A stretch of 64,000 nucleotides of DNA from Marinobacter sp. CHS3-4 (GTDB taxonomy: Bacteria; Pseudomonadota; Gammaproteobacteria; Pseudomonadales; Oleiphilaceae): the NCBI RefSeq assembly GCF_030053415.1, contig NZ_JASGBJ010000002.1:992001-1056000 (forward strand), written 5' to 3'. The position numbers and the translations under genes were made by a program. Positions 1-64,000 of this stretch are shown here, one piece after another. Each line of letters opens with the position of its first letter. Within the stretch, counting starts at the first letter, position 1. The notes under the pieces were generated by a model, which saw nothing but the letters and a program-made list of their open reading frames with translations, was not told where the DNA came from and made no database searches.

Positions 1-512
1 AACTTGATTTGGCAATGTTCTATCTATCTCATCGGGGCATTTTGACCAGCCTGATCAAAGCCAGCCGCCGAGGTGTTCATGTACGAGTACTGCTGGACGC
101 CAACCACGACGCCTTCGGTCGGGAGAAAAGCGGCGTCCCGAACCGTCAGGCCGCCATGGAACTACATAACAATGGCGTAGACGTACGCTGGTGCAATACG
201 CGGGGCGAGCAATGCCATAGCAAGCTGCTTTTGCGGCAAGATCGGGATGGACAGGCCAGTATGCTGCTCGGGTCGGCCAACTTCACCCGGCGCAATCTCG
301 ACGACCTGAACCTTGAAACCGATGTGCAGGTTCTGGCCTATCGAAGCCACCCCACCATAGCCAAGGCCGACCTGTTCTTTGAAGAGCAGTGGAACAACGG
401 CCCTGGAAATCCCGCTGTGATGAGCTTGCCATACAAAGCCTGGGCAGATCATTCCCGGGTACGTTACTGGCAATACCGGTTCATGGAAGCGACGGGGCTA
501 TCTACGTTTTGA
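1..512 (+). CDS. Phospholipase D-like domain protein, 5' end outside window
   Basis: This is the C-terminal part of a phospholipase D-superfamily protein. The reading frame is open to the left edge, so the true start lies upstream and the first in-frame TTG at 9 should not be taken as the start. The HxK of an HKD-type motif is seen in HSKLLLRQD, followed by GSANFTRRNLDDLN, the usual downstream Gly/Ser-Asn element of the family. Members hydrolyse or transfer phosphodiesters (cardiolipin synthases, PLD-like nucleases); which reaction applies cannot be told from half a protein. It converges on the methyltransferase gene, with 11 bases of 3' overlap. Confidence 0.75.
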   Translation, partial: LDLAMFYLSHRGILTSLIKASRRGVHVRVLLDANHDAFGREKSGVPNRQAAMELHNNGVDVRWCNTRGEQCHSKLLLRQDRDGQASMLLGSANFTRRNLDDLNLETDVQVLAYRSHPTIAKADLFFEEQWNNGPGNPAVMSLPYKAWADHSRVRYWQYRFMEATGLSTF

Positions 513-1173
513 GCTTCTGAAACAGCGCAACATCCTTGGCCGGCACCTCCAGCGTCCAACGGTATTGGTCGGCCAGCCACTGCAAGGTGGATTGGCGATA
601 AAACACCACATGAGTGGGATCGCGCCGATAATGCCAATTGGCAAATCGGCTGTCCTCGGTCTGAAAACAGGTCATGATCCCCAGCCAGCCACCGGGCTTG
701 ATCAAGTCATCCAACTGACGAAAAACCTGTGCCGGCTGATGCAGATGCTCCACCACTTCCGTGCAGGTCACAAAATCGTACTGTCGCTCCAGCGGCGTGG
801 TATCCGGATAGAAGTAGGGATCGTACAAGGACATCACCATACCGGCTTCTTCCAGCATGGTCGCCAGGGCGGGGCCCGGGCCACAGCCGAAGTCCAGCCC
901 TCTGGAACCGGTCGGTACGCGAGCCTCAAGTGGCCCGGTCAGTCGGGAGAGAAAGCGACGGTAGCCGGAATCGTGCGGGTCGTTGTTGTGAAGCGCATAG
1001 ACCGCGCGCTCATCGTCGGAATTCAGTCGACACTCGGGTGCCATCAGGGTCGCCATGCACACAGGGCAACGGTTGTAACGAATGGACTTTATCGTCTGAA
1101 ACAGAGACGGCTGCCCCTGTTCGCACACCGGGCAACGATCCGTCAAAGCCAGAGCCAACCCATTACAGCGCAC
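502..1173 (-). CDS. Class I SAM-dependent methyltransferase with N-terminal CxxC pairs
   Basis: A predicted S-adenosylmethionine-dependent methyltransferase. The SAM-binding motif I is LDFGCGPGPALA, followed by an acidic loop (LYDPYF), a CTEVVEHLHQP post-motif and a KPGGWLGIMT strand, as in the Methyltransf_23/11 families. Two CPVC pairs near the N terminus look like a small zinc ribbon. The substrate is unknown. The start is uncertain: the frame is open to a TTG at 1200, but a GTG at 1173 or a TTG at 1158 would reduce the overlap with the upstream DUF2007 gene. It is the last gene of the leftward arfB-DUF2007-methyltransferase block. Confidence 0.75.
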   Translation of the reverse strand: MRCNGLALALTDRCPVCEQGQPSLFQTIKSIRYNRCPVCMATLMAPECRLNSDDERAVYALHNNDPHDSGYRRFLSRLTGPLEARVPTGSRGLDFGCGPGPALATMLEEAGMVMSLYDPYFYPDTTPLERQYDFVTCTEVVEHLHQPAQVFRQLDDLIKPGGWLGIMTCFQTEDSRFANWHYRRDPTHVVFYRQSTLQWLADQYRWTLEVPAKDVALFQKLKT

Positions 1174-1480
1174 CCAGAAAAATGGCCACCAGGATCGCAA
1201 TCACCAGCAGAAAGCCGATGGCGTAGCGGTCAGCCCGGTCAGTGACGTCTTTGGCAGAAGGTTCATCTGGTTGATTGGCCTCATACTGAGCGATCAGATC
1301 ACGGGCTTTCGGGTAATCGTCGTCCTCGACGTGCACATTGGTGAAACCGGCGGCTCCGATTTCACCCATGGCACCTTGCAGGTAATGACCACCCACATGG
1401 GTCTCGATTCCCTGCGCGTGCAACATGCCAGCAACGATGTGGGCTTCCGCAATATCGCGAGCGCGGTAGGCTATCTGCAT
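1163..1480 (-). CDS. DUF2007 domain protein with C-terminal membrane anchor
   Basis: A small protein of about 105 residues. The N-terminal DUF2007 domain (AYRARDIAEAHIVAGML, then GIETHVGG and a DDDYPKARDLI helix) resembles signal-transducing PII-like small domains of unknown function. A single hydrophobic segment at the very C terminus (FLLVIAILVAIFLGAL) probably anchors it in the inner membrane. The ATG at 1480 is preferred over the longer frame because GGAAGGAG lies just upstream. It starts 17 bases after the arfB stop and so probably shares its transcript. The role is unknown. Confidence 0.75.
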   Translation of the reverse strand: MQIAYRARDIAEAHIVAGMLHAQGIETHVGGHYLQGAMGEIGAAGFTNVHVEDDDYPKARDLIAQYEANQPDEPSAKDVTDRADRYAIGFLLVIAILVAIFLGAL

Positions 1481-1496
1481 GGCAGCACTCCTTCCA

Positions 1497-1910
1497 TCAG
1501 ATCTTGACCTTACCACGCAGGGCCTTGGTTTTTCCTTTCTGGGTTTTGCTATCCAGTCGACGGCGTTTAGAGGCTTTCGTGGGACGAGTCGGTCGGCGGG
1601 CCTTTTGTTGTCGTGCCGCACTCTGAATGAGTTCCCGAAGCCTCTCCAGAGCGTCTTCCCGGTTCAGCTCGAGGGTGCGAAAAGACTGCGCCTTGATCAC
1701 AATCACCCCCTCTTTACTGATGCGCTGGTCCGAGAGCTTCATCAACCGCTCCTTATAGAACGGCGGCAGGCTGGAGTTGGGAATATCAAAGCGCAGGTGC
1801 ACGGCAGACGCCACCTTGTTGACGTTCTGCCCGCCAGCACCCTGCGCGCGAATCTGTGACAGATCGATTTCCCAGTCACCCAGGGTGACAGAACTCGAGA
1901 TCCTTAACAT
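1497..1910 (-). CDS. arfB: Alternative ribosome-rescue peptidyl-tRNA hydrolase ArfB
   Basis: ArfB (YaeJ) rescues ribosomes stalled on non-stop messages by hydrolysing peptidyl-tRNA. The catalytic GGQ is present in [14 protein letters not shown] near residues 25-30. The C terminus is a Lys/Arg-rich tail ([15 protein letters not shown], then [13 protein letters not shown]) of the kind that ArfB inserts into the empty mRNA channel. At 137 residues the length matches the family and excludes full-length RF1 or RF2. It is the first gene of a three-gene leftward block. Confidence 0.92.
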
Positions 1911-1956
1911 AACTATCCATTAGAAACTTCGTTGTGCTCCATTATGCCCGTCTGAA

Positions 1957-3306
1957 TCAGTCATGGGGAATCGGATCCTCGCTTCGGTCCCAACCTACCA
2001 GGCCCAAGGTGGCAATCACGCCGATCAACAGGCCAATCCAGGGCTCAAAGAATGCCAGGGACGCACCGATCAGCACGACCGTACCTCGGGAAGCGTTCTC
2101 CCGCGGAATGGACATGGCTATGTAGGCGCAGGCAAAGCCGGTCAGCACCAGCGTGAGGGACAGCGCGATGCCCAATAGCGGCTTGAGCCCGGTCAGCAGC
2201 GGTACCAGGAAGTAAATGAACGGCAACCCCATCAAATAGTAGGACGCCATGCCGCTGTGCAGACTGTTCATGGCTGCCGGACCCTGCTTCCAACGTTGCA
2301 CGACAATCACGTGGACGCCTGTCCACACTGCGCCCTGTGTCGGGAAGAAGGGCGCCAGAATCGCCATGACTCCGTTGCGGATGGCCAGCGAAAAGTGGGT
2401 GCGGTTCAGGTTAATGTCGATGTGCTCGTCTTTACGCGCCGCCATACCGTCGCGCAGCACTTCGTTGCCGGTGACGATGTCGCCAAACAGAATGATGTAA
2501 GCGATCAACGCCAATGGCACACTCTGGGCAATCATTTCCATGGTCGGCCAGCCATTGACCAAAGGCGATGCTTTGGCAAACGCCTCACCAATTGGCGGGA
2601 TCATGAATCCCCACTGAATATCGAAAGACACTTCGCCGACAAACGGGCCTACCGCGGCCGCGATCAGAAAGCCGGGCAATAATCCGAGAGCCCCGAGCAT
2701 CATGAAAAAGCGATTTCGCGCTTTCAGTTTCTGCATGGGGATGGAGAAGGTAAAAATCAGGCAAACCGCACAGGCCAGCGTGGTGGCAATCGGTTGTTCA
2801 AGAAGGAATTTGTCCGCGTCGTCGATGAACACACGCTTCAGGGCAGCGATCGAGGCGCCCAGAATAATGCCAGCTTTCAAGGTATCTGGCAGCCAAATAA
2901 CAAATCGTCGCCCCAGCCCCGTTATACCCAGCATAAACACCAACGCGGTAAATACGAGGGTAAGCGCCGTCATGGCCTGAAATCGGCTGGAAGGGTCTTC
3001 ATAGCCCCCGATCACAAAGGCCAGAATCAGCGGCAGTGCCGGGGTGATCCAGCCACCAGCATAGGGCTCGCCAAACACGATCACAGCCGAGGCGATCAGG
3101 AAGGCATGAACCATGGATAACGCAACGGCTTCTTCAAAACTGAATCCGAAATAGGCCGTCATCACAGGCACCAGCGCCAGACCGGTGGCCGCCGACACCA
3201 GCAGCCCCTGGAGGAACTCGGACATGCACAGTTTGGTGTGATAGAAGGGAAGTCGGAAGGTAAACGGGCCCCATCGCCAGCCCGGCAATTCTTGTCGTTC
3301 AGCCAT
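1957..3306 (-). CDS. SLC23/NCS2-like multi-pass membrane permease
   Basis: A polytopic inner-membrane protein of 449 residues with about a dozen hydrophobic segments. The overall layout, with an N-terminal amphipathic stretch (GPFTFRLPFYHTKLCMSEF) and paired half-repeats ending in MSIPRENASRG and FFEPWIGLLIG, resembles the UraA/xanthine-permease and SulP fold families. I cannot name the substrate; uracil, xanthine or an organic anion are all possible. It is monocistronic by position, with about 100 bases to the gene upstream. Confidence 0.6.
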   Translation of the reverse strand: MAERQELPGWRWGPFTFRLPFYHTKLCMSEFLQGLLVSAATGLALVPVMTAYFGFSFEEAVALSMVHAFLIASAVIVFGEPYAGGWITPALPLILAFVIGGYEDPSSRFQAMTALTLVFTALVFMLGITGLGRRFVIWLPDTLKAGIILGASIAALKRVFIDDADKFLLEQPIATTLACAVCLIFTFSIPMQKLKARNRFFMMLGALGLLPGFLIAAAVGPFVGEVSFDIQWGFMIPPIGEAFAKASPLVNGWPTMEMIAQSVPLALIAYIILFGDIVTGNEVLRDGMAARKDEHIDINLNRTHFSLAIRNGVMAILAPFFPTQGAVWTGVHVIVVQRWKQGPAAMNSLHSGMASYYLMGLPFIYFLVPLLTGLKPLLGIALSLTLVLTGFACAYIAMSIPRENASRGTVVLIGASLAFFEPWIGLLIGVIATLGLVGWDRSEDPIPHD

Positions 3307-3411
3307 TATGGATCACCACCGGTTGTTATCTTTGTAGTGACCTGATTATGGGAACAGTCTGGTTATTCCGCGAATCAATTTTGCTGATTTACCTACATAA
3401 ACCACAGTTAT

Positions 3412-3702
3412 TCATTCACCGGACTTCTGATTACCCCAGATACGTGCAACAGCGCTGTCGCTGCCCAGCACGGCCACCACGGCGCACACCAGACTGATTA
3501 CGAAAAAGACCACAACGGGAAACAGAGCGCCAAAGGTGCCGGTGATCATCACGAAAAACAGGGTCGCCATGGACAGCACGAAGAACAGGAAGCCCACGGC
3601 GAACAGAATCTTGCGATGGGAAGGACGGTAACCCTCCGAACTGCCTCCTTTTTCAAAAAAACAAAGGATGGGCCAGAACAGTTTGATGAATTTGTCTTTC
3701 AT
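3412..3702 (-). CDS. Small two-TM membrane protein of unknown function
   Basis: A 96-residue protein with two hydrophobic stretches (ILFAVGFLFFVLSMATLFFV and the following FGALFPVVVFFVISLVCAVV). The N terminus is basic (MKDKFIKLFW) and the C terminus is short and polar. I do not recognise the family. An AAGAGG Shine-Dalgarno supports the ATG at 3702. It follows the CPBP protease gene by 18 bases on the same strand and probably shares its transcript. Confidence 0.6.
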   Translation of the reverse strand: MKDKFIKLFWPILCFFEKGGSSEGYRPSHRKILFAVGFLFFVLSMATLFFVMITGTFGALFPVVVFFVISLVCAVVAVLGSDSAVARIWGNQKSGE

Positions 3703-3720
3703 CAGGAATTGCCTCTTGAA

Positions 3721-4299
3721 TCAATGGATGCCGAATCTTTCAGGGTGCCGCCGCAGTGCGTAAAGCGCGATCATATCGTACACACCGTGCCACACCATCA
3801 CCAGTAACAGGCTGTCCGTCAGCCAATAGACGATACCCAGAACAAGCCCCAGCCCGGTGGCAATCAAAAAGTAAACGAAAGACAGGTAGTGCACCAGGCC
3901 AAAGGCCATTGCCGCAAGAACGATGGCAAACGCGTCATTGAGGTGACGAGTCATCCAGCCTTGCAAGGCGCCCCGGAAAAGTAGTTCTTCCCCCACGCCC
4001 GCAAGCAACGACAGCGCAGCAAGTACCCACCAACCGTAATCGTTGGCAAAGGATTGCAATTGGCGCATGTGCTCGGACAGCAGATCCTGCATGGGGCCGG
4101 CCGCCCGCGATAGGCCGCTGAGCGCTACAAAGGTGACGAGGCTGCCAGCAATCCCCAAACCGGCATCAACGGCCCATCCATGCTGGCTAGTCAACGCATC
4201 GACGCCCAGCAACCAGACCGCAAGAGCGCCGACAACGGCAATGCTGCCCTGGAAGCCCAGGGCAGCCGCCGTCGATATTTTTCTAGTATCCTGAGGCAC
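3721..4299 (-). CDS. CPBP family intramembrane glutamic protease
   Basis: A 192-residue membrane protein of the CPBP (CAAX protease/bacteriocin-processing, Abi) family. The catalytic EExxxR motif is GEELLFRG, and the second conserved motif with its His is FGLVHYLSF. Four to six hydrophobic helices surround these. Bacterial members cleave membrane-embedded substrates; the target here is unknown. The start is a GTG at 4299. It lies between an SDR gene (15 bases upstream) and a small membrane protein, all leftward. Confidence 0.8.
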   Translation of the reverse strand: MPQDTRKISTAAALGFQGSIAVVGALAVWLLGVDALTSQHGWAVDAGLGIAGSLVTFVALSGLSRAAGPMQDLLSEHMRQLQSFANDYGWWVLAALSLLAGVGEELLFRGALQGWMTRHLNDAFAIVLAAMAFGLVHYLSFVYFLIATGLGLVLGIVYWLTDSLLLVMVWHGVYDMIALYALRRHPERFGIH

Positions 4300-4314
4300 C
4301 GTAAAAGCCGCCCC

Positions 4315-4986
4315 CTACCAGGGCAGCTCTTCTCCGTTGCTGTGCCAGAAGCTGCCGGTGTTCTGCAGATCAAGGGCATCAATTCGCGCGGCCAAACCTT
4401 TCGCGGATTCTTCCGGCGAAATCAGACCGCCAAAATTTACCATGCGCGTTTTAACATAGCCCGGATGTAACTGCGCAACGGCAATACCTCGGGGTTTCAG
4501 GTCCATCGCCAGGGATTTTCCAAAGGCATTCAATGCCGCTTTGGACGCCCGATAACCATAACGACCTCCCGAATCGTTATCAGCAATTGACCCCATTCGG
4601 CTGGTGATGTTGGCGATTTTTCCACCTTCCGGAATCTTTGCCACAAGCGCCTCAGCTACTCGCAAAGGCGCGTAGGCGTTGATTTCCATCTGCGTTCGAA
4701 TCGAATCGAAATCGATGCTGCCCAGTTTCTCATCCTGAAGCAGGCCAGCGTTATTGATCAGCAGATCGATTGATGTATCCGCAAGCCCGCTGACGAGCGT
4801 CTTTATGCCCTCATCAGTGGTGACATCGACGCCATCGATCACACGAGTCGCAATCGCATCCAACTCACTGGAGCTTTCACGACAAACACCTATGACAGAC
4901 CATCCCCTCTCGGCGTACAGCTTGCTAAGCTCCAGACCAATGCCTCTATTGGCACCTGAAATGACAACCGTTTTACTGTTGGACAT
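4315..4986 (-). CDS. Short-chain dehydrogenase/reductase
   Basis: A classical NAD(P)-dependent SDR. The nucleotide-binding motif is SGANRGIGLELS near the N terminus, NNAG follows at mid-protein, and the catalytic Tyr and Lys are in YGYRASKAALN. It is close in layout to C-factor/CsgA-like SDRs of about 225 residues. The substrate is unknown. I chose the ATG at 4986 over the frame start at 5004 because GGAGGGG sits immediately upstream of the inner ATG. It is transcribed divergently from the panE-like gene. Confidence 0.85.
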   Translation of the reverse strand: MSNSKTVVISGANRGIGLELSKLYAERGWSVIGVCRESSSELDAIATRVIDGVDVTTDEGIKTLVSGLADTSIDLLINNAGLLQDEKLGSIDFDSIRTQMEINAYAPLRVAEALVAKIPEGGKIANITSRMGSIADNDSGGRYGYRASKAALNAFGKSLAMDLKPRGIAVAQLHPGYVKTRMVNFGGLISPEESAKGLAARIDALDLQNTGSFWHSNGEELPW

Positions 4987-5107
4987 AGCCCCTCCGTCTA
5001 TCATGCGAACGACAACCCGTTGAGAATTTCATAAGCTGGCACCCAATTCGGGTGCTGGCAGTTGAAAGTCAAACAACCATAAATCAATACGATGCCGGAG
5101 ATCACTC

Positions 5108-6124
5108 ATGCAAACAAATCCGATAAAAATCGCCATCTTCGGCGCTGGCAGTATTGGTTGCTACATCGGCGGCCGTCTGATGTCCGCCGGTGCCGATGTC
5201 ACCATGATTGGTCGCCCCCGAATGCAGGAGACCTTCCAAAGCCATCCCCTCAAGGTGACCGATTACGAGGGTTTTGAAAGTGGACAGAGCCTCACCGGCG
5301 ATCAGTACACGACGTCTGCTGACGCCGCTGCGGAGACAGACCTTGTGCTAGTCACGGTCAAGTCTGCGGCCACTCGAGAGGCCGGGGAAGCATTGGCGCC
5401 CTTCGTAAAACCCGGCGTTCCCGTTGTCAGTTTTCAAAACGGCATCTCCAATGCCGAGCGGCTGCGTGACACTATGCCAGAAGCCACAGTGATCGCTGGC
5501 ATGGTGCCATTCAATGTGCTGCAGCAATCACCCGGGCATTTTCACCAGGGCACTGAAGGTCATCTGATGGCGGCGGCGGATCCGGCCCTGGAACCCGCCC
5601 TGCCCTGGTTCAACAACGCAGGCCTGCCACTGGAACTGCGAGACGACATTGAATCCGTCATGTGGTCCAAGCTTTTGTTGAACCTGAATAACCCCGTTAA
5701 CGCGCTCTCCGGCGTCCCCCTTCTGGAAGAACTCTCCCAGCGTGACTACCGCCTGGCACTGGCGATGGCGCAGAAAGAAACACTCAGACTACTCAAACAG
5801 GCGGGCATTCCAACCGTTAAGCTGACCGGACTCCCCAACGCGCTGATTCCGGTCCTGATGTCTGCACCCAACTGGATTTTTACCCGAGTGGCCAAACAGA
5901 TGCTGACCATTGACCCGGTAGCCAGGTCATCCATGTGGGAAGACCTTCAGGCCGGGCGTCCCACAGAAATCGACTGGATCAATGGCGAAGTCGTCAAACT
6001 CGCCGAATCCTTGGGTTTGAAGGCGCCGGTTAATCAAAAACTGGTGGAATTGATGCATGAACAGGAACAAAACCCCCGGCCCTGGGCACCAGAATCGCTT
6101 TTGAATACTCTCAAACAAGCCTGA
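5108..6124 (+). CDS. panE: 2-dehydropantoate 2-reductase family protein
   Basis: An NADPH-dependent ketopantoate reductase-like protein, the step that makes pantoate for coenzyme A. The Rossmann motif is IAIFGAGSIGCYIGGRL. The Lys of the family is in MWSKLLLNLNNPVNALSG, and the C-terminal substrate-side residues are in SMWEDLQAGRPTEIDWINGE. Length (338) is slightly above the typical 300. Many gammaproteobacteria carry several PanE paralogues, so the physiological substrate may be another 2-keto acid. GGAG precedes the ATG. Confidence 0.78.
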   Translation: MQTNPIKIAIFGAGSIGCYIGGRLMSAGADVTMIGRPRMQETFQSHPLKVTDYEGFESGQSLTGDQYTTSADAAAETDLVLVTVKSAATREAGEALAPFVKPGVPVVSFQNGISNAERLRDTMPEATVIAGMVPFNVLQQSPGHFHQGTEGHLMAAADPALEPALPWFNNAGLPLELRDDIESVMWSKLLLNLNNPVNALSGVPLLEELSQRDYRLALAMAQKETLRLLKQAGIPTVKLTGLPNALIPVLMSAPNWIFTRVAKQMLTIDPVARSSMWEDLQAGRPTEIDWINGEVVKLAESLGLKAPVNQKLVELMHEQEQNPRPWAPESLLNTLKQA

Positions 6125-6168
6125 GCGCCAGTGGCAAAAACGTGAGTTAGCAACTAAATTTCATCGGT

Positions 6169-6187
6169 AGCCTGAACCACTCAGGCT
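6169..6187. terminator. Short hairpin after the panE-like gene
   Basis: A perfect 7-base inverted repeat, AGCCTGA and TCAGGCT, around a 5-base loop, 45 bases past the stop. No T-tract follows, so it is at most a weak intrinsic terminator. Confidence 0.35.
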
Positions 6188-6230
6188 GGTTCCACCGTAC
6201 CTCCTTGCGCTACCTGAAAAGTCGACAACG

Positions 6231-6267
6231 ATAAATATAGGCTATAGGACTGGTGACTAAAACTAAA
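6231..6267 (+). promoter_or_regulatory. Candidate OxyR binding site upstream of katG
   Basis: The OxyR consensus is two 15-base units (ATAGntnnnanCTAT) separated by 7 bases. The first unit here, ATAAATATAGGCTAT at 6231-6245, fits 8 of the 10 defined positions. The second window (6253-6267) fits poorly. The 37-base block ends exactly where the predicted -35 begins, the placement expected for OxyR activation. OxyR control of katG is well established in other gammaproteobacteria; for this site it is inference. Confidence 0.45.
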
Positions 6268-6296
6268 TTGTGACAATCGCGACCCACTGCTATAAC
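6268..6296 (+). promoter_or_regulatory. Predicted sigma70 promoter for katG
   Basis: A -35-like TTGTGA (6268-6273) and a -10-like TATAAC (6291-6296) are separated by 17 bases. They lie about 125 bases before the katG start, leaving a long 5' leader in which I see nothing else recognisable. Confidence 0.5.
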
Positions 6297-6386
6297 TGAA
6301 ATATCTCAGCGGTGAACGTCCAGATTAAGTGCATAGCGTGCTCTGTAACGGCGTTGACCCAAACCTGCAATCGACGTCTGAGATAG

Positions 6387-8591
<2,205 letters not shown>

Positions 8592-8616
8592 TCGCTCACA
8601 CTTCACCAGGAAACAA

Positions 8617-8647
8617 AGCGTGGCCGGAACCGGTCACGCTTTTTTTT
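8617..8647 (+). terminator. Intrinsic terminator of katG
   Basis: A GC-rich hairpin (AGCGTGGCCGG, loop AA, CCGGTCACGCT) with one mismatch is followed directly by a run of eight T residues, 25 bases after the katG stop. Confidence 0.9.
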
Positions 8648-8761
8648 GTGCTTGCGGTAGACCATACTTGTCAAGAGGCATCAGAATGCTGGCGCTTGCG
8701 GCCAGTGTTTCTATGGGACATAAGCAGGACAATGTTGACTCCGGCAGCGTGCACCTCACAG

Positions 8762-9571
8762 ATGTACCAGCTTTCAAAACGCCTGATTGCTCTGATGAGT
8801 TGGTCAGCAGGCTTCTTTTTTATCACGTTCACCACGGCAATGGCCGAGATTCGCTGCAAGAATCTCGTGGTGAGCGGCAACCCGGAATACCCCCCACTGC
8901 TCTGGCAGGATCGTGATGATCCCGGCAGCCTGATCGGTGTCGTTCCTGCCTTGCTAAAAGAAATTGTGGAGCCAATGGGTGTGACCGTCGAGGTGCGTCA
9001 TGTCGGTAGCTGGGCAAGGGTTCAACACCAGGCCCGGGCCGGCGAACTGGACATGGTGGCTGGCGCTTTCATGACCAGTGAACGCTTCACCTACATGGAT
9101 TACATTCTGCCGCCCATCCTGCAGCTTCCGACCACGGTATGGGTGCCGGCTGGTCAGGAGTTCCTTTACCGTCACTGGCCTGACCTGCTGGGTAAAACCG
9201 GTAGCACGCTTATCGACAACAGCTTTGGCCAGAACTTTGACCGCTACGCCGACGAAAACCTGAATATCGTTCCGGTTCGATCAATCAGGCAGTCTTTTCT
9301 GATGGCTCAGGCAGGCCGCGTGGATTACGTGCTTTATGAAAAGCTCCAAGGCCAGGCAAAACTGGCCCGGGAAGGAAAAGAGGGTCAATTCACCGCGCTT
9401 GAGCCACCCATCAGCTCAGAGGGACTTTTTTTTACCTTCCCGAAAAAGTCTCCCTGCAATAACTTCGATTTCCGAGAGGCAGTCGCCGACAAACTCTACA
9501 AACTGGTCCAGGACGGACGTGTCGAAGAATTGATCGCCGAATACAACCAGCAGTACGTGCTGAGAAATTAA
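8762..9571 (+). CDS. Periplasmic solute-binding protein, family 3-like (copy 1)
   Basis: A secreted binding protein of the polar amino acid/SBP_bac_3 type. A signal peptide (MYQLSKRLIALMSWSAGFFF, cleavage after TTAMA) precedes a mature domain with LLWQDRDDPGSLIGVVPALL and GRVDYVLYEK segments. The ATG at 8762 gives a clean signal peptide, but an ATG at 8732 preceded by GCAGGA is also possible. The next gene is a close paralogue. No permease or ATPase gene is nearby, so it may serve a distant transporter or act as a sensor input. Confidence 0.8.
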   Translation: MYQLSKRLIALMSWSAGFFFITFTTAMAEIRCKNLVVSGNPEYPPLLWQDRDDPGSLIGVVPALLKEIVEPMGVTVEVRHVGSWARVQHQARAGELDMVAGAFMTSERFTYMDYILPPILQLPTTVWVPAGQEFLYRHWPDLLGKTGSTLIDNSFGQNFDRYADENLNIVPVRSIRQSFLMAQAGRVDYVLYEKLQGQAKLAREGKEGQFTALEPPISSEGLFFTFPKKSPCNNFDFREAVADKLYKLVQDGRVEELIAEYNQQYVLRN

Positions 9572-9608
9572 TTCTTGTCACCGGCGATCATAATTTTCTA
9601 TAAGGTTC

Positions 9609-10472
9609 ATGACACTGGACTCGATTTTAATCAGTTACGATAACCACCCTTCACCAGAAAAGAAGCGCCCAATCTTGAAACGCCTTATTCATGTGATCAG
9701 CTCATCTGCTCTTTTGCTTATCTTGCCGCTCACTGCTGCAATGGCCGATAGCCGCTGTAACACGCTTATCGTGAGTGGAAATCGAGAAGCTCCACCGTTT
9801 TTATGGCAAGACCGTGACAACCCGGATCACCTCATTGGTATTGTACCCGACCTGCTGAAAGAGATTCTTGAGCCTCTAGGAGTGACTGCTGACGTGCGGC
9901 ATGTGGGCAATTGGGCCAGGGTGCAGTATCTCGCCAAAGCAGGTGACCTGGATATGGTGGCTGGCGCGTTCATGAGCAGCGAGCGTTTCGGATATATGGA
10001 TTATATCCTGCCACCGATTTTTCAGCTTCCAACATCGGTATGGGTGCCCGCTGGCGAGGAGTTCGTTTACCGGCACTGGCCCGACTTACTGGACAAAAAA
10101 GGCTCCACCTTAATCGACAATAGTTTCGGTCAGAACTTCGACCATTACGCCGAGGAGAATCTGAACATCTTTGGCACCCCATCCATCCAACAATCCTTTC
10201 TGATGGCTCAGGCAGGCAGAGTGGACTACGTGCTTTTCGAAAAGTTTCAAGGTCGCGCAATGCTTGCCCGCGAAGGCAAAGCAGATCAGTTCACAGCGCT
10301 TGAACCGCCGATTAGCTCTGAGGGTGTGTTTTTCACCTTTCCCAAAAAGTCTCCCTGCAACAGTGATGACTTCCGAGAGGCCGTAGCGGACGTTCTCTAC
10401 AAGCTGGTCAAAGACGGACGAGTGGAGGAGCTGATTACCGAATACAAGCAGCGCAAGGCTATTGGAGACTAA
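9609..10472 (+). CDS. Periplasmic solute-binding protein, family 3-like (copy 2)
   Basis: A paralogue of the preceding gene; most positions of the mature domain are identical, including the whole stretches GSTLIDNSFGQNF and PKKSPCN. The signal peptide is LKRLIHVISSSALLLILPLT, with cleavage after AAMA. A TTG at 9676 would give a compact signal peptide, while the ATG at 9609 adds 22 residues; I keep the ATG but the start is uncertain. It lies 37 bases after copy 1, so the two are probably cotranscribed. Its stop overlaps that of the convergent antiporter gene. Confidence 0.8.
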   Translation: MTLDSILISYDNHPSPEKKRPILKRLIHVISSSALLLILPLTAAMADSRCNTLIVSGNREAPPFLWQDRDNPDHLIGIVPDLLKEILEPLGVTADVRHVGNWARVQYLAKAGDLDMVAGAFMSSERFGYMDYILPPIFQLPTSVWVPAGEEFVYRHWPDLLDKKGSTLIDNSFGQNFDHYAEENLNIFGTPSIQQSFLMAQAGRVDYVLFEKFQGRAMLAREGKADQFTALEPPISSEGVFFTFPKKSPCNSDDFREAVADVLYKLVKDGRVEELITEYKQRKAIGD

Positions 10473-12358
10473 TCCGGTTCTGATTGCGGCGGCGTCCAGA
10501 CCGGAACATCTTCCCTCTTGGGATCGTCCCAGTCTGTCTGCATCGCGGAACTGAGGGCTTCTTCAAGCTTCATGAACAGTTCGCCGTATCGGGGGCTAAA
10601 GCTTATGCCCTCCTCAATTTCCTGCCAGGCTTCGTACAACTCGTCTTCGTGGGCGGATTCGTTGTCATAGAATGCCCAGGTCATCTGTTTCGCCCGCAAC
10701 GGATGCACTCCCATGGCGGTTAACGCGTGACCACCCAGTTCCAGAGCAGAATGGTAGGTTTCCCGAACAACGTCGTCGGCGCCAGCACCTCGCAACTGGT
10801 AGCCGTGTCCCCGATCAAACGCCCTTGCCAGCACCCAAACACCGGGATAGAACTTTTTCACGTGCTCCACCATCTTGACCGACCGCTCCCGATCATCAAT
10901 GGCTACAACCAACAGTCTGGCCTGGGCAATTCCTGCAGTCTCCAGCAGTTCAGGGCGACTGGCATCGCCGAAATAGCTTTTGATCTGGATCCGCCTGACG
11001 TTTTCAATTTGCTGTATTTCGTGGTCCAGCACGACGATCGGGATGTTGTTCGCCCGCAGAAGACGGCAGACAATCTGACCAAACCGGCCCACGCCCGCCA
11101 CAATCACCGGAGCTGCCTCGTCAATGCTGTCTGCCTCCGGCTCGTTTGTCCTGCGTCTGTACCGGGGAAGCACAACCTGGTCATACAGAATGAAGAGCGC
11201 CGGCGTCAGGAACATTGAGAGCGCCACGACCAGCGATAGAACCTGGGAAAGATCCACAGGTATGACCTGATTCTGAACAGCGTAAGTCAGCAGTACAAAT
11301 CCGAATTCACCGGCCTGGGCCAGGCCAAGGGTAAACAGCCACCCATTGCTGCCCTTGATGCGAAATAACAGCGCAAGGCCCAGGAGAATCAGGGCTTTTA
11401 CCAGCAAAACAACTGCCGCCAGAGACAGTACCACGCCCCACTGCTGCGCCAGCACGTCGAAATTGATACCGGCGCCCACGGTAATGAAGAATAACCCCAG
11501 CAACAGCCCCTTGAACGGCTCGATGTTGGCCTCCAGTTCATGGCGGAACTCACTGTTGGCCAGCACCACACCGGCCAGGAAGGCGCCCAGTGCGGGCGAG
11601 AGGTTGACCAGGCTCATCAGCGCAGCGATACCGATTACCAGCATTAACGCCGTGGCCGTAAACACCTCACGAAGGCCAGACTGAACCACATACCGGAACA
11701 GGGGCCGACTCAGAAAATAGCCACCCACAATCACCAGCGCGACCGCCAGAACAACCACGCCGCCATGTGCCCAGACGGGCAGGCCATCAACCAGGCTGAG
11801 ATCGGCGCTGTGAGAACCGCTAGAGGCGCTGGTATCCATCAATCCCGGCAAGGCCAGCAAGGGTATGATGGCCAGCATGGGAATGACGGCGATGTCCTGG
11901 AACAGCAGCACCGAAAAGGCACTTCGGCCTCCCTCGGTGCGTGCCAGACCTTTTTCATTCAGCGTCTGCAATACGATGGCGGTGGAGGACAGCGCAAACA
12001 CAAAGCCCACCGTCAGCGCCGTTTGCCAGACCAAACCAAGCCAGAGAGCAAAGGCCATTCCTGCCAGCGCCGTCAGCGACACTTGCAGACCACCAAGCCC
12101 GAGCAACCGCGCCCGCATTGCCCACAGTGCTTTTGGATCCAGTTCCATGCCAACCAAAAACAACATCATGACCACGCCGAATTCAGCAAAATGCTGGATG
12201 GTGGTTGTTTCCTGGCCTACCAGGCCGGTGACCGGGCCAATAACGACACCGGCCACAAGATAGCCGAGCACCGAGCCCAACCCGAATCGCTTTGCCAATG
12301 GAACCGCGATGACCGCCGCCGCCAGATAGATAAACGCCTGAACGAAATACGCTGTCAC
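10469..12358 (-). CDS. Kef-type monovalent cation:proton antiporter (CPA2)
   Basis: A 629-residue antiporter of the KefB/KefC type. About twelve membrane helices (residues 1-385) form the Na+/H+ exchanger-like domain. A cytoplasmic Rossmann RCK/TrkA-N domain follows, with its nucleotide-binding motif VAGVGRFGQIVCRLL. E. coli Kef proteins export K+ in exchange for H+ when glutathione adducts relieve inhibition; whether glutathione gates this one is not visible, and no KefF/KefG-like flavoprotein gene is adjacent. It lies 21 bases downstream-side of the racemase gene's stop, on the same strand but ahead of it in reverse order. Confidence 0.88.
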   Translation of the reverse strand: MTAYFVQAFIYLAAAVIAVPLAKRFGLGSVLGYLVAGVVIGPVTGLVGQETTTIQHFAEFGVVMMLFLVGMELDPKALWAMRARLLGLGGLQVSLTALAGMAFALWLGLVWQTALTVGFVFALSSTAIVLQTLNEKGLARTEGGRSAFSVLLFQDIAVIPMLAIIPLLALPGLMDTSASSGSHSADLSLVDGLPVWAHGGVVVLAVALVIVGGYFLSRPLFRYVVQSGLREVFTATALMLVIGIAALMSLVNLSPALGAFLAGVVLANSEFRHELEANIEPFKGLLLGLFFITVGAGINFDVLAQQWGVVLSLAAVVLLVKALILLGLALLFRIKGSNGWLFTLGLAQAGEFGFVLLTYAVQNQVIPVDLSQVLSLVVALSMFLTPALFILYDQVVLPRYRRRTNEPEADSIDEAAPVIVAGVGRFGQIVCRLLRANNIPIVVLDHEIQQIENVRRIQIKSYFGDASRPELLETAGIAQARLLVVAIDDRERSVKMVEHVKKFYPGVWVLARAFDRGHGYQLRGAGADDVVRETYHSALELGGHALTAMGVHPLRAKQMTWAFYDNESAHEDELYEAWQEIEEGISFSPRYGELFMKLEEALSSAMQTDWDDPKREDVPVWTPPQSEPD

Positions 12359-12379
12359 TAAACCTGCTCCTGCTTGGGG

Positions 12380-13096
12380 TTAAATCGTCTTTTTTTCAGG
12401 GCCCAGCGCAAAATCAACGGCGCTTTGTGCGTGCAACTCAGTGGTATCGTACAGCGCCACGTCGGTGTCCGAGTCGTTGATGAGTAATCCAATTTCGGTG
12501 CAGCCCAGAATAACCCCCTGTGCGCCCCATTCACGAAGCCGATCCACCGTGCCCAGGAAGGACGTTCTAGAAGATTCCTTAAAAACGCCCTGACATAGCT
12601 CGTCGAATATCACCGCGTGCACCTGGTCCCTTTCATCGGAAGGAGGCACAAGAACACTAATGCCTTTGGCCTCGAGCTTCTCTACACAGAAGGCCTGCTC
12701 CATGGTGAATCGGGTGCCCAGCAGGCCAACGCAATCCCTGCCATCAGCCAGAATGGCGTCTCCAACCGCATCCATGATGTGCAACAGCGGGATATCGATG
12801 CTCCCAGCGATCTGCGGAGCAACTTTATGCATGGTATTTGTGCCGATCAGCAGACAATCGGCACCCGCCTGCTCAACAGAACGAGCGGCGTCACTGAGTA
12901 TACGGGCGGCTGCGTCCCATTCGTCGGCCTTTTGCAATTCGGCAATTTCTGCAAAGTCGACGCTGTAAAGAAGAATCCGGGCCGAATGAAGCCCACCCAA
13001 TTGACGACGCACCTTTTCATTCAAAAGACGATAGTAGGTCTGTGTGGATTCCCAGCTCATGCCTCCCAGCAATCCAATTACTTTCATTGGCAACAT
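12380..13096 (-). CDS. Aspartate/glutamate racemase family protein (YgeA-like)
   Basis: A PLP-independent amino acid racemase. The N terminus is MKVIGLLGGMSWEST, as in YgeA and RacD. The first catalytic position is Thr, not Cys (IGTNTMHKV), while the second Cys is present (LGCTEIGLLI). The same Thr/Cys pairing occurs in E. coli YgeA, reported to be a broad-specificity racemase. The ATG at 13096 or 13087 is much more likely than the frame start at 13207, which would add about 40 unrelated residues; AGGA lies upstream of 13096. Confidence 0.82.
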   Translation of the reverse strand: MLPMKVIGLLGGMSWESTQTYYRLLNEKVRRQLGGLHSARILLYSVDFAEIAELQKADEWDAAARILSDAARSVEQAGADCLLIGTNTMHKVAPQIAGSIDIPLLHIMDAVGDAILADGRDCVGLLGTRFTMEQAFCVEKLEAKGISVLVPPSDERDQVHAVIFDELCQGVFKESSRTSFLGTVDRLREWGAQGVILGCTEIGLLINDSDTDVALYDTTELHAQSAVDFALGPEKKTI

Positions 13097-13182
13097 AAAG
13101 AAACGATCCTGTTCATTGGCCTTCGGGTATATTAGCGCTACTCTGACCCTGTATATTAACCAACATAACAAGGTTTCCACGT

Positions 13183-15159
13183 TTGAGCCGATTTGGTAAC
13201 CCCGCAATAGCCAACGCGTCGATGCAATTCGACGTCGCCATCGCCGACTTCGCCCGTGCCCGCCGCTCTGACAATACAGCCTCGAGCATCGGTTTGCTCG
13301 AGCGAGCGCGCCAGCTGATGCTCCTGCCTGGGGGCTTCGACGTTCTCTATCGACGGGTGAAAACGCTGGAAGGCGCAGGGATCTTTGGTACCAGCGATTG
13401 GTCCAAGCCCGAATTGCTGAAACCGGCGTTAGCCCGGCAGTCGCTTCGCGCGGCAGGGGCCACCACCACGGTGGTGGAAATCATCAGCGAACTTCGAATG
13501 CTGGCGGTTGTTCGGGGTGATTTTTTTCACCCCGGGATCTCTTCTGAGCAGGCCTCTCACTTTCTGACCCAGGTCATGGCGCTGAATCTGGACTTGCTAT
13601 CCGGTTCGTTGTCAGAAGCTGATCGAGAGCGCCCCAAACAGCTTGGTGTGATCGTTCAATCCCTGTACCAATACCTGGTCGATCATCTGGGCTATGCGAG
13701 CCTTCTGGACAGCCTGGTTGGAGAGGTCTGGCGTCTGCTTCAACAGCGCCCTATTCAGGTGGACAGCATTCGGGAAATGATTGGGCAGATCGCGGCCTGC
13801 CTGTACGACCCGTCGCTTGATACGGCCGGCAATATCAACGCCTCATTGCTGGTTCAGACACTGTTTGCGCCGACGCCCGCCAGTGCCGAAGATCCCGGCC
13901 TGGAGGTCTATCGCCAACGGCTGGAAGACATGGATCGGGAAGCCCTGATCAGCGAGGCAGAATGCTTTTCCCGGGTTATGGGTGAAACCGGTCTGGCGTC
14001 ACCGTATCACGCGGTCATGCTGCGATTTTTAAGGGAGCAGGATGCCGATGATCTGATCCCCAAGGCGCTTGGCCTTACCATGACCGGGCAAGACGACTAT
14101 TTCTGTTACACCGCTCTGGTTAAGGCGCTGATCGACGAGGCTATTTTTCCGGAAACCTGCCAGTCCGTGTATGGGTTAGCCATGATGTTGGAGCGGGGAT
14201 CGCTGTTCACAAGCCCGGTCGCACAGTCTCTGTGGCGTCAGATTAACCTGCGTGTGTCGGATGAAAACCGCGAACTGATCCGTTCCGTCTTCGGTGACGC
14301 TCACCCGCCCCGCCGATTTTTGCTGGCGGGTGTACTGAATCTTCTGGGCCAACCTCTCGGCGTGGGCCAGGGCAACAATCCAACCTGCCAATCTGCCATC
14401 GGTCTGTCCCTGTGGGCAGACCACGAGGCGGATTATCTGTTGCAACTGTTAGCCTGGGCGGCCCGAGACAACGAAATTCTGATTCGCTTTGAAGGCGATG
14501 AAGTTTCCTCCAAAAACCTGGAACCCGGCCTGGTGAAAGAAGTCCCCGTGGACGTAGACCCGGTGTCTCTCATCCTGATTCCTCACCTGGACAGGATTTA
14601 CGGCGAGATGTGGCGGCGCTGCAGCGAAAGGGACGACGACGCTCACCGCTGGATCAACCCGGAGTTCTACGGGTGGTGGGTGAATCACGGTTTTCGGGTA
14701 GCGACCAATGTGATCACCGGCGAAATCGAGGACTACGACGGTTTTATTCGCCATTTCTACGCCAGCTATCATCCTTACTACAACGACAGTATGCCTCTGA
14801 CCCATCCGCAGCCGGCCGGCATTGCCGTTACCGACAGTGCAGCAAGGTTTGTGGGTCGACATGCCATCGTTATCCGCAGAGTCTGCCTGAGCCCTCATAA
14901 TGATATGCGGGTGTATTTCTTCAACCCCAACAATGACAGCGGTCAGGATTGGGGACAGGGAATCAACTGCTCAACCCGAGGCAATGGCGAAATTCACGGC
15001 GAAGCCTCGCTGCCTATTGCTGAATTCGCGTCCAGGCTCTACGCATTTCACTACGATAAGCTGGAACTCGGCGACATCAGCGCCATCCCGGAAGAGGAAA
15101 TTGCCAAGGTTTCCGAACTTGCGTTTGGTAGTTGGGCCACTGACGACAACGAACCCTGA
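13183..15159 (+). CDS. Large conserved-looking protein of unknown function, possible cysteine hydrolase fold
   Basis: A 658-residue protein I do not recognise. It has no signal peptide or membrane segment. The N-terminal 380 residues are helix-rich. The C-terminal third holds an isolated, well-formed Cys block (GQGNNPTCQSAIGLSLWA, Cys402), then a His (FVGRHAIVI, His560) and an Asn (VYFFNPNND, Asn581). That order and spacing resemble papain-like or transglutaminase-like hydrolases; this is inference only. The start is a TTG at 13183 with AAGG upstream; an ATG at 13222 is an alternative. Its TGA shares a base with the ATG of the diguanylate cyclase gene, so the two are translationally coupled. 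Confidence 0.7.
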   Translation: MSRFGNPAIANASMQFDVAIADFARARRSDNTASSIGLLERARQLMLLPGGFDVLYRRVKTLEGAGIFGTSDWSKPELLKPALARQSLRAAGATTTVVEIISELRMLAVVRGDFFHPGISSEQASHFLTQVMALNLDLLSGSLSEADRERPKQLGVIVQSLYQYLVDHLGYASLLDSLVGEVWRLLQQRPIQVDSIREMIGQIAACLYDPSLDTAGNINASLLVQTLFAPTPASAEDPGLEVYRQRLEDMDREALISEAECFSRVMGETGLASPYHAVMLRFLREQDADDLIPKALGLTMTGQDDYFCYTALVKALIDEAIFPETCQSVYGLAMMLERGSLFTSPVAQSLWRQINLRVSDENRELIRSVFGDAHPPRRFLLAGVLNLLGQPLGVGQGNNPTCQSAIGLSLWADHEADYLLQLLAWAARDNEILIRFEGDEVSSKNLEPGLVKEVPVDVDPVSLILIPHLDRIYGEMWRRCSERDDDAHRWINPEFYGWWVNHGFRVATNVITGEIEDYDGFIRHFYASYHPYYNDSMPLTHPQPAGIAVTDSAARFVGRHAIVIRRVCLSPHNDMRVYFFNPNNDSGQDWGQGINCSTRGNGEIHGEASLPIAEFASRLYAFHYDKLELGDISAIPEEEIAKVSELAFGSWATDDNEP

Positions 15160-16961
15160 TGGCAAGATTGTTCTTAAAGCGAGTTGTCTTCGCCTGCCTG
15201 ATCCTGATGCTATGGCAAACCGCGTCGGGTCAAACGCCTATTACTGTCAGCGGAAATGAGGACGGCACTTTAAAAACCGGGCGCTCAGCCGTCTTGCACG
15301 ATAAGAGCGGCACATTGTCCATAGTGGGCGCCGAGCAGGCGCTGGGACAGGGGAAGTTCTCCGCTTTGAAAAGCGCTGGTTCGACGCGCCTTAAACCCGG
15401 CGCTCACTGGAGCTACTTCCAACTCCGAAATACGGAAGCAAAGCCGGTTTCACTGCACCTTGAATACGTAGATCACCAGCTGATCGACCTGGATGCCTTT
15501 GCGCGGGCGACAGACACCGGCGACTGGTCACAGATCGCTGCCCTGTCGATGGAGAAGCCGTTCGGTCATCGGCTTGTGGAACACAACCGGTTTGTGGTGC
15601 CCGTCACTCTGGAAGCAAACCAGACAAAGGAGTTTCTGGTTCGATTCGGCTCCAGAGAGCGTGGTTATGCGTTTCCGAGTATGCGGATCTGGTCACCGGA
15701 CAACCTGGAAATGCAGTATGTCCGGGAATCCACCATGATCAGTTTCCTGTTTGGCGGTTTTTTCCTGATGGGGCTCTTTGCCCTGATCGCGGGCTCAGTC
15801 GCGCGAAACAAACTGCTGCTGATCTATTCGCTTTACGCGTTTTCGAAAATCACCTGTTGGGCAACGATTCTGGGCTACACCCATCAGTTCGTGCTGCGCG
15901 AATCTTTCCATTGGCAACTCATGTCGATCGGTGGTGCTGTGACTATTCTGCTGGGCCACATCTTTGCCAGGACTTTCCTTCAGACGCGCCAATACACCCC
16001 GCGCCTGGACTATCTGGTTTTAGCCATGATTGCCAATGCCGGTCTACTGCTGATCGCAGCCGTGTTCCAGGTGAAAGCTGTGGCGCTGGTCACCATTACT
16101 CTGGCACTGCTGATGTATCCGGTGATCGCAGTGATTGCAATGCTCCGTTGGCGACAGGGGCAGGCCGAAGCCGGCATTTTTGCGATCGCCTGGAGTTTCC
16201 TGGTCGCTGGGCTGATCATGCAGGCGCTGAGGGATCTGGGCGTGGTAGAACACAGCTTGCTTAATTACTACTGGCCGCCGGTGGCATCCTTCACAGAAAT
16301 GCTGACCGTCATGTTCGCACTTGGCTACAAGATGCGACGCCTGTACCAGGATAAGGAGCTGACTGAGCAGCGCTATCTGGACCATCTGGTGAAGTCGAAA
16401 TCCGAACTGGAAACCGAGGTTCGCAACCGCACCAGAGAATTGGAACAGGCGAAAAGGATCGCGGAACAGGAAGCTCGGACAGACTCACTTACCGGCATTC
16501 TGAACCGTCGAAGTTTTCTGGAGGATGCCCGGCTTCGGCTGAAACTGGCGAAAAGAAATCAGAAACCCTGCTGCCTGTTCATGTTCGATCTGGATCATTT
16601 CAAACAGATCAACGATACGCGTGGCCATGGCGTAGGTGATGCAGTGCTCTGTAAATTCACCGAAACGGTCACCAAAAGCATCCGCGAGACCGATGTATTC
16701 GGCCGGCTTGGCGGGGAAGAGTTTGCGCTTTTGGTGGAAGAGCCGGAGAACGCTGCCAGGGCGCTGGCCGAACGCTTACGCGCCGACACCGCGCACATCA
16801 ACATGCTGGCCAACAACCACGAAGTGCATGTCACCACGAGCATCGGCCTGGCTTTTTCTGACGCGGACTCAACCGTGGAGAAACTGCTTCAGCAGGCCGA
16901 CGAAGCCATGTATCGCGCCAAGCTCGAAGGCCGCAACCGAGTGGTTGCCGCCAGTCAGTGA
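15159..16961 (+). CDS. 7TM-DISM receptor diguanylate cyclase
   Basis: A membrane receptor that should make cyclic di-GMP. A signal peptide (MARLFLKRVVFACLILMLWQ) is followed by a periplasmic 7TMR-DISMED2-like domain (about residues 40-180), seven membrane helices (about 190-395), a coiled coil and a GGDEF domain. The active-site motif is GGEEF at 518-522. The upstream RETD is an intact inhibitory I-site at the usual 5-residue distance. The periplasmic domain probably binds a carbohydrate-like ligand. It overlaps the upstream unknown gene by one base. Confidence 0.9.
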   Translation: MARLFLKRVVFACLILMLWQTASGQTPITVSGNEDGTLKTGRSAVLHDKSGTLSIVGAEQALGQGKFSALKSAGSTRLKPGAHWSYFQLRNTEAKPVSLHLEYVDHQLIDLDAFARATDTGDWSQIAALSMEKPFGHRLVEHNRFVVPVTLEANQTKEFLVRFGSRERGYAFPSMRIWSPDNLEMQYVRESTMISFLFGGFFLMGLFALIAGSVARNKLLLIYSLYAFSKITCWATILGYTHQFVLRESFHWQLMSIGGAVTILLGHIFARTFLQTRQYTPRLDYLVLAMIANAGLLLIAAVFQVKAVALVTITLALLMYPVIAVIAMLRWRQGQAEAGIFAIAWSFLVAGLIMQALRDLGVVEHSLLNYYWPPVASFTEMLTVMFALGYKMRRLYQDKELTEQRYLDHLVKSKSELETEVRNRTRELEQAKRIAEQEARTDSLTGILNRRSFLEDARLRLKLAKRNQKPCCLFMFDLDHFKQINDTRGHGVGDAVLCKFTETVTKSIRETDVFGRLGGEEFALLVEEPENAARALAERLRADTAHINMLANNHEVHVTTSIGLAFSDADSTVEKLLQQADEAMYRAKLEGRNRVVAASQ

Positions 16962-17416
16962 TCCATAGCACCCATGGACTTCACCTGCACCTTGATGTTG
17001 ACTGCATCGGCACCGTCAAAAAACACGGTCATAGCAACGCTTTCATTGCGAACCAGTCCGCGGTCCAGATCTTCCAACATAAAATGGTAGCCCCTGGGCT
17101 CAAGCGACACCGATTCGCCTGCGGGTATGGTCAGGCCGCCTTCAACCAGTCGCATGGTCACCATGTCACCATCCACCTTGCTCTGGTGTAAGGTGACATC
17201 CCCGGCTTTGGTCACTTCTGCATCCGTGAGTGTGACATCGGAGTCGCCGTTGTTGGCGATATTCATATAGGCAACCGCTTTAGAGACACCGGGCGGCGTT
17301 TCCCGGCTCCAGGGATCGGTGATCGTGATGCTGCCATTGGTGAAGCTGCCCGCTATTGTGGCGCTAGCAACAAGACTCAGAATGATCGCCGTCACTATGC
17401 TGGTAAACGCCTTCAT
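16955..17416 (-). CDS. Periplasmic copper chaperone PCu(A)C
   Basis: A secreted 153-residue copper(I) chaperone of the PCu(A)C (DUF461) family, which delivers copper to cytochrome oxidase. After the signal peptide (MKAFTSIVTAIILSLVASAT), the metal ligands appear as TLHQSKVDGDMVTM and GYHFMLEDL, the His/Met pattern of the family. The ATG at 17416 has GAGAGG upstream and is preferred to 17455. It lies 16 bases after the E2 gene on the same strand, and its end overlaps the convergent cyclase gene by 7 bases. Confidence 0.9.
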   Translation of the reverse strand: MKAFTSIVTAIILSLVASATIAGSFTNGSITITDPWSRETPPGVSKAVAYMNIANNGDSDVTLTDAEVTKAGDVTLHQSKVDGDMVTMRLVEGGLTIPAGESVSLEPRGYHFMLEDLDRGLVRNESVAMTVFFDGADAVNIKVQVKSMGAMDH

Positions 17417-17432
17417 GTAACCTCTCTTTTGT

Positions 17433-18437
17433 TCAGGGTTTGATGAGCGCATCAATCAGTGCGCCAAGAAATCGGGAAGCTTCTCCGCCGGTGACTGCCC
17501 GGTGGTCAAAGGTAACCGACAATGGCAGTACCCGTCGAACGGCTGGCTTTCCTTTATGAGGAACCACTTTCTCCCGGATGGCCCCGGCGCCAACGATGGC
17601 GACCTGTGGCGGAGAGACAATCGGATTGGCGTATTGGCCGGTCATGGTTCCAAAATTGGAAAGCGTTATGGTAGCACCCTGCATCTCTGCCGGCGGAATC
17701 TTTCTGGTGGCGACAGCGTCTCTCAGATTCTGAAGGCCCTCCCGCAGATTCGCCATCGATCGATGATTCACATCCCGAAGCACCGGCACGAACAGTCCTT
17801 CTGGCGTATCCACCGCGATGCCCACATGAACTTCTTCCTTAAGGCGACGACTCAAGGTGTCACCGTCAAACCAGCAGTTCATCACTGGTGACGCTTCGCA
17901 AGCCGAGGCAATGCCCTGCACCAGCCGCATGGTGATATCAGTGCCTGATTTCCAGTCACCAATGTCGACGTCCTCAAATATGGACACCGGCACCACCTGC
18001 GCGTGCGATGCTGCCATGTTTTTCGCCATGGTTCGGCGTGTGCCCCGAAGGGATTCCGCATCCGGTAGAGAGCGGGAACGATAGCTGGCTCGATTCGCCC
18101 GCGCCCGTTTGCTGGATTCCGCAGCGCCAACAATGAAGCTGTCCTTCTGGGTTCCGGTGTCGGCTCTTTTCAGTTCGCCCACGACCGTGCCACTGTCGTC
18201 GCCCTCACCTTCATAGGCCATCAGCGGTTCACCGGTATGAATGATGTCACCGGGCTGACCGAACAGTTTGGCGACCACCCCGGCCTCGGGCGAAGGCACC
18301 TCCACAATGGCTTTCGCAGTTTCAACACTGACCAGTACCTGATCAACAGTCACTTCATCTCCTACCTTGACGTGCCATTCGACAATCTCGGCCTCGGGCA
18401 GCCCTTCGCCAAGGTCGGGAAGTTTGAAATGTTTCAT
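17433..18437 (-). CDS. 2-oxoacid dehydrogenase E2 (dihydrolipoamide acyltransferase), short form
   Basis: The E2 core of an alpha-keto acid dehydrogenase, transferring acyl groups from lipoate to CoA. The lipoyl domain is at 1-75, with lipoyl-Lys in VSVETAKAIVEVPSP. The catalytic domain begins at RGTRRTMAKNMAASH, and the active-site motif is FDHRAVTGGEASRF. Between them there is only a basic linker of about 50 residues (KRARANRASYRSRSL): the peripheral subunit-binding domain that normally holds E1 and E3 cannot be recognised. At 334 residues it is shorter than usual. It overlaps the E1beta gene by 4 bases (ATGA). Confidence 0.88.
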   Translation of the reverse strand: MKHFKLPDLGEGLPEAEIVEWHVKVGDEVTVDQVLVSVETAKAIVEVPSPEAGVVAKLFGQPGDIIHTGEPLMAYEGEGDDSGTVVGELKRADTGTQKDSFIVGAAESSKRARANRASYRSRSLPDAESLRGTRRTMAKNMAASHAQVVPVSIFEDVDIGDWKSGTDITMRLVQGIASACEASPVMNCWFDGDTLSRRLKEEVHVGIAVDTPEGLFVPVLRDVNHRSMANLREGLQNLRDAVATRKIPPAEMQGATITLSNFGTMTGQYANPIVSPPQVAIVGAGAIREKVVPHKGKPAVRRVLPLSVTFDHRAVTGGEASRFLGALIDALIKP

Positions 18438-19444
18438 AGCGCGATCACCCTCCTGGCCGCCTCAACAATGTCGTCCACCTGAGGCAGGTAGGCCTGTTCG
18501 TTCCGGTAGTAAGGCATAACCGTGTCGTAGCCCGTCACTCTGGCAACGGGTGCTTTCAGCTCCAGATAGGCGCCTTCAGCGATGGATGCCGCCACTTCAG
18601 CCCCCACGCCGCCATTGCGGCAGGCCTCATGAACGATGACAGCACGGCCGGTCTTGCTGACGGAACACAACAGGGTTTCCCGATCCAACGGGCTGATGGT
18701 GCCAACGTCGATGACCTCCGCCGACACCGACTGTTCCGACAGCACATCGGCCGCCTGAAGGGTTTCCAGCATGGACGCGCCCCAACTGATGAGCGTGACG
18801 TCACTGCCTTCACGCAGCGTGAAACAGGTGTCCAGCGGAATGGCTTCGCCATTGTTTTCCACGCTCTGGGTCACCGCCCGGTAAATCCGCTTTGGTTCCA
18901 GGAAAATGACAGGGTCCGGATTACGAATCGCGGCCAGCAATTGGCCGTAGGCACGTTGAGGTGAACTGGGGATCACCACCCGCAGACCTGGAATATGGGC
19001 GAACAGGGCTTCGGTGCTTTCGGAGTGATGCTCCGGAGCGTGAATACCGCCGCCAAACGGTGCCCGATAGACCAATGGGCAATGCAGCCGTCCGCGGGTC
19101 CGGTTCCGCATGCGGGAAGCATGACTGATGATCTGCTCCATACCGGAGTATATAAATCCCATGAACTGAAACTCAGCGACCGGCTTCAGGCCCTGAGTGG
19201 CCATACCAATGGCGGTGCCGGCAATCAGGTTTTCCGCCAGCGGCGTGTCCATCACGCGCTTGAAACCAAACTGCTCCTTTAAGCCCGCCGTTGCCCGGAA
19301 CACGCCGCCGTTGGTGGCGATATCCTCGCCGAGGACCACCACGGAGTCGTCATGTGCCATCTCCCATTGCAGCGCCATATTGACCGCTTCCACCAGGGTG
19401 ACATCGCGGGTCTCGCTCTCTGTTCTTGCTGTTGAAGAGTTCAT
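18434..19444 (-). CDS. 2-oxoacid dehydrogenase E1 beta subunit
   Basis: The beta chain of a heterotetrameric E1 that decarboxylates 2-keto acids with thiamine diphosphate. The N terminus (EAVNMALQWEMAHDDSVVVL then GEDIATNGGVFRATAGL) and the C-terminal transketolase domain (GAEVAASIAEGAYLELKAPV) are typical. Acetoin, branched-chain or pyruvate dehydrogenases share this layout, so the substrate is not fixed by sequence. It sits between E1alpha and E2 with 4-base overlaps on both sides, indicating tight translational coupling. Confidence 0.92.
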   Translation of the reverse strand: MNSSTARTESETRDVTLVEAVNMALQWEMAHDDSVVVLGEDIATNGGVFRATAGLKEQFGFKRVMDTPLAENLIAGTAIGMATQGLKPVAEFQFMGFIYSGMEQIISHASRMRNRTRGRLHCPLVYRAPFGGGIHAPEHHSESTEALFAHIPGLRVVIPSSPQRAYGQLLAAIRNPDPVIFLEPKRIYRAVTQSVENNGEAIPLDTCFTLREGSDVTLISWGASMLETLQAADVLSEQSVSAEVIDVGTISPLDRETLLCSVSKTGRAVIVHEACRNGGVGAEVAASIAEGAYLELKAPVARVTGYDTVMPYYRNEQAYLPQVDDIVEAARRVIAL

Positions 19445-20520
19445 GCCGCACCTCCCCGATATTTATCGGCGATGCGTTCCCGCTGGGACTTGAGGGATTC
19501 CGGGAGCGTCTCGAATAGGTAGTCCAGCATGGCAGTGGGCGGCTCGGCCTCGGTGGCAAGATAAGCCTGAACCGCGTGATCCACGGTCGCCTTGCAGTCA
19601 GACTGCAATTTCTGTTCTTTCTCCGGCGTCCAGAAACCAGCTTCGTGGAGATAGTTCTGCAGACGCTTGATACCGTCCTTTTCCCAGGCCTGTTTCAGAT
19701 CCTCAGACGAGCGATAACGAGTCGCATCATCAGCCGTGGTGTGATCGCCCAGGCGGTAGGTGATCGCCTCGATCACCGCGCCGCCCTTGCCGGCCCTTGC
19801 CCGCTCCAGGGCACTGTCTAGCGCTTCAATCACCGCAAAATAATCATTACCGTCGACAATGTGGCCCGGCAGCCCGGCACCAATGGCTTTCTGCGCAATG
19901 GTCTCCGCACCGGTCTGGATGCTGCGTGGCGTAGAAATGGCCCATTGATTGTTGATGACCATAAACACCACAGGAAGATGCCAGGCACCAGCCAGGTTGA
20001 TGCTTTCGGAAAAATCCCCTTTTGACGTGCCGCCATCACCCACGCAACAGACCACGGCACGGGCTTCATCGCGGATCCTCATGGCGGCGCCAACACCCAC
20101 CGCATGACAGCACTGGGTGGCAATGGGCACAGAAATCGGCAAATCTTCCGGACAGTTCTTCCACGCGCTGCCCCGTTCGTCACCGCCCCAATAGAGCAGC
20201 AATTCGGTCAACGAAACGCCGCGCAGAATGTGGGCAGCCTGGTCCCGGTAATAGGGCGCAAACACGTCATTGGCGGCCATACTCTGACCGATGGCAGTGC
20301 CAATCACCTCGTGCCCGAGCACAGACGGATAGGTGCCGCATTTTCCGGTGCGCTGCAGCGCGATGGCTTTGGAATCGAAGGTGCGAGTCAGCACCATGTT
20401 GCGGTAGGCGGCCAATACCCGTTCGGTATTCTCGGCCTGAGGTGGCAGGTCGCCCAGTGGTGCGCCCTGATCGTCCAGATAGCAGGTGCTATCCACACGG
20501 AACTCGTGGATTGTCTTCAT
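19441..20520 (-). CDS. 2-oxoacid dehydrogenase E1 alpha subunit
   Basis: The thiamine diphosphate-binding alpha chain of E1. The cofactor motif is GDGGTSKGDFSESIN, ending in the usual VVFMVINNQWAIS. It is first in the E1alpha-E1beta-E2 operon. Sequence features (YRDQAAHILRG and the SVPIATQCCHAVG segment) resemble pyruvate and branched-chain dehydrogenase E1. No E3 (lipoamide dehydrogenase) gene is next to the operon, so a shared E3 must be encoded elsewhere. The presumed promoter is in 20521-20739. Confidence 0.92.
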   Translation of the reverse strand: MKTIHEFRVDSTCYLDDQGAPLGDLPPQAENTERVLAAYRNMVLTRTFDSKAIALQRTGKCGTYPSVLGHEVIGTAIGQSMAANDVFAPYYRDQAAHILRGVSLTELLLYWGGDERGSAWKNCPEDLPISVPIATQCCHAVGVGAAMRIRDEARAVVCCVGDGGTSKGDFSESINLAGAWHLPVVFMVINNQWAISTPRSIQTGAETIAQKAIGAGLPGHIVDGNDYFAVIEALDSALERARAGKGGAVIEAITYRLGDHTTADDATRYRSSEDLKQAWEKDGIKRLQNYLHEAGFWTPEKEQKLQSDCKATVDHAVQAYLATEAEPPTAMLDYLFETLPESLKSQRERIADKYRGGAA

Positions 20521-20653
20521 CCCATTCTCCCCGCCCTGCCTTTGGATAAAAGGACCTGCTGCGCTATTGGCAGCCCGCTTGTGGCAGACTCACCGGCAGC
20601 ATCAAGGCTGATCGTTTTGTTGTTTTGCGTGGGTTACACGCTTTCGGGATCGT

Positions 20654-20687
20654 CAGGACACACGGTGTTTACCGTTTGTGTGCCCTG
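20654..20687. other. Long imperfect inverted repeat between two leftward genes
   Basis: A stem of about 12 base pairs with one mismatch and a bulge: CAGGACACACGGT, loop GTTT, then ACCGTTTGTGTGCCCTG. It lies downstream of the histidine phosphatase gene and upstream of E1alpha. No T-tract follows in the leftward direction, so it could be a factor-assisted terminator or an operator. Confidence 0.4.
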
Positions 20688-20739
20688 ATTAACTTTTAGA
20701 CGAAAAAAAGAGGATGAGCAAACAGGATTTCAATGAGCT

Positions 20740-21318
20740 TCAAGGAGACACTCTTGCCAGGATCTCCGGAGAATCTGACAAAGGTAGCGCCAGAATCACG
20801 CCCTCATTGGACGACGGGAAAATCCCCGTCAAGGCCGTAGTATTCACCTGATGAGACACCAGGATTACGGGTGCCCCGCCACCCAGAGCGTTCACGTTGG
20901 TAATGGTCTGGCGAGTCTGTTCAGACGCTCTGCTGCGGTCGCGGAAAAACGAGTTCAGCGAAGGCATAGGTTCTACAGGCCCCATACTCATACCCCTGGC
21001 TGTATCCATACAACGACACCACTGGCTACTGAATACCCGTGCCTCCGTGATGCCATGTTCTGCAAGAAACGGCTTCCAGGCCTGAGCCTGTTCGTGCCCG
21101 GTTTCATTCAGGTTCCGTTGGGTGCTGCAGTCACCCAGCTCAAAGTTAGCCGGGTCACCCGTTCCGGGTGCAAGGGCATGACGCATCATCAGAATCGCAT
21201 CACCGTTACGCAACGCCTCCCACGCGGACACGTCGTCGGCCTGACTGACACGCGGCGCCATAAAGATCGCGCTCATCACGACCAGTAGGCAAGCGGCAGA
21301 TACTATCCGGAATTTCAT
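20740..21318 (-). CDS. Exported histidine phosphatase family protein
   Basis: A secreted member of the phosphoglycerate-mutase-like (histidine phosphatase) superfamily. A signal peptide (MKFRIVSAACLLVVMSAIFM) precedes the domain. The phospho-acceptor His is in MMRHALAPG (RHA in place of the commoner RHG), and the second conserved His is in VILVSHQVN. The ends of the family motif around SSQWCRCMDTA are also seen. The substrate is unknown. It is transcribed divergently from the YaiI gene. Confidence 0.85.
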   Translation of the reverse strand: MKFRIVSAACLLVVMSAIFMAPRVSQADDVSAWEALRNGDAILMMRHALAPGTGDPANFELGDCSTQRNLNETGHEQAQAWKPFLAEHGITEARVFSSQWCRCMDTARGMSMGPVEPMPSLNSFFRDRSRASEQTRQTITNVNALGGGAPVILVSHQVNTTALTGIFPSSNEGVILALPLSDSPEILARVSP

Positions 21319-21423
21319 TTTTCAATCTCCCCAGAGCTTTAAAACAAATACGCGGAATCCGATTACCAGGCTCACTGCAACCCACGTTAAACTGCGCAAA
21401 ACAGCCAACACCAAGGAATCAAC

Positions 21424-21879
21424 ATGCCGATTTGGGTCGACGCCGACGCCTGCCCCGTTCCTATTCGGGAGATACTCTGCCGCGCCGCCACCCGCTGGCA
21501 GGTTCAAACCACGTTCATTGCCAACCACGCCATCAATCTGCCACCCAGCCCGTACATCAAACGCCAGCAGGTACTCCACGGCTTCGACGTGGCTGACAAC
21601 GAAATCATGGAACAACTCAGCAAGGGCGATCTGGTCATCACTCAGGACATTCCGCTGGCCGCGGAAGCCATCGAGAAGGGTGCAGACGTGTTTAATCCTC
21701 GCGGTCAGGCGTTTACCAGAGAAAACATTCGCCAGCGCCTCGCCATGCGCAACTTCATGGAAGAAATGCGCAGCGCCGGCCAGGTCACCGGAGGGCCGGC
21801 GCCATTCAGCCAGACCGACCGTAAGGAATTTGCGGACAAGCTCGACCGCTGGCTGCAGAAGAATCAGAAGCGTTCATGA
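21424..21879 (+). CDS. YaiI/YqxD family protein (DUF188)
   Basis: A 151-residue DUF188 protein. The characteristic start MPIWVDADACPVP and the DLVITQDIPLAAEAIEKGA block are present, together with NPRGQAFTRENI. The fold is PIN-like, with conserved Asp residues, but no function is established for the family. It stands alone, about 100 bases before the ABC exporter gene. Confidence 0.9.
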   Translation: MPIWVDADACPVPIREILCRAATRWQVQTTFIANHAINLPPSPYIKRQQVLHGFDVADNEIMEQLSKGDLVITQDIPLAAEAIEKGADVFNPRGQAFTRENIRQRLAMRNFMEEMRSAGQVTGGPAPFSQTDRKEFADKLDRWLQKNQKRS

Positions 21880-21901
21880 TCTGATTCATTGATCAAATTG
21901 G

Positions 21902-21916
21902 TGATAATGATTCTCT
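21902..21916 (+). promoter_or_regulatory. Fur-box-like sequence upstream of the ABC exporter
   Basis: TGATAATGATTCTCT matches the 7-1-7 Fur consensus (TGATAATnATTATCA) at 12 of 14 defined positions and contains a GATAAT that could serve as a -10. It lies about 70 bases before the exporter start. Iron control is inference. Confidence 0.5.
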
Positions 21917-21984
21917 TTGATTCAGATAGAGAAGCCTTTAACCTTTCCGGCTCTTTTCAGATCGACGGTTAACAGGTTTTCCTC

Positions 21985-23760
21985 ATGTCTCAGACCACCA
22001 GTTTCTCTGCCCTGTTCAGGCTGTTGAAATACGCCAGAGGCTACCGACGCCAGATCATCTGGGCCAGCACCTGCTCCATCATCAACAAATTGTTCGATAT
22101 TGCCCCGGAAATCCTGATCGGCGTGGCGATCGACGTGGTGGTGAATCAGGAGGAAAGCTTTGTTGCAGGCCTGGGCTTCGAAACCGCTCAGGATCAGATT
22201 ACCGTACTCGCTATCCTGACGTTCTTTATCTGGGCCGGTGAATCCCTGTTCGAATACCTGTACCAGATTGCCTGGCGTAACCTGGCCCAGCGGCTGCAAT
22301 CGGATCTTAGACAGGATGCCTACGAGCACACCCAGAAGCTGGACATGAGTTTTTTCGAATCCCGCAGTTCAGGTCAGCTGGTGGCCATCATGAACGACGA
22401 CGTCAACCAGCTGGAGCGATTCCTGGATGGCGGTGCCAATGCCATGATCCAGGTTCTGGTAACCGTCGTGGCCGTGGGTGCGGTGTTCTTCGTACTGTCG
22501 CCGCTGATCGCTCTGCTGGCCTTCACGCCAATCCCGCTCATTATATGGGGAGCGTTTTTCTTCCAGCGCAAAGCCGGACCACTGTATGCCGACGTGCGTG
22601 ACAAAGTCGGCGATCTTTCCAGCCGTCTGGCCAACAACCTTGGGGGCATTGCCACCATCAAAAGCTTTACCGCGGAAGAGCGCGAGGCAAAGCGCCTGAA
22701 AGACAGCAGTGAAGCCTACGTGGAGGCAAACCGCCGCGCCATACGAGTCAGTTCTGCGTTTATCCCGGTCATCCGGATGGCGATATTGGCGGGTTTTCTG
22801 GCCACCTTTACTGTCGGGGGCATGATGGCTCTGAAAGGCACACTGAATGTGGGTGCGTATGGTGTCCTGGTGTTTCTGACCCAGCGTCTGCTCTGGCCGC
22901 TGACCGGTCTGGCGGAAGTCATCGATCTGTTCGAACGGGCCATGGCCAGCACCCGTCGCATACTGGACCTGCTGACCGAGCCGGTGACCGTAAAGGATCA
23001 GGGCAACCAGACACTCCCAGAACCTGTCCGTGGTCGGGTGGACATCGACAAGGTCAGCTTCCGCTATCCATCCAGCGGAGCCGGCATTGAAGACATCTCG
23101 CTGCAGGTACCGGCAGGAAATACTCTGGCACTGGTGGGAGCCACCGGCTCTGGCAAATCCACACTGATCAAACTGCTGCTCAGATTCCATGACCCCGATA
23201 CCGGCCAGATTCGGATCGACGGCCACCCCATTCGCGATGTCACTCTGTTATCCCTCCGTCAGGCTATTGGACTGGTCAGCCAGGATGTATATCTGTTTGA
23301 AGGCAGCATCCGCGAAAACCTGATGCTTGGTCGCCCGGATGCCACCGAAGCTGAGCTGATTCAGGCTGCGACCACCGCGGAAGCCTGGTCCTTCATCGAG
23401 GCACTGCCCAGGGGTCTGGACACAGCCGTCGGCGAGAGAGGGATGCGGCTGTCTGGCGGCCAGCGCCAGCGGCTGTCACTGGCGAGAGCACTGCTCAAAG
23501 ATCCGCCCATTCTGGTTCTGGACGAAGCCACCAGTGCTGTCGACAACGAAACCGAAGCTGCCATTCAACGCTCGCTCAAACGCATTGGCCACAACCGTAC
23601 GGTGATTATGATTGCCCACCGGCTGTCTACGATTGTCGACGCCGATACCATAGCCGTCATCGCTAATGGCAGGGTTGTGGAAACAGGCACTCATTCACAG
23701 CTTCTCAGCAGCGGCGGCCCCTATTCAGCCCAATGGCAGGTGCAGACGGGACAGGCCTGA
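21985..23760 (+). CDS. ABC exporter, fused membrane and ATPase domains
   Basis: A half-size ABC exporter that should dimerise. Six membrane helices occupy roughly residues 20-320; the nucleotide-binding domain (about 340-591) has a Walker A (GATGSGKST), Q-loop (GLVSQDVYLFEG), signature LSGGQRQRLSLARALL, Walker B (ILVLDEATSA) and switch His (IAHRLST). It resembles the MsbA/multidrug type, but the cargo is unknown. A Fur-box-like sequence upstream suggests a link with iron, for example siderophore export. No partner gene follows in the same direction with close spacing. Confidence 0.92.
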   Translation: MSQTTSFSALFRLLKYARGYRRQIIWASTCSIINKLFDIAPEILIGVAIDVVVNQEESFVAGLGFETAQDQITVLAILTFFIWAGESLFEYLYQIAWRNLAQRLQSDLRQDAYEHTQKLDMSFFESRSSGQLVAIMNDDVNQLERFLDGGANAMIQVLVTVVAVGAVFFVLSPLIALLAFTPIPLIIWGAFFFQRKAGPLYADVRDKVGDLSSRLANNLGGIATIKSFTAEEREAKRLKDSSEAYVEANRRAIRVSSAFIPVIRMAILAGFLATFTVGGMMALKGTLNVGAYGVLVFLTQRLLWPLTGLAEVIDLFERAMASTRRILDLLTEPVTVKDQGNQTLPEPVRGRVDIDKVSFRYPSSGAGIEDISLQVPAGNTLALVGATGSGKSTLIKLLLRFHDPDTGQIRIDGHPIRDVTLLSLRQAIGLVSQDVYLFEGSIRENLMLGRPDATEAELIQAATTAEAWSFIEALPRGLDTAVGERGMRLSGGQRQRLSLARALLKDPPILVLDEATSAVDNETEAAIQRSLKRIGHNRTVIMIAHRLSTIVDADTIAVIANGRVVETGTHSQLLSSGGPYSAQWQVQTGQA

Positions 23761-23879
23761 TCGGCAGCGACCGCATTAGTTACTGACAGGTTCAAACACA
23801 CGGCAGGTCATCCGGTATGGAAACGGACTCCTATAATAGGTGTGGAAGTTCCGTTTCACTGGGTATTTGGGAGACCTTC

Positions 23880-25001
23880 ATGCTAAGCGTCAGGACCCTC
23901 ATCTTGTTATCCGGCCTGGCTCTGGTTCCGCAGGCCGTGGCCGAAACCACCTTTTCATCCGATCTCGCAGATTTCCAGCTCCAGACCGTTGCCGAGGGGC
24001 TGGATCATCCGTGGAGTCTCGCCTTTCTTCCGGATGGCTCGCAACTTGTTACCGAACGCGAGGGACAGCTTCGACTGATCAAAAACGGACAGCTTCAATC
24101 CGAGCCTGTTCCGGGCGTGCCCGATCTTGTTGTCTCAGGACAGGGTGGTTTGCTGGATGTCATCCTGCATCCGGATTTCGCCAACAACCAAACCCTGTTC
24201 CTGAGCTATGCGCACAGCAATCTGCGCGAGGGCATGACGACCCGTGTTGCACGTGCCACGTTTGATGGGCAGTCACTGAAGAACGTTGACGTCATTTTCG
24301 AGGCACTGCCGCGCAGCAACACCAGCCGCCATTTTGCCGGACGCATGGAGTTCGATAATAACGGGTACCTCTATGTTTCGGTAGGCGACCGCGGCGACAT
24401 GGAACGTGCTCAGGATACTGCAGACGATGCCGGTGGGGTTCATCGAATCACCATCAACGGGGAGCCCGCGCCCGATAACCCTTTTATCGGCGACGGAGCG
24501 GTCAATGATACCTTCTTCACCTACGGCAACCGCAACATCCAGGGCATGACCCAACATCCCGACACCGGCGATATATGGACGCATGAGCATGGCCCAAAAG
24601 GCGGGGACGAGGTGAACGTTCTCCGTGCCGGGGCCAATTATGGCTGGCCGAAGGTCACCTACGGCATTGGCTATTCTGGCCTTCCAATCACCAACAAAAC
24701 GACCATGCCCGGTATCGAAGATCCGCTGCATTACTGGGATCCATCAATCGCGCCGTCAGGCATGGCTTTTTATACCGGAGATTTGTTTCCGAATTGGCAG
24801 GGTGACTTGTTCGTAGGCGCGTTGAAAATGCGCAAACTGGTGCGTCTGCGCTTTGACGCTAATGATGTGGTGGCCGAAGAGGATCTGCTACAGGATCTGA
24901 ACGAACGCATTCGAGACGTGCGCATGGGCCCGGACGGTGCTCTCTGGCTACTGACCGATTCCAGCAACGGCAAGGTTTACCGCCTGGTACCGGCCAACTG
25001 A
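23880..25001 (+). CDS. PQQ-dependent aldose sugar dehydrogenase (YliI-like)
   Basis: A periplasmic six-bladed beta-propeller of the soluble glucose dehydrogenase/Asd (YliI) family, oxidising aldoses with PQQ. The signal peptide is MLSVRTLILLSGLALVPQAV. Hallmarks are GLDHPWSLAFLPDG, REGQLRL, GQGGLLDVILHPDF, and the Arg/His region TYGNRNIQGM and THEHGPKGGDEVN. The ATG at 23880 (GGGAGA upstream) is preferred to 23817. A TATAAT occurs at 23832-23837, about 45 bases before the start, without a good -35. Confidence 0.9.
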   Translation: MLSVRTLILLSGLALVPQAVAETTFSSDLADFQLQTVAEGLDHPWSLAFLPDGSQLVTEREGQLRLIKNGQLQSEPVPGVPDLVVSGQGGLLDVILHPDFANNQTLFLSYAHSNLREGMTTRVARATFDGQSLKNVDVIFEALPRSNTSRHFAGRMEFDNNGYLYVSVGDRGDMERAQDTADDAGGVHRITINGEPAPDNPFIGDGAVNDTFFTYGNRNIQGMTQHPDTGDIWTHEHGPKGGDEVNVLRAGANYGWPKVTYGIGYSGLPITNKTTMPGIEDPLHYWDPSIAPSGMAFYTGDLFPNWQGDLFVGALKMRKLVRLRFDANDVVAEEDLLQDLNERIRDVRMGPDGALWLLTDSSNGKVYRLVPAN

Positions 25002-25017
25002 ACACCGGTCCAGGAAA

Positions 25018-25431
25018 TCAGTGGGGGTCGTTGGTGCGCTCGGTTTTCTCAAACTGCGGAATTTGATCGGTAATTTCGAACCAGTCCGATTTTGAGCCCA
25101 CGAATACGTGCTGAGCCGGCCCCTTTTGCAAGGGTTCGTTGATCACACCCACTCTGAGTCGCAGGATGCCGGGAATGGCGTCTACCCGGCTGTAGAGTTG
25201 GCTGCCGCAGTTACTGCAGAAGGCTCTGTATTTACCGGGCCGAGACTCGTACTCGCGAATGCTCTCGTCGCCGGAAAGCAACTGAAAACGCAGCTTCTGA
25301 ATCGGTGCACTGGCCGAAAAGGCGCTTCCGTGAGTCCGACGGCACTGGCTACAGTGACACAGCGCAATGGGACCCAGGGGACCATCGTACTTGAAGCTAA
25401 CGTTACCGCACAGGCATTGCCCGGTGAGCAT
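25018..25431 (-). CDS. GFA/CENP-V family zinc protein
   Basis: A small protein of the glutathione-dependent formaldehyde-activating enzyme (GFA/CENP-V) family. Zinc ligands are visible as CLCGNVSF, CHCSQCRRTHG and FCSNCGSQLYS. Few members have a proven activity. The ATG at 25431, with AAAGGAA upstream, marks the family start; the frame is open 29 codons further, which I take as non-coding. It is divergent from the aldo/keto reductase gene. Confidence 0.9.
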   Translation of the reverse strand: MLTGQCLCGNVSFKYDGPLGPIALCHCSQCRRTHGSAFSASAPIQKLRFQLLSGDESIREYESRPGKYRAFCSNCGSQLYSRVDAIPGILRLRVGVINEPLQKGPAQHVFVGSKSDWFEITDQIPQFEKTERTNDPH

Positions 25432-25567
25432 GACGATTCCTTTCTGATTCGGTTGCGAGAGTGGAAAGCGGAGTATGATAACGGTCGACCACTTGAAGAA
25501 CCAGCGGCCAGCATCCACTTAACGTTATAGCGCGTAGGTTCGTTGCAAGCTTTTACAGGAGGACAGA

Positions 25568-26377
25568 ATGTCACAGAACACCATTCCCCCGATCGGCATG
25601 GGCACCTTCCGCCTGAAAGGTGACGATGCCAGGGATGCCGTTAAAAGCGCCCTCTCACTCGGTTACCGTCACATTGATACCGCCCAGATGTACGACAATG
25701 AAACGGAAGTGGGCGATGGCATTACCTCCAGCGGCATTCCACGGCGTGAAATCTTTCTGACCACCAAGGTGTGGCACGACCAGCTGGAGCGCAGCGACCT
25801 GATCAACAGCCTGCACGACAGCCTGGCACGACTGAAAACCGACCACGTGGACCTGACCCTGATCCACTGGCCGTCACCCGATGACGCAGTGCCGATGGAG
25901 GAATACCTGGGGGCCCTTCGGGATGCACAGCGAGAAGGCCTGACCAAGCATATCGGCGTGTCCAACTTCACCTGTGCCCAGATGGACCAGGCGGTGAGCA
26001 TTCTTGGCGAAGGGGTCATTCTGACCAACCAGGTGGAAGTACATCCCTTTCTGGCCAATCGCAAAGTAGTGGATCACGCCCAGAAACTGGGCATCACCGT
26101 GACTGGGTATATGCCTTTGGCCGTAGGCAAAGTGATGGAAGACGACACCTTGATTCGCATTGCCGAAGCCCGGAATCTGACCCCGGCGCAGGTGGCGCTT
26201 GCCTGGGTTGCCGCTCGCGGCGTGGTGGTGATTCCCTCGTCCACCCGTGCCACCCATCAGAAGGCCAACCTGCAGGCACTGGACGTGGAACTAACGGCCG
26301 ACGAAATTGCGGTCATTGATCAGTTGGACCGCAACGAGCGCATTGCTAATCCCGGCTTTGCGCCCGACTGGGACTGA
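25568..26377 (+). CDS. Aldo/keto reductase (DkgB-like)
   Basis: An NADPH-dependent aldo/keto reductase of the 2,5-diketo-gluconate reductase type. The family elements are RHIDTAQMYDNETEVG (Asp and Tyr of the tetrad), the catalytic Lys in FLTTKVWH, the His in LTLIHWPSP, and the cofactor-binding VIPSSTRATHQKAN. Length (269) is typical. AGGAGG precedes the ATG. The 3' end overlaps the convergent DUF6064-like gene by 32 bases. Confidence 0.92.
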   Translation: MSQNTIPPIGMGTFRLKGDDARDAVKSALSLGYRHIDTAQMYDNETEVGDGITSSGIPRREIFLTTKVWHDQLERSDLINSLHDSLARLKTDHVDLTLIHWPSPDDAVPMEEYLGALRDAQREGLTKHIGVSNFTCAQMDQAVSILGEGVILTNQVEVHPFLANRKVVDHAQKLGITVTGYMPLAVGKVMEDDTLIRIAEARNLTPAQVALAWVAARGVVVIPSSTRATHQKANLQALDVELTADEIAVIDQLDRNERIANPGFAPDWD

Positions 26378-27032
26378 GCCAGATCGCGATAACCACCAGT
26401 ACCAGCGTGGCCACTGGGAATATCAGCAAAACTTTCAGCTGAAGCCCCCAATAAGTGGCCGCGCTGAACAAAGCCCAGAAAACGGGAATCACCAGATAGA
26501 GCCACCTCGCAAGGCCTGTGAACAGAGCGCTTACGAGCACACCCGCAGCCACCGTTGTGCCAGGTGCAAGCCCGAACAGCGCCAGCGCCCGCCACTCCCC
26601 GGACAGCTCAACGGTTAACCACGGCAGACCGACCACCGCTATCACCCAGAGCGTGGCCGCCGAATACGGCAGCCTGGGCAAGGAGTCCGCAGAAAGCTTA
26701 ACCGCCAGAAAGCCGACGAGGACCGCCTGAGCCACGAATGCCCAGCCAAACCACACGGCAGGCCAATTAATCGGGCCAAAATAGCTCACAAGAAAAGCGA
26801 AGCCCGACGTTCCCCAGGCACAGGCCAGTAAAAACAGCCCGACACGCCTGGACGCCGATCGCTGATGACTCAGCAATAAAGGAAGCGCCAGAGCCGCGAA
26901 GACCGCGAGCAGAGTCCAGGGCCACAGATCCTGGTTGATCCGTTCAAACAGCCGGAGAAACACTTGCGGCCCGAACATGACGAAATCCTGTAGCGCGTAA
27001 CTCTGCCACTCAACGCCGCCATCAAGGGCCAT
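26346..27032 (-). CDS. Multi-pass membrane protein, DUF6064-like
   Basis: A 228-residue membrane protein with about six helices. The N-terminal stretch YALQDFVMFGPQVFLRLFER followed by NQDLWPW resembles DUF6064 proteins, whose function is unknown. Its ATG directly follows the stop of the Tat-exported aldo/keto reductase gene (TGAATG), so the two are probably cotranslated. The end runs 32 bases into the convergent aldo/keto reductase gene. Confidence 0.65.
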   Translation of the reverse strand: MALDGGVEWQSYALQDFVMFGPQVFLRLFERINQDLWPWTLLAVFAALALPLLLSHQRSASRRVGLFLLACAWGTSGFAFLVSYFGPINWPAVWFGWAFVAQAVLVGFLAVKLSADSLPRLPYSAATLWVIAVVGLPWLTVELSGEWRALALFGLAPGTTVAAGVLVSALFTGLARWLYLVIPVFWALFSAATYWGLQLKVLLIFPVATLVLVVIAIWLSPSRAQSRD

Positions 27033-27974
27033 TCACAGTGACCTCACATAGTCCGCCATCTGCCGACGCTGAGCCGGATCGGGCAAGGAACCATAGAGCG
27101 CCCCCATGTTTTCCTTCATGTGTTCGACTTTCGATGTGGCTGGAATGGCGCAAGTAACCGCCGGGTGGGAAATGATGTACTTCAGAAAGTATTCAGCCCA
27201 ATTGCTAACACCGGCCTCAGCAGCCCAGCCAGGCAAACGCTCGGACTGAAATCGACGGAACAGCGCCCCACCCTGGAACGGGCGGTTTACAATCACAGCT
27301 ATTCGCTTTTCTTGCGCCAGCGGCAGCAACTCTTCCTCAGCCTCACGATCCAGCAGGTTGTAGGTTAACTGCACAAAATCCAGGGGTTCGGATTCCATGA
27401 TGCGCGCGAACTCCCGGTGCCGGCGTCCGTGGGAGGTGGTGATACCGATGTATCGCACCTCACCGTTCGCTTTCATGGATTTGAGAGTTTCCAGATGCCC
27501 CTGCCAGCCCAGGAGGTTGTGTACCTGCAGAAGGTCGAACCGCTCTACGCCCCATCGACGGCTAGACCTGGTGGCCTCGGACCGGGTTTCGGACTCGTCT
27601 CCGGTCCAGATTTTGGTTGCCGCAAACACGCGATCTCTGGCGTTCAGTTCTGCCAGGGCTTCTCCCATCACGTCGGCCGCGGAGCCATACATGGGAGAGC
27701 CATCCACCAGCGTTCCGCCGCGATCAAAAAACGTCTTCAGCACTTGCGTGCGCTGATCCACCAGTTGTGGATCGCCTCCGACGTTAAAGGTAATCCAGGT
27801 GCCCATACCAATGGCTGGCAGTGCTTCCCCGGTTGTCGGAATACGGCGGGTGATGGGCGAATCAGTGGTGTTCTCTGCAAATGCAATGCGTTGAAAGGCC
27901 AGTGGCTGAGCCAGCGCGACACCACCCAGGCCCAGCCCCATCAGAAATCTGCGTCTATCAAGAAGGCGCGACAT
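27033..27974 (-). CDS. Tat-exported aldo/keto reductase
   Basis: An aldo/keto reductase with a twin-arginine signal. The start MSRLLDRRRFLMGLGLGGVA has the RRxFL motif, and cleavage is likely after RIAFA. The mature domain keeps AKR elements: the Asp/Tyr positions in GTLVDGSPMYGSA, Lys in FAATKIW, and His in DLLQVHNLL. The C-terminal cofactor segment AIPATSKVEHMKEN is present. The Tat route implies export of a folded, cofactor-loaded enzyme. The ATG at 27974 has GGAG upstream. It is followed without a gap by a DUF6064-like membrane protein gene. Confidence 0.88.
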   Translation of the reverse strand: MSRLLDRRRFLMGLGLGGVALAQPLAFQRIAFAENTTDSPITRRIPTTGEALPAIGMGTWITFNVGGDPQLVDQRTQVLKTFFDRGGTLVDGSPMYGSAADVMGEALAELNARDRVFAATKIWTGDESETRSEATRSSRRWGVERFDLLQVHNLLGWQGHLETLKSMKANGEVRYIGITTSHGRRHREFARIMESEPLDFVQLTYNLLDREAEEELLPLAQEKRIAVIVNRPFQGGALFRRFQSERLPGWAAEAGVSNWAEYFLKYIISHPAVTCAIPATSKVEHMKENMGALYGSLPDPAQRRQMADYVRSL

Positions 27975-28023
27975 AGATTCTCCAGTGATTGCAGACTCCT
28001 GGACTGACACTCCCTACGGCGAT

Positions 28024-28794
28024 TCAGTTCCCGTACTGTTGGTTCAGGTATTTGAGTATCCGTGCCGACTCAAACAACCGCTCACCCGTATTCGGATCTT
28101 CGAGATAAGGAACCTGTACCCGTTTGTGAATCTGGAAAAATTCATCCCGTTTACCGCCGGGAATGGGTGTGTAGGGGCCGGGCTTGATTCGCTGCTTTGC
28201 CGGGCCAAGCTCGGTCCAGTGCTCTTTTCCCAGGTTGTGCAGCGTGTAGGGAATTTCCAGCTCGCACAGTCGTTCTCTCACTAGCCTGGAGTAGGGGCTG
28301 CCCTCGAAGCTCCATAGATGCAACGGCTGCCCGACAGCTTTGGCCGGGCTGGCTCGCAGGCCACGCAAGGCACTGGCCGCCGAAGCCAGTGAACCGAGTG
28401 CGGGCTGATGAACCTTGCCCCGATAGTATTTAGGAACCGGGCGTTTGGCGTAGGTCTGAAAGAGATACTCGATGATCGCTTCCGATTCATAGAGCACGGT
28501 ACCGGTATTTTCATCCGACAACAGCGGGAACTGTTGTTTGCCACCGAGGGCTTCGGCCTCGCTGCGAAACTTATGGCCTCCTTTCGGGCACGGACGAATT
28601 TCCACGTCCAGGTGCAGCGCCGTCAGCGCTTCCCGAACCCGTCGGCAGTATGGGCAGGCTTCCATGTCATAAAGCACCAGCGGTTTTTCAGGTTGAACAA
28701 CCGGCCGCACCACCAGGCAACCCCGCCATGCGGTCAGAGAAGAGGTCGCTACCGAGCCCAGTACGTTCAGGTTATGGGTAATCGCATTGATCAT
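28024..28794 (-). CDS. Protein with two glutathione S-transferase N-terminal (thioredoxin-fold) domains
   Basis: A 256-residue protein with two tandem GST_N/thioredoxin-like domains. The first has an intact CPYC redox motif (MEACPYCRRVREAL) and the second a degenerate SPYS (EGSPYSRLVRERL). Both carry the VPYL/FPLL and E-S-(E/A)-x-I glutathione-site pattern (LYESEAIIEYL, LFESARILKYL). The usual helical GST C domain is absent. A role in disulfide or glutathione chemistry is inferred. It ends 50 bases before the Tat-exported reductase gene. Confidence 0.82.
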   Translation of the reverse strand: MINAITHNLNVLGSVATSSLTAWRGCLVVRPVVQPEKPLVLYDMEACPYCRRVREALTALHLDVEIRPCPKGGHKFRSEAEALGGKQQFPLLSDENTGTVLYESEAIIEYLFQTYAKRPVPKYYRGKVHQPALGSLASAASALRGLRASPAKAVGQPLHLWSFEGSPYSRLVRERLCELEIPYTLHNLGKEHWTELGPAKQRIKPGPYTPIPGGKRDEFFQIHKRVQVPYLEDPNTGERLFESARILKYLNQQYGN

Positions 28795-28941
28795 GAATCT
28801 ATCCTTTTACACAAAGTAACAAAACCGCAATACAAACAAGGTTCCTACTGGCATTTTTTAACGTCATGTAGAGCCAATCCACATAGTACGCTGAACCAAT
28901 ATGGGCTATTGTTAACCTAAATCGACTTGTCAGGCCAACCC

Positions 28942-30540
28942 ATGACGACGCCAGCAGCCAAAAACCGCTCTATTATGGAGTCACGAAGCGCTTTTCGCGC
29001 TTTTGGAGGACAGTCTGCAAAAGCGCGTTTCAACCGTGTTGCGCTTTCTATCGCCCTAACACTGGGCATGGGCTTTACATCGTTTGCGACCGCAGAAGAC
29101 GCTACGCCCTCAGCCCCGGCAAAATCGATCAAAACCTGGAGCAGCCAGGTAAAAGACTACGCAGAGCGGTCATTAAACAGCGACGAAGCTCTGAGCATGG
29201 CTGCCATCCCACTGAATGGACCAGGCATCGAGCAGTACATCAATGCTGACCAGCTGATGAGCCCCGGTTCCATCATGAAACTGTTGACCACCTACGCGGC
29301 GCTGGAGCTGTTAGGGCCAAGTTACCACTGGGAAACCCGCTTTCTGACAGATGGTTCATTGCAAGGCGATACACTGGACGGCAATCTGTATGTCGATATG
29401 GGTGGCGACCCCAAGCTAACCATCGAACGACTCTGGACCGTGCTCAGCGAGCTTCGCGGTATGGGCATCAGCCATATTAACGGTGACCTGGTGCTGGATG
29501 GCGATGTATTTCAGCTGTCGGACGAAGCACCCTCCTTCAAGGACAATGGCGACAATCCCAACGCCCCGTTTCTGGTTCAGCCATCCCCTTACCTCAGCAA
29601 CCTGAACCTGATTCACTTTCAGGTGCGTTCCGACGAGCGCGGCACGCAGGCGTGGAGTGCCCCGAATCTGCCCGAAGTCATTCTGGATAACCGGGTGACT
29701 TCCAGTGCCGAGGCGCCCTGCCCGCCTCGCCGTTATTTCGAGTGGGAGCCGGTCTTTCACGACGACGGCCGAGTTACTGTCCGGGTAAACGGTGAACTGC
29801 CAAAAGGCTGCCGCACCTCTGCCTATCTGTCGCTTCTCCCTCATGAGCAATACACCGCCTCCATGATTCGTTCATTGCTGACGGATATGAACATTGAGCT
29901 GAAGGGCGAGAACCGGCTAGAGGCGACACCTGAAGACGCCCGCCTGCTGCTGACCACCTCGTCGCCCGATCTCGTGGCGATGGTTCGGGACATCAATAAG
30001 TGGAGCAGCAACGTAATGGCGCGTCAGCTTTTGCTGACCATTGGCGCTGCCAACCGTCTCGAGGAAGACAACGACGACCGCGTAGCCGGTATTCGGGCCA
30101 TCGAGGAATGGCTGAGCGCCAAGGGCATCAACACAGCCGGTCTGGTCATTGAAAATGGCGCCGGTCTGACAAGGGAAGGCCGCATTACCGCGCGCCAGGG
30201 CGCTCAGATTCTCCAGCACGCCTGGAACAGCCCGTTTTCTGCAGACCTGATGGCCTCCCTTCCACTAATCGGCATGGACGGCACCATGGCCCGACGGCTT
30301 CGTGATACCGGCATGGATGGCGAAGGCCGAATCAAGACCGGTTATCTGGAAAACGTGCGTTCCATTGCCGGCTATACCCGCGACGACACCGACACCACCT
30401 GGGCCGTTGTCGGCATGGTCAACAACAATCCGGCCTGGAACGGTCAAGCAGTGCTCGACCGCATTCTCTACTCGCTGCACTTCCGACCGCCGACGGGCAC
30501 TACCCTCTCTCGCGCCCAATCCAACACTGCGATTCAATAG
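28942..30540 (+). CDS. dacB: D-alanyl-D-alanine carboxypeptidase/endopeptidase (PBP4, class C)
   Basis: A periplasmic low-molecular-weight penicillin-binding protein that trims or cleaves peptidoglycan crosslinks. The active-site triad is complete: SxxK in SPGSIMKLL, SxN in KWSSNVMARQ, and KTG in RIKTGYLENV. The large inserted domain typical of PBP4 lies between the first two. A hydrophobic signal (FNRVALSIALTLGMGFTSFA) follows a basic N terminus. The start is uncertain: TTG 28927, ATG 28942 and ATG 28975 are all in frame and none has a strong Shine-Dalgarno. Confidence 0.9.
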   Translation: MTTPAAKNRSIMESRSAFRAFGGQSAKARFNRVALSIALTLGMGFTSFATAEDATPSAPAKSIKTWSSQVKDYAERSLNSDEALSMAAIPLNGPGIEQYINADQLMSPGSIMKLLTTYAALELLGPSYHWETRFLTDGSLQGDTLDGNLYVDMGGDPKLTIERLWTVLSELRGMGISHINGDLVLDGDVFQLSDEAPSFKDNGDNPNAPFLVQPSPYLSNLNLIHFQVRSDERGTQAWSAPNLPEVILDNRVTSSAEAPCPPRRYFEWEPVFHDDGRVTVRVNGELPKGCRTSAYLSLLPHEQYTASMIRSLLTDMNIELKGENRLEATPEDARLLLTTSSPDLVAMVRDINKWSSNVMARQLLLTIGAANRLEEDNDDRVAGIRAIEEWLSAKGINTAGLVIENGAGLTREGRITARQGAQILQHAWNSPFSADLMASLPLIGMDGTMARRLRDTGMDGEGRIKTGYLENVRSIAGYTRDDTDTTWAVVGMVNNNPAWNGQAVLDRILYSLHFRPPTGTTLSRAQSNTAIQ

Positions 30541-30544
30541 ACAT

Positions 30545-30570
30545 AAAAAAGCCCCGGGGTTTCCGGGGCA
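30545..30570 (-). terminator. Hairpin downstream of dacB, T-tract on the minus strand
   Basis: GCCCCGG and CCGGGGC form a perfect stem. The tract of six A residues lies before it on the + strand, so the terminator geometry is correct for leftward transcription, although the adjacent genes both run rightward. It may still stop dacB transcripts weakly in the other direction. Confidence 0.6.
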
Positions 30571-30700
30571 AGACTCTTCTCAACGCTCAAATAAAACCAC
30601 TTTGTAGTACGAAGAACATGTCGCTTTCGGATCACTTGTGTCCCCATCCGATCAGCCTTATGGTTCGTAAAGATCGGTATCCGTTCCAGAGGCGCACGCC

Positions 30701-31600
30701 ATGTTTCAATCCTTATTCAACCGGCTGGTCATCGTCCTGATTTTCCTCCTATCGCTGGCAGGTTGCAGCTCCACAAAGCTGGCCTACCGTTACGCTGACT
30801 GGGGTATTGTCTGGTGGGTTGAAGACTACATACCGATGACGGATGAGCAGGAAGCACAGCTGGAGAAAGACATTGTTGAACTGCGTCAATGGCATTGCAG
30901 TTCCGAGCTACCTCGTTATTCTTCCTGGCTCTCAGAGCTCAAGCAGGACGTCCGTTCTGGCGAACTGCAACGCGACACGGTGGCCCATCATCAGGAGCAG
31001 CTGTTTTCTTTTTTCCTGCCTATTGCTGACCGGGCAAAACCCGCTGCATCGCGCCTGTTGGCAAGCCTGACTGACGATCAGGTCGAAGCCCTCGCCAACA
31101 ACATGGACGAAAGCCAGCAGAAGCTGGAAGAAGAATTCCTGAAGGAGGATCCGAAACAGACCCGCCAGGCACGCGCAGAAAGAACGCAGGAACGCGTGGA
31201 ACGTTGGCTGGGCGATCTGAATGAACAACAGGTGACCATTGTCGAAAAATGGTCGGAAAATCGGGGCCGGCAGACAGAGATATGGCTGGAGGGTCGCCGC
31301 AATTGGCAAAAGGCGTTACTCGAAACGTTGGACCAACGGGAAGAGGCGGCTTTTAAAGACCAGGTCGCCTATCTTATTGATAACAACGCCGAGGTACGCG
31401 GCCCACGCTATCAACAGATGATGAACGAAAGCCGTGTGGCTATGGCCGAGCTGATGACGTCGTTGCTCGAGCGTGCAGACCCGGAGCAACTGGATTTTCT
31501 GCTGGACCGCGCATCAACGCTGCGCGGCGACTTCAATACCCTCGCCTGCAATGACGAGAGTATTGAAGAGGGGCGTACGGAACAGGTCGGCCAACTTTGA
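30701..31600 (+). CDS. DUF6279 family lipoprotein
   Basis: A predicted lipoprotein: the signal peptide ends in the lipobox LSLAGCSS, with Cys at about residue 22. The mature part begins YRYADWGIVWWVEDYIPMTD, typical of DUF6279, and continues as charged helices rich in Glu, Gln and Arg, likely coiled coil. The function is unknown. AGAGG precedes the ATG. Confidence 0.85.
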   Translation: MFQSLFNRLVIVLIFLLSLAGCSSTKLAYRYADWGIVWWVEDYIPMTDEQEAQLEKDIVELRQWHCSSELPRYSSWLSELKQDVRSGELQRDTVAHHQEQLFSFFLPIADRAKPAASRLLASLTDDQVEALANNMDESQQKLEEEFLKEDPKQTRQARAERTQERVERWLGDLNEQQVTIVEKWSENRGRQTEIWLEGRRNWQKALLETLDQREEAAFKDQVAYLIDNNAEVRGPRYQQMMNESRVAMAELMTSLLERADPEQLDFLLDRASTLRGDFNTLACNDESIEEGRTEQVGQL

Positions 31601-31610
31601 GCATCCGATC

Positions 31611-32381
31611 TTAAATAGTCAGATACCCACCATCCACATTAATACAGGTACCGGTGGTGTAGCTGGAGGCCCCGGACGCGAGATACAGCACCGTTCCAGC
31701 CATTTCTTCCGGATCGGCTACCCGCTTCATGGGTATATGGGCCATCGCCTGCTTCTTGATAGATTCGTTGCTGGTCAGCGCACTGGCAAATTTGGTATCG
31801 GTCAGACCCGGCAGCAGCGCGTTAACACGCACCTTCTGCTGACCAAGCTCCATCGCAAACGAGCGCGTCATAGAGATCACTGCCGCCTTGGTGACAGAAT
31901 AGATTCCCTGGTAATGTCCCGGATTCACCCCGTTGACGGATGCCACGTTGATGATGGACCCACCCCCCGCTTTTTTCATCATCTGGGCGCCGCGGGCGCA
32001 CATGAAGAAATAGCCCCGAATATTCACATCCACGGTCTTGTGATAAGCGCCAAGGTCCGTGTCTTCGATCGGGCCAAAATAAGGGTTGGCGGCCGCATTG
32101 TTCACCAACACGTCGAGCTTGCCGTGGGTGGTCTGGATGTGCTCCCAGATCGCTTCGATCTGATCCATCTCGCCGATGTGGCAGGCATAAGCTTCAGCAC
32201 TGCCACCGTCTTCGCGGATGCTGCTGGCCACCGCTTCGCAACCCTCGATTTTACGGCTGCTGACAATCACATGGGCGCCATAAGCCGCCAGGGTGCGAGC
32301 TATGCTCTCACCAATACCGCGGCTTGCACCGGTGATGAGGGCAACTTTGCCCGTCATATCGAACAGATCAGGTTTGCTCAT
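31611..32381 (-). CDS. SDR family oxidoreductase in the ACAD11-like cluster
   Basis: A classical SDR with the cofactor motif ALITGASRGIGESIA, the NNAAANPYFG segment and catalytic YSVTKAAVI; the C terminus (SYTTGTCINVDGGYL) is typical. It is the last gene of the leftward cluster. A 3-hydroxyacyl or keto/hydroxy interconversion is plausible from the neighbours. The ATG at 32381 has GAGG eight bases upstream, while the longer frame starts at a TTG. It lies 28 bases after the histidine phosphatase gene. Confidence 0.9.
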   Translation of the reverse strand: MSKPDLFDMTGKVALITGASRGIGESIARTLAAYGAHVIVSSRKIEGCEAVASSIREDGGSAEAYACHIGEMDQIEAIWEHIQTTHGKLDVLVNNAAANPYFGPIEDTDLGAYHKTVDVNIRGYFFMCARGAQMMKKAGGGSIINVASVNGVNPGHYQGIYSVTKAAVISMTRSFAMELGQQKVRVNALLPGLTDTKFASALTSNESIKKQAMAHIPMKRVADPEEMAGTVLYLASGASSYTTGTCINVDGGYLTI

Positions 32382-32409
32382 GACATACCTCAAAGACTGA
32401 TAGTTTGTT

Positions 32410-33099
32410 TTATCGGAAAGTGATCAGAGACGGATCTTCCGCCTCCAGGTGACTGTAATTATTAAACACTGCGAGGGTGCGACGCGCCCCGGAGTAGAGG
32501 ACCCGGGAGACACTGGAGTTGGCGATCACACTGTTCATCTCGAGGGTTTTACGATCATCCAGATTTAAAAGATGTCGGGCGATCACCGCAATGGGTCCGC
32601 CGGAAGTAGAGACCAGAACATCACCGCCGTCGACGTACTCGATCAGCTCGTCCAGCGCAGTGATGACGCGGGACTGAAACGCAGACCAGCTCTCGGCATA
32701 CTCATCCGAATGCTCACCGCTCACCCAGCGTCCCATCGCCTGCTCGAACACCTGCTGGAACGCGGTGGCCGGTTTCGGAAAAGCGGCAAGATCCCGGGCC
32801 ATTCGGTCCCGGTCGGCCCACTCGGGACGGAACCGCTCAACAACTTCGGTGTGGTCGAACTCGTTGAACCCTTCCACAGCCTGCATGCTGGGCAGGCTGT
32901 CGCCATAACCACCTGTAATGGCCTCAACGGTTTCCCGATGACGCTCCATGTTGCCGCCAAACACGGCGGTCGGGGCAACTTTGCCCTTCAGCCAACGACC
33001 GAGCACCCGGCCCTGCTCCCAGCCTTTCGCTGACAGCTGATCGTAGTTTTCCTTGCCAAAGCTGGCCTGGCCATGGCGAATCAGATAGATGGTCGCCAT
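32410..33099 (-). CDS. Histidine phosphatase family protein in the ACAD11-like cluster
   Basis: A cytoplasmic phosphoglycerate-mutase-like phosphatase. The active-site motif is YLIRHGQASFG, with the second His-bearing region replaced by the VLVSTSGGPIAVIAR block seen in many SixA/GpmB-like relatives. No signal peptide is present. Its ATG overlaps the stop of the kinase gene by one base (TAATG), so kinase and phosphatase are translationally coupled. Removing phosphate from a phosphorylated acyl intermediate or side product is a reasonable guess. Confidence 0.88.
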   Translation of the reverse strand: MATIYLIRHGQASFGKENYDQLSAKGWEQGRVLGRWLKGKVAPTAVFGGNMERHRETVEAITGGYGDSLPSMQAVEGFNEFDHTEVVERFRPEWADRDRMARDLAAFPKPATAFQQVFEQAMGRWVSGEHSDEYAESWSAFQSRVITALDELIEYVDGGDVLVSTSGGPIAVIARHLLNLDDRKTLEMNSVIANSSVSRVLYSGARRTLAVFNNYSHLEAEDPSLITFR

Positions 33100-34163
33100 T
33101 ACAGATCGCTCGCTTCAATCAGCCGCTGACAGCGTTTCTCCAGATAGTTGGCCGCATGACCGAAGGCAGCAAACCGCTTGTCTTTGGTCTGACCGTGGTA
33201 GAACCGGTAGTAAATCTGCTGAACGATCACCGCAAGGCGGAACAGGCCATAGATTTCATAGAAATCGAAGTTGTCGATCTTCAGCCCGGATTTCTCCGCG
33301 TAGTAAGCGACCACTTCCTTGCGAGTCAGCATGCCTGGCTGATGCGTCGGCTGGCGACGCAGCATCTGGAACGGGCCTTCATCATCCGCCTGAATCCAAT
33401 AAGCCAGGCTGTTGCCCAGATCCATCAATGGGTCACCGATGGTGGCCATTTCCCAATCCAGCACACCCACCACTTCGAACGGGTTATCCGGGTTCAGCAC
33501 CACGTTGTCGAAGCGGTAGTCGTTGTGGATAACCACCTGGGCGACGTCTTCCGGCATTTTATCTTCCAGCCAGCCCATCACCTGCTCGAAATCACCGACG
33601 TCGTCTGTTTTGGCCTTGCGAAAGCGGTCGCTCCAACCGCGAATCTGGCGCTCAACATAACCCGCGCCCTTACCCAGTTTGTCCAGCCCGGTGGCCTTGG
33701 CATCCACTTGATGAAGATCCACCAGCTTGTCGATCACGTTCAGGCATAGCTTGCGGGTGTCAGCCTCGCTGAGTTCCAGGTCTTTGGGGAAATCCTGGCG
33801 CAGAATGATGCCTTTCAGCCGCTCCATCACGTAAAAATCGCAACCGAGTACATCATGATCGTCACAGATCGCGACAATGTCGGGGACGTAAGGGTAGACC
33901 GGCTTCAGCGCACGCATCACCTTCGCTTCCCTCAGCATATCGTGAGCGGACTTGGCAATTTTTCCGAACGGCGGGCGGCGCAGAACGTAGGATCGTTCGC
34001 CGTAATCCACCTGATAGGTCAGGTTGGAGGCACCACCGGGGTATTGCTTGATCTCCGGGCTGCCCTCCAGATCCGGAATGGCCTGCTTCATGAAGCGGTC
34101 AACGACGGCAACATCCAGTTCTTCACCTTCACGAATATCGACCGCCTGATCAATCTGAGTCAT
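33099..34163 (-). CDS. APH-fold phosphotransferase (ACAD10/11 kinase-like)
   Basis: A kinase of the aminoglycoside phosphotransferase fold. The N lobe has YPGGASNLTYQVDYGERSYV then LRRPPFGK, matching the kinase half of animal ACAD11. The catalytic loop is VIHNDYRFDNVVL, and the metal-binding motif is GVLDWEMATIGDPLMDLGN. In ACAD10/11 and the bacterial LvaA, such kinases phosphorylate 4-hydroxyacyl-CoA or hydroxy acids. The physical link here with an ACAD11-like dehydrogenase gene supports a similar role, although substrate and product are not proven. Confidence 0.85.
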   Translation of the reverse strand: MTQIDQAVDIREGEELDVAVVDRFMKQAIPDLEGSPEIKQYPGGASNLTYQVDYGERSYVLRRPPFGKIAKSAHDMLREAKVMRALKPVYPYVPDIVAICDDHDVLGCDFYVMERLKGIILRQDFPKDLELSEADTRKLCLNVIDKLVDLHQVDAKATGLDKLGKGAGYVERQIRGWSDRFRKAKTDDVGDFEQVMGWLEDKMPEDVAQVVIHNDYRFDNVVLNPDNPFEVVGVLDWEMATIGDPLMDLGNSLAYWIQADDEGPFQMLRRQPTHQPGMLTRKEVVAYYAEKSGLKIDNFDFYEIYGLFRLAVIVQQIYYRFYHGQTKDKRFAAFGHAANYLEKRCQRLIEASDL

Positions 34164-34214
34164 TAAGGACTCTCCTCTTTTCTTGCTTTTTATCCGGTGT
34201 TGGCCAGATAGAAG

Positions 34215-35030
34215 TTAAGCAGCACCGCCCATCTTTTTCATCCAACGCTTGCTTTCCTTCTGCATCAACCAGTCAAACGCCTTGGGTGCGTGGCGTTTGA
34301 GCACCCACATCCGGCGTTCTCTGGCGTGTGGCAGCACCCAGAAGTCACCGTTTTTAACGGCCCGGAAAACGTCGTCGGCGACGTCTTCGGCGGTGATGTC
34401 AGAACGCTTCATCAGCTTGTTGATGTTCTGCTGAACACCGGGAATTTCGGAGCGCATGGTGCTGGCGAGGTTGGTCTGGAAAAACGCAGGACAGACGCAA
34501 CTGACGTGAATACCGCTATAACGAAGCTCTTGGCTCAGGGTTTCCGACAGCGCTATGACACCGGCTTTGGACACGTTGTAGCTGTTCATCAACGGCGCCA
34601 GCATCAGGCCCGCCATGGAGGCCACGTTCACAAACGCACCAGCGCCCTGCTTCTTGAACTGCGGCGTGAAGGCTTTGCAACCACGAACGACGCCCAGCAC
34701 GTTGATGTCCATGATCCATTCCCAGTCAGCCATGGTGGTGTCTTCGATGGAGCCTGCCGAGGCAACGCCGGCGTTGTTGACGACCACGTCTACACCGCCC
34801 CATTTGTTGGTGAGCTCATCGCAGATTTGTTCCAGATCGGTCAGACGCCGCACGTCACACTCGACGAAGTAACCCTCGCCGCCTGCGTTGTTCAACTCCT
34901 GCTCAACCAGCACACCCTGATCCGGGTTAATGTCCCCGATACAGACTTTGGCGCCTTCCTTCGCGTACCGTAATGCAATCGCGCGGCCCAGGCCACTGGC
35001 GCCGCCGGTAATAAATACTCGTTGTGTCAT
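34215..35030 (-). CDS. SDR family oxidoreductase in the ACAD11-like cluster
   Basis: A 271-residue SDR with the cofactor motif FITGGASGLGRAIAL, NNAGVASAGSIED and catalytic YNVSKAGVIALSE. The C-terminal extension (WVLPHARERRMWVLKRHAPK) is seen in SDRs near fatty-acid catabolic genes. It may oxidise or reduce a hydroxyl or keto group on the acyl chain before or after phosphorylation. It lies between the acyl-CoA dehydrogenase and the kinase genes, with about 50 to 70 bases on each side. Confidence 0.88.
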   Translation of the reverse strand: MTQRVFITGGASGLGRAIALRYAKEGAKVCIGDINPDQGVLVEQELNNAGGEGYFVECDVRRLTDLEQICDELTNKWGGVDVVVNNAGVASAGSIEDTTMADWEWIMDINVLGVVRGCKAFTPQFKKQGAGAFVNVASMAGLMLAPLMNSYNVSKAGVIALSETLSQELRYSGIHVSCVCPAFFQTNLASTMRSEIPGVQQNINKLMKRSDITAEDVADDVFRAVKNGDFWVLPHARERRMWVLKRHAPKAFDWLMQKESKRWMKKMGGAA

Positions 35031-35103
35031 ATTGGCCTATTCCTCGATTATAAATTCTGAGTTCGCCTTAGCTTCGCCCTGGCGTGAAAATCACAGGCCG
35101 TTC

Positions 35104-36315
35104 TCAGCTTCGATACTTGGCCAACTCAAGACGAGTCACCATCGCCCGGTGGACCTCGTCCGGGCCATCCGCCAGCCGCAGAACCCGCGCGTAGGCGAAC
35201 AGCTGGGTCAGCGGGAAGTCTTCATCACTGACGCCTGCCCCACCATGAATCTGAATCGCGTCGTCGACAATCTGCTGCAGCATGTTCGGAATGACCGCTT
35301 TGATCATGGACACTTCCTGCAGCGCGCCAGAAATACCCTTGGTGTCCAACGCCCAGGCGCATTTCAGCGTCAGCAGACGAGCCTGCTCAATGTTCATACG
35401 GGCGTTGGCAATAATGTCGACATTACCGCCCAGCTTCGCAATCGGGCGACCAAAGGCTTCGCGACTGGTGGCCCGCTTGATCAGCAATTCAAGCGTGCGT
35501 TCCGCCGCGCCGATCGCCCGCATGCAGTGATGTACGCGGCCAGGACCAAGGCGGCCCTGTGCGATTTCAAACCCACGACCCGGTCCGGCAATAAAAGCAC
35601 TTTTCGGAAGTCGCACGTTGTCGAACTTCACAACACCATGGCCATAGGGCTCGTCGTAGGCACCAAACACCGGCAGCATGCGTTCAACCGTAACACCCGG
35701 GGTATCCAGCGGCACCAATACCATGGAATGACGACGGTGTTTGTGGCCATCGGGATCTGTCAGCCCCATAAAGATGGCAACTTTGCAGTCCGGGTGGCCA
35801 ACCCCGGTGCTCCACCATTTGCGACCATTGAGAACCACCTCATCGCCTTCGACAATTGCGGTAGCTTCCATATTGGTTGCGTCAGAGGAGGCGACGGCTG
35901 GCTCAGTCATACAAAAGGCAGAGCGAACTTCGCCGCTTTGCAGTTTCGGCAACCATTGGGCTTTCTGCTCTTCCGAGCCGTAGTGAATCAGTACTTCCAT
36001 ATTGCCGGTATCCGGCGCATTGCAGTTGAAGATCTCGGGTGCAATAAAGCTTCGCCCGGTCTCTTCTGCAATCAGGGCATAGTCCGAGTTCAGCAAGCCA
36101 CAACCATGCTCTTCATCCGGAAAGAACATGTTCCAAAGACCTTCAGCTTTTGCCTTGGCTTTCAGCTCTTTAATGATCGGCAGTACCACCCAGCGGTTTT
36201 CCTGAGCCATCAGCTCGCGATGGTATTCTTCCTCTATCGGGAAAATCTCTTTCTCCATAAAGGCTTTGACGCGCTTCAGGTAATCCTGGCCCTTTTCAGA
36301 AATCGTAAAATCCAT
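35104..36315 (-). CDS. Acyl-CoA dehydrogenase, ACAD11-like
   Basis: A 403-residue flavin acyl-CoA dehydrogenase. The FAD and substrate segments include SAFCMTEPAVASSDATNME, GRKWWSTGVGHP and RLGPGRVHHCMRAIGAAER. The stretches YALIAEETGRSFIAPEIFNC and APDTGNMEVL are closely similar to the dehydrogenase half of ACAD11. In that family the enzyme acts on 4-phosphoacyl-CoA and yields an enoyl-CoA. It is the first gene of the leftward cluster and is divergent from a LysR gene. Confidence 0.9.
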   Translation of the reverse strand: MDFTISEKGQDYLKRVKAFMEKEIFPIEEEYHRELMAQENRWVVLPIIKELKAKAKAEGLWNMFFPDEEHGCGLLNSDYALIAEETGRSFIAPEIFNCNAPDTGNMEVLIHYGSEEQKAQWLPKLQSGEVRSAFCMTEPAVASSDATNMEATAIVEGDEVVLNGRKWWSTGVGHPDCKVAIFMGLTDPDGHKHRRHSMVLVPLDTPGVTVERMLPVFGAYDEPYGHGVVKFDNVRLPKSAFIAGPGRGFEIAQGRLGPGRVHHCMRAIGAAERTLELLIKRATSREAFGRPIAKLGGNVDIIANARMNIEQARLLTLKCAWALDTKGISGALQEVSMIKAVIPNMLQQIVDDAIQIHGGAGVSDEDFPLTQLFAYARVLRLADGPDEVHRAMVTRLELAKYRS

Positions 36316-36405
36316 CGGGGTGTCCTCACGGTTTTGGTCAATATGGAAACAGTCTAGATTTGTCTATACTATTACGCGACTGAATTTTTCTTATCTTCCA
36401 TCATA

Positions 36406-36421
36406 AAGAATAGTAATTCTT
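36406..36421 (+). promoter_or_regulatory. Perfect palindrome abutting the LysR ribosome-binding site
   Basis: AAGAAT, 4 bases, ATTCTT. It ends at the first base before GGAGG, the Shine-Dalgarno of the LysR gene, in the divergent region with the acyl-CoA dehydrogenase gene. It could be an autoregulatory operator. Confidence 0.4.
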
Positions 36422-36434
36422 GGAGGGATAACAC

Positions 36435-37328
36435 GTGGCGTTGAACCGGCTGGATCTGAACCTGCTGCATGTATTCGATACGATTTATCGCGAAGGTAGC
36501 CTGACGCGTGCGGCAAAGGCATTGCACCTGACCCAACCGGCCGTGAGTCATTCCCTGTCACGGCTTCGGGAGCATTTCGACGACCCACTGTTCAGCCGCC
36601 AGGGAAATCAGATGGTGCCCACCCCACTGGCCCGGCGCTTTCTGGAATCCATGCGGCCGGGGCTGACTCAGATCCAGAGTTCGGTTAATCAGTTTCACGC
36701 CTTTGACCCCGCCAGTCAGAGGAAAACCTATTCTCTGGCCCTGAGGGACATACTGGAATCCACCTTTTTGCCACAGCTGATGCAACGCCTGGAAGGCTAT
36801 CCTGAACTGGAAATCAGCAGCCAGAGAATTCCCAGGCGTGACATGGAAACCCAGCTAGCCGCTGGCAAGCTGGATTTTGCGGTAGATGTGTTGCTGCCTG
36901 TCAGCAATCAGACGGCCCACGAACGCTTGCGCAGAGATCGGCTGGTGGTGCTGGCCCGGTCGGGCCATCCGCTGGCACAGGGCCCGATGACAATGGATGG
37001 GTATCTGGAAGCCAAGCACGTGCTGGTATCCTCCCGTACTGAAGGTCCGGGCATTGAGGATTTCGAGCTGTCGAGGTTGGGCGTTCAAAGAGAGATCCGG
37101 CTACGTTGCCAGCACTACTACGCCGCCTGTCGGGTGGTGGAAGCGTCAGACCTGCTACTGACCATGCCGGAGATCTACGCCAGAATTATTGCAGAGCGCG
37201 CCGATATCTCCATTCTGACACCACCGGTGGACCTGCCAGATATCGACGTGCACCTGTATTGGCACAAAGCCTATGAAAAAGAGCCCGCGTTGATCTGGTT
37301 CAGGGACCAGCTGAAGGAGATTGCGTGA
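36435..37328 (+). CDS. LysR family transcriptional regulator
   Basis: A 297-residue LysR regulator. The N-terminal winged helix-turn-helix is LTRAAKALHLTQPAVSHSLS, followed by the effector-binding domain. The start is a GTG at 36435 with GGAGGG seven to eight bases upstream. Divergent placement from the ACAD11-like cluster suggests that it controls that cluster in response to a pathway metabolite. The inducer is unknown. Confidence 0.92.
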   Translation: MALNRLDLNLLHVFDTIYREGSLTRAAKALHLTQPAVSHSLSRLREHFDDPLFSRQGNQMVPTPLARRFLESMRPGLTQIQSSVNQFHAFDPASQRKTYSLALRDILESTFLPQLMQRLEGYPELEISSQRIPRRDMETQLAAGKLDFAVDVLLPVSNQTAHERLRRDRLVVLARSGHPLAQGPMTMDGYLEAKHVLVSSRTEGPGIEDFELSRLGVQREIRLRCQHYYAACRVVEASDLLLTMPEIYARIIAERADISILTPPVDLPDIDVHLYWHKAYEKEPALIWFRDQLKEIA

Positions 37329-37334
37329 GCGGGG

Positions 37335-37691
37335 TCAGTAAGCTCCAACCAGTTTAAGGAATCCCAGAAACCCAGCGGCTGTCAGCAGCAGGGATGCGGA
37401 GACGATGCCAAACCCCCACCATATAGCCGCAACGTCGGACACCGGCGCATCATGCCCGCGAAGTGTGCGATAGAACGCCCAGGGACCCAGCAGAAAAGCA
37501 CCCGCAACCACAAACACCAGCCCGATACTGATACCTGCGAATGTCCAGGTGGCCAATACCGTCGCCCGGTCAGAAACCTGCTCCGTCACGCCGTGATGCT
37601 CCAGGAATTTCTTGCAGAAAAACCAGACCAGGCCATAGAGCGCGACAACAAAAATCAGGCCACCGATGATCGTGATCAGGCGATACAGCAA
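37335..37691 (-). CDS. Small membrane protein of unknown function
   Basis: A 118-residue protein with three hydrophobic segments (LITIIGGLIFVVALYGLVWF, a central segment from TWTFAGISIGLVFVVAGAF, and one at the C terminus). I do not recognise the family. It ends seven bases from the convergent LysR stop and follows the EAL gene by about 33 bases on the same strand. Confidence 0.65.
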   Translation of the reverse strand: MLYRLITIIGGLIFVVALYGLVWFFCKKFLEHHGVTEQVSDRATVLATWTFAGISIGLVFVVAGAFLLGPWAFYRTLRGHDAPVSDVAAIWWGFGIVSASLLLTAAGFLGFLKLVGAY

Positions 37692-37724
37692 AAGAAACCC
37701 CTCAATGTCAGTAAAGTACAGTCG

Positions 37725-38516
37725 TCAGTCAGGAAAAACCGGCTCCGGAAGCGTCTCGAATCCCGGTTTTGCAAACAGATACCCCTGATACAGAGAAATG
37801 CCCTGCGACCTGAGCCAGAAGTATTCCTGTGGCGTTTCCACGCCTTCGGCAAGTACCTTACCACCAAGTTGGCTCATCATTGTCATGATACCGGCAACGA
37901 TCGCCTGTTTGTTGGCTTCTTTATCAATGTCCCGAACCAACTCCATATCCAGCTTCAGAATATCAGGCGGACTGGCCATCAGGATGTTATACCGTGAGTA
38001 CCCGGTACCAAAATCGTCCAGTGCAGTCTGGAAACCCATTTTCTGGTAGGCGCGAATAATATCCACGTAGTGATCGATCGATCCCAGCTCCTCGGTTTCG
38101 ATCAGTTCGAAAATAAGTTTACGGGTATCGAAATCAGCGGCTTTTGCGGCGGCCAGAGTCGTTCGGATGCAATACTCTGCCTGATACACGGCGTTAGGCA
38201 TGAAGTTGATGCTTAGTAGCGCTTCCATCCCCAGCCGCGCCGCCAGCTTCACAGCTTTCACCCTGCAAACCTGATCGAACGAATAACGATTTTGCTCATT
38301 CACCTTTGATAGAACACTCCACGCCCCACCTCCGTCTGCACCCCTGACCAGGGCTTCGTAGGCATAGACGTTCTTGGTCTCGGCATCCACAATAGGCTGA
38401 AAAGCGAAAGTGAAATCGAAGCCCAGGCCCGCACCGCACTCACACTGCTCACAATGAGACTCATCAAACAGGGTTGAAGGGAACTCAGAAGGGCCTGTTA
38501 GACCGATTTTATCCAC
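37725..38516 (-). CDS. Stand-alone EAL domain c-di-GMP phosphodiesterase
   Basis: An EAL-only protein of about 263 residues that should hydrolyse cyclic di-GMP. Motifs are YEALVRG (EAL), INFMPN, FELIETEE, LDDFGTGYSRYNI (metal ligands), ILKLDMELV and LAEGVETPQEY (catalytic Glu). The N terminus has a Cys cluster, HCEQCECGAG, which could bind metal or sense redox state. A GTG at 38516 with TTTTGGAG upstream is preferred to the TTG at 38573. No GGDEF or membrane segment is present. Confidence 0.88.
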   Translation of the reverse strand: MDKIGLTGPSEFPSTLFDESHCEQCECGAGLGFDFTFAFQPIVDAETKNVYAYEALVRGADGGGAWSVLSKVNEQNRYSFDQVCRVKAVKLAARLGMEALLSINFMPNAVYQAEYCIRTTLAAAKAADFDTRKLIFELIETEELGSIDHYVDIIRAYQKMGFQTALDDFGTGYSRYNILMASPPDILKLDMELVRDIDKEANKQAIVAGIMTMMSQLGGKVLAEGVETPQEYFWLRSQGISLYQGYLFAKPGFETLPEPVFPD

Positions 38517-38697
38517 GGCTACTCCAAAATTTTTTGCGTCAACGACCAGCCATTTATGACCTTTTACATGCAACTATAGAGAATAGAGCCAACTTAACAA
38601 ATGCAGTGCTGTTAAATCTTGTGGAAACCCAGCTTCACACAGCTACACTCAACCACACTCACTATTTACGTACGTTATGGTCTCAAGGAGTAATGGT

Positions 38698-39858
38698 ATG
38701 CCGAAAACCTTCCGCATTGCCGTCACCCCCGGTGATGGAATCGGCCCTGAAGTCGTTGCCGAGGCAGTGCGCTGCCTGGAGCTGCTGAAATCCAGGCATA
38801 ACCTGCCCCTGGACTGGACCAGTCTGCCCTGGCCTTCCCATGCTTGGCACGAAGAACACGGTGAATCCATGCCTTCAGACGCACTTGAGCAGTTGAAGGC
38901 CTACGATGCCATTCTGCTTGGCGCCCTGGGGGACCCAGGACCCGTATCGAATCCTGACCGCTACCTGCTACCCGACAGCATTTCCCTGGCGCCACTGCTG
39001 GACATGCGCAAAGGCTTTGATCAATGGGTGTGCGAACGCCCTGCCAGATTGCTGCCGGGCGCTCGCCAGTATCTGGCTGACGACCGAGCGAAAGACATTG
39101 ACATGCTGGTGATTCGTGAAAACAGCGAAGGCGAATACGTCAGCCAGGGTGGCCGCCTTCGCAAGGGAACCCCTGACGAGGTCGCCACACAAATGGAGGT
39201 GTTTACTCGCCACGCTACCGATCGCATTATTCGTTATGGCTTTGAACAGGCCAGAAAACGGGCGAGCGATCGGGCCGCTGAAGGCAGCCCACGGCAGTTT
39301 AAAACCCTCGACGGAAAAACCTGTGAAAGCCAGGTTTGCATCATCACCAAGCGCAACGCGCTGCGCCATTGGGGTGACATGTACAGCGAAGCCTTTGAGG
39401 AAATGGCGAAAGAATACCCGGATGTGGCTACGCACCACGAGTTGGTGGACGCGGCGTGCATGAAGTTCGTCCAGTGCCCCTGGGCCTTTGACGTAGTAGT
39501 CGCCAGCAACCTGCAGGGGGATATTCTGACGGATCTAGCAGCCGTGCTGTCTGGCGGCATGGGCGTAGCGCCGTCCTGCAACCTGAACCCGGACGACCCG
39601 GACATGCCCTCTATGTTCGAGCCCACCCACGGCAGCGCGCCAGACATTGCGGGCGAAGGACTGGCTGACCCTACGGCCATGTTGTTCACGGCAGCGAGAA
39701 TGCTGGAATGGCTGGGCCGCCAGGAACCGTCACTCGATGCGGCCGGCAAGGCGCTCTACGATGCGGTTGCGGCGGATCTGGCAGAGAATTCGGGTAGCCA
39801 ACGCGGTACCCGAGAGATTGGCGATGCAGTCTGTAGCAGGATCAAGCAGGCAGGCTAG
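38698..39858 (+). CDS. Isocitrate/isopropylmalate-type dehydrogenase, DmlA/tartrate-like
   Basis: An NAD-dependent beta-decarboxylating dehydrogenase. The start is RIAVTPGDGIGPEVV. The RENSEGEY motif and GGRLRKGTP resemble D-malate/tartrate dehydrogenases (DmlA, Ttu) more than LeuB. The substrate Arg and Lys positions are in FDQWVCERPARL and CIITKRNALRHW, and the metal Asp region in VVASNLQGDILTDL. No leuC or leuD is nearby. The ATG at 38698 has AAGGAG upstream. The exact substrate (D-malate, tartrate or another 2-hydroxy acid) is not determined. Confidence 0.8.
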   Translation: MPKTFRIAVTPGDGIGPEVVAEAVRCLELLKSRHNLPLDWTSLPWPSHAWHEEHGESMPSDALEQLKAYDAILLGALGDPGPVSNPDRYLLPDSISLAPLLDMRKGFDQWVCERPARLLPGARQYLADDRAKDIDMLVIRENSEGEYVSQGGRLRKGTPDEVATQMEVFTRHATDRIIRYGFEQARKRASDRAAEGSPRQFKTLDGKTCESQVCIITKRNALRHWGDMYSEAFEEMAKEYPDVATHHELVDAACMKFVQCPWAFDVVVASNLQGDILTDLAAVLSGGMGVAPSCNLNPDDPDMPSMFEPTHGSAPDIAGEGLADPTAMLFTAARMLEWLGRQEPSLDAAGKALYDAVAADLAENSGSQRGTREIGDAVCSRIKQAG

Positions 39859-39861
39859 CGC

Positions 39862-40461
39862 CTACTCTGCCATCACAAACTCAAGCCGGCCTGGTGCTAC
39901 TCGAATATCCAGTGGCACCAGGCCAAACATTTTCTGGGTAGGATCGCTCTCATCCAACCGGTAGACCGGCATGGTCTCAAGCATCTGGGCGACCACTCGC
40001 ATCACATTATCGGTCACCGGCTTCAGATCGCCTTTGAAGAATGACGATTCCACACTGCTCTCCAACAACTGGAGCCGCCGGATATAAACCGCCTTCTCTT
40101 TGCTGTCATAAACCGGCGAGCCCTCCACTTTCAGGGCAATGTCTACCGGCAACTTCACCATCAGGGCATTGAGGGATACCTGCCCAGCCACATCAATCAC
40201 TGCGACGTCGCGCCCATCCGGTCCGAGGGTGATGTTCGCATCTTTCAGGGACAAAGCCAGTGGAGAGCCGCTTTGGAGCTGCTGGCGATCAAAGTCCGCT
40301 ACTGCGTCTTTGAGATGCCGCTCAATGGTCGCCTCGGACACTGAGTAAGGTGAAAAACTGGCACACCCACCTATCAGAGAAAACACAAGAAAAGCCGTCA
40401 GATAACGCAGCAGCGCGTTTCCCTCGAACAAATCGTGAAAAGCACGGACGCGATCAGTCAT
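39862..40461 (-). CDS. DUF1439 family lipoprotein
   Basis: A predicted lipoprotein. The signal peptide ends in the lipobox FSLIGGCASF. The mature domain of about 165 residues resembles DUF1439 (E. coli YceB), a lipid-binding-like beta-rich domain of unknown function. The ATG at 40461 overlaps the upstream CPXCG gene by 8 bases and is preferred to 40500. It converges on the dehydrogenase gene with three bases between the stops. Confidence 0.8.
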   Translation of the reverse strand: MTDRVRAFHDLFEGNALLRYLTAFLVFSLIGGCASFSPYSVSEATIERHLKDAVADFDRQQLQSGSPLALSLKDANITLGPDGRDVAVIDVAGQVSLNALMVKLPVDIALKVEGSPVYDSKEKAVYIRRLQLLESSVESSFFKGDLKPVTDNVMRVVAQMLETMPVYRLDESDPTQKMFGLVPLDIRVAPGRLEFVMAE

Positions 40462-40645
40462 TTTCAGCCCAAACATTAACGGAGGGAACGAGGTTTTCAT
40501 CCAGCGTTACGTGAACCACGATCGGCTGGCAACATACCTGGCAGTCTTCTACATACTCCTGATCCGGCACTGATGGATCCACGCTGATATCCAGCGTCTC
40601 CCAGCAGTACGGGCATTGCACCAGTACCGAATCCAGGGCGGACAT
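40454..40645 (-). CDS. Small CPXCG-type cysteine-rich protein
   Basis: A 63-residue zinc-ribbon-like protein with two Cys pairs, VQCPYCWETLDI and DCQVCCQPI, plus an acidic tail (WAEND). It belongs to the CPXCG-motif cysteine-rich family of unknown function. The ATG at 40645 lies just after the aminotransferase stop, and the longer frame upstream merely reads through the aminotransferase gene in another frame. Confidence 0.75.
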   Translation of the reverse strand: MSALDSVLVQCPYCWETLDISVDPSVPDQEYVEDCQVCCQPIVVHVTLDENLVPSVNVWAEND

Positions 40646-40649
40646 GGGC

Positions 40650-41876
40650 CTAGAACTGCTGTTTCGCCATCCAGGGGATGACGCGGTCAAAGGCTTCTTC
40701 AAGTTTCTCGCAGGTGGTTGAGAAACTGATCCGTACGGCGTTGGTGCAATGCTCGCCAAAGGCGTCACCGGGAACCATGCACACGCCGGTTTCTTTCAGC
40801 ATGCGCAGACAGATATCCGATCCGTCCACATGGGGCGGAAGATCAGGAAATGCAAAGAATGCCCCACCCGGTTTATAACCGGTGAGGTAAGGTGTCTGCT
40901 CTACGAGCTCAACCGTCTTGTCACGACGTTCCCGATAGATATCCACCATATCCTTCACGCATTGCTGATCACCGGTCAGTGCAGCCACCCCGGCAAACTG
41001 GGACGGTGTGTTAGCGACAGACGTGGTGAACATGTGGAACCGGCGAAGGGACTTGATGGCCGCCTGGCTGGAAATCACCCATCCGACACGCAGGCCCGCC
41101 ATGCTGTAGGTTTTTGAAAAACTGCTGATGCACATGATGTTGTCCAGATCCATCGAACAGTTCAGCACGCTGGCAAAGTCTTCGTCGTCAAAAATCAGGT
41201 GGTCATACACCTCATCGGCATAGACCTGAATGCCGCGATAGGCACATTCCTCGAGAATTGTCTCAACAGTGCTACGAGGATAGACCGCCCCCGTCGGGTT
41301 GTTCGGATTGTTCAATATCAAAGCAAAAGTGCGCGAACCCATGGCGCGGATCACTTCGTCCGGATCAAGCTGGTGGTTGTTTTCCGCACGGGTAGGAACA
41401 AATTTCACTTCACCGCCATTCATACGAATCAGCGGCGCATACAGCAGGAACGAAGGATCCGTCACGATGAACTGACGGCCCGGCGCCGACGTCGCCGAAA
41501 TGGCCAGGTACATCGCCTCAGTGGCACCACTGGTAATTAAGATGTTGTCCCGGGTCAGCTTGCGATTGTATCGCTTGCCGTAATAATCCCGCAGCGCCAC
41601 CAACAGCTCGGGAAGCCCCGCATCCATGGTGTAACCGGTTTGGCCAGCGTTAAGGGCATCAATGTACGCCTCGATGACATGGGGCGGCGTGGGCAGGTCA
41701 GGCTGACCAATGGAAAGGTGAATAACATCCTTCATGGTGGCCGCCATGTTGACCATCCGGCGAATCCCGGGCACTGGGACTGCCTGCATGGCAGGGTTCC
41801 AGCTTGCCTTGGACTTGCGGTACCTGACTTTCCGCGGCTTCGCCTGACCGGTTTCTTTATTGACGGCTCCAGCCAT
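40650..41876 (-). CDS. Class I/II PLP-dependent aminotransferase
   Basis: A fold-type I aminotransferase of about 408 residues. The PLP Lys is in SSFSKTYSMAGLRVGW; the IGQPDLPTPPHV and NNPNNPTGAVY segments are typical of the aspartate aminotransferase subgroup. The substrate pair is not fixed by sequence. AGGAGGT precedes the ATG at 41876 by four bases, supporting that start. It is first in a leftward aminotransferase-CPXCG-DUF1439 block, divergent from the hydroxyacid dehydrogenase gene. Confidence 0.9.
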   Translation of the reverse strand: MAGAVNKETGQAKPRKVRYRKSKASWNPAMQAVPVPGIRRMVNMAATMKDVIHLSIGQPDLPTPPHVIEAYIDALNAGQTGYTMDAGLPELLVALRDYYGKRYNRKLTRDNILITSGATEAMYLAISATSAPGRQFIVTDPSFLLYAPLIRMNGGEVKFVPTRAENNHQLDPDEVIRAMGSRTFALILNNPNNPTGAVYPRSTVETILEECAYRGIQVYADEVYDHLIFDDEDFASVLNCSMDLDNIMCISSFSKTYSMAGLRVGWVISSQAAIKSLRRFHMFTTSVANTPSQFAGVAALTGDQQCVKDMVDIYRERRDKTVELVEQTPYLTGYKPGGAFFAFPDLPPHVDGSDICLRMLKETGVCMVPGDAFGEHCTNAVRISFSTTCEKLEEAFDRVIPWMAKQQF

Positions 41877-42104
41877 AAACACCTCCTGGGCGGGGAGTAA
41901 AACAATGAGTCAACTCGCAGGTTAGCCAGTATGCCCAAGCCGTACAAGAGAAAAATCCGAAACATTTCAGCCCGCAAAAAAAATGCTCTAAAAGCAGTCA
42001 AATCTGACCTGCGACCTTTGGCTAAGGTGGCTTCTGGTTGACCCCTGACGGGCTTGATACCAGACTGTGGTCTTGATCCGGATACCAGTCTCAGTGGAGG
42101 ACAG

Positions 42105-43085
42105 ATGACTCAACATACCAAGCCGGTCGTAACCGTTTTGACAGCACCTGGAGAGCAAGAACCTCCCGGAATGGATGCGCTGAGGGCGCGGGCTGAGGTT
42201 CGAATGGCCTGGGACGAAGCCACGCTGAATGACACCCTCCCTGGCACCAACGTGATGATGGTTACGGATTTCCGCACCGAGGCCCTGGCTGCCGCCTGGC
42301 CATCCGCCGACAAGCTGGAATGGATACATGCTACCAGCGCAGGCGTGGACGCGCTGATGTTTCCCGAGCTGATCGAAGGCAATGTGACGGTAACCAATGC
42401 TCGTGGCATCTTCGATCGCACCATTGCTGAGTACGTACTCTGCACCATTTTGATGTTCGCGAAAGACTTCCCCAATTCCATGAAGCTACAGGCGAATCAT
42501 CAGTGGAAGCACCGGGATACCGAGCGCGCAGAAGGCCAGCAAGTGCTGGTGGTAGGTGCTGGCTCGATTGGCGGGCAGATCGGCCGACTCTGCAAAGCGA
42601 TTGGGCTTAAACCGCATGGCATGGCACGCACTCCTCGTCATGACGACAACTTCGTCGCAGTGCACGGCAACGATGAACTGACCGAACAGCTCGGACTGGC
42701 AGATTTCGTGGTGATCGCCGCGCCCCTGACGCCTCAAACCGAGGGATTATTTAACACCGAAACATTCAAGGCCATGAAATCTTCAGCGCGCCTGATCAAC
42801 ATTGGACGCGGTCCGGTGGTAAAAACCGACGACCTTGTCGAAGCTCTGAAGACCGGCGAGATTGCCGGCGCCGCGCTCGACGTCTTTGAAGAAGAGCCTC
42901 TGCCCTCCGATCACCCACTCTGGGATATGGACAATGTCATCATGACAGCCCACATGTGCGGGGACTTCATTGGCTGGAAACGAGCACTGACCGATCAGTT
43001 CCTGGACAACCTGGACCGCTGGCACAAGGGCCAGGAACTGTTCAATCTGGTGGACAAAAAACTGGGCTACGCCAGCAAAGGCTGA
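42105..43085 (+). CDS. D-isomer-specific 2-hydroxyacid dehydrogenase
   Basis: An NAD(P)-dependent 2-hydroxyacid dehydrogenase, probably of the GhrA/PDH-like subgroup. The nucleotide-binding motif is VVGAGSIGGQIGRL, the Arg is in INIGRGPVVKTDDLV, the Glu in DVFEEEPLP, and the catalytic His in MTAHMCGDF. The last motif has Cys where most relatives have Ser. GGAGGA precedes the ATG at 42105; the frame from 42054 is an artefact. The substrate is unknown. Confidence 0.9.
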   Translation: MTQHTKPVVTVLTAPGEQEPPGMDALRARAEVRMAWDEATLNDTLPGTNVMMVTDFRTEALAAAWPSADKLEWIHATSAGVDALMFPELIEGNVTVTNARGIFDRTIAEYVLCTILMFAKDFPNSMKLQANHQWKHRDTERAEGQQVLVVGAGSIGGQIGRLCKAIGLKPHGMARTPRHDDNFVAVHGNDELTEQLGLADFVVIAAPLTPQTEGLFNTETFKAMKSSARLINIGRGPVVKTDDLVEALKTGEIAGAALDVFEEEPLPSDHPLWDMDNVIMTAHMCGDFIGWKRALTDQFLDNLDRWHKGQELFNLVDKKLGYASKG

Positions 43086-43088
43086 CGC

Positions 43089-44168
43089 TTATCCCGCCTT
43101 ATACTGCTGCTGTAACGGCAGCAGGTTGAACACCTTTTCTGGCCGATTTGGGTCCACCAGCTCGGTCGCCGACTTGTAAACGCGCGGCGTTGAGTAAAGG
43201 AGTCTCAGCGCCGTGCCGTGAGGAATGGCCACGTAACGCTCAGGATACTGGCTTTCCAGCCACTGCCTTACCCTCGGAGCCTTGTTGGACGCCATTTTAG
43301 GAAAGAAATGGTGTTCAACATGATGACTGAACCTGAAATGCAGACGATCCATCAACCACCGACTGCGAAGACTCATGGAATTATCCAGCGGATTGTTGGT
43401 TGGCGTCTGCGGACGCAGAAAATGGTTAGTCAGGATATAACCCTGCCCAAGCGCATTGGCCACCATGAATGGAATCACCACCGTGAATACCGCCAGCGGC
43501 CCTGACAACGCCGCCAGAGCGAGCCAACCGGCGACGCACACCATCGACTGAACAATGGCCTTACGGCGATCAAACCCTTTGAACTGTTTACGTTTCTTAG
43601 CCTGAAACCACAGTACCAACTGCGCGTGAAACGTAAAGGAATATACCAGGAAGAGATAGCTGTACCAGGAGCCGGATCCAGGTGCCAGGCGGGTAAATTT
43701 TTTCTGCCTGGGGTCCGCATTGTATCGACGCAATGTTCCGAAGCTGTCCGGGTCTGCATCACCCATGTTGGTATTACCGTGATGCACGACGTTGTGCCAT
43801 TTACGCCAGAATTCCGGCGGCACCACAAAGGGGCCGAACCCAAGCCAGCCAAAGAAGTTCTGCCAGCGTTTGCTCATACCAAGGGCGCCATGCAGCACTT
43901 CGTGAGCCAGGAACGCCTGGCACCCGATGCTATGACCCACCAGAACCGCCAGCCCCAGATTCCAGTACCAGGCCAACCCTGCTGTCAGGATCAGCGCCAG
44001 CCCACCCCAGATCATTATCTGTAGCGGCAGAAACCAGACGATCCTCCATGTTTGAGCCTTGAACGTATCCGACGGTAATTCTTTGCGCATCCTGTCCCTG
44101 ATGTCGCGCTCATCAGGCGCGCCAAACGCCGATGCCGCGATTGACTCAGGCTTTACAGCAGCATTCAT
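43089..44168 (-). CDS. Membrane fatty acid desaturase
   Basis: A membrane di-iron acyl desaturase, acting on phospholipid or acyl-CoA chains to introduce a cis double bond. The three His boxes are visible: HEVLHGAL, HNVVHHGNTNMG and HHVEHHFFPK. Four membrane segments surround them. It resembles DesC/DesB-type enzymes of pseudomonads. A FabR/DesT-like palindrome sits at its predicted promoter, so unsaturated fatty acid feedback is likely. It is monocistronic. Confidence 0.92.
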   Translation of the reverse strand: MNAAVKPESIAASAFGAPDERDIRDRMRKELPSDTFKAQTWRIVWFLPLQIMIWGGLALILTAGLAWYWNLGLAVLVGHSIGCQAFLAHEVLHGALGMSKRWQNFFGWLGFGPFVVPPEFWRKWHNVVHHGNTNMGDADPDSFGTLRRYNADPRQKKFTRLAPGSGSWYSYLFLVYSFTFHAQLVLWFQAKKRKQFKGFDRRKAIVQSMVCVAGWLALAALSGPLAVFTVVIPFMVANALGQGYILTNHFLRPQTPTNNPLDNSMSLRSRWLMDRLHFRFSHHVEHHFFPKMASNKAPRVRQWLESQYPERYVAIPHGTALRLLYSTPRVYKSATELVDPNRPEKVFNLLPLQQQYKAG

Positions 44169-44188
44169 GGTTCATCCTTTTATATTTC

Positions 44189-44206
44189 AGAGTACATATG
44201 TACGCT
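44189..44206 (-). promoter_or_regulatory. FabR/DesT-like operator of the desaturase gene
   Basis: Read in the desaturase direction the site is AGCGTACATATGTACTCT, one base from the FabR-type palindrome AGCGTACAnnTGTACGCT as I recall it. It lies about 10 bases downstream of a TATAAA -10-like element, over the likely transcription start, a position suited to repression. Confidence 0.6.
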
Positions 44207-44300
44207 GAATTTATAGTATGAAATCCCGTATTACAAGGTATTTTTATTGGATAATGAAATTTCAATAAGTCACTAGAGTACGCCTGTGTTTTTTATGGGC

Positions 44301-44329
44301 AAAAAAAACGGGAACAGTGTTCCCGTTTT
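44301..44329 (-). terminator. Intrinsic terminator of the acs-regulator operon
   Basis: A perfect hairpin (AACGGGAACA, then TTCCCGTT around a short loop) is followed in the leftward direction by eight T residues, about 25 bases after the response-regulator stop. Confidence 0.88.
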
Positions 44330-44355
44330 CCTGGCTAGCACACATTTCGCGCTCT

Positions 44356-45021
44356 TCAGCTACCCGAGAGCGACGTATCCGAAGGATCGATCTCCATCTG
44401 CTGAATCGCAATGACCGCCTGGGTTCGATTTCGCACGCCAAGCTTGCGGAACACGGCGGTAATATGTGCCTTGATGGTTGCCTCTGACACATCCAGATCG
44501 TAGGCAATCTGTTTATTGAGCAGACCTTCTGCCAGCATTCCCAGCACCCGGAACTGCTGCGGCGTCAGCGACGCCAGCTTCTCCGAGAAATCCGTCGTAT
44601 CAGATTGCATCTGCTCAAGCTTGTCGGCCACGCCGTCTGGAAGCCACACATCGCCTTCAAGCACTGCCTGAATAGCTTCCGTGATGGTTGGTAGCGGCGC
44701 AGACTTGGGTATAAAGCCAGATGCGCCATAGTCAATTGACCGGCGCATCACCTGCATTTCCTCGGAACCAGAAACCACCACAACCGGCAGCCCCGGGTAC
44801 TGCCCACGCATGAAGACCAGACCAGAGAAGCCGTGGGCACCCGGCATGTTCAGATCCAGCAGAACCAGATCCGCATCCGGGTGCGACTCAACCGCCGCCT
44901 GTAGTGCCTTGATGCTGTCCACTTCCACTGTCTGCGCATCAGGTACCGCCTGACTGACCGCCTGCTTCAATGCTGCCCGAAACAGGGGATGATCATCAGC
45001 GACGATTATGGATTGTGCCAT
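44356..45021 (-). CDS. NarL/LuxR-family response regulator, CrbR/ErdR-like
   Basis: A 221-residue response regulator: receiver domain (phospho-acceptor Asp in LVLLDLNMPGAHG, Lys in GFIPKSAPL) and C-terminal LuxR-type helix-turn-helix (LLNKQIAYDLDVSEATIKAH). Its position 12 bases after acs on the same strand suggests that it is the CrbR/ErdR-type regulator that activates acetyl-CoA synthetase in Vibrio and Pseudomonas. The partner kinase is not in the window. A strong terminator follows. Confidence 0.88.
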   Translation of the reverse strand: MAQSIIVADDHPLFRAALKQAVSQAVPDAQTVEVDSIKALQAAVESHPDADLVLLDLNMPGAHGFSGLVFMRGQYPGLPVVVVSGSEEMQVMRRSIDYGASGFIPKSAPLPTITEAIQAVLEGDVWLPDGVADKLEQMQSDTTDFSEKLASLTPQQFRVLGMLAEGLLNKQIAYDLDVSEATIKAHITAVFRKLGVRNRTQAVIAIQQMEIDPSDTSLSGS

Positions 45022-45033
45022 TCAGTTTTTTCC

Positions 45034-46980
45034 TCAAGAGTCAGCTCGACCGCTGATCAGTTCGTCCACCACACCCGGATCGGCGAGCGTGGAGGTATCG
45101 CCCAGCTGGTCGTGTTCGTTTGACGCAATCTTCCGCAGAATGCGCCGCATGATTTTGCCGGAACGTGTTTTCGGCAGGCCAGGTGCCCACTGAATCACAT
45201 CCGGTGACGCAATCGGCCCGATTTCCTGGCGCACCCACTGAACCAGATCCTTGCGCAGCTCTTCAGTAGGCTCTTCGCCGTGGACCAGAGTCACATAAAC
45301 ATAGATCCCCTGACCTTTGATGTCATGAGGATAGCCAACAACCGCCGCTTCGGCGACTTTGCTGTGGGCAACCAGTGCGCTTTCGACCTCGGCAGTGCCC
45401 AGTCGATGGCCAGACACGTTCAATACATCATCTACCCGACCGGTGATCCAGTAATATCCGTCTTCATCGCGGCGGGCCCCATCACCGGTGAAGTACATAC
45501 CTTTATAGGTACTGAAGTAGGTCTGTTTGAAACGCTCGTGGTCACCGAAGATGGTGCGCATCTGGCCTGGCCAGCTGTCCAGAATGACCAGGTTACCTTC
45601 GGTTTTGCCTTCCAGAATATTGCCGTCGTTGTCGACCAGTGCCGGCTTAACCCCGAAGAATGGCTTGGTTGCCGAGCCGGGCTTGAGATCAATGGCTCCT
45701 GGCAATGGCGAAATAAGAATGCCGCCAGTTTCGGTCTGCCACCAGGTATCCACGATCGGACACTTGCTGTTACCGATGACCCGGTGATACCACTCCCAGG
45801 CTTCCGGGTTAATGGGCTCGCCCACCGAACCCATCAACCGCAGGCTCTCACGCGTCGTGCCGTTCATGCAGGATTCACCCTCTGCCATTAGCGCGCGGAT
45901 CGCCGTCGGCGCGGTGTACAGAATGTTGACTTTATGCTTGTCGACAACTTGCCCCATACGAGAGGTGTCCGGGTAATTGGGCACACCTTCAAACAGGACC
46001 GTCACCGCGCCGTTAGCCAGCGGGCCGTAAAGGATGTAGCTGTGGCCAGTGACCCAGCCAAAATCTGCCGTACACCAGTAGACGTCGTCTTCGTGGTAAT
46101 CAAACACATACTCGTGCGTCATGGACGTAAAGACCATGTAACCGCCCGTCGTGTGCAGCACGCCCTTCGGCGCCCCGGTGGAGCCAGAGGTGTACAGCAT
46201 GAACAGTGGATCTTCCGCGTTCATGGGCTCAGGGGCACAATCGGTTGACGCGCCCTTCATCAGATTTTCGTAATACTCGTCACGGCCGTCTTTCCAGGGC
46301 ACATCGGCGCCGGTACGTTTGACCACAATGACCTTGTCCACTTTGGCGGCATCTTCTTTCGTCAGCGCCGCGTCGACGTTCTTCTTCAACGGGATCTTGC
46401 GGCCACCACGAACACCTTCATCGGCCGTCACCACAAACCGGGATTTACCGTTTGCGATGCGAGCGCCGAGCGCCTCCGGGGAGAAACCGCCGAAGACGAC
46501 AGAATGAATCGCGCCAATACGGGCGCAGGCCAGCATCGCAATTCCGGTCTCAACGACCATGGGCATGTAAATGGTGACCACGTCGCCTTTTTTTACGCCC
46601 TGATCTTTCAATACGTTGGCAAACTTGCAGGTTTCCTCGTACAGCTCGCGGTAGGTGACATGGCGGGAATCGGCCGGGTCGTCGCCCTCAAAAATAATGG
46701 CCGTTTTGTCGCCCCGCTTTTCGAGGTGCCTATCAAGGCAGTTGGCAGAGGCATTCAACTGCCCGTCTTCGAACCACTTGATCGAGAGATTGTCGTAGTC
46801 GTAAGTGGTGTTTTTGACCTTTGTGTAGGGCTTAATCCAATCAATTCGCTTGCCGTGCTCACCCCAGAATCCTTCGGGGTCTTCAACCGACCTGCGGTAC
46901 ATTTCCTCGTATTGCTCCTGATTCACCAAGGCTCTTTTCGCCACCTCTGGGCTTACTGGATAAACCTCTTTGGCAGTCAT
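45034..46980 (-). CDS. acs: Acetyl-coenzyme A synthetase
   Basis: AMP-forming acetyl-CoA synthetase, 648 residues, activating acetate to acetyl-CoA. The adenylate-forming P-loop is [20 protein letters not shown], the aromatic hinge region is WWQTETGG, and the A10 Lys is in [11 protein letters not shown], the site usually controlled by acetylation. It is first in a two-gene operon with a LuxR-type response regulator. The promoter should lie in 46981-47220. Confidence 0.97.
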
Positions 46981-47215
46981 AGCGCTCCCCCTTAAAGTCA
47001 GAGTCTGTCGTCATTGTTGATTGTTTTGAAATCTGAGCGTGCGGGCCCGGCGGCCCTGGAGACGTTTTCCCTAGTTCAACACGCGCACCAGTAAACAATG
47101 AATTAGACTAACGTACTAATGCGCCAGCAGTTTTGGCCCGGGTCAGCAGATGAAATGCAACAAATCCCGAAGCCGGGATACCTAACGTAAGGATAGACGG
47201 GATAACGAAAACAAC

Positions 47216-47244
47216 AACAAAAAGGCCGGGCAGATGCCCGGCCT
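47216..47244 (-). terminator. Intrinsic terminator of the fatty acyl-CoA reductase gene
   Basis: AGGCCGGGC, loop AGAT, GCCCGGCCT forms a perfect nine-base stem. Leftward it is followed by a T-rich tract. It lies 25 bases after the reductase stop. Confidence 0.88.
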
Positions 47245-47268
47245 ACAGGGGTAGGAATCAAGCTTTAA

Positions 47269-48807
47269 TCAGGCCGCTTTTTTACGCGCTCTTGCCGAGC
47301 GAAGACTGTAAAGCTTCCGTTCTTTCAGCGCATAACGGTTCAGACCGCTCATGTGAATCTTGCGCAGGTACAGTGACCAGTCGATCTGGCGCGCATCCAC
47401 CGGGAACAGAATTCGATCCAACTCTCCCATTCGTGATGCAAGCGCCAACAACGAGTCGTTTCTGAAGATGTAATCCGGAGCCGTGTAGAAACCGAATATG
47501 GTCGCCAGTGAACGGCTGGTGTCGAGATTTTTCAGAATTTTCAACTCCCGGGTCTGGCCAGCGAAGCGCAGCGCCTTATCAGCCAGAGACAGCGGCACCC
47601 GCAGCCCTCCTACAACCAGATCAAACAGACGGCGATTCACCGCTACGAATGGTTTGGTTGGTTTGCGGTAGAAAAGCTGCTGATAGTCTTCGTGGTGATG
47701 CTTGGCCTCGGCCATAACGCAGTCGATAAACTCGCCCAGCGAGACCGGATTCGAGCTTCCGCTGCAACATTGATAGATGCGACGCTTGCCAGGCACCCTC
47801 AGCGCTTCGGCCATAGAAAGAATGATGCTGTTGGCCACCAGGTCTACCGGAATCACATCAATAATCCCGCTTCGCTTACCCGGGAACAGCGACACTTTCT
47901 CACGGGCGTAAGCCAGGATAATGGCATCTGCCACTTTGACGCCTTCGATCCAGCCCGGTGCGGGCTCTTCCAGCGCACTCTCGATGATGGAAGGTCGCAG
48001 TATGGTGAGCGACCGGCCAGACAGCGACTTCATCAACAACTGTTCGCCCAGCCATTTGGTGAAGGTATAGGTGTCGCTCCAACCGTAATGGTTGGCCTCG
48101 CGAATCCCCAGATCCACCAGCTTTTTCTCCAGCATCTGACCGGAGTACCGCGCGCGCACGTCGGCGATCTTGTCTTCCAGCAAATGCACCAATTCTTCAA
48201 TCTCGTAGTAACCGTCATTGCTGCGCGGGATAGGTTCGCCTGCGGGCTTTATCACCGATTCGGTGACCTGTCCGGAATTCTTGCCATTCACGTAGCAGGT
48301 CGAAACCTGAATGACGGCCATGTTGCGATTGAAACCCGCCAGGGCTGCTACGTTATGGAGGCACAGGGTATTAATCTGAAGCGCTTTGTCCAGCTCTTCA
48401 CGAAAGTTCACACTGGCTGCGGAATTGATAAAGGCATCAACGCTTCCAGCCAGCTCCCTGAACGCCGTGGCGTCAAGGCCAAACCGCGGCTCAGTCACTT
48501 CGCCGGTGATGCAGTGAACGCGGCTCTCGATAAAGGATTCGAACCCATCGTTGTCGTCATGACGCAGACGATCAAAAACCGATGAACTTGCAATCTCCTC
48601 CATAAAGCGACTGCGAGCGTCCGGGTGCTTTTTGTTACCGCGGATCAGCAAGTGGATACCGCCAATATCCGGAACACCCCGAATCAGCTTTTCCAGAACG
48701 ACTTTGCCCAGAAACCCGGTGGTGCCCGTTATCAGTACGTGCTTACCGCTCAGCTGTTCCAGAACACCAGAGACCGATTCACCGGAGGTGGATTGCTTGT
48801 TCGCCAT
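47269..48807 (-). CDS. Fatty acyl-CoA reductase, alcohol-forming (wax ester pathway)
   Basis: An NADPH-dependent reductase of about 512 residues. The Rossmann motif is LITGTTGFLGKVVLEKLI; the SDR-type YxxxK is in YTFTKWLGEQLL; the C-terminal FAR_C/sterile domain has YIFRNDSLLALASRMGE and DWSLYLRKIH. It closely matches the alcohol-forming reductases characterised from Marinobacter (such as Maqu_2220), which reduce acyl-CoA to fatty alcohol in two steps for wax esters. The wax ester synthase gene is not in the window. It is monocistronic, with its own terminator. Confidence 0.93.
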   Translation of the reverse strand: MANKQSTSGESVSGVLEQLSGKHVLITGTTGFLGKVVLEKLIRGVPDIGGIHLLIRGNKKHPDARSRFMEEIASSSVFDRLRHDDNDGFESFIESRVHCITGEVTEPRFGLDATAFRELAGSVDAFINSAASVNFREELDKALQINTLCLHNVAALAGFNRNMAVIQVSTCYVNGKNSGQVTESVIKPAGEPIPRSNDGYYEIEELVHLLEDKIADVRARYSGQMLEKKLVDLGIREANHYGWSDTYTFTKWLGEQLLMKSLSGRSLTILRPSIIESALEEPAPGWIEGVKVADAIILAYAREKVSLFPGKRSGIIDVIPVDLVANSIILSMAEALRVPGKRRIYQCCSGSSNPVSLGEFIDCVMAEAKHHHEDYQQLFYRKPTKPFVAVNRRLFDLVVGGLRVPLSLADKALRFAGQTRELKILKNLDTSRSLATIFGFYTAPDYIFRNDSLLALASRMGELDRILFPVDARQIDWSLYLRKIHMSGLNRYALKERKLYSLRSARARKKAA

Positions 48808-49067
48808 ATCGAGAACTCCTTCTCATCCAAATGTGTTTTGCCTATCAATGCGAGTGAGGGGCGTTACCTGCCCTCTAACCTGTTCATCCCTGTCCTGCAT
48901 TTTGTAGGCCACTTTTTATTCAGTTCGACTTAGGTGGAAGCCGCGACCAACCCGTAATACGTTCAATTTTTACACAGAAACTGTGACCACGCGGTGACAC
49001 GCAGCAAAATTACGATACAAAAAGCGTTAATAAAATGACGTTTTAATACAGGTATCCTGAGGCTGCT

Positions 49068-50423
49068 TCAGCCTCGAGAGTGCCCGGTTTGAGAGAGAGA
49101 TTTCAGGAGTTGATCCAGCGTGATATCGGCAGGTTGTTCTTTAAGCGCCTGCAGCAGTCGGCTTTGCTCTCCAAAACTGACGCGATCGTAATAGGCCTCT
49201 CTGTGGGGGGGTATTGGGGCAGCCTCCGCTATTTCCGGACGGGGCTTAGGATCAATTTCGCCCGCCAAATGCCTTAAATGCGAAGCGAGCTGTTTGCGTT
49301 GTTCATCGGCGAGCTTTTCCCATGGCAATGAGGCCAGCCCGGTCTGGAGCATCTCGACGGTGTCTTCATCCATTGTGCGCCCCAACAGTGCAAAAAACTG
49401 ATTGAACGCGTCATAACGCAGCAATGACGAGTCACCGCGGGCGGCTAGCAGATCACCAAGATCAGAGATCATTTTCTGACAGGCCTGAAGATCGGAATCC
49501 GCGACGGCTTCTGGTGCCGCCTCCTCCGTCTTAGCAGGTGGGACTTCCGGAGGTTTACGCTTACCAGACACACGATACCAGTAAGCCGCGACACCCGCCT
49601 TTTTCGGTTGGAGCTGTCGCAAGCGCACGTTCAGCATGTCTGACAAGCTGCGGAACTGGCGGCTGGACGGATCGGACTCTGGTAGCAGAGCAACAGGGCG
49701 CTGATTCAGAACTGACTGACGCAGTGTTTCATCACGCCAGACACCTCCCAGGTAATGGAGAGGAATATTGAGATGGCGCTGAGCAGCTCCATCGAGTCGC
49801 TGAAAAACTGTTCTGGCCTGACTCGCCCCTTGTGCCATATTCACCAGAATGCTGGGAGTACGACGATATCCGCGTCGAACAAGCAGCTTGATCAGTGAAA
49901 AGGCGTCTGTCAGGGAAGCGGGGTCTGGCGTCACCACAACACAGGCCAACTCGGCAGCCGCGATCATGTGCATACCGGTCGCCTGAAGGCCAGAGGCCGT
50001 ATCGGTGATGACATAATCGTAGCGCTTTTCCAGCTGCGATAATGCCTTTAACACTCGTAGGCTATCTGCCGGGTCCATATCGACACACTGATCGACACCA
50101 GAGGCCCCAGGCACAATATCGAGGCCGTAATCCACTCTCATGATGACGTCCCGCATGGAACTCTGGCCAGACATGACATCGGCCAGAGTCCGCTTCGGAT
50201 AACGACCAAGCATGATGCTGACGTTCGCCAGATCGGTATCGCCATCCAGCAATAGAACTCGGGAGCCCTGTCTGGCCAGCGTCAGCGCAAGATTGAGGGC
50301 CACAGACGTTTTACCGACACCACCCTTTCCACCAGTGATCGCCAGTGTTCGTGGCTGCCTGCTAGCTTGGGGTGCTGGAGCGTTGTCCTTCATTGGCGCC
50401 TTGTTGTCAGCGAGAAATTCCAT
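49068..50423 (-). CDS. MinD/FleN-like ATPase with long C-terminal extension
   Basis: A P-loop ATPase of the MinD/ParA family. The deviant Walker A is KGGVGKT at residues 33-39, switch residues are in LLLDGDTDLANV, and ITDTASGLQ lies at the second switch. A helix-rich extension of about 160 residues follows a Pro/Ala/Glu linker and has no family I recognise. No minC, minE or flagellar genes are adjacent. It is divergent from an HDOD-histidine kinase gene. Control of flagellar number, chemotaxis placement or surface behaviour is possible. Confidence 0.82.
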   Translation of the reverse strand: MEFLADNKAPMKDNAPAPQASRQPRTLAITGGKGGVGKTSVALNLALTLARQGSRVLLLDGDTDLANVSIMLGRYPKRTLADVMSGQSSMRDVIMRVDYGLDIVPGASGVDQCVDMDPADSLRVLKALSQLEKRYDYVITDTASGLQATGMHMIAAAELACVVVTPDPASLTDAFSLIKLLVRRGYRRTPSILVNMAQGASQARTVFQRLDGAAQRHLNIPLHYLGGVWRDETLRQSVLNQRPVALLPESDPSSRQFRSLSDMLNVRLRQLQPKKAGVAAYWYRVSGKRKPPEVPPAKTEEAAPEAVADSDLQACQKMISDLGDLLAARGDSSLLRYDAFNQFFALLGRTMDEDTVEMLQTGLASLPWEKLADEQRKQLASHLRHLAGEIDPKPRPEIAEAAPIPPHREAYYDRVSFGEQSRLLQALKEQPADITLDQLLKSLSQTGHSRG

Positions 50424-50701
50424 AGCGTGGCTGATTGGTAACCGTGCAGGAAATTTGCATTAGTGTACCTGTTACTTTCAAAAGTCTGTAGCCAAAACAG
50501 CCCTATGTGACTTTGGTCGAAAGATCAATATTTCACACAAATGCGTGTAAAAAGTGTACAGGCATTAATTTTTGGTCAATAATCTGCTTAAACTTACAGC
50601 TGTAACTAGCTAATAAACGGTTTTTTTGGCCAATCTCATGGGCAAAAATTGAACAAATGTCCTACCCTGCAAAATAGCAGGGCCCGGAAGCAGGCAGATT
50701 T

Positions 50702-52681
50702 ATGGAAATTGCTCCTGACATCCAGCTACCAAGCTTGCCGGAGGTAACTCTCCGAGCACTGGAAGCCTGTGATCAGGATGAAAATTACCGCACCATCAGT
50801 GAGATAGTCTCAGCGGATACTGCCCTGGTTTCTCGCATTCTGGCCTTGGCAAACTCCTCTCTTTACGGAGCGGCCACTCAGATACGATCCATTGATCAGG
50901 CGCTTCTTCGCCTGGGCACCCATCGATTCCATACACTAATTCTGACCGCCGCCCTGCGCCAGATTCTCTATGAACTGGCCGCTGATCAATGGCAGCAATT
51001 ACGGGATTTCTGGCGGCATTCGCTGACCACTGCGATGACCGCCCGGGCATTGGCGACCCTGACCCGATACCCCGAACCCGACCAGGCCTTCATGCTTGGC
51101 ATGCTTCATAACGTGGGCGAGTTAATTGCCCTGAAAACGCCTCCGGGGGATGCCCAGCAGTACTACTTTGATCATCAATCAGAAATCGCCGCCCGATTGG
51201 TCAGCGACTGGGGTCTGGGGCCGATGGCTGCTGACGCCATGTTGTATCAGCAGGCTATGCCAGTTGATATTCGCGATGCGGGACATCTGGTCAAGCTGAT
51301 CAGCCTTGCAACCCGCCTGGCTCAGGCAGATACGGCTGGCATTGCTGCAGCCGGCACAATTTTCGGCCTCAACGAAGAACTGACCCGCGAGATTAATCGC
51401 CGTATTGATCAGGAAGTTGAGGGAGTAGCCAAATCCATGGGCATTCCACTGTCATCAGATTACGACGCCAGCGCTTCCCACGAAAAACTGAAACAGAAAG
51501 TACTCCGCCAGGCCATGGCGAATCAGGCGCTGGGGCTGGTTCCGTTAAATGACAGCACCCAGAAATGCCTCGCGGCCACCGTAACCAGCCTGACACTGAT
51601 CACTGGCCTGCCATCACTTTACTTTGGCCACTCCGAAGACGGCCTGACGCTCTATTCCACCAGCAACGGCGAGCCGCCTGACATGAACGTGTCCGTCAAC
51701 TCTGCCAGCAGCCTTATGACAGAAGCGTTTGCCAAATCGGCCACACTGGTATTGGGCGACAGAGCTCCGACCGTCCTTGACCGACAGTTGATGAGCCTGC
51801 TGCATGCGCCTTCGTTGATCGCGCTTCCCGTCAGCGGCCGAGACAAGTGCGCTGGCGTATTTGTCGTAGGCACCGACACCGAAAGCGCCGAACACACCAG
51901 AGACATCGCCAGCCTGTTCTGCAACCAGCTTTCTCGAGCGCTGGCTGAAATACAGTCCAGCCAGGACTCGCACCAGGATGCGATGGCAGAGGAGCTGGCT
52001 CAGCAGGCCATTCGTCGCCAGGTGCATGAAGTCAGCAACCCGCTGACGATCATCCGCCAGTACATCTATCAGTTGCGCAATCGCCTTGAAGATACTGAAG
52101 TACACCAACAACTGGACGTCATCCGTGAAGAACTGGATCGCGCGGGAGATCTGCTGCTTCAGATCGGTAAACGCTGGCAAGGTATTAGCAGCGCACCTAA
52201 CGAACAATGCAACCTCAATGAAGAACTAAAAATGCTCCAGGACTTACTGGAAGAAGGGCTGTTTAGCGACGAAAATAAGACTTTGAGCGTACAACTGTGC
52301 GAGGACTCGACGACAATTGCGGCGCCAGCAGCTATTGTTCGACAAATAGTGATCAATCTGGTGCGCAATGCTGCAGAGTCCCTGACGGATGCGGGCGACG
52401 TTACCATTCGCAGCGTGTCCCCAATCTGGCAAAGTGGGCGCACCTGGGTAGAACTGGAAGTAACTGACACGGGAGACGGACTGCCGCCGACAGTTCAGCA
52501 GAACCTGTTCTCTCCGGTCAAAAGTACCAAGGGTCAGGGCCATGGTGGCCTTGGTCTGAGCGTAGTGAAACAACTTGTGGATGACATGGAGGGCATCATC
52601 AACTGCCGCACAGGAAGTGCCGGAACCACCTTCAGGGTGCTGTTTCCGATGGCAGTTAAAAACCAAGAAATTGACGATTGA
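50702..52681 (+). CDS. HDOD-GAF-histidine kinase
   Basis: A soluble sensor kinase of about 659 residues. An HDOD domain occupies roughly 1-220, with the HD-like motif changed to HN in LGMLHNVGELI. A GAF-like region spans about 290-430. The H-box is RRQVHEVSNPLTIIRQYI with His442; the ATPase domain has N-box IVINLVRNAAESL, G1 VTDTGDGLPP and G2 GHGGLGLSVVKQL. The kinase core looks active. Its stop overlaps the start region of the REC-GGDEF-EAL gene, which is the likely phospho-partner. Confidence 0.88.
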   Translation: MEIAPDIQLPSLPEVTLRALEACDQDENYRTISEIVSADTALVSRILALANSSLYGAATQIRSIDQALLRLGTHRFHTLILTAALRQILYELAADQWQQLRDFWRHSLTTAMTARALATLTRYPEPDQAFMLGMLHNVGELIALKTPPGDAQQYYFDHQSEIAARLVSDWGLGPMAADAMLYQQAMPVDIRDAGHLVKLISLATRLAQADTAGIAAAGTIFGLNEELTREINRRIDQEVEGVAKSMGIPLSSDYDASASHEKLKQKVLRQAMANQALGLVPLNDSTQKCLAATVTSLTLITGLPSLYFGHSEDGLTLYSTSNGEPPDMNVSVNSASSLMTEAFAKSATLVLGDRAPTVLDRQLMSLLHAPSLIALPVSGRDKCAGVFVVGTDTESAEHTRDIASLFCNQLSRALAEIQSSQDSHQDAMAEELAQQAIRRQVHEVSNPLTIIRQYIYQLRNRLEDTEVHQQLDVIREELDRAGDLLLQIGKRWQGISSAPNEQCNLNEELKMLQDLLEEGLFSDENKTLSVQLCEDSTTIAAPAAIVRQIVINLVRNAAESLTDAGDVTIRSVSPIWQSGRTWVELEVTDTGDGLPPTVQQNLFSPVKSTKGQGHGGLGLSVVKQLVDDMEGIINCRTGSAGTTFRVLFPMAVKNQEIDD

Positions 52682-52704
52682 CGAAGAATGACGAGCGAAA
52701 TGAC

Positions 52705-54873
52705 ATGACTCCTGTGAGCACCCAAAAGACTCCTGGCGACGAACAGGCAGCGCGAATCCTGGTGGTTGATGACGACCCAAGACTGCTTGCTAGCCTTTCC
52801 GCCCTGCTTTCAGCGGAAGGTTATCATGTGACCGAAGCGGAAGGCGGCAAGGCGGGGCTCAGAACCATTGACGCTAATAACTTCGACCTCGCCATGCTGG
52901 ATTTGCGAATGCCAGAGGTGGATGGCTTCGAGGTGATGGAAAAGCTGTCGATGGCACAGCCGGATTGTGGCGTCATCGTCGTCAGCGGTGAAAGCTCCTT
53001 TACCGCAGTCAGTCGTGCTTTACGCCGTGGCGCTCTTGACTACATCCGCAAGCCGTTCGATCCGGAAGAGCTGCTGGCAACTGTTGAGGGCGTTCTCAGC
53101 AAACGTTCGTTGATCAAAGCCCACGAGCGCGTAAGTCTGCGTCTGGAAAAATCCGAAGAGCTTCACCGCTACATCGTGAACAGCTCACCGGATATCGTGT
53201 TTATGCTGGATGACCAGGGTCGATTCTGCTTCGTAAACAGCAAAGTGGAAAGCCTTCTCGGCTATCAGCAATGCGAGCTCTTGGGACGCCATTTCCGCAA
53301 CATACTCGACAACCGGGACCTGGCTCGGGGAACCTACGCCATGACCGGACCAAACATTTCCTCCCAAAATCCGCGAACACTGGAGGTCCGACTCAAGACT
53401 CGGGGCAGTCGCAAGGCAACACGCCATTTCGAAATCACGGCATTTCCGATTGAACCAGACACCTGGTTACAGGAAGGAGACATCGGCAGTCACCGCAACG
53501 ACGCCCGCTATTACGGCACTGCCCGGGATGTCACTGAACGAAAAGAAGCGGAAGCCTTCATCAACTTCCAGGCTTACCACGATCTGCTGACGCGCCTGCC
53601 TAACCGCGCTCTGTTCAAGGATCGGCTTGATCTGGCCATTACCCACGCCCGCCGCAATGATCAGAAGTTGGCCGTGATGTTTCTAGATCTGGATCGATTC
53701 AAGGTTATCAATGACACTCTGGGACACGCCATGGGTGACAGGCTGCTGCAAGCCGTGACTCATCGCCTGGAAAAATGCCTGCGTAAGGGAGACACCCTGT
53801 CACGATTTGGCGGTGATGAATTTACCTTGTTACTGCCATCTATCACTAGTCATGAGGATGCCCGCCAGATCTCCAAGAAGCTGATCGAAGCGCTGCGAGA
53901 GCCCTTCCAGCTCGGCAGCCACGAGGTTTTTGTGGGCGTCAGCATTGGCATCGCGACCTACCCGGATGCCGGCGAGTCGATGGATCAACTGATTCAGAAC
54001 GCGGATATCGCCATGTACCACGTAAAAGCGAAAGGCAAAGACGGTTACCGCTTCTTTTCGGAAACAATGAGTGTGGATACCGCTGATCGCCTGAATCTGG
54101 AGCGGGATCTTCGACTGGCCCTGGACAGAGACGAACTACGAGTCTATTACCAGCCACAGGTTTGCTCCACCACCAATCGGGTCGTGGGCCTTGAAGCACT
54201 GGTGCGATGGGAGCATCCGCAACAGGGCCTGCTCTATCCCAGGGATTTTTTACCGTTAGCGGAAGAGACCAAACTGATCGGCCGACTCAGCGAACGTGTT
54301 CTGGATATCGCCTGCAGAGACGTTGGCCACTGGATCAGGAACGGGCATAACAGCTTGCGCCTGGCGGTGAATCTGTCACCAGTGCAGGTAGAGCACCCCA
54401 GGTTCGTTATGACGCTCATGGAGCAACTCAAACAACACAATTTTCCGCCTGGCAACCTGGAAATTGAAATTACCGAAAATGTGATCATGACGGATCTGGA
54501 ACACATCAGCCAAAAGCTTCGGGAACTGGCTGATCTTAACGTTCGTATCGCCATTGACGATTTCGGCACTGGCTACTCATCCCTCAACTACATTCATCGT
54601 CTGCCCATCCATACACTCAAGGTCGACCAATCTTTCGTTCGGGGCATCCGCAGTGGGGAAGACGAAGCATGTATCGTGAATGCGATTGTTGCCATGGCCC
54701 ATGGTCTGCGACTGGAAATCGTCGCCGAAGGTGTCGAAACCTACGAGCAGTTGGCCTACCTGAAGAAACTCGGCTGTCACCAGGTACAAGGGTTCTTCTA
54801 TGGCCCGGCTCGCCCCAAAGAAGTCATTGAACAAGTGCTTGGCCAACCGTTTGCTCAAGCGGCCTCTTTCTGA
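52705..54873 (+). CDS. REC-PAS-GGDEF-EAL c-di-GMP signalling protein
   Basis: A response regulator with both cyclase and phosphodiesterase domains, about 722 residues. Receiver phospho-Asp is D66 (MLDLRMPEVDG), PAS at about 130-250, GGDEF motif at 369-373 with an intact RKGD I-site, and EAL at 497-499 with DDFGTGYSSLN and EGVETYEQL. Both output domains look catalytically complete. The ATG at 52705 is preferred to a TTG at 52678. It is probably phosphorylated by the HDOD kinase encoded upstream. Confidence 0.93.
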   Translation: MTPVSTQKTPGDEQAARILVVDDDPRLLASLSALLSAEGYHVTEAEGGKAGLRTIDANNFDLAMLDLRMPEVDGFEVMEKLSMAQPDCGVIVVSGESSFTAVSRALRRGALDYIRKPFDPEELLATVEGVLSKRSLIKAHERVSLRLEKSEELHRYIVNSSPDIVFMLDDQGRFCFVNSKVESLLGYQQCELLGRHFRNILDNRDLARGTYAMTGPNISSQNPRTLEVRLKTRGSRKATRHFEITAFPIEPDTWLQEGDIGSHRNDARYYGTARDVTERKEAEAFINFQAYHDLLTRLPNRALFKDRLDLAITHARRNDQKLAVMFLDLDRFKVINDTLGHAMGDRLLQAVTHRLEKCLRKGDTLSRFGGDEFTLLLPSITSHEDARQISKKLIEALREPFQLGSHEVFVGVSIGIATYPDAGESMDQLIQNADIAMYHVKAKGKDGYRFFSETMSVDTADRLNLERDLRLALDRDELRVYYQPQVCSTTNRVVGLEALVRWEHPQQGLLYPRDFLPLAEETKLIGRLSERVLDIACRDVGHWIRNGHNSLRLAVNLSPVQVEHPRFVMTLMEQLKQHNFPPGNLEIEITENVIMTDLEHISQKLRELADLNVRIAIDDFGTGYSSLNYIHRLPIHTLKVDQSFVRGIRSGEDEACIVNAIVAMAHGLRLEIVAEGVETYEQLAYLKKLGCHQVQGFFYGPARPKEVIEQVLGQPFAQAASF

Positions 54874-54909
54874 TCAGAAACGCTGCTACTCCCTTCTGGA
54901 AAGCCCACT

Positions 54910-54937
54910 GAACTGCCTTTCGGCCGGTTCTGTTTTT
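54910..54937 (+). terminator. Probable terminator of the signalling operon
   Basis: An imperfect hairpin (GAACTGCC, loop TTTC, GGCCGGTTC) is followed by TGTTTTTC, 37 bases after the stop of the GGDEF-EAL gene. Confidence 0.6.
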
Positions 54938-55166
54938 CGATAATCCATTGTCGGACAACCCGATTTAAAATGTTGATCTGGTTTGCAAAGTATTGCAAAG
55001 CGTAACTTTGTGTATCCGGAAATGCGCAGTACTGCACATAATTGGACCTGCCACTTCTCTAAGCTCGAATTCATCAAGCGCTTTCATCTTTTCCACCATC
55101 AAGGTGGCTCCAAAAACGACAATAACGATGAAAGTTCCGAATCGATCTGAACAGGCAGAAGTCACC

Positions 55167-55820
55167 ATGCGCGATAAGTACAAATACATCGGACCGGTCT
55201 ACGATTTTCTGAGCAATCTCTACAGCGGCAAGAACATCCATCGCTGCAAAACAGCCATGTTAGATGTGGAAACCGTCAAGCCGGGCGACCGCATTCTGTT
55301 TGCCGGTGTTGGCCATGGCCGGGACGCCATTCGCGCTGCAGAACTCGGCGCCGATGTGACCGTAGTAGACCTGTCAGAAACCATGCTGAGGAAGTTTGGC
55401 GACGCACAGCAGAAAGAAGCGCCCCACCTGAACATCCGCCGCATCCATAACGACATCATGAAAGTCGAGGACTATGACCAGTACGACATGGTCGTAGCGA
55501 ACTTTTTCCTCAATGTGTTCGATGAAGACATGATGGTGCGTGTTCTGGAGCATCTGATCCGGCTGGGCAAATCAGACGCCAGCATTGTCGTCGGCGATTT
55601 CTGCTATCCAACGGGCAACATCGTCGCCCGCATGTTCAAGAAACTGTACTGGTATATGGCGGTGTTCATATTCTGGCTAGTGGCCAACAACGCCTTCCAC
55701 AAAATATACAACTACCCCGAGCACATGCAGCGCCTGGGCCTGCATGTTACCGAGAAGAAGCATTTCAAGCTTCTTAACATGAATTGCTACTGGTCCATTC
55801 TCGGCCAGAAGCAAGCTTGA
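55167..55820 (+). CDS. Class I SAM-dependent methyltransferase
   Basis: A 217-residue methyltransferase. The SAM-binding loop is LFAGVGHGRDAIRAAELGAD and motif II is VVDLSETML; VVANFFLNVFDED follows. A hydrophobic stretch near residues 160-180 (WYMAVFIFWLVANNAF) suggests membrane association and so perhaps a lipid or quinone substrate. The ATG at 55167 has GGCAGAA upstream and starts a compact domain; upstream ATGs in the same frame lack a site. It precedes a DUF2156 gene by 50 bases. Confidence 0.82.
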   Translation: MRDKYKYIGPVYDFLSNLYSGKNIHRCKTAMLDVETVKPGDRILFAGVGHGRDAIRAAELGADVTVVDLSETMLRKFGDAQQKEAPHLNIRRIHNDIMKVEDYDQYDMVVANFFLNVFDEDMMVRVLEHLIRLGKSDASIVVGDFCYPTGNIVARMFKKLYWYMAVFIFWLVANNAFHKIYNYPEHMQRLGLHVTEKKHFKLLNMNCYWSILGQKQA

Positions 55821-55870
55821 AAAAAGCGGGATGACGTGGGCGTCAAAACAATAACAGGGGAGAAAGCACA

Positions 55871-56878
55871 ATGACGGATCAGATTTTATCGCTAGACGGA
55901 ATACGGTCGATTGATGCCGGAGCCTTTACTCACACCGAGCGGGTGGGGTATCTGAAAAAACACGGCGTGCACTCCCAGTCTTTCTCCACACTTCAGCCCA
56001 ACATGTCCTATTTCGACCTGCCTGGCGTTGGCTACATTGCCTACATGCGCAAGTGGGGCGGCGTATTTGTCTTGTCTGATCCTGTCGCAGCACCGGAGCA
56101 CTTTGAATTAATCCTGGAAAAGTTCCATCAGCGCTTTCCAAGCGCCTGCTATATTCAGGTTTCCAAGCCGGTCGTGGACTTCATGTATCGTCGCTTTGGC
56201 CTTTACGGCACCCAGTTTGGCAGTGAGTCCCGCATCAACCTGAAAAACTGGTCCCTGTCCGGCAAAAAAAAGCAGATCCTCAGAACCGCTCTGAACCAGG
56301 CGGAGAAAAAAGGCATTACCGTGAAAGAGCGGTTCAGTGACGACCATACCCGCGAAATCTCTGACGCCTGGATTCGCACCCGCAAGTGTAAAAGCAAAGA
56401 GATTCGATTCCTGATTCGCCCGATGGAGATGGAATACCGTGAAAACGAGCGTCATTTTTACGCCTATCAGGACGGCAAAGCAGTCGGTTTTATCTATTTC
56501 GACCCGATCTACCGCAACAACGAGATCATCAGCTACGTACCGAACATCTCACGGGCCAATGCGGATTTCCGCCAGGGTATTTTCTACACGCTGATGGCCT
56601 ACGCCATGGACGTGTTCCGCGAAGAAGGCGTGCCTTATCTGGACCTGGGGCTGATCCCCATGTCCCTGCACGACGAAACTGAACACCAGGAAAGCCGGCT
56701 GCTCAAGCGAATCATGCATGGTGTCTATGAGAAGGGAAATTTCCTGTACAACTTCAAAGGCCTTGAGTTCACCAAATCGCGTTTCCGTGGCGAGGTTTTC
56801 AAGACCTATTGCTGCCACCGCCGATCGATTCCTGCGCTGGAATTCCTGGCCATGTTTAAGCTGACTCGGCTGATCTGA
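55871..56878 (+). CDS. DUF2156 (LPG synthase C-terminal/GNAT-fold) protein
   Basis: A 335-residue soluble protein related to the C-terminal catalytic domain of MprF lysyl-phosphatidylglycerol synthase. It has the tandem GNAT-like layout, with FSTLQPNMSYFDLPGVGYIA, WVFVLSDP-type strand GGVFVLSDPVAA, and DLGLIPMSLHDETE then NFKGLEFTKSRFRG near the end. No flippase domain is present. Such proteins are thought to transfer aminoacyl groups from tRNA to acceptors. GGGGAGAAA precedes the ATG. Its end overlaps murI by 23 bases. Confidence 0.8.
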   Translation: MTDQILSLDGIRSIDAGAFTHTERVGYLKKHGVHSQSFSTLQPNMSYFDLPGVGYIAYMRKWGGVFVLSDPVAAPEHFELILEKFHQRFPSACYIQVSKPVVDFMYRRFGLYGTQFGSESRINLKNWSLSGKKKQILRTALNQAEKKGITVKERFSDDHTREISDAWIRTRKCKSKEIRFLIRPMEMEYRENERHFYAYQDGKAVGFIYFDPIYRNNEIISYVPNISRANADFRQGIFYTLMAYAMDVFREEGVPYLDLGLIPMSLHDETEHQESRLLKRIMHGVYEKGNFLYNFKGLEFTKSRFRGEVFKTYCCHRRSIPALEFLAMFKLTRLI

Positions 56879-57701
56879 CCCCGCCCTTTGCTGGCCAGTG
56901 TCCCAAACACTGGTCGGCTGACAGGTTCAGACTGGCCAGAAAGCCGTCTACCCCTTCAGGTAATGCCCCGGTAAAGAGAGCACCTTCCATAGGTCGCCCC
57001 GGCAAAGGACGTTTCAGGGCTGACCCTTCCGCTCCGGCCTGCTCAAGCAACCACTCAACTCGCCTGGCAATGGCTTCTCCAGAATCCACCCAATGAATAA
57101 CCTCTGGCAGCAGCTTCTGGAGCAGCGGCTTGATTAATGGATAATGCGTACAGCCCAGCACGACGGTATCCACACCGGCATCGCGAAATGGCTGCAAGGC
57201 CCGGCTTAACGCCTGTTCGGGCAACTGCTCACCCGCCAGCTGCCCTTCAACCCATCTCACCAGCTCAGGATGGCCAATCCGCTCAATCGAGCAGTCACTG
57301 GCAAACGACTCGACCAGATCGGTCAGGTAAGGCCTTTTGATCGTTGCCGGAGTGGCCAGCAACCCAATGCGCCGATTCCGGGACAGGGACGCTGCTGGCT
57401 TGATGGCCGGTACAACGCCGATGACTGGCGTATCCGTCATGGATCGGAGTTCAGGAAGAACCACCGTACTGGCGGTATTACAGGCCACGACGACCACGTC
57501 GCAGGGAAAAGCACTCAGCGCCTCGGCAATCAGCGCTTTGCTTCGCTCAATGACCACAGCTTCGGTCTGAGCGCCGTAGGGAAACCTGGCGCTGTCTGCC
57601 AGGTACATCAACCTGACGCCGGGCAATGCCTGACGAATGCACGCCGCAATGCTCAGGCCGCCGATGCCCGAGTCAAAGACGAGTATTCTGGGCTGACTCA
57701 A
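56856..57701 (-). CDS. murI: Glutamate racemase
   Basis: Converts L- to D-glutamate for peptidoglycan. The start is ILVFDSGIGGLSIAA; the two catalytic Cys are in VVACNTASTVV and LGCTHYPLIKP. At 281 residues it is full length. The start is a TTG at 57701 that overlaps the nudC stop by four bases. It overlaps the convergent DUF2156 gene at its 3' end. Confidence 0.95.
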   Translation of the reverse strand: MSQPRILVFDSGIGGLSIAACIRQALPGVRLMYLADSARFPYGAQTEAVVIERSKALIAEALSAFPCDVVVVACNTASTVVLPELRSMTDTPVIGVVPAIKPAASLSRNRRIGLLATPATIKRPYLTDLVESFASDCSIERIGHPELVRWVEGQLAGEQLPEQALSRALQPFRDAGVDTVVLGCTHYPLIKPLLQKLLPEVIHWVDSGEAIARRVEWLLEQAGAEGSALKRPLPGRPMEGALFTGALPEGVDGFLASLNLSADQCLGHWPAKGGVRSAESA

Positions 57702-58516
57702 TTGGAAGCCTCCGACGCCCGAATAGTCTCCTCCATAGAGCGAATCAAGCGCCCTGAAATGGTTGTCAACGGTGGAACTGGCGGCAAGGCGCCTGGCTCG
57801 TACCAGTCTGCTTCGGCGATTTCATCTTCTTGAAGAACCAGCTCACCGCCGGCGTAATCGGCAAAAAAACCAAGCATTAGCTGATGTGGAAACGGCCAGG
57901 GCTGCGAAGTCTGGTAACGAATGTTGGTGACATCGAGGCCCGTTTCCTCTTTAGCTTCTCTGGCGACGGCGGCTTCAATGCTCTCGCCTGGCTCGACAAA
58001 CCCTGCGATCAGACTGAAAAAATACAACTTGGTTCGCGACGACCTAGCCAACAGGAGCCGATTTTCCCGACGAATCACCACGATAATGCAAGGGGCCAAC
58101 CTCGGGTACCAGGGCGTCTGACAAGCATCGCACCAACGCGCCCTCTCCCGTGGATGGCGATCGGTTTCCGACCCACAACGGCCACAGTACTGGTGATCAT
58201 GCCACCAATGAAGAACCTGCGAACCGGTACTCAGTAATTCAGCGGGCGCCGCATCCATCAGCACCAATGCATCGCGCAGAGGAACTGTCTCATAGTTGCC
58301 GATGTCAGCATGACTCACATCCACGGCATATACCGGCTGCTGATGCCATTCACCGACGTACACCGGTCCGGGAACCCTTCTGGCAAGCGGTTCCAGTGCC
58401 GACCAGGCGTGCAGCCAGCCATCGGTGGGGCGGACAACCTGGCCATCGGCCATCGCCAGCACCCAATCCGAGTCTGCAGGTGTACTCTCTGTCCAACCGG
58501 GGCTCCACTGCGACAT
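57698..58516 (-). CDS. nudC: NAD(+) diphosphatase / RNA de-NADding hydrolase NudC
   Basis: A Nudix hydrolase that cleaves NADH and NAD-capped RNA. The zinc ribbon is YCGRCGSETD and WCDACQTPWYPR; the Nudix box is GFVEPGESIEAAVAREAKEE; the NudC signature SQPWPFPHQLML is present. The ATG at 58516 (TGGAAG upstream) is preferred to 58594. It is translationally coupled to murI downstream. Confidence 0.94.
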   Translation of the reverse strand: MSQWSPGWTESTPADSDWVLAMADGQVVRPTDGWLHAWSALEPLARRVPGPVYVGEWHQQPVYAVDVSHADIGNYETVPLRDALVLMDAAPAELLSTGSQVLHWWHDHQYCGRCGSETDRHPRERARWCDACQTPWYPRLAPCIIVVIRRENRLLLARSSRTKLYFFSLIAGFVEPGESIEAAVAREAKEETGLDVTNIRYQTSQPWPFPHQLMLGFFADYAGGELVLQEDEIAEADWYEPGALPPVPPLTTISGRLIRSMEETIRASEASN

Positions 58517-58675
58517 GATTTGCTTCCAGGGTGGTAGGGACGGATACAAACTAAAAAAGCCGTATTGCGAAAATGTATCACATCCCCCCGCCACAACTGA
58601 ACGCGATCCCGGCTTTCAGCGTCTCGCGCAAGCGAGTAAACTAGCGCCTGATTTGGTGAACCGGAGCCACTGTGT

Positions 58676-61144
58676 ATGCGATTTTTTCAGGGCCTTTACG
58701 GCCTGTTCCTGACTTTTCTGCGCAAGATCCTGTTTCTGTGGGTGCGCACGGACGTCAGCGGCAACGACACCGAGGCGCTGGGAATCGATCCCGACAAGCC
58801 GGTTTGCTACGTTCTACAATATGTCTCGCTGTCCAGCCGTCTGGTACTCGAGCAGGAAGTGCTAAGAGCAGGGTTACCAGGTGCGGAATCGTCATTGCCG
58901 GTCAAAAACGGCCCTAACCATTCCTTCTTTTTTCTGTATGGTCGTTCCGGTGGATTGATGCGTCGCCGCCGCAAGCCCGTGCAAACCAGCGAATTCAAAG
59001 ACCTGGTCTACCATGGGCTGGAAAACCCTGATCAGGACGTTCAGATAGTTCCGGTCTCGCTGTTCTGGGGACGTTCGCCCGACAAAGAAAAATCCCTGGT
59101 CAAACTGATTCTGTCCGATAGCTGGTCAGTTGCGGGTCGATTGCAAAAGTTTCTGATTATTCTGCTTCACGGCCGCAGCACCTATGTTCAGTTCAATGCG
59201 CCGCTCTCCCTGCAACAGGTTGTGTCGGAGTACCGTCACAGCGAGGAGCGCGCTAACCGCAAGCTCGCCCGGATTCTTCGCACTCATTTTCGCCGGGTTC
59301 GACAGGCCGTACTTGGGCCAGACCTATCTCATCGACGCACTCTGGTCAGTGGCCTGGTGCGAACCCAGGCTGTAAAAGAAGCCATTCGGGAAACCGCCCT
59401 CAAAGACGACGCCAAACCCGAGAAGGTACGGGCGAAAGCCTACAAATACGCCGACGAAATTGCCGCCAGCATGTCCATCGTCACCATCCGCTTTCTGGAA
59501 GTGGTGCTGTCCTGGCTGTGGAACCGGATCTACAAAGGCATTGCCGTCAACAACGTGCAGGTTGTAAAGGAAGTAGCCCAGGACAACGCTGTGGTTTATG
59601 TGCCATGCCATCGCTCACATATCGATTACCTGCTGCTGTCCTACGTGCTTTACAAAAACGGCTTGATGCCGCCCCACATCGCTGCTGGAATCAACCTGAA
59701 CATGCCGATTGTAGGGCCAATACTGCGCCGTGGTGGCGCCTTCTTCATGCGCCGCAGCTTCAAGGACAATCCGCTTTACGCCACTGTATTCAATGAATAC
59801 ATGCACGTGATGTTTTCCCGGGGTTATTCGGTGGAATACTTCGTGGAAGGCGGTCGAAGCCGCACAGGCCGCATGCTTCAGCCCAGGCCCGGTATGCTTT
59901 CAATGACCGTTCGCAGTTTCCTTCGCGACCATCGCAAACCCATTGTGTTTGTGCCGGTCTATTTCGGGTACGAGAAGGTCATGGAGGGGCGCTCCTACCT
60001 GGGCGAATTGCGAGGCAAGAAGAAAGAGAAAGAAAACATTTTCACTCTGGCGAAAACCGTTCGCAAGCTGAGCAACTCGTTCGGCAAAGTCGCCGTCAAC
60101 TTTGGCGATGCCATTCCTCTGGCGGATGTACTGGACGAAGTGCGCCCGACCTGGCGTGAAGAGGCTTACGACGCTGAGTACCGGCCACAATGGCTTAACC
60201 GGGCGGTCAGCGACCTCGCTAACCGCGTGGCGTCCAATATCAATGCTGCAGTGGCGGTGAACCCCATTGGCCTGACCGCAACGGCACTGCTGGGCGCGGA
60301 ACGGCTGGCAATGGATGAAGGCCAGTTAGTCCGCTTGATGAACCAATACGCCGATCTGCTGCGTTCGTTTCCCTACGCGGACACGGTGACTCTCCCGGAT
60401 GGCGAGGGAAAGGACTGGGTCGAATACTGTGAAAACATGGGCCTGGTCTCCCGCCAGCCTCAGAAACTGGGCGACATTATCGCTCTGCAAGGTAGTAACG
60501 CCATCTTGATGACCTACTATCGCAATAACATCCAGCACCTGTTTGCCCTGCCCTCTCTCATTGCCAGCCTGTTCGAGAACAAACAGTCGCTGAGCAGAGA
60601 GAAAATCGTTTTTCTGGCAAGCGTGGCCTATCCGTACCTGAAATCAGAGCTGTTCCTGAAATACAGCACAGACGAGATCTCTAACGTGATCAATCAATGG
60701 GTGAACGTGCTGGTGGATAAAGGCCTGCTTTTGGAAGAATCAGGAAGCCACATCAGCCGGCCAGAGGAAGGAACGGATTCGATGCTGCGCCTTCGAGTAC
60801 TGTCCCGCTTTATCATCCAGACTCTGGAGCGCTACCACATTGCCATCGGAGTACTGAGAAAATACGGATCTGGCAAGGTCACCGCCGAGGCACTGGAGGA
60901 ACAATGCACTCTGCTGGCCGAACGCATGTCAATCCTGTTCGGGCTCAATGCGCCGGAGTTTTTCGACAAGGCTCTGTTCCGCAACTTTATCAATAGCCTG
61001 CAAAGCAATGGTGTCGTTAGCCAGGATCAGGACGGCCATCTATGCTACAGCGATGCTTTGGATGAAGTGGCAGAGGATGCCCGACTGGTCTTGAGCGTTG
61101 AGAAGCGCCAGGCTATTCAGCAAGTCACCATGCTGGGCGCCTGA
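58676..61144 (+). CDS. plsB: Glycerol-3-phosphate 1-O-acyltransferase
   Basis: The membrane enzyme for the first step of phospholipid synthesis. The acyltransferase blocks are VPCHRSHIDYLLLSY, FFMRRSFKDNPLYATVFNEY, YFVEGGRSRTGRMLQPRPGM and PIVFVPVYFGYEKV. At 822 residues it matches the long gammaproteobacterial PlsB. It converges on rsmJ with five bases between the stops. Confidence 0.96.
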   Translation: MRFFQGLYGLFLTFLRKILFLWVRTDVSGNDTEALGIDPDKPVCYVLQYVSLSSRLVLEQEVLRAGLPGAESSLPVKNGPNHSFFFLYGRSGGLMRRRRKPVQTSEFKDLVYHGLENPDQDVQIVPVSLFWGRSPDKEKSLVKLILSDSWSVAGRLQKFLIILLHGRSTYVQFNAPLSLQQVVSEYRHSEERANRKLARILRTHFRRVRQAVLGPDLSHRRTLVSGLVRTQAVKEAIRETALKDDAKPEKVRAKAYKYADEIAASMSIVTIRFLEVVLSWLWNRIYKGIAVNNVQVVKEVAQDNAVVYVPCHRSHIDYLLLSYVLYKNGLMPPHIAAGINLNMPIVGPILRRGGAFFMRRSFKDNPLYATVFNEYMHVMFSRGYSVEYFVEGGRSRTGRMLQPRPGMLSMTVRSFLRDHRKPIVFVPVYFGYEKVMEGRSYLGELRGKKKEKENIFTLAKTVRKLSNSFGKVAVNFGDAIPLADVLDEVRPTWREEAYDAEYRPQWLNRAVSDLANRVASNINAAVAVNPIGLTATALLGAERLAMDEGQLVRLMNQYADLLRSFPYADTVTLPDGEGKDWVEYCENMGLVSRQPQKLGDIIALQGSNAILMTYYRNNIQHLFALPSLIASLFENKQSLSREKIVFLASVAYPYLKSELFLKYSTDEISNVINQWVNVLVDKGLLLEESGSHISRPEEGTDSMLRLRVLSRFIIQTLERYHIAIGVLRKYGSGKVTAEALEEQCTLLAERMSILFGLNAPEFFDKALFRNFINSLQSNGVVSQDQDGHLCYSDALDEVAEDARLVLSVEKRQAIQQVTMLGA

Positions 61145-61149
61145 GTGAC

Positions 61150-61962
61150 CTAGTCTCCTGAGGGGAGCGCCTTGAGGGCGTAGACGTCATATCGGCTGCT
61201 CTTGCCTTCTATTTTTGTGGTTACTGCAGGCCCGGGTAAAGACTCAGCCTTTCGGGGTCGCTTGACCACGACCCGATATCGAGCAGCGCTCAAAGCCGCC
61301 TCGAGCAAACCCGCTGAATCAGCGTCATCGCCGACCACCTGTCGAAATACCTGCATTTCTTTCTTCACCAGAGCGGATTTATCCCGGTGGGGAAACATGG
61401 GATCCAGGTACACCACATCCACTGACCCCGGCTCACAACCAGCGAGCCATTCACGGCTATCACCCGATTCCAGAGTCATATTCTGCAGAATGTCAGCGCA
61501 CGCGGCGTTTAGGGACGCCCGGGCAAGACCATCTGAAAGCAGCGCATGAACAATCGGTGATCGTTCGAACATCCGCACCCGGCAACCCAGAGAAGCAAGC
61601 ACGAATGCGTCCTGCCCGAGGCCTGCGGTGGCGTCCACGACATCAATGGATTCTCGCGTCTTCTGCAGCCCAACAGCTTTGGCAATCAACTGCCCGGTGC
61701 CGCCCCCATGCTCTCGCCGATAGCCGGCTTTACCGCTTACGAATTCTGCCCGAACAGGCCCCGGCGCTCCCTTTCCTGTCAGCTGTAGGCAGAGGCCTTG
61801 ATCATCGGAAAACAGCAACGTGGAAAAGTCTCTGATTTGTTTCGGTTTGACTATACCGAGGAAAGGAATCGAAAGAAGTTCTGCCAGGGCTTGTGCCTGA
61901 ACAGAGTCACCCAGCGGGCTATGGGCAGTTGCCAGACCGGGAAAATCGGAAGTTGAAACCAT
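61150..61962 (-). CDS. rsmJ: 16S rRNA (guanine1516-N2)-methyltransferase
   Basis: RsmJ methylates G1516 of 16S rRNA. The SAM site is VVDATAGLGQDAFVLASLG; the catalytic block is YLDPMFPHRDKSALVKKEM; both are diagnostic. At 270 residues it is typical. Its ATG shares a base with the stop of the small upstream gene (TAATG). Confidence 0.93.
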   Translation of the reverse strand: MVSTSDFPGLATAHSPLGDSVQAQALAELLSIPFLGIVKPKQIRDFSTLLFSDDQGLCLQLTGKGAPGPVRAEFVSGKAGYRREHGGGTGQLIAKAVGLQKTRESIDVVDATAGLGQDAFVLASLGCRVRMFERSPIVHALLSDGLARASLNAACADILQNMTLESGDSREWLAGCEPGSVDVVYLDPMFPHRDKSALVKKEMQVFRQVVGDDADSAGLLEAALSAARYRVVVKRPRKAESLPGPAVTTKIEGKSSRYDVYALKALPSGD

Positions 61963-62324
61963 TAAACGCGGATATCGATGCCAGTAAGCACGCCCTCAGG
62001 CGCTTCGCCATCGGAAGCGACATCGGCGAAGGTAGATAGCGCACGGGAAGTGCTCAGTGGAACGTCGTCTGCGCGAAAACGTTCAAGTCGGGAGTCTTCA
62101 GCTGCTCTGCGGGCCTCAATTCGACGTTCGGTGGCATCGGGGGAAGTCTGCGTTCGAGCTTCAACGTTAGGCGACGCGCCCTGCGTCAGATCGCGACGCA
62201 CCTGGCCGCGGTTATCTTCCGCCGTCGAGGCCGGCGCTCTGGCACCATCACTACGTTCACGAACCGGCGCATTGTTGCCCGATTGATACGCAATACTGTT
62301 GTTTGGATTGACTCCGCCAATCAT
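61962..62324 (-). CDS. Small Arg/Ala/Ser-rich protein of unknown function
   Basis: About 120 residues, polar and low-complexity, without signal peptide or membrane segment. It is rich in Arg, Ala, Asp and Glu, and probably disordered except for a helix near EARRAAEDSRLERFRADD. The end VLTGIDIRV is a neat hydrophobic strand. I do not recognise it. The start may be ATG 62324 or GTG 62333; neither has a good Shine-Dalgarno. One-base overlap with rsmJ supports it as real. Confidence 0.6.
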   Translation of the reverse strand: MIGGVNPNNSIAYQSGNNAPVRERSDGARAPASTAEDNRGQVRRDLTQGASPNVEARTQTSPDATERRIEARRAAEDSRLERFRADDVPLSTSRALSTFADVASDGEAPEGVLTGIDIRV

Positions 62325-62395
62325 GGCAGCCACACCACATAGTCACCGCTGGACTCTTGATTATGGAAGATCTCAGCGGGATTTGAAAGTCGTGC

Positions 62396-63193
62396 CTAAA
62401 GGAGCATAACAAACAGCAAGGCGCCCAGAACCAGACGATAGATAACGAATGGCATCAGGCCAAGGCGTTCCAGAAAGGTAAGGAACAGGTGGATACATAC
62501 CAGGGCGCTGACAAACGAGAGCCCCGTGCCGATGGCAATGGCTGCCCAGTCCGTGGCGCCGCCCTGCTGCACCAGTTCCAGGGTTTTCAGCAAGCCGGCA
62601 GCGAGAATCAGAGGGATCGATAGCAGAAAGGAAAATCGCGCAGCGGATTCCCGGCTGAAGCCCAGAAAAAGAGCCGCCGTGATCGTAATGCCAGACCGGG
62701 AAGTTCCGGGAATCAATGCCAACGCCTGAGCCACACCGATGACCAGAGCATCCTTCATGGACAGGGCTGCAAGGGATCTTTCCCGACGTCCAACCGCGTC
62801 GGACCACCAGAGAACCAGGCCAAACCCAACGGTGGACGTGGCGATAACCAGGCCCGACCGAAGGGTGGTTTCGATCACATCATTCAGAAGAATGCCAGCA
62901 AGACCCGCGGGAATCGTGCCAGCAATCACCGCCCAGGCCAGACCGCTTTGCGGACCTATTCTTCGTTGCACCGTGTCCACTACCCAGGCCCCTGATAATT
63001 GCACGACCGTCTGGCGGAAATACCAGACAACCGCGGTCAGCGTGCCCACATGAACTGCCACGTCGAAGGCAAGCCCCTGATCAGGCCAGCCAAGCACCTG
63101 AGACGGAAGAATAAGATGGGCCGAGCTGCTGATGGGCAAAAATTCCGTCAAGCCCTGAATCACTGCCAGCACAATGATTTGCCATAAATCCAT
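62396..63193 (-). CDS. uppP: Undecaprenyl-diphosphatase
   Basis: UppP (BacA) recycles the lipid carrier undecaprenyl pyrophosphate. The two signatures are GLTEFLPISSSAHLILPS and LALIPGTSRSGITI. Eight or so membrane helices; length 265 is typical. It is upstream of the small unknown gene and rsmJ on the same strand. Confidence 0.96.
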   Translation of the reverse strand: MDLWQIIVLAVIQGLTEFLPISSSAHLILPSQVLGWPDQGLAFDVAVHVGTLTAVVWYFRQTVVQLSGAWVVDTVQRRIGPQSGLAWAVIAGTIPAGLAGILLNDVIETTLRSGLVIATSTVGFGLVLWWSDAVGRRERSLAALSMKDALVIGVAQALALIPGTSRSGITITAALFLGFSRESAARFSFLLSIPLILAAGLLKTLELVQQGGATDWAAIAIGTGLSFVSALVCIHLFLTFLERLGLMPFVIYRLVLGALLFVMLL

Positions 63194-63232
63194 GGACGTC
63201 AGATCCAGTCAGTAGGTTAATAGGTGGGGGGG

Positions 63233-63928
63233 TCAGCGGCCGGGCAGTTTTTTCCAGGCGACTTCGTCACGAATATAGACGGGCTGTGCCTGAGCTGCGG
63301 GCACACCACCCGTCTGTCTGAACACATCCACTGCCAACTGAGCGACCCGATCAGCGCCTGGAAAAAGCTCCGGATCAGCAGCCTTCATGGCAGAAACAAC
63401 CTGTTCCGGGAAATCGGCTTGCAACGTCCAGCCGTTACCTGCACCAAACCAGTTTCGTTGGGTATCGGGGAGCTCAAGCTGAGCAGGAGGACAGACGATT
63501 TCAGAGGTCAGTGCAACCGGTTTTTGGCCCTGGGTTTCATAACAGGCCCAATACACCTCGCCCATCCGGGCGTCAAAAGCAACAGCAACACCATCGCCGT
63601 CCTGCATTCCAAAGCGCTCAATGGCTTCCAACGCGACAGCCTGGAGCGAAGAAATCGGAACCACCGGACGTTCCAGCCCATACGCCAGGCCCTGAACCAC
63701 GCCAGTAGCAATTCGCAGCCCGGTAAACGAACCTGGCCCACAGGCGAACGCCAAGGCATCGAGATCCGACGGCATTAGGCCAGACTGATTCAGCAACTCG
63801 CGGATCATGGGCATCAGTAGGCGGGTATGGCCTCGCGGTGCGGTTTCCGCTCGCGAGGTCATCTGATCGTCATGAATCAACGCGGCTGAGCACCCTTGCG
63901 ACGAGGTGTCGAGAGCGAGCAGCTTCAC
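63233..63928 (-). CDS. tsaB: tRNA threonylcarbamoyladenosine biosynthesis protein TsaB
   Basis: TsaB is the scaffold partner of TsaD in t6A tRNA modification. The start LLALDTSSQGCSAAL and the FACGPGSFTGLRIATGVVQG block are diagnostic. The start is a GTG at 63928. It follows the adk-like gene by four bases, the order seen in pseudomonads. Confidence 0.94.
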   Translation of the reverse strand: MKLLALDTSSQGCSAALIHDDQMTSRAETAPRGHTRLLMPMIRELLNQSGLMPSDLDALAFACGPGSFTGLRIATGVVQGLAYGLERPVVPISSLQAVALEAIERFGMQDGDGVAVAFDARMGEVYWACYETQGQKPVALTSEIVCPPAQLELPDTQRNWFGAGNGWTLQADFPEQVVSAMKAADPELFPGADRVAQLAVDVFRQTGGVPAAQAQPVYIRDEVAWKKLPGR

Positions 63929-63932
63929 GGTG

Positions 63933-64000
63933 TTACTTCAATTTGGTCAGGATCTGGTCGCGAATATCGTCCAGGCTCCCAACGCCTTCTACTCGGACGT
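63933..64000 (-). CDS. adk: 3' end of a gene upstream of tsaB, probably adenylate kinase
   Basis: Only 21 codons and the stop are in the window; they read VRVEGVGSLDDIRDQILTKL then Lys and stop. A tail with VxGxGSLDDI resembles the C terminus of adenylate kinase, and adk precedes tsaB in pseudomonads. The call rests mainly on that gene order. Confidence 0.55.
   Translation of the reverse strand, partial: VRVEGVGSLDDIRDQILTKLK

Follow-up and report, generated by a model that had tools for sequence, protein, structure and literature searches.

Conserved bacterial cassettes pairing ACAD11-type kinase and dehydrogenase genes with a serine-variant member of the histidine phosphatase family

Known pathways for 4-hydroxy acids

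The animal pathway for 4-hydroxy acids runs via ACAD10 and ACAD11 and is established, its phospho-elimination route having been assigned to these two proteins only in 2024-2025 (PMC11342911, PMC12440821). In mouse ACAD11, residues R626, H634, R637 and D753 have been tied to the 4-phosphate and to catalysis (PMC12440821), and Paquay et al. report that bacterial LvaA and LvaC relatives replace ACAD10 domains (PMC11342911). Pseudomonas citronellolis LA18T has an lva cluster (LC458675) with a histidine phosphatase directly beside the lvaA homologue, and removal of phosphate from 4-phosphovaleryl-CoA has been proposed. In the region analysed, homologues of lvaC and lvaD are also reported, but none of lvaB (PMC6692424).

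The locus described here lies in the window, by which we mean the whole stretch of 64,000 nucleotides of Marinobacter sp. CHS3-4 DNA that was analysed. Like the ACAD10 and ACAD11 fusions of animals, it encodes kinase and dehydrogenase halves, the latter with the HCMR set, the upstream Arg and the catalytic Asp. Unlike them, its genes are separate, its kinase appears to belong to another clade, and it has an extra phosphatase, two short-chain dehydrogenases (SDRs) and a LysR gene. With the lva (levulinate) operon it shares the logic of kinase, ACAD and SDR (PMC6692424, PMC11342911), the phosphatase being one of the differences. The cassette is real and conserved, and its core mechanism is already known. 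What is new here is the serine subfamily of the phosphatase, which is tied to one kinase clade and spread across phyla, together with the alternative phosphatases and the link to SCP2, none of which was found in print; a literature search for the cassette, or for a phosphatase acting on 4-phosphoacyl-CoA, turned up, besides unrelated work, only the papers cited, with most subscription journals outside its reach. In bacteria the parts of the pathway are separate, and one kinase family is accompanied by phosphatases of several types, a natural series, so that the question of why a phosphatase is kept in the pathway can be tested directly. From the cassette one can also predict which clusters in bacteria may break down lactones, levulinate-like acids and products of lipid peroxidation.

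Organization of the gene cassette

Five genes lie in order on the minus strand. The first encodes an ACAD11/LvaC-type acyl-CoA dehydrogenase of 403 aa (35104..36315; Pfam acyl-CoA dehydrogenase), and it is followed by SDR1 (34215..35030; Pfam adh_short; PRK05650/NF004196 at 403.7 bits, cut-off 297), an APH-fold kinase of 354 aa (33099..34163; Pfam APH), a histidine-phosphatase-fold protein of 229 aa (32410..33099; Pfam His_Phos_1) and SDR2 (31611..32381; Pfam adh_short_C2; PRK07035/NF005446 at 457.4 bits, cut-off 373), whose start the ORF listing places at an upstream TTG, 32393. The kinase stop and the phosphatase start share a TAATG overlap. Both SDRs are predicted keto/hydroxy oxidoreductases. 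A LysR-type regulator gene (36435..37328, plus strand; Pfam LysR) is divergent. This arrangement, first proposed in a sequence-only reading of the DNA, is confirmed from the ORFs; the gene names given there agree with the Pfam and NCBIfam assignments, and the motifs that it singled out (APDTGNMEVL, HNDYRFDN and LDWEMATIGDP) are all found in the translations.

Many related cassettes likewise have a LysR gene from this family beside them, and the regulator presumably controls the five genes. The divergent promoter contains a candidate operator (36350..36391, unstranded), proposed by sequence comparison only, which consists of CAGTC-N23-GACTG arms (36350-36382) and a conserved flank; the exact arms and spacing occur in 9 of 14 aligned intergenic rows, the window counted. 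A single sigma70-like site was found and set aside, as it sits on the other strand.

Dehydrogenase and kinase

Among solved structures the window dehydrogenase scores best against 4hr3 (575 bits), next against mouse ACAD11 (445 bits) and far lower, at 150 bits or less, against ordinary ACADs. Its R255 and H263-C264-M265-R266 correspond to R626 and H634-C-M-R637 of mouse ACAD11, and the R, H, M and R are present in 159/159 rows of an alignment that includes the window, takes sequences above 380 bits to their own profile and contains many near relatives. The C of HCMR, kept in 158 of these rows, is the sole variable position, and it varies in one row. D383 is the catalytic Asp (mouse D753) that replaces the usual Glu (159/159 rows), and the set is completed by R260. 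The claim that this protein matches the ACAD half of ACAD11 thus holds, both by score and by the R, R, H-C-M-R and Asp set of PMC12440821. The enzyme has the residue signature of the phosphate-eliminating ACAD10/11/LvaC type and is predicted to convert 4-phosphoacyl-CoA to 2-enoyl-CoA; an ordinary beta-oxidation ACAD is excluded by the residue set. The window's own genome has one ACAD11-type gene, the 13 other matches to the window ACAD being no more than 30% identical.

The kinase is a predicted hydroxyacyl-CoA kinase. H213, D215 and N220 of its HxDxxxxN loop, the metal-binding D236 and R172 are each present in 120/120 rows, and R172, the Arg of GYxxRQ, was equated with the substrate Arg R176 by our own reading of the alignment. 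A tree of 120 kinases and 3 outgroup rows contains two clades. Clade A has 69 rows including the window, of which 68 adjoin a serine phosphatase (defined below) and 1 does not, many of these rows being derived from phosphatase-anchored searches; clade B has 50 rows, 29 with no phosphatase, 16 with the serine phosphatase, 3 with SurE and 2 with a canonical histidine phosphatase. A single row on a long branch (L044_none) belongs to neither clade. When only ACAD-anchored loci with a kinase are counted, the serine phosphatase is present in 9/10 clade A loci and in 7/41 of the rest (p = 3e-5), and the genome of the sole clade A exception (L115, in G597) has a serine phosphatase at another locus, L167.

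The kinase too had been described as one half of ACAD11. It does match the kinase half, but the window kinase scores 298 bits against the solved structure 9o56 (for which the literature search found no paper) and 159 against ACAD11, whereas for three clade B kinases 3dxp and ACAD11 (265-304 bits) outscore 9o56 (155-206 bits). By these bit scores, the tree itself being built without ACAD11, the kinase half of the animal fusion appears nearer to clade B, and the window's clade A would be its sister rather than its direct counterpart. An aminoglycoside resistance kinase was rejected, because the NCBIfam resistance models score far under their cut-offs.

Co-occurrence and spread

At E <=1e-90, ACAD11-type genes occur in 140 of 397 genomes of a phylum sample and in 39 of 369 of a class sample; the serine phosphatase (E <=1e-10) occurs in 26 of the 369. 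In the class sample, 23 genomes have both, 3 the phosphatase only, 16 the ACAD only and 327 neither (p = 4e-23), and in one of the three phosphatase-only genomes (G120) an adjoining ACAD lies just below the cut-off, at 298 bits. Besides the window's own, the class sample holds 25 phosphatase loci: 13 with kinase and ACAD, 3 with the kinase only, 3 with the ACAD only and 6 with neither. A set of 80 ACAD-anchored loci was also assembled, mostly from one listed match per genus plus second matches, with genera lacking listed places dropped. The kinase is present in 51 of these loci, and the serine type, SurE and canonical histidine phosphatase were sought near it: 16 loci have the serine phosphatase, 3 SurE and 2 an HGG histidine phosphatase, and 30 have none of the three within 4.5 kb.

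The full order of LysR, ACAD, SDR1, kinase, phosphatase and SDR was counted by us in 22 of 80 named loci, these being the best 80 of 577 phosphatase relatives. The nearest named loci are from Marinobacter (phosphatase identity up to 82%, kinase 91%), and most loci that do not belong to the Marinobacter group end in a different type of SDR (PRK08251 in one representative). Six of 47 plasmid records with a match were opened, from Deinococcus, Streptomyces, Ideonella, Pseudoalteromonas, Azospirillum and a Rhodobacteraceae bacterium, and all six carry an HCMR ACAD, a kinase and a serine phosphatase; the Deinococcus, Streptomyces and Rhodobacteraceae cassettes are without an adjoining LysR gene. 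A chance arrangement of genes is ruled out by the recurrence of the full order in the named loci and of close variants on the six plasmid records. With further loci in Myxococcota, Thermodesulfobacteriota and Actinoplanes, the serine phosphatase is found beside the kinase in at least four phyla.

The genes are not always together. In a Pseudomonadaceae-like family (f3), the kinase occurs in 103/148 genomes and lies, in the fetched loci, apart from the ACAD11-type gene; phosphatase, SCP2, kinase and SDR2 are together in 13/20 fetched loci. Among the genomes of this family that are also in the phylum sample, 16 of 16 with the ACAD have the kinase, and the two genomes listed without one (G680, G733) are without the other. 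At locus L205, Marinobacter daqiaonensis has retained LysR, SDR1, the phosphatase and SDR2 but has neither kinase nor ACAD, and four Alcanivorax-type loci resemble it in having SDR1-phosphatase-SDR without kinase or ACAD (ORFs read in one). The genomes of 12 phosphatase loci, most of them without a cis kinase, were searched as a whole: a kinase relative is present somewhere in 12/12 and an ACAD11 relative in 10/12. Because these genomes have such copies, coupling in cis is not a requirement for the phosphatase. The sequence-only reading had set the co-occurrence of kinase and dehydrogenase across genomes as a check and its absence as grounds for abandoning the pathway; the two genes are found together widely, in many genomes, and so these grounds do not arise.

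A serine-variant phosphatase subfamily

The predicted structure of the phosphatase is confident (pLDDT 96) and shows the branch 1 histidine phosphatase fold, with 173 residues aligned to PGAM5 (6cni_A) by VIA at Z 22.6 and rmsd 2.3; Foldseek and VIA searches with the model returned this general fold and no functional lead. Like other branch 1 members (PhoE, CobC, PGAM5), the protein has the RHG nucleophile, with R8 and H9, as well as R53 and E80, presumably the second Arg and the acid residue of the family. These four residues are invariant in 122/122 phosphatase rows, N194 is also invariant, and N213 is present in 121/122. Unlike those members, it lacks the second catalytic His: the position is Ser in 122/122 rows (Ser166 in the window), all rows scoring above 200 bits, a level below which a His-retaining relative might fall. 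N194 and N213 are candidates for what takes over from the missing His. Since the scan of the named loci used an SGG pattern, serine was also counted pattern-free, giving 61/61 (26/26 from the class search, 16 ACAD-anchored rows, 13/13 f3 loci and 6/6 plasmid records). Each of the four weak His_Phos matches among the fetched loci (24-30 bits) has HGG and falls in another subfamily. Judged by these alignments, the phosphatase forms a subfamily of its own, with Ser always replacing the second catalytic His. Phosphatase activity cannot be assumed, because this replacement is found in every member.

A model for the cassette

The reading that we consider fairly likely is a LysR-controlled catabolic cassette that feeds hydroxy acyl-CoAs, and via the SDRs keto acyl-CoAs, into beta-oxidation, with a serine-variant repair phosphatase. 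The substrates would most likely be hydroxylated at C4. The two SDRs would interconvert keto and hydroxy groups, the kinase would phosphorylate the hydroxyl group of the acyl-CoA, and the ACAD11-type enzyme would eliminate the phosphate to give the 2-enoyl-CoA. The phosphatase would strip phosphate from products that the dehydrogenase cannot process, such as the wrong isomer, the wrong position or a CoA-free phospho acid, and would thereby prevent a dead-end pool. Several observations count against this model. Every member of the phosphatase subfamily has Ser for the second His; 30 of the 51 ACAD-anchored kinase loci have none of the three phosphatase types nearby; the phosphatase is kept at L205 and the Alcanivorax-type loci where kinase and ACAD are missing, although those genomes hold other copies; the SurE of one cluster (in G531, below) may be a housekeeping copy; and ACAD11's kinase scores nearer to clade B than to clade A.

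One might instead expect a phosphatase without its second His to be a non-hydrolytic pseudo-enzyme, a partner by which the kinase is held back or activated, in the way that LvaA needs LvaB and that the HAD domain restrains ACAD10. This would fit the serine in all 122 rows, the TAATG overlap of the two genes and the presence of the phosphatase in 9/10 ACAD-anchored clade A loci. Dedicated kinase partners do exist: another small protein, DUF6285, which is presumably LvaB, is encoded beside kinases of a more distant subfamily, or fused with them, in 18/18 fetched loci (19 places listed). DUF6285 was considered as a partner of the window-type kinase itself and rejected, as it was not found in the window's own genome and pairs with that more distant subfamily. 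LvaB is reported to interact with LvaA (PMC6692424), and the ACAD10 HAD domain to lower kinase activity while having negligible phosphatase activity (PMC11342911). Nevertheless, a dead scaffold would not need R8, H9, R53 and E80, which never vary in 122 rows, and the phosphatase is retained without a cis kinase in L205 and the Alcanivorax-type loci.

The sister clade bears on the same question. The gene after the kinase is SurE in three loci (L095, L101, L164), all in clade B, and in two further clade B loci the kinase has a canonical HGG histidine phosphatase as its neighbour. The SurE loci and the HGG loci each form one clade in the kinase tree, and so we count two further recruitments. Two SurE copies are present in each of four genomes (G427, G490, G516, G622), and in each case one copy lies at a distance of about 2 kb from the second of the genome's ACAD11-type genes; in the two genomes whose loci were fetched, G490 (L164) and G622 (L095), the kinase lies between SurE and the ACAD11-type gene. 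In G531, the SurE of the cluster is the genome's only copy and therefore may be the housekeeping copy there. The window genome has one SurE copy, away from the cassette. That SurE and canonical histidine phosphatases take the phosphatase's place in the sister clade points to real dephosphorylation rather than an inert partner, and the natural reading of these neighbourhoods is that dephosphorylation itself would be useful beside the kinase.

Weighing these points, we regard the inert partner as unlikely, and the phosphatase probably serves in the repair of dead-end phospho-acyl-CoA. The sequence-only reading had offered either a reset of misphosphorylated intermediates or a replacement of the ACAD10 HAD domain. 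The reset is tentatively favoured, and the replacement also stays plausible: the phosphatase is missing its second His, and that domain reportedly has negligible phosphatase activity. More tentatively, the Ser-for-His family may be a dedicated phospho-hydroxyacyl-CoA phosphatase, the pairing of kinase and phosphatase a general safeguard of the pathway, repeatedly re-invented in bacteria with serine, SurE and canonical histidine types, and the ACAD10 HAD domain its decayed animal counterpart.

Nature of the substrate

In the Pseudomonadaceae-like family, the gene for the SCP2 lipid carrier sits between the phosphatase and kinase genes. This is the main genomic hint for the longer hydroxy fatty acids that were first suggested as substrates and that are plausible ones.

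The clade A kinases may also have diverged from 4-hydroxyacyl-CoA altogether, to act on a 5-hydroxy, hydroxy-dicarboxylic, terpenoid or sterol side-chain acyl-CoA; such a change would be compatible with either role of the phosphatase. Clades A and B are split with strong support, the window kinase is 34% identical to a clade B kinase, and single genomes carry both clades (for example G660, with L117 in A and L168 in B). The SCP2, DUF1329/DUF1302 and CoA-ligase neighbours of some relatives suggest bulky hydrophobic acids. However, the dehydrogenase residues that hold the 4-phosphate are invariant in 159 rows whichever kinase clade adjoins, and we find a different hydroxy position or acid class doubtful.

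That the cassette is a plain variant of the levulinate operon, with the phosphatase standing for LvaB as the P. citronellolis region might suggest (PMC6692424), is improbable, since the window cassette has LysR instead of an LvaR-type regulator, two SDRs, no CoA ligase among the 13 ORFs scanned (about 27000 to 40500) and no transporter among the genes scanned beside the cassette.

Clusters of neighbouring ORFs contained many shadow ORFs, which were set aside by eye. Two of the related clusters (L154, L164) have a 4HBT thioesterase as neighbour, which may be a further rescue enzyme.

Divergent promoter and a natural variant of the cassette

The divergent promoter of the cassette carries CAGTC-N23-GACTG arms (window positions 36350-36382), which are matched exactly in 9 of the 14 rows compared and, from their sequence, are a candidate LysR site. 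In Marinobacter daqiaonensis, LysR, SDR1, the histidine-phosphatase-fold gene and SDR2 are retained (locus L205, 6029-9523), and neither the kinase nor the ACAD11-type dehydrogenase (ACAD) is found between them; the absence of these two genes is likely a natural deletion.

Neighbors of the cassette genes in relatives

A gene for an SCP2 sterol-carrier domain adjoins the kinase in 15 loci, namely 14 from the Pseudomonadaceae-like family f3 plus L038 (in L343, for example, it lies at 8102-8434). The order phosphatase-SCP2-kinase occurs in all 13 fetched f3 loci that have the phosphatase. Among 121 phosphatase loci, 15 have a nearby gene for a reductase resembling CurA and leukotriene-B4 dehydrogenase, identified from one representative (L033, 12550-13545); its proximity to the cassette may point to lipid-peroxidation products.

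Two f3 loci (L355 and L356) contain a further kinase of the cassette type next to a DUF1329 gene, assigned by eye at L355; DUF1302 is also present at L356. Neither kinase locus includes ACAD or the phosphatase.

SurE-type clusters and DUF6285

A different species of the window's genus (genome G490) has a second cluster, consisting of thioesterase, ACAD, SDR2, kinase and SurE (L164, 4145-8750). ACAD and SurE are about 2 kb apart in genomes G427 and G516; the genome to which the window belongs contains a single ACAD11-type gene and a single SurE gene.

In the more distant APH kinase subfamily that is paired with the small protein DUF6285, the latter is fused to the kinase C-terminus in five loci (L189-L192 and L194) and is a separate, adjoining gene in the remaining 13 fetched loci.

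Elsewhere in the window, an aldo/keto reductase gene adjoins one whose product contains two GST N-terminal domains (27033-28794).
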